Source of the DNA: Eubacterium sp.
GTDB lineage: Bacteria > Bacillota > Clostridia > Lachnospirales > Lachnospiraceae
Length of the DNA: 36,349 nucleotides
Assembly (NCBI GenBank): GCA_016280325.1
Contig: JAEEGM010000092.1
Coordinates: 1-36,349, forward strand
Direction: 5' to 3'
How positions within the stretch are numbered: position 1 is the stretch's first letter; the number at the start of each line of letters is the position of its first letter. The translations under genes were made by a program, and so were the position numbers. Under the pieces are notes generated by a model. It was not told where the DNA came from. It saw only the letters and a list, made by a program, of their open reading frames with translations, and did not search any database. Of the stretch, positions 1 through 36,349 are shown piece by piece.

Positions 1-221
1 CGATGCCTGCCATCAATAAGAAGAATTCCTTACGGCTGCTTGCAGATGAGTGTCCTACGGTCGAGCAGGATGAGGAAGAAGGTTTCCTTTCCGTGGTGTT
101 TGACCACAGGCCGAATGAGCATGCCGATTTGTTGCTCCGGTCATTTGAACTGGGTGTGCAGGGCGTGATCGATCAATATGGCAGTGAGTTTGTCAGTCTG
201 GTGTATGAAACAAGTGAATGA
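1..221 (+). CDS. prp: Ribosomal-processing cysteine protease Prp, C-terminal part (5' end outside window)
   Basis: The reading frame is open to the left edge, so the methionine at base 3 is internal and the true start lies outside the window. About 72 residues are visible and end in a helix-like stretch (LLRSFELGVQGVIDQYG) that resembles the end of Prp proteins. The catalytic His and Cys of the family lie in the missing N-terminal half, so the active site cannot be checked. Prp removes the N-terminal extension of ribosomal protein L27 in Firmicutes. The next gene encodes an L27 with exactly that extension, and this neighbourhood is the main support for the call. The two genes are closely spaced and probably co-transcribed. 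Confidence 0.8.
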   Translation, partial: MPAINKKNSLRLLADECPTVEQDEEEGFLSVVFDHRPNEHADLLLRSFELGVQGVIDQYGSEFVSLVYETSE

Positions 222-273
222 GTGTTAGGAGAACTGCATACGAAGTATGTGTGCTCCGGATTGCGAGGTTATT

Positions 274-558
274 ATGTTGAAGTATAATCTTCAGTTATTT
301 GCCCATAAAAAGGGAATGGGTTCTACCAAGAACGGTCGTGATTCCGAGTCCAAGAGACTGGGTGCGAAGCGTGCGGACGGTCAGTTCGTATTGGCAGGAA
401 ATATTCTGTATCGTCAGCGTGGAACCAAGATCCATCCGGGAACCAACGTTGGTAAGGGTGGCGATGATACGCTTTATGCCAAGGTTGATGGAATTCTTCG
501 TTTCGAGCGTAAAGGTCGCGATAAGAAAGTGGCCAGTGTTTACCCGAAGGAAGACTGA
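274..558 (+). CDS. rpmA: 50S ribosomal protein L27 (bL27) with Prp-cleavable extension
   Basis: The 94-residue product begins [17 protein letters not shown], the Firmicutes form in which Prp cuts after LQLF to expose the AHKKG end that reaches the peptidyl transferase centre. The body ([20 protein letters not shown], then a glycine-rich middle and FERKGRDKK) is typical of bL27. The ORF track starts earlier at 247, adding nine residues (MCAPDCEVI). I prefer 274 because family members start at this MLK and a GAGG site lies about 5 nt before it. An AGGAG at 227-231 lies about 15 nt before 247, so the longer form is not excluded. The gene sits between prp and obgE, the usual order. Confidence 0.95.
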
Positions 559-578
559 TCGGATTAGTATGAATGTGT

Positions 579-614
579 GGGCTGACAGCGTGTTTGTCAG
601 CCCCTCGTTTATTT
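579..614 (+). terminator. Hairpin between rpmA and obgE, intrinsic-terminator-like
   Basis: A perfect 9-bp stem (GGGCTGACA at 579-587 pairing with TGTCAGCCC at 595-603) with a 7-nt loop is followed by a weak T-rich run (CTCGTTTATTT). It lies right before the obgE ribosome site. With such a short T tract it may be only a partial terminator that lowers obgE relative to L27. Confidence 0.55.
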
Positions 615-627
615 AGGAGACAAAATC

Positions 628-1923
628 ATGAGTTTTTCGGATAAGGCGACGATACGGATCCGTTCCGGTAACGGCGGCGATGGGCATGTAAGCTTCCGTC
701 GTGAAAAATATGTCGCAAACGGCGGCCCGGACGGCGGTGACGGTGGTCGCGGCGGTGATCTTATTTTTGAAGTGGATCCCGGCCTTAATACATTGAACGA
801 CTTTCGTTATAAGCAAAAATACTATGCCGGTAACGGCGAACCCGGAGGGAAAAGACGATGTCACGGAGCGGACGGCGATGATCTCGTTGTAAAGGTCCCG
901 GCAGGGACGATCGTAAGAGAAGCAAGTACCGGACAGGTAATCACGGACATGTCTTATGAGAATACCCGTGAGGTGATCCTTAAGGGTGGACGCGGCGGCA
1001 AGGGAAACATGAACTTTGCCACGCCGACGATGCAGGCGCCGAAGTACGCGCAGCCGGGTAAGCAGGGAATTGAGCTTGAGGTTATTCTTGAGCTGAAGGT
1101 GATCGCTGATGTTGGTTTGGTGGGATTTCCCAATGTCGGGAAGTCAACCCTGTTATCCCGCGTCAGTGCTGCCAAGCCCAAGATTGCTAACTATCACTTC
1201 ACGACGCTGAATCCGAATCTCGGTGTGGTGGATCTGGACGGTGCGAACAGTTTTGTCATGGCGGATATACCCGGCCTGATCGAGGGAGCTGCGGAAGGAG
1301 TCGGACTGGGACACGATTTCCTTCGCCATATCGAGCGAACGCGTGTTATTTTGCATGTTGTTGATGCGGCATCGACCGAGGGACGTGATCCAATCGAGGA
1401 TATTCACACGATCAATAAGGAATTGGCAGAATACGATAAGGTACTTGCGGGCAGACCGCAGGTTATCGCCGCGAACAAGCTGGATTGCCTGTTCGGCGAG
1501 GATCGTGAGACGGTTCTGGAACTCTTGAAAGAAGAGTTTGAATCGCAGGGTGTACCGGTGTTCCCGATCTCAGCGGTCACCGGAGAAGGTGTTAAGGAAC
1601 TCCTTTACCACATTCGCCGGATGCTGAACGAACTCCCGGATGATCGTGTTGTCTATGAAAAAGAATATGAGGTTAAGCTTCCGGATCTTTCCGACGAACC
1701 GTATACGGTTACGAAAAGTGAGGACGATGAGGACACCTATCTTGTTGAGGGACCTCGTATCGAGCGTATGCTGGGCTACACCAACCTGGATTCGGAAAAG
1801 GGCTTTGCGTTCTTCCAGAAGTTTTTGCAGGAAAACGGTATCCTGGACGAGTTGGTGGAACTGGGCATTCAGGAAGGTGATACGGTTAAGATCTACGGCT
1901 GGCAATTCGAGTATTATCCGTAA
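628..1923 (+). CDS. obgE: GTPase ObgE/CgtA
   Basis: This 431-residue protein shows the full Obg layout. Residues 1-160 form the glycine-rich Obg fold (GGDGGRGGDL, GGRGGKGNMNF). The G domain follows, with P-loop GFPNVGKST at 166-174, switch FTTLNPNLG near 191, DIPG at 213-216, NKLD at 283-286 and SAVTGEG near 315. A C-terminal OCT domain runs from about 350 to 431. Obg binds the large ribosomal subunit and links GTP/ppGpp levels to ribosome assembly and growth. AGGAG at 615-619 places the start at ATG 628. The gene follows rpmA after a hairpin and precedes nadD-yqeK by 15 nt, so obgE and nadD-yqeK are probably co-transcribed. Confidence 0.98.
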   Translation: MSFSDKATIRIRSGNGGDGHVSFRREKYVANGGPDGGDGGRGGDLIFEVDPGLNTLNDFRYKQKYYAGNGEPGGKRRCHGADGDDLVVKVPAGTIVREASTGQVITDMSYENTREVILKGGRGGKGNMNFATPTMQAPKYAQPGKQGIELEVILELKVIADVGLVGFPNVGKSTLLSRVSAAKPKIANYHFTTLNPNLGVVDLDGANSFVMADIPGLIEGAAEGVGLGHDFLRHIERTRVILHVVDAASTEGRDPIEDIHTINKELAEYDKVLAGRPQVIAANKLDCLFGEDRETVLELLKEEFESQGVPVFPISAVTGEGVKELLYHIRRMLNELPDDRVVYEKEYEVKLPDLSDEPYTVTKSEDDEDTYLVEGPRIERMLGYTNLDSEKGFAFFQKFLQENGILDELVELGIQEGDTVKIYGWQFEYYP

Positions 1924-1938
1924 TAGGAATGGTTAAAA

Positions 1939-3156
1939 ATGGCTAAAATCGGAATCCTCGGCGGCAGTTTCAACCCGCCACATAAAGCGCATCGCGCTAT
2001 GGCTAAGGCTGCCTGCGAACAATACGGTTTGCAGACGCTGTATATCATGCCCAATTCACGTCCGCCTCACAAGTCGGATGAAGAATTCGTAAGCGACGAG
2101 CACCGCGTCCGGATGATCAAACTGATGATTGAAAGCATGAAGGACGGAAAATGCCGTTATTCGGACTTCGAGATAGAGCATGGTGGTGTCAGTTATACGT
2201 ATGAGACACTGACACGTTGGAAAAAAGAGAATCCCGAAGACGATATCTTCTTTATCATCGGCGGTGATTCCCTGGAAGCCTTTGACACCTGGAGGGAGCC
2301 CGGTATCATATCGGAGAAAGCCACGATGTTGGTGGCGCCACGTTCCGGGATGACAGAGAAGGAATTAAAAACCCTTTGTAAGGATTTTTCAAAAAAATAT
2401 ACGGGAGATTTCTTACCGCTCTCGATCAAATCTTCCTACGCCGAACTATCATCCACAAAGATTCGTAAGAAGCATGGTGAATCAGGAAGCCTTCCGGGTC
2501 GAGTGAAGCGTTATATCGAGTTGCATGGACTATACGGATGCAAGATGCTGACATATGATCAGGTTCCACAGGAAAAGGAACTTTTGAAGTGTCTGCATGC
2601 GACGCTTCGACCGAAACGGTACCGCCACACAATCGGAGTCGCGGATACGGCAGAGATGCTCGCGGAACGATACGCCGCTAATGATGATTCGTTTATTAGT
2701 AGTTCCAGGCAGGCGGGACTATTACATGACAACGCGAAATATTTCACCGATGCCGAGCAGGTCGCCCTTTGCGATGCATATGGCATCGAACTCACGTCCA
2801 CGGAGCGGGAAAATCCTTCCCTGATCCACGGAAAGCTGGGGGCATACCTTGCGGAGCACAGATATGGCGTAAAGGACGAGGATATCCTGAACGCAATCCG
2901 TTATCACACAGTCGGCAGGCCTCGGATGTCCCTCATGGAGAAAATCATCTACATAGCGGATTATATCGAACCGGGACGTGTGATCCCGGGCGCCCTCCAT
3001 CCGCTTGAAGAGATACGAATCCTCGTAACGCAAGATCTTGACAAGGCACTGGTCTTTGTTATCGAGAATACGATCGATTATCTCCAAAAGACAGGCAGAA
3101 CGATTGACGAAGCGTCCCTTGCCACGCTTCAATACTATACAAAAAATGGAATTTAG
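1939..3156 (+). CDS. nadD: Fused nicotinate-nucleotide adenylyltransferase (NadD) and HD-domain hydrolase (YqeK)
   Basis: One 405-residue frame contains two enzymes. Residues 1 to about 200 are NadD: the nucleotidyltransferase motif GGSFNPPHKAH is at 8-18 and the late motif SSTKIR near 171. NadD makes deamido-NAD from nicotinate mononucleotide and ATP. From about residue 203 comes a YqeK-like HD domain with H230, H253-D254 (LLHDNAKY), H287, RYHTVG (H313) and EKIIYIADYIEPGR ending in the metal-binding D331 region. YqeK proteins hydrolyse diadenosine tetraphosphate symmetrically. In Bacillus nadD, yqeK and rsfS are separate neighbours; here the first two are fused and rsfS follows. No stop or frameshift lies at the junction. 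The start follows an AGGAATGG site. Confidence 0.95.
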   Translation: MAKIGILGGSFNPPHKAHRAMAKAACEQYGLQTLYIMPNSRPPHKSDEEFVSDEHRVRMIKLMIESMKDGKCRYSDFEIEHGGVSYTYETLTRWKKENPEDDIFFIIGGDSLEAFDTWREPGIISEKATMLVAPRSGMTEKELKTLCKDFSKKYTGDFLPLSIKSSYAELSSTKIRKKHGESGSLPGRVKRYIELHGLYGCKMLTYDQVPQEKELLKCLHATLRPKRYRHTIGVADTAEMLAERYAANDDSFISSSRQAGLLHDNAKYFTDAEQVALCDAYGIELTSTERENPSLIHGKLGAYLAEHRYGVKDEDILNAIRYHTVGRPRMSLMEKIIYIADYIEPGRVIPGALHPLEEIRILVTQDLDKALVFVIENTIDYLQKTGRTIDEASLATLQYYTKNGI

Positions 3157-3163
3157 CCGGCAA

Positions 3164-3243
3164 GTCGCTCAGATTCTATCGCCCTTCGAGGCGTATTTAG
3201 CGCATTCGCTACTTCGCCGAGAAGAAGATAGAATCTGAACGAC
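3164..3243. repeat. Cloverleaf-like structured repeat, copy 1
   Basis: A perfect 12-bp outer stem (TCAGATTCTATC at 3169-3180 with GATAGAATCTGA at 3227-3238) extends by four more pairs (GTCG at 3164-3167 with CGAC at 3240-3243) past one mismatch. Inside are three short hairpins: CGCC/GGCG, AGCG/CGCT and CTTC/GAAG. The 49-nt core (3181-3229) is 44/49 identical to copy 2. It is not a tRNA: it has no T-loop TTC motif or normal anticodon arm. Its role is unknown. Confidence 0.75.
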
Positions 3244-3267
3244 AGACATGCAAATATACCATATCAG

Positions 3268-3339
3268 ATTTCATCGCCCCTCGAGGCGCATTGAGCGCAT
3301 GCGCTACTTCGGCGAGAAGAAGATAAAAGAAGATGAAAT
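3268..3339. repeat. Cloverleaf-like structured repeat, copy 2
   Basis: The core at 3276-3324 matches copy 1 with five substitutions, all in positions that the proposed fold leaves unpaired. The outer stem is different in sequence yet still pairs: ATTTCATC at 3268-3275 with GATGAAAT at 3332-3339. In this copy the second hairpin is the perfect palindrome AGCGCATGCGCT. The element ends 25 nt before the rsfS ribosome site, so it lies in the probable leader of rsfS. Confidence 0.75.
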
Positions 3340-3376
3340 AGGATCGACATAAGAATTGAATCTTAGGAGAATAATT

Positions 3377-3733
3377 ATGAGTGAAACATCGATGACTATG
3401 GCCCGCGTCGCCTACGACGCACTGGATGAAAAACTTGGTGAGGATATCGAGATCCTGAAGATCGACGAGATATCCGTGATCGCCGACTATCTTGTGATCG
3501 CGAACGGAGACAACCCGAATCAGATCCGCGCCATGCTTGAACAAGTGGAACAGCGCATGAGTGAAGCCGGATTTGACTCCAAACGGATTGAAGGCAATAA
3601 AAACTCAACCTGGATCCTGATGGATTATGGGGATGTGATTGTACATATTTTTTCACGAGAAGACCGCCTTTTCTACGATTTAGAGCGTATTTGGAGGGAC
3701 GGAACCAAGGTTAATCGTGAGGATATCGGGTAA
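3377..3733 (+). CDS. rsfS: Ribosome silencing factor RsfS
   Basis: The product of 118 residues has the family signatures ADYLVIANGDN, WILMDYGDVIVHIF and FYDLERIW. RsfS binds uL14 on the large subunit and blocks subunit joining when nutrients are low. The ORF track begins at a TTG at 3356, but ATG 3377 is the better start: AGGAGA at 3365-3370 lies about 6 nt before it, and the added residues are not family-like. The gene keeps its usual place after nadD-yqeK, although 220 nt containing two structured repeats now separate them. Confidence 0.95.
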   Translation: MSETSMTMARVAYDALDEKLGEDIEILKIDEISVIADYLVIANGDNPNQIRAMLEQVEQRMSEAGFDSKRIEGNKNSTWILMDYGDVIVHIFSREDRLFYDLERIWRDGTKVNREDIG

Positions 3734-3786
3734 AAGAACGTTCAGAAACTATCTACGAACGGCGTATTTTTCACTACGAAAGTTTC

Positions 3787-3815
3787 TTGATTTTTCTCCC
3801 GGGTTCTGCTATGAT
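3787..3815 (+). promoter_or_regulatory. Sigma-A type promoter for the DUF5688-like gene
   Basis: TTGATT at 3787-3792 and TATGAT at 3810-3815 are separated by 17 nt. They lie about 45 nt before the start of the next gene and after the rsfS stop. Confidence 0.7.
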
Positions 3816-3858
3816 AAGAGAACGATATGAAGTATTTTGACAGTGAGAAGGGAGTTCT

Positions 3859-4755
3859 ATGTCAAAATACGATTTTTTAATGCAGGTGAAGGATCATCTG
3901 GAAGAGTGTCACGAACTGGATGGCACTGTAGTGGAAGGTAATGTCTACCTGAAAAACAATGATACCGAGTGCTATGGGGTGTCAATCTGCCGTGGTGAGA
4001 CGTTCATCTCGCCGGTCTTTTATGTCGATCGTTTCTACGATGCTTATTGTCAAAAAAAGCTGACAATGGAAGATGTGGTACGAACCATCGTCGGTCACTT
4101 TATGACCGTTTCCGAAGCATGCAGGGATCATTCCGATATTTCCCTTGAGTACGAAGATTGCAAGGAGAAGATCATCTATCGGCTGATCTCGGCTAATAAA
4201 AATGCCCGCTATTTGGAGTCGATTCCGTACATCCCGTTTCTGGATATGGCAATTATCTTCCTGATCGTATATCGATTGGACGAAGAGGGACTGGAATCCA
4301 TACGGGTTACAACGGAACTGATGGACAGCTGGGGTGTCGGAACGGAAGAACTGATGATGCTGGCGAAGAAAAATACGCCGGCGATCTTTCCTGCGACCCT
4401 GGAACCCATGGCGGATGTGATGGCGCGGCTTCTTCATATGGAGATGGATGAGATCGAAGAGATGGAGCTGGATTCACCTTTGCTACTGCTGTCGAACAAG
4501 CAGGGTATATACGGTGCGACTTCCATGATCTACGAAGAGCAGGCCGAGCAGATCGGTGAAATACTTGGAGAAAACTTCTATGTGATCCCCAGCAGTGTGC
4601 ATGAAGTTCTGATACTGCCGGAGAGCGAGGTTTCAGACCCTGAGCCACTGGATGAGATGATCACTCAGATCAACCGGGACCATCTGGGTAGCGTCGATGT
4701 CTTGTCAGATCGTGCATATTTTTATATGCGTAACGAAAAACGATTTTATTTTTGA
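3859..4755 (+). CDS. DUF5688-like protein of unknown function
   Basis: This 298-residue protein resembles the DUF5688 proteins common in Lachnospiraceae; I recognise the general pattern rather than a catalytic motif. It is soluble and acidic, with no signal peptide. Visible landmarks are ISPVFYVDRFYDAY near 50-65, MDSWGVG in the middle, FPATLEPM near 175-185, and a C-terminal part (VIPSSVHEVLILPE, then RAYFYMRNEKRFYF) that may bind a ligand. It has its own promoter and a good AGAAGGGAG ribosome site. No neighbour suggests a pathway: rsfS lies before it and a tRNA gene after it. The function is unknown, and the family name is given at moderate confidence. Confidence 0.75.
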   Translation: MSKYDFLMQVKDHLEECHELDGTVVEGNVYLKNNDTECYGVSICRGETFISPVFYVDRFYDAYCQKKLTMEDVVRTIVGHFMTVSEACRDHSDISLEYEDCKEKIIYRLISANKNARYLESIPYIPFLDMAIIFLIVYRLDEEGLESIRVTTELMDSWGVGTEELMMLAKKNTPAIFPATLEPMADVMARLLHMEMDEIEEMELDSPLLLLSNKQGIYGATSMIYEEQAEQIGEILGENFYVIPSSVHEVLILPESEVSDPEPLDEMITQINRDHLGSVDVLSDRAYFYMRNEKRFYF

Positions 4756-4756
4756 C

Positions 4757-4785
4757 TTTACAAAATGCATCAGATTGATTATAAT
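4757..4785 (+). promoter_or_regulatory. Promoter for tRNA-Arg
   Basis: TTTACA at 4757-4762 and a perfect TATAAT at 4780-4785 have a 17-nt spacer. The -10 box ends 12 nt before the tRNA, so the transcript would have a very short leader. The -35 box starts 2 nt after the stop codon of the preceding gene. Confidence 0.75.
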
Positions 4786-4797
4786 AGACAAGGCAAT

Positions 4798-4871
<74 letters not shown>

Positions 4872-4873
4872 GC

Positions 4874-4920
4874 GGGAAACGCCGGCCGTTTATCGAACCC
4901 CGGCGGTTTCCCTATACTTT
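4874..4920 (+). terminator. Terminator after tRNA-Arg
   Basis: GGGAAACGCCGG (4874-4885) pairs with CCGGCGGTTTCCC (4900-4912), with one bulged base and a 14-nt loop. TATACTTT follows. This is a strong stem with only a modest T-run. Confidence 0.6.
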
Positions 4921-4943
4921 GTTTATAAAGGAATGTGAATCCT

Positions 4944-5591
4944 ATGAAGATGCAATACAAAAAACTGGTTATTATTATTTCCGTAGCAACACTTTTGCTC
5001 GGATTTTTCATCCTAACACTGATCCCCAGCGGAAAAGGCGGCAATGATGCTTCTGAGGCGGATCTCAAGATGAACGAGAATCCGGAGATCAACTCGCTGA
5101 TCGCGGAGTATTTCACGGCAAAGAAGACGGTTGACATGGATGCGTTTGAGACAATCGTCAGCGACGTTAATCGGATCGATAAGGCGAAATTCACGGCGAT
5201 GGCAGCGTATGTGGAGGATTATCAGAACATTAACTGCTACGTGATCGAGAATTCCGAAGGGAACGGTTACCGCGTCTACGCCAGGTACGATATGAAGATG
5301 AAAAATATTGACACACCGGCTCCGTGTCTGAGTGCGTTTTATGTGACGTCGACTTCGGATAACAATTACATTATCTATCTGAGTGCATTGGATGAGGTTC
5401 AGGAGGATTTCATCACGTCCGCGGATCAGAACGAAGCGATAATCAAGTTGACGGCTGAGGTACAGCAGGCGATGGATGACGCGATCGCGCAGGATCCGAC
5501 CTTTAAGCAGTTGTATCAGCGCATGGATCGTGAGATTAAGGCGGCTTCCGGCTCGGCAACCGGTGTATCCGGAGGGGCAGTGAGCAACTGA
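4944..5591 (+). CDS. Membrane-anchored extracytoplasmic protein of unknown function
   Basis: The 215-residue product starts MKMQYKKLVIIISVATLLLG, a single uncleaved-looking signal anchor (about 8-27), followed by a soluble outer domain. The first part (INSLIAEYFTAKKTVDMDAFETIV, then a tyrosine- and strand-rich stretch) looks like an NTF2-like fold, but I infer that only from the helix-then-strand pattern. The C-terminus is a low-complexity Gly/Ser/Ala tail (SGSATGVSGGAVSN). There is no lipobox cysteine. ATG 4944 has AAGGA about 11 nt upstream; the track's GTG at 4935 is too close to it. It lies between tRNA-Arg and rluF, and no partner is evident. Confidence 0.75.
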   Translation: MKMQYKKLVIIISVATLLLGFFILTLIPSGKGGNDASEADLKMNENPEINSLIAEYFTAKKTVDMDAFETIVSDVNRIDKAKFTAMAAYVEDYQNINCYVIENSEGNGYRVYARYDMKMKNIDTPAPCLSAFYVTSTSDNNYIIYLSALDEVQEDFITSADQNEAIIKLTAEVQQAMDDAIAQDPTFKQLYQRMDREIKAASGSATGVSGGAVSN

Positions 5592-5681
5592 TCGTTTTTC
5601 AATAAGAAATATGCATCACCTGTGGTGACCTGTGTTATGCGCACGGGACACTGCGGGTGATTTTCATAAGGGAGGATTCAC

Positions 5682-6377
5682 GTGCGTATCAATCGATTTT
5701 TAAGTCATAACGGCGTCTGCTCGAGGAGGGAGGCGGACCGCATGCTGGAAGCCGGTCGTGTGCGAATCGGTGATCGGGTTGCCGTGCTGGGTGATACGGT
5801 TTCAGAGGGGGATTCCGTGTATGTTGACGGCGTACCGGTGGAGAGAAAGGCGGAGCGCGTAATCCTGGCATATCACAAGCCACTCGGTGTTATCTGTACG
5901 ACCAGTGAAAAGGAACGGCCGAACTTGACAGATGTGATTGATTATCCGGATCGGGTGTTTCCGGTGGGGCGGCTTGATAAGGATTCAACCGGGTTGATTC
6001 TGCTCACAAATGACGGATTACTCGCTGATGAACTGATGCGTGGGCGAAATGACCATGAAAAGGAATATGTCGTGTGTACAGACAAGCCTTTGACGGATTC
6101 GGTGGTTCAGGCGATGGAACAGGGAGTGCCGCTGATGGAGACGATGACGAAGCCCTGTCGGATTTTTGATCGCAAAGGAAAGGAATTCCATATTGTTTTG
6201 ACGCAGGGGTTGAACCGTCAGATACGAAAGATGTGCGAATACTTCGGATATCGAGTAACGTCGCTTAGGAGAATCCGATTCGTATCGGTAACGCTTGACG
6301 GACTTGATGAGGGAACATGGCGTGTGCTTACGGAAGCTGAGGCACGTGAACTCAATGAGGTTTGTAAATCGAACTAA
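5682..6377 (+). CDS. rluF: Pseudouridine synthase, RsuA/RluF family
   Basis: The 231-residue protein has an N-terminal S4 RNA-binding domain (MRINRFLSHNGVCSRREADR, about 1-60). The catalytic domain carries GRLDKDSTG at 96-104, in which D99 is the expected catalytic aspartate. LTQGLNRQIRKMCEYFGY near 165-182 is the family's second landmark. RluF proteins convert a 23S rRNA uridine (2604 in E. coli) to pseudouridine; the exact target here is inferred. The start is GTG with GGAGG at 5671-5675, 6 nt away. Ten nucleotides separate its stop from the ligA start, so the two are likely one transcript. Confidence 0.9.
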   Translation: MRINRFLSHNGVCSRREADRMLEAGRVRIGDRVAVLGDTVSEGDSVYVDGVPVERKAERVILAYHKPLGVICTTSEKERPNLTDVIDYPDRVFPVGRLDKDSTGLILLTNDGLLADELMRGRNDHEKEYVVCTDKPLTDSVVQAMEQGVPLMETMTKPCRIFDRKGKEFHIVLTQGLNRQIRKMCEYFGYRVTSLRRIRFVSVTLDGLDEGTWRVLTEAEARELNEVCKSN

Positions 6378-6387
6378 GGGGGAACAG

Positions 6388-8388
6388 GTGTTGGAAGAGA
6401 AGAAGCGAATGGAGGAATTGGTCGAAATCCTTGACCGTGCAGCCAGAGTGTATTATTCCGGCGAGGATGAGATCATGTCCAATTATGAATATGACAAGCT
6501 CTACGATGAACTGACTGAACTGGAGAAGAAAACCGGTATTATCCTGGCGGGGTCGCCCACGACGAAGGTCGGCTACGAGACGCTCAGCGAATTACCGAAA
6601 GAGACGCATATAGCGCCGATGCTTTCTCTGGCCAAGACCAAGGATGTTGGCGAACTGACGGATTGGCTTGGAGATCAGAAAGGTCTTCTGTCCATGAAAC
6701 TCGACGGACTCAGCATCATCATCACCTATGAAGACGGAGTGCTGACGAAGGCATTGACACGCGGAAACGGCGAAGTGGGCGAGGTGATCACAAATAATGC
6801 CCGTACTTTTAAAAATATCCCGGGCCGGATCCCGTTTTCAGGTCGAATGGTACTTCGCGGAGAGGCGCTGATTCGTTATTCGGATTTTGAAGAGTTGAAT
6901 CAGGGCTCTGGCGATGATGAGTCGATCCGTCAGTATAAAAATCCCCGCAATTTATGCGCCGGATCAGTGAGACAGCTCAATAACGAAGTGACAGCCGGGA
7001 GACGTGTCCGTTTTTATGCCTACAATCTGATTGAGCTTGCAGGTGAGGGGGATGACCTGCCGTCTTTGTCGGAGGGAAGCAAAGAAGATGAGTTGACGTT
7101 CATACATTCACAGGGCTTTGAACTGGCGCCGTATAAACCGGTTACCGGCGACGGCCTGGCAAGTGCGGTCGATGTGTTCGCAAAGGAAGTGGCAGAGTCG
7201 GATCTTCCAAGCGACGGGCTGGTTCTGACCTATGATGATATCGCATACAGTAAAGAACTGGGGAGAACGGCGAAGGCGCCCCGTGATTCAATTGCTCTGA
7301 AATGGCAGGACGAGACAGCAGAAACAACACTTATTGATATCGAGTGGAGCGCTTCACGTACCGGTCTCATTAATCCGGTGGCGATCTTCGAGCCGGTAGA
7401 GCTGGAAGGCACCACGGTACAACGCGCCAGCGTCCATAACGTCAGTATTCTTAGGGAACTGAAACTGGGAATCGGAGATCGGATCACGGTATATAAAGCC
7501 AATATGATCATTCCGCAGATAGAGTCCAACCTGACGGGCTCCGATACATGTGAGCCACCGAAACGATGTCCGATTTGCGAGAGTGAGACGGAACTTGTTA
7601 ATGAGAATGGCTCAACTGTGCTTATGTGCCCGAATGAGGCATGCTATGCCAAGCAAATCCGTGCGTTGACGCATTTTGTCAGCCGGGATGCCATGAATAT
7701 TGACGGCTTATCCGAGGCGACACTGGAAAAATTGATCTCCAAGCATTATATTCGCACGTGTGAGGACATTTTTCATCTGGAAAAATATCGTGACGAGATC
7801 ATTTCTGACGATACGATGAAGATCCGTGAAAAGGCTTTTGAGAACCTGAAAAACGCGATCGAATCGGCAAAGAAGGCATCGCTTCCCAATGTGATCTTCG
7901 CGCTTGGGATCCGTGGGATCGGTTTGGCTACGGCAAAGGATATCGTTAGGAAATATCCGGACATCACGCTTTCCGGGTTTCTGTCGATCACGAAGGAGGA
8001 GCTTTTGGCAGTTGACGGGATTGGTGAAAACCTGGCGGATAGTGTTATTGCCTATGTTAATAATGACAGGAATCGGGAACTGGTTGAGAAACTGGATAGC
8101 ATACTACAAGTGTCTACTCCTGAAATTTCAACGAGTGAGGCAGTGCTCGACGGACTGACATTTGTGATCACAGGAAGTCTCCATACCTTTGAGAATCGAA
8201 GTGCCTGCAAGGAGAGCATTGAAAAACTCGGCGGTCGCGTGGCTTCGGCCGTGAGCGCCAATACGGATTTTCTCGTAAATAATGATATTCACTCGACCTC
8301 GTCAAAAAATAAGAAAGCGAAAGCTTTGGGGGTTCCCATTATCACCGAAGCGGAATTGAGAAGCCGAATGGAAGCAATTTTTCCTTGA
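6388..8388 (+). CDS. ligA: NAD-dependent DNA ligase LigA
   Basis: This is a 666-residue ligase with all parts: an Ia region (MSNYEYDKLYDEL), the adenylation motif KLDG with nucleophile K104, an OB-fold region (SRTGLINPVAIFEPVELEGTTV), a four-cysteine zinc site (C394, C397, C414, C419), helix-hairpin-helix repeats and a C-terminal BRCT domain from about 585. It seals nicks during replication and repair using NAD. The ORF track begins inside rluF at 6295. A GGGGG site at 6378-6382 instead supports GTG 6388, with TTG 6391 nearly as good, and either gives normal family length. The upstream nadD-yqeK makes the NAD precursor but is not in the same unit. Confidence 0.95.
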   Translation: MLEEKKRMEELVEILDRAARVYYSGEDEIMSNYEYDKLYDELTELEKKTGIILAGSPTTKVGYETLSELPKETHIAPMLSLAKTKDVGELTDWLGDQKGLLSMKLDGLSIIITYEDGVLTKALTRGNGEVGEVITNNARTFKNIPGRIPFSGRMVLRGEALIRYSDFEELNQGSGDDESIRQYKNPRNLCAGSVRQLNNEVTAGRRVRFYAYNLIELAGEGDDLPSLSEGSKEDELTFIHSQGFELAPYKPVTGDGLASAVDVFAKEVAESDLPSDGLVLTYDDIAYSKELGRTAKAPRDSIALKWQDETAETTLIDIEWSASRTGLINPVAIFEPVELEGTTVQRASVHNVSILRELKLGIGDRITVYKANMIIPQIESNLTGSDTCEPPKRCPICESETELVNENGSTVLMCPNEACYAKQIRALTHFVSRDAMNIDGLSEATLEKLISKHYIRTCEDIFHLEKYRDEIISDDTMKIREKAFENLKNAIESAKKASLPNVIFALGIRGIGLATAKDIVRKYPDITLSGFLSITKEELLAVDGIGENLADSVIAYVNNDRNRELVEKLDSILQVSTPEISTSEAVLDGLTFVITGSLHTFENRSACKESIEKLGGRVASAVSANTDFLVNNDIHSTSSKNKKAKALGVPIITEAELRSRMEAIFP

Positions 8389-8413
8389 AAAATCGTACGT
8401 TTTGTGATATAAT
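8385..8413 (+). promoter_or_regulatory. Promoter for the 1160-residue membrane protein
   Basis: TTGAAA at 8385-8390 and a perfect TATAAT at 8408-8413 with a 17-nt spacer. The -35 box overlaps the ligA stop codon. Confidence 0.8.
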
Positions 8414-8475
8414 GATCGAGATTGAGGTGTGATGAGCACGAATGTTTATCGAATCGATCCTTGGGGGAGGAAATC

Positions 8476-11400
8476 ATGAGATTTAAACGTAATTTTGTGA
8501 CGATTGCCTATTCGGCCGTATTCATATTGCTGATGTTGATCAGCGTCTTTTACATCGTTTCGATGTCTTATGATACGTTCGATGTCAGCGGAATGGGAAT
8601 ACTTTATGCCGTATTGATGGCAATCGGAGTGGGGTTGATCCTTATTGCCTGCTTTTTTCTGCATGAAAAAGGTACACTGAAGGGGATTCAGGCGACGAAG
8701 GCACCTTTGGTTGTCATCGAGGTGATCCTGGTTGTGGGAGCTGTCGGACTCGGATTCTATTTGAATCAGAGTAACGGTATCGAGAACGGTATCTGGATTG
8801 GCTTCTATCTTGCGTGTGTTTACGGTGTTTGCCGCGTTCTCGGCGGTAGATTATGTGGTATCTTCGGCCTTGGTATTTCACTGGCGCTTACATATTTTGC
8901 CTTTGATACCGGTTGGGCCGTCTTTGATAAGGAGGAGATGCTTGATATTCTCTGCATCCTTGTTCCTTTCTTTACATTTTTGATCATCATGAAATATATG
9001 ATTCCTTTGTTTGGCAAGGAATCGTTTATTGTTGTGTGTGCGCTGGTCGTTCAGAGCGCGATTTTTGGTGCGGCTATCGCGATGAATCCGCTTGCAATCG
9101 TGCTTTTGGTCGGCTGCGTTCTTTCCCTTATCTTTGCGAAACTGAGAACGGCGGATACGATTGTGACTAAAGGACCGTTTATGGCCGTTTTCCTGCTTGT
9201 TCTTTCGGCGGGGGCTGCGTTTGGCGTATCGCTTTTGCTCGAAAAGGATTTTATGGATATTATCACGATCAATCTGGATCAGGGATTTCGTGACGCGCTC
9301 AATAGTGGAGAGTTACTGAAGTATTCACTGGATAAGTTCCGCGATATGTTGTCGCTCGTTATGTATCACGCGTTCGATTACGGTATTTTCTCATCGATTT
9401 TGCTTCTGTTCGCGGCATTTGCCGGATTTTTCGCCATAAAGAGAAAACTCTCCGAGATTGGACCGCTGATCCTGACGATGCTTGTAGCACTTGTCGGTTA
9501 TGTAATGGTTGGTGTTTTCGGAGGCCATGGCTACTATATGACATATTTGATTGGAGTTTTTGCTGCTTATGGTATGTATAACGCGCTTCTTCCTGAGTTT
9601 TTACATCTGGAGAGTGATGAAGACGCGTATGATTTTGATGAAGTAAACGATGCCGGTTCGAATCGCTCCGAAGTCAAGGAGAAGGTGGCTGTTGAGAACC
9701 ATGAGTCATCAGCCTCAGATTCGTCGGATGTTTCGCAGGCTGCACAGACGGTGAACGGCGCCGGTGACAGAGGACGTGGATCCAATTCGATCAACCAGGT
9801 TACAGCCGGAGAGTCGGACGAAGCTCATTTTCAGGAATGGCACGTTTCTGCAGAGTTTGTACGCGAGGATGAACTTCGTAAGGAACGCCAGGAGGAGAGA
9901 GAGCGCAGTTATCGTGTTGCCAAGGAGCAGGCTGAGGCGAAGGCGGCCGGAAAGTCTGAGGAGGATATAGCGGCTATCGCGACGGCTGCGGAAGATGAAG
10001 TTAAAGCCGCGGCGCCCGGTCGTGTTGTTTATACGGGAGAGGATTCACATCCGACAGAGACGACAGTTCAGGCATCGGTACCGCCGATTAATGCGAATTC
10101 CGGCGGACAGGATTTGGTGCTTGATTTTTCGGATGTTATTCAGGAAGATAATTCGGACGGTGTTGCAACGGCACCGGTGGCTACACCGCCGGCTTCCGTA
10201 CAGTCCGGTATAGATTACGGCCCGGATATGTCGCAGATCCCGAACAAAAATCCGAGTGACAAAGAGGATGATCAGGAAATTCATAGTAGTTTTCAATCGG
10301 ATTCGGATACAATTGTTCTCAGTGGATATCAAAACGAAAAAAAAATGCACGGGGCAGCTGATCTGTTGAACGCAATTAATGAAGCACAGATTCCGACAGT
10401 CGAGATTCCTGATGTTCCCAGCGTGAACCCCGCCGTTTCGGAGCCGGTATCTGAACCGGCATCGGAGGACGGAACGGATATTTCTTTTTATGATGATGAT
10501 GTAAAGGAGGCGGCGGACGCGGATATTAAGCTTGCGGAAGCGGCAGCGAATTTTTCCGTGAACGACGCGAACAATATGATTCAGCCGGGTGAGGATGAGC
10601 AACTCGATAATCTTCTTGATCGTCTCGATATGTCGGATAGTATTAAGCGCATGAATGAAAGTGCACGCGAAGACATGGCGGATGTGATCGAACAGGCAGA
10701 TGATCCGGCTGAGGAAGAAGTGGTTCTCGTTAACGAGGATTATAACTTCGGAAGTGATGACGGAGAGTATGGTGAGGTTCCGACGGTCAGTGATCTTGAA
10801 GATCGTTGGCGTGCTGAACAGGAACTGCAGAAGGTACCGGAGGAAGAGGTTCCGGATGTGGTTTCCGCGGATGAGGTTTCGGTAGACGATGTGATGTCCG
10901 GATTTGACTTCACAAGTAACGATGCACCGGAGGAGACTGCCTTTGATGAGATTGGTTCATCCGTTCCGGATTCCATGGATGACATGGTATCATCGGATCT
11001 TGCGGAGGATGACACCAATGTTCTTATGATGGATGCTGTAGAAGAACCGTCAGATGATAGGATTACCATGGATTTGTCGGATGAACAGGCCGATGATATG
11101 GTATCTTCGTTCCGACCGGAAGAACCGGTGGATGAGTCAGAATTTATGACTATGCCGGAAGAGGTTGCTCCTGCTGTCGATGTGCAGACAGAAGAATTTA
11201 CGCCGGTTACGGATATGCAGCAGACAGAAGAGTTCACGCCGGTTACGGACATGCAGCAGACAGAAGAATTCACGCCGGTTACGGATATGCAACAGATAGA
11301 AGAATTTACATCGGTTACGGATATGCAGCCGGAAGAAGTTATGCCGGCTACTGAAGCGCCGAAAGATGATAGAAGTGAGTTTGTATCATTTATGGATATG

Positions 11401-11958
11401 GCGGGACGGAATTCCGGTATCACCCAGCCCGAGGAGATTACGCCGACTGCGGAACAAGTGTCGGATTCATTGCGTATTACACCGTTTGAACCGGAGCGTA
11501 TCGAGATGCCTGAAACGGAAGCTGTTAAGCCGGAGCCGGAGATGCAGCTTGAGTCCGAGCCGCAGTTTACCCATGAGCCGAATGCTGTTAAGCCGGAGCT
11601 GGAGATGCAGCTTGAGTCCGAGCCACAGTTTACCCATGAGCCGGATGATGTAAAGCCGGAACCGGAGCCGGTTGTTAACCATACCGAACAGAGTCCGGTC
11701 TACTCCTTTACCAGTAAGGATGTCAATATCGATATTCGTGAGGATGAGGGACAGCTTGGTATTCCCAAGCCGGGAGATGAGTCGATGTCGTCTTACGTTG
11801 ATCGCTACGCGGCGGCCTCATCTAGAAATGGAAGACCAATGGCGGCTGATCTGGACAATTATGAAAAGAAAAAGACAGACAGACCGATCCATACGGAAGA
11901 AGTTGTTTCACACAGCGGCAATGGTTCACGTAGTTATCATAAGATCATTTTAAAGTAA
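8476..11958 (+). CDS. Large polytopic membrane protein with long acidic disordered tail, function unknown
   Basis: ATG 8476 has GGGGGAGG 5 nt upstream; the track's longer start is not supported. The protein has 1160 residues. Residues 1 to about 375 contain around a dozen hydrophobic helices. The rest is cytoplasmic-looking, very acidic, low-complexity sequence. A charged helix-forming stretch (DELRKERQEERERSYRVAKE) sits at about 463-515. Four tandem QTEEFTPVTDMQ units lie at 904-951 and a duplicated 21-residue unit at 1016-1057. A tyrosine-bearing stretch (SPVYSFTSKDVN, Y1076) and a basic end (DRPIHTEEVVSHSG) follow. I do not recognise the family. A membrane scaffold or polymer transporter is possible but unproven. 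It has its own promoter, and its stop overlaps the stop of the facing gene by 9 nt. Confidence 0.85.
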   Translation: MRFKRNFVTIAYSAVFILLMLISVFYIVSMSYDTFDVSGMGILYAVLMAIGVGLILIACFFLHEKGTLKGIQATKAPLVVIEVILVVGAVGLGFYLNQSNGIENGIWIGFYLACVYGVCRVLGGRLCGIFGLGISLALTYFAFDTGWAVFDKEEMLDILCILVPFFTFLIIMKYMIPLFGKESFIVVCALVVQSAIFGAAIAMNPLAIVLLVGCVLSLIFAKLRTADTIVTKGPFMAVFLLVLSAGAAFGVSLLLEKDFMDIITINLDQGFRDALNSGELLKYSLDKFRDMLSLVMYHAFDYGIFSSILLLFAAFAGFFAIKRKLSEIGPLILTMLVALVGYVMVGVFGGHGYYMTYLIGVFAAYGMYNALLPEFLHLESDEDAYDFDEVNDAGSNRSEVKEKVAVENHESSASDSSDVSQAAQTVNGAGDRGRGSNSINQVTAGESDEAHFQEWHVSAEFVREDELRKERQEERERSYRVAKEQAEAKAAGKSEEDIAAIATAAEDEVKAAAPGRVVYTGEDSHPTETTVQASVPPINANSGGQDLVLDFSDVIQEDNSDGVATAPVATPPASVQSGIDYGPDMSQIPNKNPSDKEDDQEIHSSFQSDSDTIVLSGYQNEKKMHGAADLLNAINEAQIPTVEIPDVPSVNPAVSEPVSEPASEDGTDISFYDDDVKEAADADIKLAEAAANFSVNDANNMIQPGEDEQLDNLLDRLDMSDSIKRMNESAREDMADVIEQADDPAEEEVVLVNEDYNFGSDDGEYGEVPTVSDLEDRWRAEQELQKVPEEEVPDVVSADEVSVDDVMSGFDFTSNDAPEETAFDEIGSSVPDSMDDMVSSDLAEDDTNVLMMDAVEEPSDDRITMDLSDEQADDMVSSFRPEEPVDESEFMTMPEEVAPAVDVQTEEFTPVTDMQQTEEFTPVTDMQQTEEFTPVTDMQQIEEFTSVTDMQPEEVMPATEAPKDDRSEFVSFMDMAGRNSGITQPEEITPTAEQVSDSLRITPFEPERIEMPETEAVKPEPEMQLESEPQFTHEPNAVKPELEMQLESEPQFTHEPDDVKPEPEPVVNHTEQSPVYSFTSKDVNIDIREDEGQLGIPKPGDESMSSYVDRYAAASSRNGRPMAADLDNYEKKKTDRPIHTEEVVSHSGNGSRSYHKIILK
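11185..11328 (+). repeat. Four in-frame 36-bp tandem repeats
   Basis: Units start at 11185, 11221, 11257 and 11293, each encoding QTEEFTPVTDMQ or a close variant (the last reads QIEEFTSVTDMQ). A degenerate fifth unit follows. Most differences are synonymous, which suggests recent slippage-driven expansion under coding constraint. Confidence 0.95.
11521..11646 (+). repeat. Two in-frame 63-bp tandem repeats
   Basis: Units at 11521-11583 and 11584-11646 encode a 21-residue Glu/Pro-rich stretch (EMQLESEPQFTHEP in the middle) and differ at very few bases. A partial third unit begins at 11647. Confidence 0.95.
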
Positions 11959-12789
11959 TGCATGAAGGATCGGTTTGCGGTTTTTAAACGTCACATATTC
12001 CGTGAAGCCGATATCTGTTAGAAGTTCGGCGGCATAATCAAACTCACAGGCCAGTACGGATGGATCGTGAGCGTCTGAGCCGATGGAAATCAGTCGTCCG
12101 CCGAGTTCATAATATCTGCGAATTAAAACCGGATGGGGGTTCGGATTTCGATCCCCCGTCCTTTTTGTTTTATAAATACCGGATGTATTGACTTCCAGCG
12201 CAATGCCTTTTTTGATTATAATATTCATTATTTCATCCGTGATTTCGAGAAACGATTCCGGATGATACATATAGTCAGAAGGACTGTAACGAACAGCATA
12301 ATCAAGGTGACCCAGTATATTAAAATTCGAAAAGACGGTCAGATTATCCAGTGTTGTAATAAAGTATTTTTTTATGATGGAATCCGGATCGTTTTTGCTC
12401 CAGAATTCCGGATAATAGGGATCCTTTTTATCGATCAGATGTATGGAACCGATCACCTGGTCAAAAGCCGGATTTTCACATAGTTTATTGTTGGCTTCCA
12501 AGATATCCGGATCGGCTTGAAGACCGCATTCGACACCGATATTAATCTCAAAATCCGGGTATTGTTTTTTGGCATCAGTAAGTGTACGGATATAATTGTC
12601 CACATCGAACTGAAACGGATTTTCTTCGCATCCGGGACACTGATCGGCAGGAAACCCATAGTCCATATGATCCGTGAAACAAATCCCGGATAATCCGAGC
12701 TCTACTGCGCGATTTATCTGCGACGTAACAGAAGCCTTACTATCCATGGAAAAATCACTGTGAAGATGTGTATCGTATTGTATTCTCAT
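11950..12789 (-). CDS. PHP-domain phosphatase, histidinol-phosphatase (HisK/HisJ) family
   Basis: The 279-residue protein has PHP-fold metal-binding motifs: THLHSDFSMDS (H8, H10), FTDHMDYG near 38-45, a histidine in GSIHLID, GHLDYAVRY, and a late SDAHDP. The length and motifs fit the histidinol-phosphatase branch of PHP proteins, which dephosphorylates histidinol phosphate in histidine synthesis. No other his gene is present, so the substrate may differ. Its ATG overlaps the rqcH stop as ATGA (12786-12789), so the two are co-translated. AGGAGG lies about 9 nt upstream. At the 3' end it converges on, and overlaps by 9 nt, the large membrane protein gene, with no terminator hairpin seen between them. 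Confidence 0.88.
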   Translation of the reverse strand: MRIQYDTHLHSDFSMDSKASVTSQINRAVELGLSGICFTDHMDYGFPADQCPGCEENPFQFDVDNYIRTLTDAKKQYPDFEINIGVECGLQADPDILEANNKLCENPAFDQVIGSIHLIDKKDPYYPEFWSKNDPDSIIKKYFITTLDNLTVFSNFNILGHLDYAVRYSPSDYMYHPESFLEITDEIMNIIIKKGIALEVNTSGIYKTKRTGDRNPNPHPVLIRRYYELGGRLISIGSDAHDPSVLACEFDYAAELLTDIGFTEYVTFKNRKPILHALL

Positions 12790-14624
12790 AAAAATGCTTC
12801 CTCCTCAGGGCCTCCCGGTGTAACACGCTGACGATCAGCAGCCGATGCCACCATCGAATAATTGGTATAGTAAACGACAAATCCCGGTTTGCCTCCACCG
12901 GGTTTCTTGACATTTTTTTTCTGCGTATAATCGATCTCCAGTTTATCTGCCTGCTTCCCCTTCGAGAAGAGAGCGGCCAGCGAGGCGGCTTCTTCAAAGG
13001 TGCTTATCGGCGGCTCGTCGCCCTTACATTTGACGATCACATGTGAGCCCGGCATCTGTTTGGCATGAAACCACCAATCGTTTCCGGTGGCAAATTTGAA
13101 GGTCAGTTCTTCGTTTTGATAATTATTCTTTCCGACATAGATATCGTATCCGTCGGAAGAAATAAAATGCAAAGGTTCGCTTTTGGGAAGCTGTTTTTGT
13201 TTTCCTTTGTTTCCGGTCTGCTTTTTGATATAACCGTGATCAACAAGCTCAGAGCGTATCGCAATCAGATCCTCCTCTTTACGCGCTATGGAGAGTTCTG
13301 TCAAGATCGACTCCAGATGTTCGTATTCGGCCTGCGCCTCAGACAGTTGGACCGTGACAGCGTCATAGGTTCGCTTCAGTTTTCCGTAGCGGTCGTAGTA
13401 TTTATTTGCATTATCCGGGATACTCATTGTCGGATCAATCGGAATATTGACCTCGGAATCGTCGTGATAATTGGTGCAGGTCAATACCATTTTCTCATGG
13501 ATGGCCGGATCGGATTCCGCAAGCGGAAGAGCAGGAAGTTCACTGTACCCGTAGGTTGTGATAAGCTCTCCGTAAATCTGGTATTTATCCTTTTTCTCAG
13601 TATCCTTGAGCTGCTTATGAAGAATGCCAAGCTTCTTGGCGACACGGTCAAAATGCGTCTGTACGGTATTTTTAAGTTCGGCGGACTTGGAGCGGATACG
13701 CGTCATGCTGTCTTTTTCACGGTAAAATCGCTCTACAATCGATGATGGGGAAGAGTCTTCCTCCGAATGCAGCCCGTCAAAAAGTTTCATGGTAATAACG
13801 GAGAATTCTTTCGGAGAATCGTCATCATAGTAAATCACAGGGGTAAAAATACCCTCATCCACCTGCTTCATTAACCTGCGAAACGACTCCATCAGCGCAG
13901 ATCGATCGTTACCGTTTAAGGAAGCCGTGGGAGCATCACCGTCCACACCGGCCCTTTCACAGAGTTCCTGCGCCATCAATTGTGAGATACCGGACATGGA
14001 GCCGGCAATCGCCTTAGCGACAGTCGTCGGTTTTGAAAAAATAAACTGATTCCAATCCTCGATGGATACATCAGACGGAGATACTTTATCCATCGTATTC
14101 GGGATAAAGTATTCACGTCCGGGCAGCACTTCTCGTACAGAACTCATCAGGCTGTTGACATGTTTGATGCTATCTATGATCTTTTCATCCTGATTCAGGA
14201 ATATGATATTGCTGTGTTTCCCCATTATCTCGATCACGAGAGAATAGGTCACATCATCACCCAGTTCGTTTTTTCCGGACAAATGTATCCTTACTACGCG
14301 TTCCAGACCTTCCTGCGTAACGTTAGTGATCTTTGCGCCGGACAGGTGTTTGCGAAGCAGCATGCAGAAATTCGGCGCGGTTAACGGAGAAGGCTTATTG
14401 TCTGAAGTCAGATAGATAAGCGGAAGAGAAGCGTTGGCGGACAGCTTCAGGCGCATGGTTTCACGCTTTGGAACGGATGGGTCCGTTGTTTCTCTTGCCG
14501 GTGACTGGATCGTCAGAAGCAATTCGTCAGCCTCGGGTTGAGCTATTTTTCTTATATGTCCCTGCGATAGTCTGTTATCAAGTTCTTTCGTCAGCGCAGC
14601 GATCGTAATTCCGTCAAAAGCCAT
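12786..14624 (-). CDS. rqcH: Ribosome quality control factor RqcH (NFACT family, Rqc2 homologue)
   Basis: The 612-residue protein has the NFACT layout. The N-terminal NFACT-N domain begins MAFDGITIAALTKELDNRL and contains FCMLLRKHLSGAKI and EIMGKHSNIIFLN. A middle HhH region comes next, then a long coiled coil (about 310-450, ending near YEHLESILTELSIARKEED). The C-terminal NFACT-R domain has GNDWWFHAKQMPGSHVIV. RqcH binds stalled large subunits and recruits tRNA-Ala to add alanine tails that mark the nascent chain for decay. The Asp-Arg pair important in Bacillus RqcH appears here as E108-R109. The gene has its own promoter and a GAGG site, and it is followed by the overlapping PHP gene. Confidence 0.95.
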   Translation of the reverse strand: MAFDGITIAALTKELDNRLSQGHIRKIAQPEADELLLTIQSPARETTDPSVPKRETMRLKLSANASLPLIYLTSDNKPSPLTAPNFCMLLRKHLSGAKITNVTQEGLERVVRIHLSGKNELGDDVTYSLVIEIMGKHSNIIFLNQDEKIIDSIKHVNSLMSSVREVLPGREYFIPNTMDKVSPSDVSIEDWNQFIFSKPTTVAKAIAGSMSGISQLMAQELCERAGVDGDAPTASLNGNDRSALMESFRRLMKQVDEGIFTPVIYYDDDSPKEFSVITMKLFDGLHSEEDSSPSSIVERFYREKDSMTRIRSKSAELKNTVQTHFDRVAKKLGILHKQLKDTEKKDKYQIYGELITTYGYSELPALPLAESDPAIHEKMVLTCTNYHDDSEVNIPIDPTMSIPDNANKYYDRYGKLKRTYDAVTVQLSEAQAEYEHLESILTELSIARKEEDLIAIRSELVDHGYIKKQTGNKGKQKQLPKSEPLHFISSDGYDIYVGKNNYQNEELTFKFATGNDWWFHAKQMPGSHVIVKCKGDEPPISTFEEAASLAALFSKGKQADKLEIDYTQKKNVKKPGGGKPGFVVYYTNYSMVASAADRQRVTPGGPEEEAFL

Positions 14625-14676
14625 GATTATATCCTCATTTCATATGTGAAGGCATTTTCATTCCATATACAGGCAT

Positions 14677-14705
14677 ATTCTACCAAGAAAATTCAATTCC
14701 GTCAA
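14677..14705 (-). promoter_or_regulatory. Promoter for rqcH
   Basis: Read on the minus strand, TTGACG (14700-14705) and TAGAAT (14677-14682) have a 17-nt spacer. Its -35 box is only 9 nt from the -35 box of the divergent yicC promoter. Confidence 0.7.
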
Positions 14706-14714
14706 CGAGTTTCC

Positions 14715-14743
14715 TTGACTTATTGCCGCTTTTATTCTATAAT
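14715..14743 (+). promoter_or_regulatory. Promoter for the yicC-remA-gmk-lepB-rpoZ operon
   Basis: TTGACT at 14715-14720 and TATAAT at 14738-14743 with a 17-nt spacer. The -10 box ends 32 nt before the yicC start. Confidence 0.8.
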
Positions 14744-14775
14744 AATACAGAATGCAGTTCGAGGGGAGGTATTAT

Positions 14776-15654
14776 ATGATTCAAAGCATGACGGGGTTTG
14801 GTCGAGGGGAAGCCGCCGACGAGCATTATAAGGTTACGGTTGAGATGAAATCCGTAAATCATCGGTATTTGGATTTCAATATCCGTATACCACATAAATA
14901 TGCATTCTATGAGCACCGCATCAGACAATTAGCCAAGCAATTCGCTTCACGCGGAAAGATTGATATGTTTATCATGATCGAATCTCTTGGCGAGGCTGAT
15001 GTTAACATTGTTTACAATCGTTCAATTGCCGGTGCTTATCTGGAAGGTGTTCGTCAGCTGGCATTGGATCACTCGATGAAGTTTAAGACCGATGCTTATC
15101 AGATTGCCAGCCTTCCGGAAGTGTTTACGATGAAGGATAATGCGGTTGATGAGACGATCATCGCACCATTGATTGACGAGGCCGTGCGCAAGTCCGGTGA
15201 ACAGTTTAGTGAAAGTCGTCGCATCGAGGGTGAGAGTCTTGCCAAGGATATGCACGAAAAGCTGGATCAGATCCGTGAATATATCGATATGGTTGAAGAG
15301 CGATATCCGAAGATTCTTGAAGAATATGGGAATCGTATTCGAAAGAAAGCAGAGGAACTTCTTTCCGATCGTCAAATTGATGAGAGAGTTCTCGCTTCGG
15401 AGATGGTCATATATGCGGACAAACTTTGTGTGGATGAGGAGATGACACGAATCAAGACACATATTCAGCATATGAATGAGTGTCTGGATGGAAATGAGAG
15501 CAACGGACGAAAGTTGGATTTTCTGACGCAGGAGCTGAATCGTGAGGCCAATACGATTCTTTCCAAGTCCAGCGATGTCACGATCGCGAATTACGGAATA
15601 GAGATCAAGACACTGATTGAGAAGGTACGCGAACAGGTACAGAACATCGAATGA
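14776..15654 (+). CDS. yicC: YicC family protein (YicC/YloC endoribonuclease)
   Basis: The 292-residue protein starts MIQSMTGFGRGEA, the hallmark start of YicC proteins. It ends with the DUF1732 signature KLDFLTQELNREANTILSKS and a final helix (GIEIKTLIEKVREQVQNIE). YicC proteins form hexamers and cut structured RNA; E. coli YicC acts on the small RNA RyhB. The track starts at 14752, but GGGGAGG at 14763-14769 sits 6 nt before ATG 14776. It is first in an operon with remA, gmk, lepB and rpoZ, matching the usual Firmicutes yloC-remA-gmk-rpoZ order. Confidence 0.93.
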   Translation: MIQSMTGFGRGEAADEHYKVTVEMKSVNHRYLDFNIRIPHKYAFYEHRIRQLAKQFASRGKIDMFIMIESLGEADVNIVYNRSIAGAYLEGVRQLALDHSMKFKTDAYQIASLPEVFTMKDNAVDETIIAPLIDEAVRKSGEQFSESRRIEGESLAKDMHEKLDQIREYIDMVEERYPKILEEYGNRIRKKAEELLSDRQIDERVLASEMVIYADKLCVDEEMTRIKTHIQHMNECLDGNESNGRKLDFLTQELNREANTILSKSSDVTIANYGIEIKTLIEKVREQVQNIE

Positions 15655-15681
15655 TTGATGTCAGATAATCAGAGGTTACGT

Positions 15682-15942
15682 ATGGGTTTTGTCAATATCG
15701 GTTACGGGAATATGGTCAACACGGATAAGATCTACAGTATTGTTGGATCGGAGGCTGCACCGGTTAAGCGTATGGTTCAGGCCGCCAAGGATAATGGCAT
15801 GGCGATTGACGGTACATGCGGACACAAGACCAAGTCTGTACTGGTTATGGAGAACAATTCAATCGTTCTTTCTGCCCAGTTACCTGAAACTATCGTTAAG
15901 AACTGTAGTAAGGTAGAAAGCCGGGAAGGAGATGCGCGATGA
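15682..15942 (+). CDS. remA: RemA-family DNA-binding regulator (DUF370)
   Basis: The product of 86 residues matches RemA: GFVNIGYGNMVNTDKIYSIV, then APVKRMVQAAKDNGM, GHKTKSVLVMENN and LSAQLPET. In Bacillus RemA forms a ring-shaped oligomer that binds repeated DNA sites and activates biofilm matrix and osmoprotection genes. The track's start (TTG 15655) has no ribosome site and adds eight or nine non-conserved residues. AGAGG at 15671-15675, 6 nt before ATG 15682, and the family alignment support the shorter form. The stop overlaps the gmk start (ATGA). Confidence 0.92.
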   Translation: MGFVNIGYGNMVNTDKIYSIVGSEAAPVKRMVQAAKDNGMAIDGTCGHKTKSVLVMENNSIVLSAQLPETIVKNCSKVESREGDAR

Positions 15943-16586
15943 GTAAAACAGGAGTTTTAACTGTTATGTCAGGATTTTCCGGTGCCGGCAAGGGGACGAT
16001 TGTCAAAGGGTTGCTTGCCGATCATGATTATTACCTTTCCATATCCTGTACAACGAGAGCGCCTCGTGAAGGAGAGGAGAACGGTCGCGAGTATTTTTTT
16101 GTCACCAGAGAAGAATTTGAACGCATGATTCGCGACAATGAGATGATTGAATGGGCGGAATATGCCGGGAATTACTACGGAACGCCTAAGAAGGCTGTGG
16201 AAGACCGGCTGTCCGAAGGAAAAGATGTCCTGCTTGAAATTGAAGTGCAGGGAGGCATGCAGGTCAAGAAGTTGTTTCCGAATGCCGTTTTGTTGTTTGT
16301 GATTCCCCCTTCGGCGGAAGAGTTGTTGAGTCGTCTTCGCGGACGCGGGACGGAGACGGAAGAACAGATTCGGCTTCGTTTTGAGCAGACCGCTCGCGAG
16401 ATTCATTATATCAAAGATTACGATTATGTAATAACCAATGATGAGCTCGATAAAGCCATAGAAAAGATTAACGCTATTATTGACAGTCAGAGAGTTAAAC
16501 CCGTATTTCAGGAAGATTCCATACAGGCGCTCAGTCAGGGGATAACACATCTGATTGACTCGAGCGAATTAGGAAAAAAGGATTAG
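15939..16586 (+). CDS. gmk: Guanylate kinase
   Basis: The 215-residue enzyme has the P-loop GFSGAGKGT at 12-20, the GMP-binding stretch SCTTRAPREGEENGREYFFV, the lid region and RLRGRGTETEEQIRLR. It phosphorylates GMP to GDP and so feeds GTP and (p)ppGpp pools. It overlaps remA by 4 nt, with AAGGAG upstream, so translation is coupled. The C-terminal about 25 residues (FQEDSIQALSQGITHLIDSS) extend slightly beyond the shortest family members. Confidence 0.97.
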   Translation: MSKTGVLTVMSGFSGAGKGTIVKGLLADHDYYLSISCTTRAPREGEENGREYFFVTREEFERMIRDNEMIEWAEYAGNYYGTPKKAVEDRLSEGKDVLLEIEVQGGMQVKKLFPNAVLLFVIPPSAEELLSRLRGRGTETEEQIRLRFEQTAREIHYIKDYDYVITNDELDKAIEKINAIIDSQRVKPVFQEDSIQALSQGITHLIDSSELGKKD

Positions 16587-16602
16587 TTGGGAGACGAGCA
16601 TC

Positions 16603-17343
16603 ATGAGTGAAGAGCTGAAAGAATCAGAGATTATGCCGGATACTGCCGATGTCGAAGTAGAAACCGATGATATAGAGGCAGAGGTTTCCCCGGAAGAGGA
16701 AGCCACAGAAGGCAAGAAAAAAGAGAAGAAAAAGCGTTCCAAGGTCAGTATTGCTATTGAGATCGGTATCTATGTCGCGTTGATTTTTGTCTGTGTGTAC
16801 ATCGTGCCGAAATATGTGATGCAACGAACCGCGGTTTCCGGTGAATCGATGGAAGACACCTTACATGATAAGGAAAGCCTTTTGATCAACAAGATATCCT
16901 ATCGATTCCACGATCCGGAACGATACGACATTGTCGTTTTCTATCCGAAAGGAAAGGAAGTAGACGATTCCGAGTTTTATATCAAGAGGGTCTACGGGTT
17001 GCCGGGAGAAACGATCCAGATCAAGCATAATGACATTTATATCAATAATCAGAAGATTGAAGATAAGTATGCCAAAAACGCCATGGATGATGCAGGATTG
17101 GCCGCTAAACCATATACACTGAAGGAAGATGAATTCTTTGTCTTGGGAGATAACCGGGAGGTCAGTCTTGACAGCCGAAAGATTCCTACGAAGGATAAGG
17201 AAAAATACGCGGACATGTATACAGAAGATGAATTGGAAATGATGTCCGAGGATGCGGCACCCGGTCCGGTCAAGAGAGAGTTTATTGAAGGAAAAGCATT
17301 CTTCCGAATATGGCCGCTTGGAAAGTTTGGATTTGTCAGTTAG
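16603..17343 (+). CDS. lepB: Signal peptidase I with acidic N-terminal extension
   Basis: The 246-residue protein starts with a cytoplasmic tail of about 45 residues, first acidic and then lysine-rich (GKKKEKKKRSK). One membrane helix follows at about 48-70, and then the S26 protease domain. The catalytic Ser is S82 in SGESM and the Lys is K128 in YIKRVYGLPGE; GDNREVSLDSR at 162-172 is the third family box. It removes signal peptides from exported proteins on the outer face of the membrane. An insertion (DKEKYADMYTEDELEMMSED) lies between that box and the last strand. The gene lies between gmk and rpoZ, which are usually adjacent. Confidence 0.95.
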   Translation: MSEELKESEIMPDTADVEVETDDIEAEVSPEEEATEGKKKEKKKRSKVSIAIEIGIYVALIFVCVYIVPKYVMQRTAVSGESMEDTLHDKESLLINKISYRFHDPERYDIVVFYPKGKEVDDSEFYIKRVYGLPGETIQIKHNDIYINNQKIEDKYAKNAMDDAGLAAKPYTLKEDEFFVLGDNREVSLDSRKIPTKDKEKYADMYTEDELEMMSEDAAPGPVKREFIEGKAFFRIWPLGKFGFVS

Positions 17344-17402
17344 TTACGTTCAGAATCATTATTATCATATGAAAACACAAGGAAAGAGAAAGGAGAACCA
17401 TC

Positions 17403-17639
17403 ATGTTACATCCATCTTACACCGATCTTATGAATATCGCCAACAGCGAGGTTGAACAGGGCGAACAGCCGGTAGTAAACAGCCGTTATTCGATTGTTCT
17501 GGCGACAGCAAAGAGAGCAAAGCAGATCATCGGTGGATCAGAGCCGCTTCAGGAGGACATCACATGTCCGAAACCATTGTCAATCGCGATTGATGAGTTG
17601 GCTAACGGTGCGATCAAGATTCGTGGTGAGGACGACTGA
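17403..17639 (+). CDS. rpoZ: RNA polymerase omega subunit
   Basis: The 78-residue product has the omega core: HPSYTDLM at the start, SRYSIVLATAKRAKQI (the conserved helix that clasps beta-prime) and a C-terminal KPLSIAIDELANGAIKI. Omega helps assemble and stabilise RNA polymerase. AAGGAG lies 7 nt before ATG 17403. It is the last gene of the yicC operon; 28 nt later the leftward LysM gene ends, and only a weak 5-bp hairpin (AACGG/CCGTT) lies between them. Confidence 0.95.
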   Translation: MLHPSYTDLMNIANSEVEQGEQPVVNSRYSIVLATAKRAKQIIGGSEPLQEDITCPKPLSIAIDELANGAIKIRGEDD

Positions 17640-17667
17640 TCGAAAAGAACGGTAATTGAATAATCCG

Positions 17668-18012
17668 TTATCGTGCACCGGGAACCACGTCCTCACGACA
17701 GATTGGCATCATAAGGTAGATTCCCTCACGGATGAATTCACTATCCAGATCATTCAGTTGAATGATCTGGTTTTTGTATTCTGAAGCCGTGATATGAGAG
17801 TAGGACTTATAATAGCGCTTCGCCAGCGTGTCTAACGTGTCACCGGGATGAATCAGGACCTGTTCATACCCTTGAACACAGGAGAGATCTCCACTATCAG
17901 CAAATGCTTTTGTTGAAAACAGGATAAAGAACAGGACACAAAGCACCACAACGGCAGTCACGCCCCAAAGGACGGCTCGCTTCCCTGTCAACGTCATCAA
18001 TATATGTTTCAT
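17668..18012 (-). CDS. LysM membrane protein, probable YneA-like SOS cell-division inhibitor
   Basis: The 114-residue protein has a short basic start, one membrane helix or signal anchor (about 13-36, WGVTAVVVLCVLFFILF) and a single LysM domain (about 50-100) containing VLIHPGDTLDTLAKRYY and IIQLNDLDSEFIREG. LysM binds peptidoglycan. Size and layout match Bacillus YneA, which blocks septum formation during the SOS response. Two LexA-type boxes sit in the promoter, which supports DNA-damage control. The sequence shows LysM, anchor and boxes; the division-inhibitor role is inferred. Start ATG 18012 has GGAGGTGA upstream. A general LysM cell-wall protein is the alternative. Confidence 0.85.
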   Translation of the reverse strand: MKHILMTLTGKRAVLWGVTAVVVLCVLFFILFSTKAFADSGDLSCVQGYEQVLIHPGDTLDTLAKRYYKSYSHITASEYKNQIIQLNDLDSEFIREGIYLMMPICREDVVPGAR

Positions 18013-18032
18013 AATCGGTCACCTCCGCGCAC

Positions 18033-18046
18033 AGAACATCTGTTTG
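18033..18046. promoter_or_regulatory. LexA-type operator 1
   Basis: AGAACATCTGTTTG fits the Firmicutes LexA pattern CGAAC-N4-GTTYG except for its first base. It lies at or just after the expected transcription start of the LysM gene. Confidence 0.75.
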
Positions 18047-18051
18047 AGATA

Positions 18052-18080
18052 ACTATATCATACGAACAGATGTTTGTCAA
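18052..18080 (-). promoter_or_regulatory. Promoter of the LysM gene
   Basis: On the minus strand TTGACA (18075-18080) and TATAGT (18052-18057) have a 17-nt spacer. A LexA-type box fills much of the spacer, so a bound repressor would block polymerase directly. Confidence 0.85.
18063..18076. promoter_or_regulatory. LexA-type operator 2
   Basis: CGAACAGATGTTTG is a full match to the Firmicutes LexA pattern CGAAC-N4-GTTYG. Its centre is 30 bp from operator 1, and it lies between the -35 and -10 boxes. Confidence 0.85.
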
Positions 18081-18089
18081 TACAAAAAT

Positions 18090-18103
18090 CGAACAAATTT
18101 TCG
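18090..18103. promoter_or_regulatory. Weak third LexA-like site on the amidase side
   Basis: CGAACAAATTTTCG keeps the outer bases of the LexA pattern but has T for the inner G. It lies 27 bp from operator 2, toward the divergent amidase gene, and could extend control to that gene. Confidence 0.4.
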
Positions 18104-18214
18104 ATTACATATCAGAATAGACGTTTTTTCGTATTTTTTATTATTAATGACATGATTCTGTCAAGAGGGGTGGTTATGATTACATTGTTAATAAACTATG
18201 GAGAGGGGTATCGT

Positions 18215-20062
18215 ATGTTACACGATTATAGGGGATTCGGATTCGGATTTGTTCGTCATATGTTCAAAGGCTTCTGTGTGGTTATTTTTCTTATATTGTT
18301 TGGTGTCTTGTTTTCTTTTCATCAAAAAGAGGCGTTGGCGGCCGGCAGTTCTCCGCTGACGCTAACCTACAGCGATAAAGTTCATACGTATAAAGGTGTG
18401 CAGGGAAAATTGAATCTGATGCACAAGGATTACGAATTCACAACCATGCCCATCGTTAAACTTGATGGTGTACTATACGCGCCGGCGCAGGAGTTGTTTC
18501 AGAAAATTCTGGGCTGCAGCTGGGATTATAATACCGAAACAACGGAGTATCATGTATACGATGACGATCTGGATGTGATGATACAGTTTAAGGCAGGAGA
18601 GAAGTCTTTTACACTGATTAGTGGCGGGAATGTGACGGCTGTTTCTCTGTCAAAGCCTATCCTTATGATTCAGAACGGCACCTCCGAGGTGATGCCCTGT
18701 ATCCCGATTACAAAGGTGCTGAAAACCCTAAAATTTACTACTTCATGGAGCAAGAAAAAAGCGACCTATTCGGCACTTCGATCGAAATTTTTTGATTGGA
18801 TCGGTACGACTGAGGATACGGATACAAGCGTAAATCATGTCAGCCATGCAACCGGTACCTATAGCTTCAGTGATAATATGGCATATATCGATCTGAAGTT
18901 TTACGGAGACCGTCAGGAATCCTTTGATGCGGTCTATGTTGACCGTAATGACAAGATCATCACGGTAACGCTTCCGGACTCCACATTTTTACCGGAATTA
19001 AAAATGTACGATCGCTTTGGTGAGATCGCGGAGCGTATGGTCGTGACAGAAGAGGAGAAAAAGGTAACCGTTTTGTTCTATTGCGAAGATACAACAGAGT
19101 TTACCTATACAACTGCCGATAAGCGGCTGCATCTGCGTCTGATGTGGGATTACAGCAACAAGACCGGTAAGATCACCAATTACTCCCTGACCTTTGACAG
19201 GCCGGGGCCGGAGTATCTGATTGACAAGGTTTCCCAGGAAGAATGCTATGATTCCGTTTCATATAATAAAGCATTTAAGCTGATCGTCAAGGGGGATCAT
19301 CTGAAGTTTTACAAAAAACATCCGGTTGTCATCAATAATAATGCCGTAAAACGGATCAAGGTATATCTGTCGGATAATGAAAATACCGTCATCAAAGTGA
19401 CCACGAAAAAACTGCAAGGGTACAAGGTGTCAAGGATTGGAAATAAGTACGTGGTCAAGATGGATAATCCCAAGAAGATCTATAAAAATATCCTGGTATT
19501 TGATTGCGGACACGGAGCCCATGACAGTGGTGCCGTGAATTATGGGGTAAGAGAGAAGAATCTTAATCTCAAGATCGGGTATAAATTACTGAGTAAGTAT
19601 TTCAACCAGCTGAATCCGGACATCAAGGTATACTGGACAAGAAAGACAGATAAATTTGTCACACTGGATGATCGATCGAAGTTCGCTGAGAAGGTGTGCG
19701 CCGATGCTTTTATCAGTTTGCATATGAATTCGGCAGCGAATACGAAGGCAAACGGCACGGAGGTCTATTACTCCGTAAATAATAATAAGAAAAAGTCATC
19801 CGGTCTCATGAGCCAAAAGATGGCCCAAATGATGGATTCCGCGTTGGTATCCGCCTTGAAAACGAATGACAGAGGTGTCAGAACAGCCGGATTTTACGTA
19901 ATCAAGAGAAATACGGTACCGGCAATCCTGATCGAGCTGGCATTTTTGAGCGGGAATGAGGATCACAAGCGAATGATAACCTCATCCTTCCAGAAAAAAG
20001 CAGCGAACACGATTCAGACCGTGATCAAGAATATCTTTAAGAAATATCCATCGAAAAGATAA
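18215..20062 (+). CDS. Secreted N-acetylmuramoyl-L-alanine amidase (Amidase_3)
   Basis: With ATG 18215 (GAGAGGGG 6 nt upstream) the product has 615 residues and a signal peptide ending near QKEALAA. The track's start at 18074 would put 47 extra residues before it. The first third looks like a copper-amine-oxidase-type stalk domain (APAQELFQKILGCSWDYN). The middle is strand-rich and AMIN-like. The C-terminal domain is a zinc amidase: FDCGHGAHDSG (H433), VREKN (E447), SLHMNS (H503) and catalytic E574 in LIELAFLSG. It cuts the bond between MurNAc and the stem peptide. It diverges from the LexA-controlled LysM gene and converges on the recombinase gene. Confidence 0.93.
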   Translation: MLHDYRGFGFGFVRHMFKGFCVVIFLILFGVLFSFHQKEALAAGSSPLTLTYSDKVHTYKGVQGKLNLMHKDYEFTTMPIVKLDGVLYAPAQELFQKILGCSWDYNTETTEYHVYDDDLDVMIQFKAGEKSFTLISGGNVTAVSLSKPILMIQNGTSEVMPCIPITKVLKTLKFTTSWSKKKATYSALRSKFFDWIGTTEDTDTSVNHVSHATGTYSFSDNMAYIDLKFYGDRQESFDAVYVDRNDKIITVTLPDSTFLPELKMYDRFGEIAERMVVTEEEKKVTVLFYCEDTTEFTYTTADKRLHLRLMWDYSNKTGKITNYSLTFDRPGPEYLIDKVSQEECYDSVSYNKAFKLIVKGDHLKFYKKHPVVINNNAVKRIKVYLSDNENTVIKVTTKKLQGYKVSRIGNKYVVKMDNPKKIYKNILVFDCGHGAHDSGAVNYGVREKNLNLKIGYKLLSKYFNQLNPDIKVYWTRKTDKFVTLDDRSKFAEKVCADAFISLHMNSAANTKANGTEVYYSVNNNKKKSSGLMSQKMAQMMDSALVSALKTNDRGVRTAGFYVIKRNTVPAILIELAFLSGNEDHKRMITSSFQKKAANTIQTVIKNIFKKYPSKR

Positions 20063-20093
20063 TCGATTATCTTGAAGATTAATCATCTTTTCG
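20052..20093. terminator. Possible shared terminator between amidase and recombinase genes
   Basis: CGAAAAGAT (20052-20060) pairs with ATCTTTTCG (20085-20093), with a 24-nt loop that itself holds the palindrome AATCGATT. The arms lie in the last codons of the two convergent genes. The stem is A/T-rich and there is no clear T-run. Confidence 0.35.
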
Positions 20094-21149
20094 TAGAGTA
20101 ACCGCGGAGGCGGCACGACGTTTGCGATCCTCATCGAGAGCAGCGTAGTGCCGTCTTGTTGTATTGACGTCATTGTGCCCGAGAACCTCGGCGACCAGGT
20201 AAATATCTCCGGTTTCCCGATACAAACTGGTGCCGTAGGTGGAACGAAGTTTATGCGGCGTGATATGCTTGACTGTTGTCACATGGGAAGCGGCATCTTT
20301 GACCAGATCCTCAATCGCCTGCACGGTAATCCTTCGTTTTTGGATTGACAGGAAAAATGCGTGTTCGTGGCCGGCCTTGGTTTCAATATGACGGCGTTCC
20401 TCATAATACGTATACATGGCCTCGCTGACTTCGTCGCCGAAATACACAAAGTCCTCCTTGCCGCCTTTTCGAATGATTTTGATCCGATTGTTCTTGAAAT
20501 CAATATCCTCCAGATCAAGTCCGACACACTCGGAAACACGAATTCCCGTACCGAGCAGAAGAGTGAAGAGGGCAAGATTACGCACCTTATTCTTCTCAAA
20601 ATACGTTCGCTTCATCCCTTTCATCGTTTCGCCGCCGTGTTCCACATAATCCAGAAGATTAGCAACCTCGTCATAATCCAGCCGCGTGATTTCCTGTTTG
20701 TGAAGCTTCGGCATATCCACGATCACGGTTGGATTCTTATTGATCATCTCATGTTTATAATAATAATTGAAAAAGCTTCTCAGCGAGGCTAATTTGCGTT
20801 TTATGCCACGTTCGTTGTTCGTATGGGTAACACCGGCCTCGTCTTCATAAAGCTTCAAATACTCCATATATTCCTCGATATCAAGAGCGTCTAACTTCTC
20901 CAGATCCGTCAACGAGATTGATCGTATATCATCCTTATTTTTAAACGAGGGATTGGCTTGACATAAAAACGAAAAGAACAAACGGATGTCATATACATAA
21001 GATATTCTGGTCTTGGCTGAGGTTTTCGGTTCCATGGCACGAAAATAATCCCTGCAAAATCCGGGAAGAGTTTCCAATACCTCCCTAAGTTTTCTTGTGT
21101 TGTCACGAGATGTTTGTTCATGGTATGTGATTTTCTTGTCCGATGCCAT
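20079..21149 (-). CDS. xerC: Tyrosine recombinase, XerC/XerD type
   Basis: The 356-residue protein has an N-terminal SAM-like core-binding domain (about 25-150, with YVYDIRLFFSFL) and a catalytic domain carrying R204 (GTGIRVSE), H299 and R302 (PHKLRSTYG), H325 (GHND) and nucleophile Y335 (RRHYAAL). Xer proteins resolve chromosome dimers at dif. The start is ATG 21149: GGGAGG lies between it and the earlier ATG used by the track. With about 350 residues it is longer than XerC (about 300), with extra charged residues at both ends. No phage genes or att sites lie nearby, so a housekeeping role is likelier than integration, but XerC versus XerD is not certain. Confidence 0.88.
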   Translation of the reverse strand: MASDKKITYHEQTSRDNTRKLREVLETLPGFCRDYFRAMEPKTSAKTRISYVYDIRLFFSFLCQANPSFKNKDDIRSISLTDLEKLDALDIEEYMEYLKLYEDEAGVTHTNNERGIKRKLASLRSFFNYYYKHEMINKNPTVIVDMPKLHKQEITRLDYDEVANLLDYVEHGGETMKGMKRTYFEKNKVRNLALFTLLLGTGIRVSECVGLDLEDIDFKNNRIKIIRKGGKEDFVYFGDEVSEAMYTYYEERRHIETKAGHEHAFFLSIQKRRITVQAIEDLVKDAASHVTTVKHITPHKLRSTYGTSLYRETGDIYLVAEVLGHNDVNTTRRHYAALDEDRKRRAASAVTLRKDD

Positions 21150-21211
21150 AAGAAGAGTACCTCCCATATGAAAAATAAGCTGACAGAACAACTTGTGTAG
21201 TTGCTGTACTC

Positions 21212-21240
21212 ATTATACCATATAGAGAAGAGACTGTCAA
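21212..21240 (-). promoter_or_regulatory. Consensus promoter of the recombinase gene
   Basis: On the minus strand TTGACA (21235-21240) and TATAAT (21212-21217) are both perfect, with a 17-nt spacer. The -10 box ends about 60 nt before the start codon. Confidence 0.9.
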
Positions 21241-21257
21241 CTCTCTTGGACAAACTC

Positions 21258-21354
21258 CAGTTTTTCAAAAAGAGGTATATAGAAATGCAGAACGATTTGT
21301 TTCTGCATTTCCATATACCTCTATATTTCCATATACCTCTATTTTGAAAAACTG
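21258..21354. repeat. Long inverted repeat with an internal 18-bp duplication
   Basis: The 315-nt gap 21150-21464 has no gene. Its centre is an inverted repeat: the left arm 21258-21290 (33 nt) matches the complement of the right arm 21303-21354, except that the right arm holds a perfect tandem duplication of ATTTCCATATACCTCTAT (21307-21324 and 21325-21342). The loop is 12 nt. It lies between the terminator of blaI and the -35 box of the recombinase promoter, so it is probably not transcribed from either. Confidence 0.9.
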
Positions 21355-21400
21355 CCGTATTTATATCCTGATACCTGTAAACATCCAGTAACTCTCTCAC

Positions 21401-21429
21401 AAAAAAAAGCCCTCCTACGAGGACTTTTT
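21401..21429 (-). terminator. Terminator of blaI
   Basis: Read on the minus strand, AAAAAGTCCTC pairs with GAGGGCTTTTT around a GTAG loop, with one internal mismatch, and a T-run follows. It lies 36 nt past the blaI stop. The A/T flanks make it work on both strands in principle. Confidence 0.85.
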
Positions 21430-21464
21430 CATTTCATCTTTTGTTCCTGATCGTTGACGAAGGA

Positions 21465-21845
21465 TTACATCTTTTGGTTATGATTGATCATGCGTTGCAG
21501 TTCGATGATTTCTTCCGTAGTCAGCTTGCGCTGGCCAAGGTAATCCTGGATAAACACATTGAGCGATCCGTTAAACATTTTTGAGAACAACGCCTCGGTC
21601 TCAATACGCTGAACTTCTTTTTTTGTGATCTGAGCCCTGCAATTAAATCCGGGGTCCTCACGTGACACGGCACCTTTGTCAATCAGGCGTTTGATCACGG
21701 TATAGGTCGTATTCTTTTCCCAACCGATATACTCTTTGATGATCTTGGCAATATCTTTAGCAGCAAGTACACTGTTGGACCATAAAAGCTCCATAACATT
21801 TAGCTCGCCTTCATGTAACCGAATTTCATCTTTTTTGTTCGCCAT
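21465..21845 (-). CDS. BlaI/MecI/CopY family repressor, orphan
   Basis: The 126-residue protein starts MANKKDEIRLHEGELNVMELLW and has the family's winged helix with the recognition part TTYTVIKRLIDKGAVSRED. The C-terminal dimer helices end YLGQRKLTTEEIIELQRMI. BlaI and MecI repress beta-lactam resistance genes until cleaved by a BlaR1-type membrane protease. No blaR1, beta-lactamase or copper exporter gene lies beside it. The track's upstream start is replaced by ATG 21845, which has AAAGGGG about 10 nt before it. Its own promoter carries two TACATCTGTA dyads, so autorepression is expected. Other targets must be elsewhere. Confidence 0.88.
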   Translation of the reverse strand: MANKKDEIRLHEGELNVMELLWSNSVLAAKDIAKIIKEYIGWEKNTTYTVIKRLIDKGAVSREDPGFNCRAQITKKEVQRIETEALFSKMFNGSLNVFIQDYLGQRKLTTEEIIELQRMINHNQKM

Positions 21846-21895
21846 ACACCATATACCCCTTTGATACAATCTCTACAAAAGTAGATGCAATGTTC

Positions 21896-21905
21896 TACAT
21901 CTGTA
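21896..21905. promoter_or_regulatory. BlaI-type operator 1 (leader)
   Basis: The identical TACATCTGTA dyad lies 43 bp from operator 2, about four helical turns, in the blaI leader. A further dyad TCTAC-AAAA-GTAGA at 21872-21885 may be a third, weaker site. Confidence 0.7.
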
Positions 21906-21934
21906 TACACACGAAAAATCGACCGTGCATTAAC

Positions 21935-21964
21935 ATTCTACATCTGTATACATACGATTGTCAA
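21935..21964 (-). promoter_or_regulatory. Promoter of blaI
   Basis: On the minus strand TTGACA (21959-21964) and TAGAAT (21935-21940) have an 18-nt spacer. Operator 2 overlaps the -10 box and spacer. Confidence 0.8.
21939..21948. promoter_or_regulatory. BlaI-type operator 2 (promoter-overlapping)
   Basis: TACATCTGTA is a TACA-N2-TGTA dyad like known bla/mec operators. It sits inside a 22-nt direct repeat (21936-21957) that recurs at 21893-21914 with one change. Confidence 0.75.
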
Positions 21965-21983
21965 GAGGTTTTTTACAAGTTTT

Positions 21984-22940
21984 TTAAGTTTTTTTTAAGC
22001 GATTAAGAATGTCTACAAAATATGGAGGGAGCTCAGATGTAAACTCCATATATTGATGTGTTGTCGGATGGATAAATCCGAGTGTTCCCGCGTGTAAAAC
22101 CTGTCCTTCGAGCGAGGAAAAGGCAGAATCCGGCTTTGGACCGTAGACGGTATCGCCGAGCAACGGATGGTGAATATAGGCCATGTGAACTCGTATCTGA
22201 TGTGTTCGGCCTGTCTCCAGCCGGCATTCGATGTGATTGAACCGATTATTCAGATGATCAAGTACGTGATAATGTGTCACTGCTCGCCGGCCCTTTTCCG
22301 CGGGCACTACACTCATCTTTTTACGATCCCGGGCATCTCTTGCCAATGCCTGATCAACGGTTCCGTCATCTTCTTTGAAGTTATGATATACGACAGCCTG
22401 ATACTTTCTTGTGATGCTGTGTTCTGCAAACTGTTCAGCCAGACAATGATGTGCCTTGTCATTTTTACAGGCAATCAGGATGCCGGTGGTATCACGGTCA
22501 ATCCGATGAACGATCCCGGGTCTGATGACTCCGTTGATGGCAGAAAGCTGTCCCTTACAATGATATAAAAGTCCGTTGACCAATGTATGGGAAGGATGTC
22601 CGGCAGCCGGATGAACGACCATGCCTTTCGGTTTGTCGATCAGTATCACATCGTCGTCTTCATAAACGACAGACAACTGCATATTTTCCGGTTCGACTTT
22701 ATCCGGCGTTGCGGCCGGCGGAAAACTCACAGTTATCGTTTGCCCCGCGCAGACGGGTTGCCCACTCTTTTTTACAGGTTTATCATCAAGCAGAATCCTA
22801 TCCTGTTTGATCAGTTTTTGGATATATGAGCGGGTATACTCGGTTTGTTCCGTCAAAAAAATGTCGAGACGAAGGTTATCATCGCCCCGACTGATTATAA
22901 ACTCGCGTATTTCACTCACTGCTTTTTCTGAGTTTTCCAT
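21984..22940 (-). CDS. rluD: RluD-family pseudouridine synthase (RluA superfamily)
   Basis: The 318-residue protein has an N-terminal S4 domain (RLDIFLTEQTEYTRSYIQKLI, about 23-75). The RluA-type catalytic domain contains HRIDRDTTG, with D148 the expected catalytic aspartate, and ETGRTHQIRVHM near 242-253. Members modify 23S rRNA uridines in helix 69 (RluD) or other sites. Substrate choice is inferred from the S4 domain and length. Its start overlaps the end of lspA by 25 nt, so it is the last gene of the radC-to-rluD operon. The lspA-rluD pair is the usual Firmicutes arrangement. Confidence 0.93.
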   Translation of the reverse strand: MENSEKAVSEIREFIISRGDDNLRLDIFLTEQTEYTRSYIQKLIKQDRILLDDKPVKKSGQPVCAGQTITVSFPPAATPDKVEPENMQLSVVYEDDDVILIDKPKGMVVHPAAGHPSHTLVNGLLYHCKGQLSAINGVIRPGIVHRIDRDTTGILIACKNDKAHHCLAEQFAEHSITRKYQAVVYHNFKEDDGTVDQALARDARDRKKMSVVPAEKGRRAVTHYHVLDHLNNRFNHIECRLETGRTHQIRVHMAYIHHPLLGDTVYGPKPDSAFSSLEGQVLHAGTLGFIHPTTHQYMEFTSELPPYFVDILNRLKKT

Positions 22941-23431
22941 AAATCGTTATCCTTGTTATAGATGAAAAATAAACTGATAACCAACAGTAATACAGATAGC
23001 GTCACATAGATATCCGCTACATTAAACACAGGGAAATGAATCAATTCCACATAGATGAAATCGATCACGTAATGATACCAGGCGCGGTCGATGAAGTTTC
23101 CGACAGCACCGGCACAAAGCATAATCATCAGAAAACGCAAAAACCAATACCGTTTCGTAAACGGTATACGTGAATACAGAATGGCCATTACTACGACAGC
23201 TACTGCCGTAATAATATAGAACAGCCAGAACGCATTTTTAAAAAGCCCCCAGGCTGCTCCCTGGTTCTCAAGATAATGGAAAGTCAGTACTCCGTCCCAG
23301 ACCTTGATATCACCGGACACAAGGTTTCCGGCCGCCCACATCTTGGTAATCCTGTCCAGTATAAGCAAGAGGATGAAGATCGCAGAAAAAACCAGATGCG
23401 TCTTCATCCAGGGAAATCGTTTCTCTTTCAT
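22916..23431 (-). CDS. lspA: Lipoprotein signal peptidase (signal peptidase II)
   Basis: The 171-residue membrane protein has four hydrophobic helices and both catalytic aspartates: D115 in GNFIDR and D140 in FNVADIYV. The early FHYLENQGAAWGLF box is also typical. It cuts prolipoproteins before the lipid-modified cysteine. The start shares a base with the divIVA stop (TGATG at 23433-23429), which indicates translational coupling; the track's extra residue comes from a TTG just before. The C-terminal tail (YNKDNDLWKTQKKQ) is charged and cytoplasmic. Confidence 0.96.
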   Translation of the reverse strand: MKEKRFPWMKTHLVFSAIFILLLILDRITKMWAAGNLVSGDIKVWDGVLTFHYLENQGAAWGLFKNAFWLFYIITAVAVVVMAILYSRIPFTKRYWFLRFLMIMLCAGAVGNFIDRAWYHYVIDFIYVELIHFPVFNVADIYVTLSVLLLVISLFFIYNKDNDLWKTQKKQ

Positions 23432-24744
23432 CAAAAATCATCTACGCTACCGAGAAACTCAAAGGGGTCCTCAGCGCTGTCTCCGTTCGTTTTTTTCTTT
23501 TTACCAATCGTGATATTCTGAAGGATGGAATCCAAACCTTGCGGTTGCATCTGTACTTCAGGCTCAGCCGGTTCAAGTACAAGAACCTCCGGCTCTTTCT
23601 TTTCAGGAACCGTCAGAATCTCCTGTTCGCGCACGGCACGTATCGAATCGCCGAGGTTGATCGTCTCCGCCGAAAGAATGGATTGCTGTTCGGCATCGGT
23701 CATCGGTGCTTTGGCGGCTCTGAGTGCTTCGCGATCTACCGACTTAACATCCGGAAGGACCATCGTCTTATCCGGTACCGCAGTCTCCTGCGGCTGAACA
23801 GACGCTGCAGACGCGTCAGCGTACATTTCAAACTGAGCGCTGATATCTATTTCCTGAGTTGGCTGCGGTTCCTGTACCGGTGTGGCAGCCTGTGGCTGCA
23901 AAGTAGGAATAACAGGTTCCGGTGCAGCCGGTTCTTCTTTAGCAATACCGGACAAATCCGGAAGTGGCTGCGTCGTTCCGCTGGACGAAAATGAATACAC
24001 CGAAGATTTCTGTGGAGCCGAAGCCGGTTCGCTTTCGGCCGGTGTATCATCCGGTACAAAATCCATAGACGATGCCGGTGTCGGTGTTACGGCCGGTTCC
24101 GGTGCAACAGCAGGTGCAGGCGTCACAGCCGGTTCCGGTGAGATAGTCGGCTCCGGAGTTGATGCCATGAACCCGGCATCCGGTATCTCGGTGTTCATCG
24201 CTTGAGACGAATCAGAGACAGGCTCTGAAGTCATCTCTGCCATCATAGACGGATTCGTCGGCTGTACCGGTGGCTGATCAGCGATTTCGGGTGTTTCCAC
24301 CTCAAAAGTTGCGCTTGTGATCAGGCGAAGCTGCTCATTGGCAGCGACTTGCAATTGCGCTTTGTAATGATTGAATTGTTGAACCAGAGCCAGGCATTTT
24401 TCACGAATACGTGTGTATTCCTGCTCGGCGGTATCGATAATCTGTGTGGCCTTATTGTTGGCTTCTTTCTCTATTGCTTCCGCCTTCAGCATGGCAGCAT
24501 CCTTGGTTTCTTTGGATGTTTTTTCGGCAAGCAAAAGAGCCTTCTGCATTGTCGATTCGATCGATCGATAATACTGAATGCCGTCGGTCAGAGTCTTGAT
24601 CTGTTTTTTCAGTTCCTCATATTCATTGTAAAGAGCTTTGTAATTCTCAAAGACCATGTCGAGATACTCATCCATCTCGAAACGGTCGTATTTACGCTTG
24701 CTCGTAAGAATTCGCTTGTTCTCTAATTCCAATGGCGATAGCAT
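23431..24744 (-). CDS. divIVA: DivIVA-like protein with long proline/acid-rich tail
   Basis: The 437-residue protein begins MLSPLELENKRILTSKRKYD, a DivIVA membrane-binding start, followed by a coiled coil to about 145 (with YYRSIESTMQKALLLAEKT and KAEAIEKEANNKATQIID). DivIVA marks poles and septa by sensing curved membrane. From about 150 to the end the chain is disordered: Pro/Ala/Glu repeats (PEPAVTPAPAVAPEPAVTP), a tyrosine motif SSVYSFSSSG (Y250) and an acidic end (DPFEFLGSVDDF). Bacillus DivIVA is only about 165 residues, so the tail is the odd part. AGGAGG lies before ATG 24744, and sepF ends 12 nt upstream. Confidence 0.93.
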   Translation of the reverse strand: MLSPLELENKRILTSKRKYDRFEMDEYLDMVFENYKALYNEYEELKKQIKTLTDGIQYYRSIESTMQKALLLAEKTSKETKDAAMLKAEAIEKEANNKATQIIDTAEQEYTRIREKCLALVQQFNHYKAQLQVAANEQLRLITSATFEVETPEIADQPPVQPTNPSMMAEMTSEPVSDSSQAMNTEIPDAGFMASTPEPTISPEPAVTPAPAVAPEPAVTPTPASSMDFVPDDTPAESEPASAPQKSSVYSFSSSGTTQPLPDLSGIAKEEPAAPEPVIPTLQPQAATPVQEPQPTQEIDISAQFEMYADASAASVQPQETAVPDKTMVLPDVKSVDREALRAAKAPMTDAEQQSILSAETINLGDSIRAVREQEILTVPEKKEPEVLVLEPAEPEVQMQPQGLDSILQNITIGKKKKTNGDSAEDPFEFLGSVDDF

Positions 24745-24756
24745 CGCTCACTCCTC

Positions 24757-25269
24757 CTAGAATTCTTTTTCAATCGTAGGCATCATGGAAACCGTATTTT
24801 CGTTGATAGAAATGGAATCACTATTGATGTCCACATTCTCCGGTGAAAAGATAAAAATATACTTAGCAATCTGGTTGTACTTACCGTTGATCGCGTAGAT
24901 ACATCCGGAGATGAAATCCATAATACGCTGTGCGTCATCCGGATCGAAGCCTTCAAGATTGACAACTACCGGGCGACCGGACAAAAGCTTGTTACAGATT
25001 TCCTGAGAGTCCTCAAAAGAACTCGGAGAAATAATATTCACCTGCATTGCTGGTTTCATAGACACCACCTTTGATTTTGAGCTGAGGAAAGACGGCCGTC
25101 TTGACGTCTCCTCGTCATCAGTTTCTTCATTACGGGACTGGGATGAGTAAGATCTGCGCTTGGGCCTCTCTTCTACCGGGGCCGCCTGCTCCTCTTCCTC
25201 ATAATACTCATCTTCATAATCCTCGTCATCATTGATCTTGAAGAAATCCAATACTGATTTTAAAGCCAT
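24757..25269 (-). CDS. sepF: Cell division protein SepF
   Basis: The 170-residue product starts MALKSVLDFFKI, an amphipathic membrane-binding helix, followed by an acidic linker (EDYEDEYYEEEE) and an arginine/serine stretch. The SepF core (about 80-165) contains PSSFEDSQEICNKLLSGRPVVVNLEG and QRIMDFISGCIYAINGK. SepF tethers FtsZ to the membrane. The track's earlier start is not supported: AAGGA lies about 11 nt before ATG 25269 and family members begin at this helix. It lies 7 nt after yggS and 12 nt before divIVA, the conserved ylm-cluster order. Confidence 0.96.
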   Translation of the reverse strand: MALKSVLDFFKINDDEDYEDEYYEEEEQAAPVEERPKRRSYSSQSRNEETDDEETSRRPSFLSSKSKVVSMKPAMQVNIISPSSFEDSQEICNKLLSGRPVVVNLEGFDPDDAQRIMDFISGCIYAINGKYNQIAKYIFIFSPENVDINSDSISINENTVSMMPTIEKEF

Positions 25270-25276
25270 GAGAAAA

Positions 25277-25975
25277 TCATCCTTTCTGATAATTTCGAGC
25301 GCCGAATATGCCGGTTCCGACACGTACAAAAGTGGCTCCCTCTTCGATTGCCACTTCATAGTCTCCCGTCATACCCATAGACAGTTCGCTCATATCTATA
25401 TTATCGTTGTTTTTGGCTCTCATGTCAATAAGTAATTTCCTTAAATCTGTAAAAATCTTCCGATTTTCTTCCGGATCTTCCACAAATGGTGCAATTGTCA
25501 TCAATCCGTGGACATAAATATTAGCAAATTTTGCGATTTCGTCCAAAAATGACGCCACATCTTGTGGGGCGAGACCAAACTTGCTCTCCTCTCCGGCCAT
25601 GTTTACCTCGATCAGAATGTGGGCAATCTCTCCTGCTTTTTCATACTGACGATCGATCTCTTCAGCCAAACGAAGCGAATCCACCGAATGGATCATCTTC
25701 GCCCGCCCGGGAAGCATCTTAACCTTGTTACGTTGCAGATGCCCAATCATATGCCAATCGATATCATCAGCCATGGTATCATGCTTCTCGACCAACTCCT
25801 GTACCTTATTCTCGCCATATACACGTATCCCGGCGGCATACGCTTCCTCAATCATCTCAATCGGCTTGGTCTTACTAACGGCGATCAGCGTCACTTCGCT
25901 CCTATCCCTTCCGGCACGCTCACAAGCGGCACAGATTCGTTTCTCGACTTCTTGTAAATTCTCTGTTACTGACAT
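25277..25975 (-). CDS. yggS: YggS-family pyridoxal phosphate homeostasis protein
   Basis: The 232-residue protein has the PLP-barrel family motifs: AVSKTKPIEMIEEAYAAGIR with the PLP lysine, YGENKVQELVEK, WHMIGHLQRNKVK, HSVDSLRLAEEI, SMGMTGDYEVAIEEGATFVR and VGTGIFGARNY. These proteins bind PLP without known catalysis and buffer its level. ATG 25975 has GGAGGAATAAAT upstream; the track adds twelve residues that the family lacks. It is the ylmE of the division cluster, directly before sepF. Confidence 0.96.
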   Translation of the reverse strand: MSVTENLQEVEKRICAACERAGRDRSEVTLIAVSKTKPIEMIEEAYAAGIRVYGENKVQELVEKHDTMADDIDWHMIGHLQRNKVKMLPGRAKMIHSVDSLRLAEEIDRQYEKAGEIAHILIEVNMAGEESKFGLAPQDVASFLDEIAKFANIYVHGLMTIAPFVEDPEENRKIFTDLRKLLIDMRAKNNDNIDMSELSMGMTGDYEVAIEEGATFVRVGTGIFGARNYQKG

Positions 25976-25998
25976 ATTTATTCCTCCTGAATATAAAG

Positions 25999-26039
25999 TA
26001 ATTAACAAGTCGCGTCGGACGCGACAACATCCTTAATTA
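25999..26039 (-). terminator. Intra-operon hairpin between the HlyD-like gene and yggS
   Basis: GTCGCGT pairs with ACGCGAC around a 3-nt loop (26009-26025), enclosed by a second stem TAATTAA/TTAATTA (25999-26005 with 26033-26039). On the minus strand it covers the stop codon of the HlyD-like gene and is followed by TTGTTAATTACTTT. It could be a partial terminator or an RNA processing or stability element. Confidence 0.4.
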
Positions 26040-27431
26040 GTCGATAAAATCATCATCCGTAAGTTCGCTCGGATCAACAACGATATGGTCAAATGCGCTG
26101 AGACCGTCCCTGGTCTGATCCGAAATGATGCTATACTCCTTGTTCTGGTAAAGCACATCGATCGGCTCGAAGCGACAGAACCCCTCATTGACGCTGTAGA
26201 CGCCCTCTCTCTCCATATTTTTGTTCAAGGTAAAGAGGCCGCCCTTGCCGGAAAGAAGTGTATCACCGGCAGCAAGTCTGGCGTCACGGATATAAGTGAT
26301 ATCATCCTCGGTAAAACTGGACGTGATATCAATGTTTTCAACACCGGTCGAACCATCCTCATTTTTGACCTGCTTGACCACCGTCTGCTTGTTGTTGATC
26401 AATGAGATAAACTCTTCAGGAACCTCGAAGTACTCCTTTTTCAGGATGGAACTGTTGGGGATCTTAAGACCTTTAGCATGACGAAGTCCGAACTCGATAC
26501 GCAGGAAACGGTCATTGATATAGCGTTCCATATAACGTGAGGTGGAAAGCTTCGCCAGGTGTTTGTCGCCGGCATTATAAATCTGCAGTGAGGCATTAAA
26601 GGAGATTCCGTCCCGTACAACAGTGACTCGAACGGACTGTTCGTTTTTTAACATCTTATAATAGTTATCATCCAACTCGACGATCAGGGACCAGTCGTTG
26701 GAAGTTACCAGTTTGTACGCTGCGTCTCCGGATACAACCCGTCCGGCGGCCGCAACCTGCTTTCTCTCTACACTGCTGTATTTATCGAGTGTATCAGGTG
26801 TGACATCGCCCTGCCTGAGAGATTCGTATCCGTCGGTATAGTAGGAAATAACGCCGGATTTGGCAGCTTTATAACGGCGATAACTTGTTTCGGCGCCGTC
26901 AGACTTGATCTGCTTTTTCAAGTCTTTAAAAAGATTCCCGCGACTATGCTCCAGGATAATATTATTGATGGAAAAATGAAAATCCGAACCGTCCGAATAA
27001 TTGGAAAGTGAAAAAGAATTATTGAAGGTGTCGATTTGCTCACGGATCGGGGAAACCTGTGTGGATCCTACATTATCATTGCGAAGATCCGCCAGCATGG
27101 ACCGCAGGGAATCGTCATCGTCCAACGTGTATACGACATTACCCTTTCCTACGCGGGATCCTTCTGCAATATAATAATTGATATAGCCGGCGTCGTCGGT
27201 GGTCACGACTTCCTCATCGCGCAATACATATGCAAAAAGCGGTGAGTCATCGGATATCTCAGACGTATTCACCTCGTAGATGGAAACGTGACTCTGTGTA
27301 AAGTAATTCCAGGCAAGGATGATCAGATATAAAAGAATCAAAAGCATAAGGAAAAAAGCGATGCCCGGCGTACCGTGACGTCGCATTTTTACAACGTTAT
27401 GATCTTCTACATTCTTACGAGCTCTCGCCAA
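26037..27431 (-). CDS. HlyD-like membrane-fusion-type protein of the shape/division operon
   Basis: This 464-residue protein has a basic cytoplasmic start, one membrane helix (about 24-43) and a large outer part. A biotinyl-lipoyl-like half (AGYINYYIAEGSRVGKGNVVYTLDD) precedes a helical middle and later strands (SNDWSLIVELDDNYYKMLKNEQSVRV), which is the layout of HlyD adaptor proteins. No ABC transporter or outer partner is present, so a transport role is unproven. Proteins like this occupy this spot before yggS-sepF in related genomes, so an envelope role is possible. The start is TTG 27431 with GAGGTGA about 6 nt upstream; the first ATG inside would be at codon 16. It overlaps mgsA by 25 nt. 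Confidence 0.8.
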   Translation of the reverse strand: MARARKNVEDHNVVKMRRHGTPGIAFFLMLLILLYLIILAWNYFTQSHVSIYEVNTSEISDDSPLFAYVLRDEEVVTTDDAGYINYYIAEGSRVGKGNVVYTLDDDDSLRSMLADLRNDNVGSTQVSPIREQIDTFNNSFSLSNYSDGSDFHFSINNIILEHSRGNLFKDLKKQIKSDGAETSYRRYKAAKSGVISYYTDGYESLRQGDVTPDTLDKYSSVERKQVAAAGRVVSGDAAYKLVTSNDWSLIVELDDNYYKMLKNEQSVRVTVVRDGISFNASLQIYNAGDKHLAKLSTSRYMERYINDRFLRIEFGLRHAKGLKIPNSSILKKEYFEVPEEFISLINNKQTVVKQVKNEDGSTGVENIDITSSFTEDDITYIRDARLAAGDTLLSGKGGLFTLNKNMEREGVYSVNEGFCRFEPIDVLYQNKEYSIISDQTRDGLSAFDHIVVDPSELTDDDFID

Positions 27432-27805
27432 TCCAAGTCACCTCGTTCCAAAGCTTTGATCAGCAACTCCGCCGTAGCCACATTCGTTGCAAGCGGAATG
27501 TTGTGTACATCACACAGCTGAAAAATATTGTTTACATCCGGCTCGTGAGACTTTGGTGTCACAGCGTCACGAAGAAAAATAACCAGATCGATCTCGTTTC
27601 CTTCAATCTGTGCTCCCAGCTGCTTCTCTCCTCCCAGATGTCCGGCCAGATACTTGTGTACCGAGAGGTTTGTTACCTCCTCGATCAGTCGACCGGTGGT
27701 TCCCGTAGCATAAATCTTGTGCTTGCTGAGAATCCCGTGATAGGCGATACAGAAATTCTGCATCAAGATTTTCTTTGAGTCATGCGCAATCAATCCAATG
27801 TTCAT
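27407..27805 (-). CDS. mgsA: Methylglyoxal synthase
   Basis: The 132-residue protein starts MNIGLIAHDSKK and has ATGTTGRLIEE (phosphate binding), HLGGEKQLGAQI, FLRDAVTPKSHEPDV and CDVHNIPLATNVATAE, all typical of MgsA. The enzyme turns dihydroxyacetone phosphate into methylglyoxal and phosphate, a bypass used when phosphate runs low. It lies between rodA and the HlyD-like gene and overlaps the latter, so it is transcribed with the cell-shape genes. The canonical FF(R/W)DP box reads FLRDA here, but the catalytic Asp is retained. Confidence 0.95.
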   Translation of the reverse strand: MNIGLIAHDSKKILMQNFCIAYHGILSKHKIYATGTTGRLIEEVTNLSVHKYLAGHLGGEKQLGAQIEGNEIDLVIFLRDAVTPKSHEPDVNNIFQLCDVHNIPLATNVATAELLIKALERGDLDWRELVRM

Positions 27806-27849
27806 ATCCCTTTAATGCCTCCCTTTAGCATCTATTGATGTCAGACCGG

Positions 27850-29010
27850 CTAACGTCTGGCCGGTTGAATCCCTATGTTGATCAATATCCCTACGGCAAT
27901 CATCGAACTTAACATGGATGAAATACCACTACTTAAAAACGGCAACGGCAGACCGGTATTCGGAAGAATGGAAGTATTTACACCGATGTTGAAGAACACC
28001 TGGATCGTAAACATGGTTCCGATTCCGATTGCGATCATCATTCCCATATAATCTCTCGCTCTTTTAGCTACGAGAAAACATTTGATAATAATAACGGACA
28101 AAAGAGCCAGTATCAGCATACAACCGATAAAGCCAAATTCCTCACTGATCGGCGTCCAAACAAAGTCGGAATCCCTTACGCTGACGTTCGTGTAGTTACG
28201 CATTGTGGCATCTGAATCCATCATCATTTTTCCGTACAGTTTACCGGAAGCGATTGAGATAACGGAGTTGTTTTGCTGGAACATCGTTCCGAGTGCTTCT
28301 TCTTCCGGATGCAGGAAACCGACGATACGTTCAATCTGATATTCGTTCAAAAACAGTTTCTCACCGGGTGTTGTAATATACCAGAAAAATCCACCGATCA
28401 GAGGTATGACGATGGCCGCGACAGGACCGAGAATACGGGCGCCGACACCGGAACTGATCAGCATCATAACCAGTATCATGATAATAACTATACTGGAAGA
28501 AAGGTCTGACTGTATCAGGATGAAAAATGTCGGTACGATCGTAATACCACAGGCAAGGAAAAATACCTTCCAACTGCGGATATTTTTATCTTCGTGCTCC
28601 ATATAACGGTTGAAAAATGCGGCAAGTGTCAGGATGATGACAACCTTACATACCTCGGAAGGCTGAAAGTAATACGGGCCGAGATCAAGCCAACGAAAGG
28701 ATTGTGTGGACAGGTCGGTACCAAGAGGTGAAAAGCGCGTAGCGGCCACCATCAACGTGGCAGCAGCGTAAAGTAGGATCACGTAACGACAGAGCGTATG
28801 GTAATCCATGATGGACACGATCCCCATGATAATAAAACCCATCACAAGTCCAAGGAGCTGTTTGCCCATTGAGAAGTTATTGGAAACCCTCTCCAGAATA
28901 AATGTACTGATGCCGGACAGCATAATAACAACTATGATCAATGAAAAATCATAGTTTCTCCAATTATAACGCTTCAGTGAAAGCCACTGAAAAATGCGTA
29001 GTTTCGGCAT
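27850..29010 (-). CDS. rodA: Peptidoglycan glycosyltransferase RodA (SEDS family)
   Basis: The 386-residue polytopic protein has about ten membrane helices and SEDS motifs: FRWLDLGPYYFQPSEVCK, ILIQSDLSSSIV, the long outer loop with SVRDSDFVWTPISEEFGFIG (holding the expected catalytic Asp) and LPNTGLPLPFLSSGISSM. RodA polymerises glycan strands from lipid II with PBP2, whose gene ends 21 nt upstream. The usual QPDLGT box is QSDLSSS here, a conservative variant. AAGGAG lies before ATG 29010. A small hairpin (ACCGGC/GCCGGT, 27844-27865) sits at its 3' end before mgsA. Confidence 0.95.
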   Translation of the reverse strand: MPKLRIFQWLSLKRYNWRNYDFSLIIVVIMLSGISTFILERVSNNFSMGKQLLGLVMGFIIMGIVSIMDYHTLCRYVILLYAAATLMVAATRFSPLGTDLSTQSFRWLDLGPYYFQPSEVCKVVIILTLAAFFNRYMEHEDKNIRSWKVFFLACGITIVPTFFILIQSDLSSSIVIIMILVMMLISSGVGARILGPVAAIVIPLIGGFFWYITTPGEKLFLNEYQIERIVGFLHPEEEALGTMFQQNNSVISIASGKLYGKMMMDSDATMRNYTNVSVRDSDFVWTPISEEFGFIGCMLILALLSVIIIKCFLVAKRARDYMGMMIAIGIGTMFTIQVFFNIGVNTSILPNTGLPLPFLSSGISSMLSSMIAVGILINIGIQPARR

Positions 29011-29031
29011 GCTCGTACTCCTTATCGTTTG

Positions 29032-31917
29032 TTAATCGCGAACGGCATCGTTGTCCAGTGCCGGAAGCGAAACGGTCTCTTTCAACAGAGATTCTCTGGA
29101 TGACTTGTCATAATAATACTTGTAAATATTGCTGGCCAGTTCGGCCGCATTACCGGATGTATAACCGTTCGGAATCTGCACGGTAACCGTGATCTCCGGG
29201 TTTTCATACGGCGCGAAGCTGACAAAGAGCGCGTGGTTCGGCTCATTGTTTGTGATCTGCGCGGTACCGGTCTTACCGGCTACATGAACGGGAAGTTTAT
29301 CGAAAAGCTTCGTGATACTTCCGGAATCCACTACGTGTCGCATACCGGTACGGATCGCGGTCATCGTGGAGGGCTGAAGATCCAGCTTACTCTTGGTTTT
29401 GGCTTTGTTCTTCTTGGTTTTTCCTGAAGAAATATCACGGATCTTGTCCACCAACGTCAGATCATAGCAGGTTGTACCGTTTGCCAGCGTTGTAACATAA
29501 CGTGAAAGCTGGGACGGTGTGTACAGGTTGGAAGCCTGTCCGATGGAGGAACGCACAACGTCGACATCGGAAAAGTTCGGCTCTGCTTCCGGCACCTCAA
29601 CACCGGAACGGGATGTCAGCCCATACATGTTGGCATATTTTTTCAGTCGTGAAAGACCTTTCTCGTTATCGATCGCATTTTTCTCACCGTTACCAAGCAG
29701 GTAACCCATCTCATAAAAGAAATAGTTACAGGAGTGCTGGATCGCCTGGCTGACATTAATCGTTCCATGACCGACGCTTGACCAGCATTTTGGCCAGGGC
29801 GGGTTGATCTTGTCAAAGGTTACTTTATCCTTGACCCTGGTATAGGGATCTACAATCCCCTCTTCCAACACCGTTGTTGCCGTAACCATCTTGAACGTGG
29901 ATCCCGGCGCAGTCTTCTGCTGCGTAGCACGGTTCAACAGCGAATATGCGGTACTGGTACTGATTTTGGAATAATAATCCGCGTCGACACCGTTGGCGAA
30001 TTTGTTGTTGTCATAACTCGGATAGGAAACCATCGAAAGTACTTTTCCGGTTTTAACATCGGTCACCATAACAGAGCAGGCACACGGCGTTAACCCCAAT
30101 TCTCCTACCGGTAATTCCATCTTTCGGATCTTACTTCGGATAAAGGAATACGGAGAAACCATACCCGCTTCCACTTCCTGATAGGTGCTCTTTTTATTCT
30201 TTATCACACCCTGTTCCATCAACAGGAGGCAGATTTCACGACCGCTGATCTTGTCATCCGAAACCATGACATGATAGACACGTTTGTCAAAAAATGCGTC
30301 GTCGCCAAGTTCGTCAAGGATGTAGGATTTGATCTTTTCGAACACCTCCTCGGAACTGTAATAATTGGCATCGATATCGAGGTATTCCAGATTGATCCAG
30401 TTGTTCTTGATAGCGTAAACGATGAACTCACTGAGTGAGATCTTCCCTTTTTTATAATGGCGGACCGTTGAGTCCGAAGAGTCGATCGACTTTGCGTCCA
30501 GCACGTTATTTGTCGTTAACATGGAGTAAATATAATCCATGTATTCACTCATCGCATCGGAAAGAGAATCCATCGAGCGCTTATTGGTATAATTCAACTC
30601 CCGCTTGATATGCTTAAGTGCACTTTTCTTCACTTCCGAAAAACGGGTATAGATTCGTTTTTCCAAAGCGGACGCCTTATCGGAACTAAACTTGGTCACA
30701 TCGACAATACTGTTTTGCAGGATGGCATCATAAACATCATAGATCGATACCAGGATTCCGGACGCCTTTTTACCCTTGGTTCCGTGTGAATGTGAGTCCG
30801 TCAGTTTTGACATCAGAATACTGGCCACTTCCTTTGCGGCCAGGGTAAATGTAGCCTTCTGCAGTTCGGAATCTATGGAAAGATAAATATCATTTCCGGA
30901 AACCGGTTCCCTCGTTTGTTCCTGTTGTACGATACGGGAACTGGAGTCGAGAACCAGTTTTTCCTCACCCTTCTTTCCCTTCAGGACATCCTCGTATTCT
31001 TTTTCGATTCCCGTTTTACCGATCTGATCGGAAGCGGAATAATCATTGGACTCATCCGCATACTTGTATTGCTCCAGCGTTTCAGATGAGATCAATCCCG
31101 TATAGCCGATGATATGTGAAAAATACTCACTGTCATAGTATACGCGATGCAGTTCGGTCGCAATCTCAACACCGGGCATATCTGCGGCGCTTTCCTTGAT
31201 GGCAGCCACGGTTTTTTCACTGACACCGCTACTGATCGTGATAGGCTCATACTTGGAATACGTCTTCATCAAAAGCGCATAACGCACCGTCATGATCGTA
31301 AGCGCTTCCTCATCCGTATACCTGGGTTCGAGTAGTGCACCCGTCTCTTTGTCCTTGGCTTCCGGTGAGAAGAACCGGGTGGTGTTTGGTTTGTCAGTAT
31401 TTCGCAGGTAATCAAAGGTTTGTTCAGCCGTCATGGCCTCCTGCTCATCGTCGAGTTCTTCAACACTCTTTTTAAAGAAAATATCTCGCTTAAACCTGAG
31501 CTCCGCGTTTTTCTCAACACGGAATACTTTCTTCCCTTTTTTATTGATTCGGATCGGGAATTCCAGTTCGATCTTATCGCCGTTTTTCTTGATCAGATTG
31601 ACGCATTTCAGGATCATGGTGTTTTTGGAAATGTTATCCGTCAGATCACCCGTATCCTCAATCGTCACAGCATAGCTTTGTTCGTTTCCGGCCAGTAGTT
31701 TTCCGTTACAATCATAGATCTGTCCGCGCGCCGACTTAATGTTTCGCACTTTGGTGTTACGGATGGAGGCCTGCTTATCATATTTTTCTCCGCTGACGAT
31801 CTGCAGATAAAACATACGAACGATCAGAATGGAGAACAAAACGATATACATTGTTACCAGAGCAAAGAGCCGTGAACGTACGACGGAACGAATACCCTGC
31901 CATATACTATCCCACAT
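29032..31917 (-). CDS. mrdA: Penicillin-binding protein 2 (elongasome transpeptidase) with large insertion
   Basis: This class B PBP has one N-terminal helix (about 17-37), the pedestal domain (SARGQIYDCNGKLLAGNEQ) and a transpeptidase domain with all three catalytic boxes: S673 in STFK, S729-C-N, and K882-T-G-T. It cross-links peptidoglycan with RodA as glycosyltransferase partner. At 961 residues it is about 300 longer than usual PBP2. Most of the excess lies between the first strand of the catalytic domain (DIYLSIDSELQKATFTLAA, near 350) and the strand VMVTDVKTGKVLSMVS (near 615). The inserted part is helical and charged. It lies 3 nt after mreD and 21 nt before rodA. Confidence 0.94.
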   Translation of the reverse strand: MWDSIWQGIRSVVRSRLFALVTMYIVLFSILIVRMFYLQIVSGEKYDKQASIRNTKVRNIKSARGQIYDCNGKLLAGNEQSYAVTIEDTGDLTDNISKNTMILKCVNLIKKNGDKIELEFPIRINKKGKKVFRVEKNAELRFKRDIFFKKSVEELDDEQEAMTAEQTFDYLRNTDKPNTTRFFSPEAKDKETGALLEPRYTDEEALTIMTVRYALLMKTYSKYEPITISSGVSEKTVAAIKESAADMPGVEIATELHRVYYDSEYFSHIIGYTGLISSETLEQYKYADESNDYSASDQIGKTGIEKEYEDVLKGKKGEEKLVLDSSSRIVQQEQTREPVSGNDIYLSIDSELQKATFTLAAKEVASILMSKLTDSHSHGTKGKKASGILVSIYDVYDAILQNSIVDVTKFSSDKASALEKRIYTRFSEVKKSALKHIKRELNYTNKRSMDSLSDAMSEYMDYIYSMLTTNNVLDAKSIDSSDSTVRHYKKGKISLSEFIVYAIKNNWINLEYLDIDANYYSSEEVFEKIKSYILDELGDDAFFDKRVYHVMVSDDKISGREICLLLMEQGVIKNKKSTYQEVEAGMVSPYSFIRSKIRKMELPVGELGLTPCACSVMVTDVKTGKVLSMVSYPSYDNNKFANGVDADYYSKISTSTAYSLLNRATQQKTAPGSTFKMVTATTVLEEGIVDPYTRVKDKVTFDKINPPWPKCWSSVGHGTINVSQAIQHSCNYFFYEMGYLLGNGEKNAIDNEKGLSRLKKYANMYGLTSRSGVEVPEAEPNFSDVDVVRSSIGQASNLYTPSQLSRYVTTLANGTTCYDLTLVDKIRDISSGKTKKNKAKTKSKLDLQPSTMTAIRTGMRHVVDSGSITKLFDKLPVHVAGKTGTAQITNNEPNHALFVSFAPYENPEITVTVQIPNGYTSGNAAELASNIYKYYYDKSSRESLLKETVSLPALDNDAVRD

Positions 31918-31920
31918 GTT

Positions 31921-32436
31921 TTACAGCTCCTCCTCTCTGCGTTTTAGTATGGAAGGAAGCTCGTCTAACATACGGATCAGATAGAACATAAGGATTCCTA
32001 CGATAACCGTATATAATAGTTCGGGCAGAATAATATGCCACAAATAAAAGCCGAGATGCAACCTTCCCCGAAGTAGGAATTCGGTAACATAATAATAAGC
32101 GCAATACACAAAATCTCCGACCGAGATCAGCACGATCGGAAGCAGAATACCTTCGGTAAAAAACACCTTGCGGATATAACCGATGAAAAAGCCAATCGTC
32201 ATCAGGATAAAGCCGTACAAGCCGATTACGCTGCCGTACATCATATCCATCATCAGACCGCAGACAAGACCGATCCACATACCGTGCGTCCGCCCGCGAA
32301 GAAAGCCATAGCTGACCGTTACGACCAACATCAGATTCGGTACGACTTCGGCCAAAGCAATCGCCTGAAAAAAGGTTGTCTGAAGCAAAAAAGCAACCAA
32401 TATGATAACGATCGAAATCAGTACTTTTCTAATCAT
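31921..32436 (-). CDS. mreD: Rod shape-determining protein MreD
   Basis: The 171-residue membrane protein has five or six hydrophobic helices and typical MreD stretches: LLQTTFFQAIALAEVVPNLM, GFLRGRTHGMWIGLVCGLMM and DMMYGSVIGLYGF. MreD joins MreC and RodA-PBP2 in the elongasome. Its start overlaps the mreC stop by 8 nt and mrdA begins 3 nt after it, so translation of the three is coupled. Confidence 0.94.
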   Translation of the reverse strand: MIRKVLISIVIILVAFLLQTTFFQAIALAEVVPNLMLVVTVSYGFLRGRTHGMWIGLVCGLMMDMMYGSVIGLYGFILMTIGFFIGYIRKVFFTEGILLPIVLISVGDFVYCAYYYVTEFLLRGRLHLGFYLWHIILPELLYTVIVGILMFYLIRMLDELPSILKRREEEL

Positions 32437-33304
32437 AACTTGACATATCCTTCACTTCTGTTGAATCCTTCAACTGCGTGATGATCAATACGGTCTGCAG
32501 CTGATCAAATGACACGACCGGAGTAAGGTGAGCCGTCTTGGTAAGTGTGGACGGGTCATCCTTGATATCCTTGATATAACCGACGGAAAGCCCCTGTAAG
32601 AACTTGTCGCTGACATGAGAAGTTACCACTTCATCGCCTTCTTTAACATTGGCGGAATTGCTGATCATCTCGACATCGATATAACCGTTAAAAATACTCT
32701 CCATATTGCCTTTGACCATGCAGGTCTCGCCTGTCTTCTCAAACATCGCGCTGACATTACTCTTGTCATCAATGATCGCGCGCACCTTGGCGTAGTGCTC
32801 TCCCGCTTCGCTGATGATTCCAACGAGACCGTTGCCGGCAATCACGTTCATATCAACCTTTACGCCGTCAGCGGTGCCCTTGTCGATCGTAAAAACATGG
32901 AACCAGTTATTACCGTCACGGCTGACTACGGTAGCGGCCACCTTGGGGTAATCCGGATATTTTTTATCCAGTTTATAAAGCTCTCTGTAGTTCTCCAGAT
33001 TAGAGTTTTCACCGGCAAGAATTTTATTGTCGTAACTTAACTCATCGATCTTCTTTTTCAACTCTTCGTTTTCCTTGAGAAGATCTTCCTTGGATTCCAG
33101 ATAATCCAGCTTGTCCGAGAAGAATTTGCCGATAGAATTGATTCCTTTTTGCATCGGAGTAACGACATTTCCCAGTGTTGTTTTCATGCCAACAAAACTG
33201 TCTGAAAATTTAAAAGACAGCACGACCATAACAAAACATAGGATTGTCAGAAGAATATAGACGAACTTCGGATGAATCCGAAATTTATTTTTACGCCTGC
33301 TCAT
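32429..33304 (-). CDS. mreC: Rod shape-determining protein MreC
   Basis: The 291-residue protein has a short basic start, one membrane helix (about 12-32), a coiled coil (about 66-108, KEDLLKENEELKKKIDELSY) and a beta-rich outer domain with VVSRDGNNWFHVFTIDKGTADGV, GNGLVGIISEAGEHYAKV and a late EGDEVVTSHVSDKFLQGLSVG. MreC activates PBP2-RodA. It starts 12 nt after mreB and overlaps mreD. Confidence 0.96.
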   Translation of the reverse strand: MSRRKNKFRIHPKFVYILLTILCFVMVVLSFKFSDSFVGMKTTLGNVVTPMQKGINSIGKFFSDKLDYLESKEDLLKENEELKKKIDELSYDNKILAGENSNLENYRELYKLDKKYPDYPKVAATVVSRDGNNWFHVFTIDKGTADGVKVDMNVIAGNGLVGIISEAGEHYAKVRAIIDDKSNVSAMFEKTGETCMVKGNMESIFNGYIDVEMISNSANVKEGDEVVTSHVSDKFLQGLSVGYIKDIKDDPSTLTKTAHLTPVVSFDQLQTVLIITQLKDSTEVKDMSSYD

Positions 33305-33316
33305 GGTATCCTCCCA

Positions 33317-34312
33317 TTACTGTGACAGACGGGCAAGACCCGGGTTTTCAATCACGGCACCAAGTCCCATAACCACCGAACTCTCAGGTTCATTACAAAG
33401 ATTGACCCGAAGTCCGAGCAACTGCTGGTAGAAGAATTCACCCAGCTCGCCGATACGCGATGAACCGCCGGTCAGGTAAACGCCGTGCTTATAAATATCG
33501 GACGAGATTTCCGGTGGCGTGCGCTCGAGCAACACCTTGATCTGATCCACGATATCCTGGAACAGATCGATCAATGCTTCGTGAACCTCACGGCCGGTGA
33601 CTGTGATCTCACCCGGCAGACCGGTAACCATATTACGTCCGCAAACGTCAATCGTATCATCATTTTCAAAAGCGGAAGCTATCTGTGTCTTGATATCTTC
33701 AGCTGTTTTTTCTCCGATCACAAAGTTACGATCTCTCTTAACCTTGGCGATGATCGCTTCGTTAAAGCGGTTTCCTCCAATAGGGATCAGGCGGCTTTGT
33801 ACGATTCCGCCAAGAGAAAGAATGGAAACCTCGGTTGTGTTGGCGCCGATATCCACGATAAGCGTTCCGGTTGTCCCGGTGATGTCGAGATCCATACCAA
33901 GCGCGTCCGCAATCGGCTTCTCAACGATGTGGATACGCTTCGGCTTCAGATTCGTATTGGATATCAGGTCAAAATACGCCCTCTTCTCAACCTCGGTAAT
34001 ATCGGTCGGTACAGCGATATAATATTCGGCACCCTTGAACCTTTTTTTGCCGTCTAACTCTGCGAAAAAATAGTCGATCAGCGCCTGCATGTTTCCGATA
34101 TCGGCAATAACACCGTTTTTAACCGGATATGTTACCGCAATGTTGGCAGGTGCTTTTTCATACATTTCGTAGGCTTCATTTCCCACAGCAAACGTATGAG
34201 TTTTATTATAAACGGCGATCACATTTTTCTGATGAAGAATGATCCCTTCCTCGTTCTTGTAGATCTTGATGGAGTTTGTACCAAAGTCGATTCCGATCGC
34301 TTTTGTTGACAT
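33317..34312 (-). CDS. mreB: Rod shape-determining actin MreB
   Basis: The 331-residue actin-fold protein has the nucleotide motifs GIDFGTNSIKIY (phosphate 1), VDIGANTTEVSIL (phosphate 2) and YLTGGSSRIGELGEFF (adenosine), plus the MreB stretches VEKPIADALGMDLDI and GGNRFNEAIIAK. It forms short membrane-bound filaments that steer cell-wall elongation. It follows radC by 18 nt and leads the mreBCD-mrdA-rodA block. GTNSIKIY replaces the more usual GTANTLVY, a pattern also seen in Mbl/MreBH-type paralogues, so the exact paralogue is uncertain. Confidence 0.94.
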   Translation of the reverse strand: MSTKAIGIDFGTNSIKIYKNEEGIILHQKNVIAVYNKTHTFAVGNEAYEMYEKAPANIAVTYPVKNGVIADIGNMQALIDYFFAELDGKKRFKGAEYYIAVPTDITEVEKRAYFDLISNTNLKPKRIHIVEKPIADALGMDLDITGTTGTLIVDIGANTTEVSILSLGGIVQSRLIPIGGNRFNEAIIAKVKRDRNFVIGEKTAEDIKTQIASAFENDDTIDVCGRNMVTGLPGEITVTGREVHEALIDLFQDIVDQIKVLLERTPPEISSDIYKHGVYLTGGSSRIGELGEFFYQQLLGLRVNLCNEPESSVVMGLGAVIENPGLARLSQ

Positions 34313-34330
34313 AGTATGTGTTTCCTTTCG

Positions 34331-35050
34331 TTATTCGTATGTATTGTCTGTATCCCGGAAAAATCCGGATTCCAAATAGCTAAGATAGGTATTATCACCG
34401 ATAATGATATGATCGTACAACCGGATGCCAACCTGTTCGCAGGCTTGTGAAAAGATCGTGGTCGTCTGATGATCTTCCGGGCTCGGTGTCGGATCACCAC
34501 TGGGGTGATTGTGCAGTATCACCATCGCGAAGGCATCGTGAATCAATGCCAATCGCAATGCTTCTCTGGGCGAGATGATCGCCTGGCTGATCGTTCCGCG
34601 AAACATATCCTCGGCCTTCAAAAGACGGCCGGATGCGTCAAAAAGCGCAACATAAAAATGTTCCGTCTCCAGTGATCGCATATCCTCCATGAAGTAAAGC
34701 GCCAGTTCTTTCGGACTGTGAAACTCGTTTCCATTCGAACGACACATCCGGGACAGGCGTTTGGCAATCTCTACGACGCACAGCAGTTCCAATGCCTTGA
34801 CATCTCCGATTCCGACCAGCTTCGTCAGCTCCGGACGTGAAGCATGATACAGACCGAGAAGTCCGGGGTATACCTCCGAGAGATTCAGTATCTCTCTGGC
34901 TAACTCCACACTGGTCTTCTCTTTGGTGCCGGACCGCAGGATGACAGCCAGCAGTTCCGCGTCAGAAAGCACCGATACGCCGTAGTTCATCGCTTTCTCA
35001 TAAGGACGCTCAGATCCCGGCAGTTCCTTGATCGATATGTGCTTACTCAT
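34331..35050 (-). CDS. radC: RadC/YsxA family JAB-domain protein
   Basis: The 239-residue product has an N-terminal helix-hairpin-helix part (LSDAELLAVILRSGTK, then LTKLVGIGDVKALELLCVVEIAKR) and a C-terminal JAB/MPN metal site LHNHPSGDPTPSPED with a preceding acidic residue. The family name RadC is historical and a repair role is not proven. I place the start at ATG 35050: the promoter's expected start site is near 35085, so the track's ATG at 35089 would not be transcribed, although the ribosome site before 35050 is weak. It is the first gene of the operon with mreB, the usual order in Firmicutes and proteobacteria. Confidence 0.92.
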   Translation of the reverse strand: MSKHISIKELPGSERPYEKAMNYGVSVLSDAELLAVILRSGTKEKTSVELAREILNLSEVYPGLLGLYHASRPELTKLVGIGDVKALELLCVVEIAKRLSRMCRSNGNEFHSPKELALYFMEDMRSLETEHFYVALFDASGRLLKAEDMFRGTISQAIISPREALRLALIHDAFAMVILHNHPSGDPTPSPEDHQTTTIFSQACEQVGIRLYDHIIIGDNTYLSYLESGFFRDTDNTYE

Positions 35051-35091
35051 ATGTAATTTGGCTTTCGCCGTGATGATAAACCGTAACATTC

Positions 35092-35120
35092 ATTATAACA
35101 CAGATTCAAGTCTCTCGCAA
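35092..35120 (-). promoter_or_regulatory. Promoter of the radC-mreB...rluD operon
   Basis: On the minus strand TTGCGA (35115-35120) and a perfect TATAAT (35092-35097) have a 17-nt spacer. No other clear promoter was seen inside the following 13-gene unit, although internal ones cannot be excluded. Confidence 0.75.
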
Positions 35121-35163
35121 GAGCGTTTTCCTCGTATTATCGAAAATAACGCATTTTTGAGTG

Positions 35164-36349
35164 TTAAATCGAGATCAGGTCTTCATCTGCCAGTTTCTGG
35201 AGAGATTTCAGGATCCCCAACTTTCCGTGTGGCCATGTAAGTCCGCCCTGAAAGTATACGGCATAAGGCTCTTCAATCGGGGCATCTGCCGTTAATTCGA
35301 TGGAAGCCCCCTGGATAAAGGCGCCTGCTGCCATGATTACATCGCTGTGATAACCCGGCATCGCGTACGGTTCGGGAACAACGTGGGCGTCAACAGGTGA
35401 AGCCTCCTGGATTCCGCGACAAAATGCGATAACCCGTTCGGCTGATCCCAGTCGGATCGCCTGTATGATATCATAGCGATCGTCCGTCGGCCCCGGACTG
35501 GTCTCGAACCCCAGCCTATGATAGATATGCGCTGCAAAAATGGCACTTTTCAAGGCGGAAGCGACTACCGTCGGAGCCTGATAAAGCCCTTGATACAGGG
35601 AAGGATTGATCTGAAGTGAAGCGCCGACTTCGGCACCGAGTCCCGGAGAAGTCAGGCGATAGGCGCATTTTTCTATGAGATCCTCCCGCCCCGCGATATA
35701 GCCGCCCATCGGGGCCAGGCCGCCGCCGGGATTCTTGATCAATGATCCGACGCACAGATCGGCACCGACATCGGAAGGTTCGATCGCCTCGACAAATTCT
35801 CCGTAACAGTTGTCAACCATAATGATGATATCTTTACGAATGCCCTTGATGAAACGGATCAGTTCACCGATCTGTTCCACGGAAAGCGTCTTTCGCATCG
35901 CGTATCCCTTGGAGCGCTGGATGGTTACCACTTTGGTCTTGTCGTTGATCGCAGCGCGGATTCCGTCATAATCAAACGAAGAATCCTCCTTCAGATCAAC
36001 CTGGGCATAAGTAATGCCGAACTCCTTCAGCGAGCCCATGCCTTCGCCACGACCGTCGATACCGATGACATTTTCAAGTGTGTCATAAGGTTTACCAACC
36101 GGGGACAAAAGTTCATCACCCGGCCTTAAGAGGGCTGAAAGCGTCAGATACAGCGCGTGTGTTCCGCAGGTGATCTGAGCACGAACCAGCGCCGCCTCCG
36201 TGTGGAACACCGAAGCATAGACACGTTCCAGGGTATCACGTCCGTCATCGTTGTAGCCGTAGCCGGTCGATCCATACAGGTGATTCTCGGATACATGATT
36301 GTCCTGCATGGCTTTAAGCACTTTGAGTGTGCCGCTCTCTGCTCTTTGA
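35164..36349 (-). CDS. Methionine gamma-lyase-like PLP enzyme (aluminium-resistance family), 5' end cut by window
   Basis: The frame stays open past the track's first codon (GTG at 36321) to the right edge, reading QRAESGTLKVLKAMQDN, so the start lies outside. About 395 residues are visible. Motifs fit the aluminium-resistance/methionine gamma-lyase family: LYGSTGYGYNDDGRDTLERV, CGTHALYLTLSALLRPGDEL, VDNCYGEFVE, the PLP-lysine box GSLIKNPGGGLAPMGGYIAG, and SPGLGAEVG. It is a fold-type I enzyme that probably breaks down sulfur amino acids; the exact substrate is not shown. Its stop lies 113 nt before the radC start, and the radC promoter fills that gap, so it is a separate unit. Confidence 0.9.
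   Translation of the reverse strand, partial: QRAESGTLKVLKAMQDNHVSENHLYGSTGYGYNDDGRDTLERVYASVFHTEAALVRAQITCGTHALYLTLSALLRPGDELLSPVGKPYDTLENVIGIDGRGEGMGSLKEFGITYAQVDLKEDSSFDYDGIRAAINDKTKVVTIQRSKGYAMRKTLSVEQIGELIRFIKGIRKDIIIMVDNCYGEFVEAIEPSDVGADLCVGSLIKNPGGGLAPMGGYIAGREDLIEKCAYRLTSPGLGAEVGASLQINPSLYQGLYQAPTVVASALKSAIFAAHIYHRLGFETSPGPTDDRYDIIQAIRLGSAERVIAFCRGIQEASPVDAHVVPEPYAMPGYHSDVIMAAGAFIQGASIELTADAPIEEPYAVYFQGGLTWPHGKLGILKSLQKLADEDLISI

Follow-up and report, generated by a model that had tools for sequence, protein, structure and literature searches.

A candidate dif site beside a XerS-like recombinase gene in a Lachnospiraceae genus, flipped and joined to a hairpin in one species

Published work describes single-recombinase Xer systems in streptococci and lactococci, epsilon-proteobacteria, Legionellales and archaea, and among the features that such systems share are a recombinase gene beside its site, a position near the shift in GC skew, low G+C and imperfect arms (PMC5357621, PMC2731167, PMC3025954). 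Both difSL and difH adjoin their single recombinase genes near a skew shift, XerS being 356 amino acids long (PMC5357621, PMC2731167), and the difH consensus reads TGAAAAC---A-TTTTCAAA (PMC2731167). A related precedent is the phage CTXphi, which carries a pair of inverted dif-like sites, ~90 bp from each other, that form a hairpin; once integrated, the phage leaves a single functional dif alongside dif-like sequences that do not work (PMC3089051). The locus described here lies in a 36,349-nucleotide stretch of Eubacterium sp. DNA (contig JAEEGM010000092.1, positions 1 to 36,349, hereafter called the window). The kind of system that we propose for it (that is, single-recombinase Xer/dif) is already known; what sets it apart is the lineage, Lachnospiraceae (one of the main gut families), for which we found no description of such a system in the open literature searched, and a site that is unusual in being flipped and partly duplicated.

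A sequence-only reading of the window had drawn attention to an inverted repeat at 21258–21354, proposing among other roles that it binds a recombinase or regulator. When the surrounding 121-bp region was used as a query in relatives, its left edge was matched (~29 bp, 86–100% identical) and the hairpin was not, and this match adjoins the same recombinase gene in most genomes of the genus. The conserved unit lies on the forward strand at 21239–21274 (AACTCTCTTGGACAAACTCCAGTTTTTCAAAAAGAG, core 21243–21274) and comprises an L arm, a ~6-bp centre (CTCCAG/CTGGAG) and an R arm; because it begins 19 bases outside the reported repeat, that repeat holds only half of it, its left arm being the inner half of a complete 32–36-bp dif-type site. 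In an alignment of 35 sites, mean column identity was 91% within the block versus 42–47% in the flanks, and the window block is identical to the genus consensus. The site stands beside the recombinase gene in 34 loci with unrelated flanks, mostly within ~140 bp of the gene start (range ~45 to ~540 bp). Among 84,980 species, each represented by one genome, it was recovered in 29 stretches, whose records all bear titles such as Lachnospiraceae, Eubacterium, Roseburia or Clostridia. A dif site is expected to be ~28–31 bp long, intergenic and single copy with imperfect inverted arms, and the 32–36-bp block answers to this description, occurring once per stretch. The idea of a recombinase binding site is well supported for the left arm, as a putative dif-type target (21239–21274) of the adjacent recombinase. 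Four genomes of the same genus (G004, G012, G020 and G026, each at least 92% complete) have neither a close orthologue of the recombinase gene nor a match to the site, and may use another dimer-resolution system.

The recombinase gene (xer, 20079–21149, minus strand) encodes a tyrosine recombinase of 356 amino acids (PF00589, E = 4.7e-35), counted from an ATG at 21149 that is preceded by GGGAGG; the open frame reaches a TTG at 21191 (370 amino acids). Its best NCBIfam model is XerS, and because it scores 207.5 bits, below the cut-off of 267 (a Streptococcus salivarius plasmid XerS reaches 435.6 bits on the same model), we call it XerS-like rather than XerS. A Pfam search found no other PF00589 protein in the genome, although a second Xer could be missing from the data because the assembly is a draft of 164 contigs that is 90% complete. 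A sigma-70-like promoter for xer can be read at 21212–21240 on the minus strand (TTGACA at 21235–21240, a 17-bp spacer and TATAAT at 21212–21217), its -35 element sharing bases with the outer edge of the dif palindrome; many relatives likewise have a TTG- or TTGACA-like -35 directly adjoining dif. With dif in contact with the xer promoter, bound Xer would probably also tune expression of its own gene. In two relatives (L011 of G009 and L012 of G022), the predicted promoter lies beyond dif, which would place dif in the xer leader. The next gene upstream encodes a BlaI/MecI/CopY-type repressor (21465–21869, minus strand; PF03965, E = 2.1e-20) and is a conserved neighbour in most relatives; an N-acetylmuramoyl-L-alanine amidase gene (18074–20062, plus strand; PF01520) converges on xer at the skew switch, the usual order being amidase > < xer [dif] < blaI < rluD.

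The position of the site is that expected of a replication terminus. The window's GC skew switches sign at ~20 kb, where genes converge, and the cumulative skew maximum falls at 20393, with dif at 21258; the corresponding pairs (maximum/dif) are 121541/124363 in G036, 131099/129776 in G027, 97989/96565 in G011, 108023/111891 in G028 and 6005/9382 in G014 (skew taken from the first 80 kb of that contig only), so that the maximum lies 0.9–3.9 kb from the site in all six contigs. A classical arrangement of XerC and XerD with their dif was not what we found: there is one PF00589 protein in this 90%-complete genome, and matches to a classical dif within the window do not rise above the shuffled level. 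The genome encodes FtsK-gamma. Judging by anatomy, we have high confidence that 21239–21274 is a dif site. Given the conserved site beside xer, its position at the skew maximum, the sole PF00589 protein and FtsK-gamma, the locus is very probably a chromosome-dimer-resolution module of this Lachnospiraceae genus that works like XerS/difSL or XerH/difH. By analogy with XerS and XerH, Xer copies would bind the two imperfect arms, and FtsK would draw sister dif sites together at division, leading to Xer strand exchange in the centre of the site and resolution of dimers. The site would then mark the terminus of these genomes and offer a target for integrative elements.

Compared with XerS/difSL of streptococci and lactococci, the locus has the same single recombinase of 356 amino acids with dif immediately beside its gene, a position near the terminus, two imperfect arms and a GAAAA-type half-site (PMC5357621). 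It differs in the sub-threshold XerS score, the Lachnospiraceae host, an apparently distinct site sequence (difSL being represented by the half-site sequences in PMC5357621) and, in the window species, a flipped dif with a hairpin attached. No difSL was recognised by eye upstream of plasmid XerS genes. XerH/difH of Helicobacter and Campylobacter resembles it in its single recombinase, with dif linked to the gene in most species, and perhaps in a site of the TGAAAAC...TTTTCAAA type (PMC2731167). Against difH of five species, the shuffle p value was ~0.01 for three, H. pylori and C. jejuni among them, and not significant for two; this similarity is weak and local, hinting at kinship of the two sites. 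The proteins are only weakly similar (32 bits against the sequence of the XerH structure), the phylum is different, and a flipped half-site is not mentioned for XerH/difH in the cited literature. In Legionellales, too, dif was recognised from its place at the terminus, its palindromic form and the presence of one recombinase, but there dif and xerL are more than 400 kb apart, whereas here they are adjacent (PMC9765430).

Among the 34 loci, only that of the window joins the site to this hairpin. A repeat search of the window recovered the arms, in pieces, at 21258–21291 and 21301–21354, each 33–35 nt long but for a perfect 18-bp tandem duplication confined to the distal arm (unit ATTTCCATATACCTCTAT, copies at 21307–21324 and 21325–21342, perfect on sequence check); the arms otherwise differ by mismatches and a 1-nt indel. 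The structure (21258–21354, no strand assigned) consists of half-dif arms, ~22 bp of further stem and an 8-nt loop at ~21293–21300. Unaltered, 21240–21370 folds at -28.4 kcal/mol, against -6.1 ± 2.1 in dinucleotide shuffles (z = -10.7; 0 of 200 shuffles folded as well), and without one of the 18-bp copies the 79 nt that remain fold along their entire length at -29.6 kcal/mol, leaving few arm bases unpaired. The inverted repeat with a lengthened arm, its near-perfect match once one copy is dropped and its place between the xer promoter and the blaI terminator were thus all recovered as the sequence-only reading had described them, and its suggestion of slippage is reasonable given that the duplication is perfect. 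A cruciform, which that reading had also entertained, is a prediction from folding. Absence of conservation, which it had named as grounds for dismissal, holds for the hairpin itself, present in no relative, yet not for the dif half. We best see the hairpin as a scar rather than as an element with a demonstrated function.

Relative to xer, dif has the same orientation in 33 of the 34 loci and is flipped in the window only. Because the gene order of the window is the usual one, only dif itself has turned, and because the site has the same sequence at its two outer ends (AACTCT...AGAGTT(G)), the TTGACA -35 of xer survives the flip. The flipped dif is followed by ~22 bp of extra stem, then the loop, then the other stem arm, which holds the duplication, and finally an R half-site that keeps the ancestral orientation. 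This leftover half-dif, identified by sequence comparison (21337–21354, minus strand, CAGTTTTTCAAAATAGAG), comprises the R arm and half the centre; it stops mid-centre at 21354, and the L arm beyond is unrecognisable. Such a layout would result from an inverted duplication after which the old L arm was lost, and we read it as the scar of a local rearrangement at dif that appears specific to this species, given its absence from the 33 relatives. The ancestral dif, pointing with xer, may have given rise to an inverted copy, the simplest route being template switching at this quasi-palindromic site; the intact new copy would have taken over as the working site, the old copy would have been reduced to its R half at the far end of the hairpin, and 18 bp would later have been doubled by slippage. 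That the flipped copy is the working dif we consider quite likely, and we hold the overall explanation (that is, a working dif at 21239–21274 with a hairpin and duplication arising from a species-specific rearrangement) with similar assurance. Template switching with inverted duplication as the origin of the flip is more tentative, somewhat short of an even chance, as it accounts neither for the source of the stem sequence GTATATAGAAATGCAGAA nor for loss of the old L arm exactly at the site centre. Two other ideas were rejected: an invertible promoter, since the segment that would invert is nearly palindromic and would read almost the same either way, and a flip of dif through simple Xer inversion between two inverted sites, which leaves the same arm facing xer. 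A naturally flipped dif would allow a test of whether orientation relative to the chromosome matters.

The conserved site could alternatively be a regulatory operator for xer, bound by Xer or the BlaI-type repressor and not a recombination site, given that it abuts the xer promoter and that a BlaI-type gene lies next door. An operator that depends on one promoter geometry is, however, not expected to tolerate a distance to the gene of ~45 to ~540 bp, a position before the promoter in most relatives and after the predicted promoter in G009 and G022, and an inverted copy in the window; together with the location of the site at the skew switch in six contigs and the failure to find a second Xer in the genome or any rival candidate for dif, this makes an operator very improbable. 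The flip, for its part, is seen in one assembly only and palindromes are prone to such errors, so that a fold-back chimera or a short-read misjoin around the palindrome has to be weighed; the differences between the arms are nonetheless unlike a simple fold-back copy and the flanking xer promoter and blaI terminator are correctly ordered, and we regard an artefact as improbable. Hardly credible is a dispersed palindrome of the MITE or REP kind inserted at xer by chance. The nearest relatives do carry dispersed long palindromic repeats, with 33–39 matches in each of the genomes G011 and G002, and a copy lies between dif and xer in G011 (G011:C7:96639–96809; L160, L185), but the outer arms of the hairpin are dif sequence, and the search for further arm copies that the sequence-only reading had proposed found a single copy in the 2.14-Mb genome, which refutes a multi-copy family there. 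Searches of the genus, phage, plasmid and species collections gave short AT-rich chance matches only, with no exact match to the hairpin core in 84,980 species. The proposed remnant of a small mobile repeat is accordingly unsupported as a MITE, because the repeat is single copy, and has a low but real probability as a phage-related remnant. Two large hairpins occur at another locus (L067).

Within the preferred reading of a rearrangement at a working dif, origin by a phage or other integrative element is unlikely. A filamentous phage might have integrated in the manner of CTXphi (folded single-stranded DNA, host Xer) and later disappeared; a functional dif would then remain next to a decayed inverted dif-like sequence and part of a hairpin. 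In favour of this, the break in the old site falls precisely at its centre, CTXphi provides the precedent for inverted pairs and leftover sites (PMC3089051), and the sole full-length match in a 32-mer search of phage records was Dulem virus 66 (PP511394.1, L153), an inovirus recovered from lemur faeces. This virus carries two inverted dif-like sites resembling the window dif (1668–1699 and 1751–1785, 83 bp start to start) that fold as one structure (1668–1785), much as the CTXphi attP(+) pair does, with a pair score of 46.9, whereas none of 300 Markov-resampled sequences exceeds 39.0 and none of 12 related inoviruses exceeds 37.6. None of those 12 other gut inoviruses has a pair matching this genus, and IMG/VR yielded no exact dif pattern (two looser matches, L169 and L170, have a poor second arm) and no confirmed relatives of the Dulem virus 66 Zot. 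The window resembles the CTXphi outcome in pairing a dif with a degenerate inverted dif-like sequence, but CTXphi uses XerCD and a classical dif, whereas here the second inverted site is a half-site (21337–21354), and the window holds neither phage genes nor phage-matching sequence. Against such a footprint also stand a hairpin that matches no phage in the collections searched, L arms that face the loop in Dulem virus 66 where R arms do so in the window, and the fact that integration alone does not flip dif; we consider it doubtful overall. Slightly more doubtful still is the wider conjecture that, in Gram-positive gut bacteria, filamentous phages insert into the dif of a single XerS-like recombinase as folded single-stranded DNA, as CTXphi does with XerCD, the flip and half-site hairpin of the window being the footprint of one such event. 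With the inovirus match, integration in the style of CTXphi could be put to the test outside proteobacteria.

Among 39 genomes of the genus, one (G021) has a related Zot gene (74% identical, partial), 4.4 kb from dif on the same contig (C71; L155, 1–10973), along with tspB-like and Arc-like repressor genes of inovirus type. This favours the footprint reading, but integration at dif in G021 is only suggested because a small gene intervenes, the locus is rearranged and the contig ends inside Zot; the Dulem virus 66 replication protein was not found there, so the other prophage boundary is unreadable. The xer–dif block of G021 is inverted relative to blaI and rluD (rluD > blaI > < xer [dif]). A gene for a small putative membrane protein lies between dif and blaI at L086 1340–1612, L156 8626–8772 and L155 6288–6584; it may be a host gene, because it occupies the same place in G015 and G031 without phage genes, a phage leftover being the alternative. 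In G021 it overlaps the Arc-like repressor gene.
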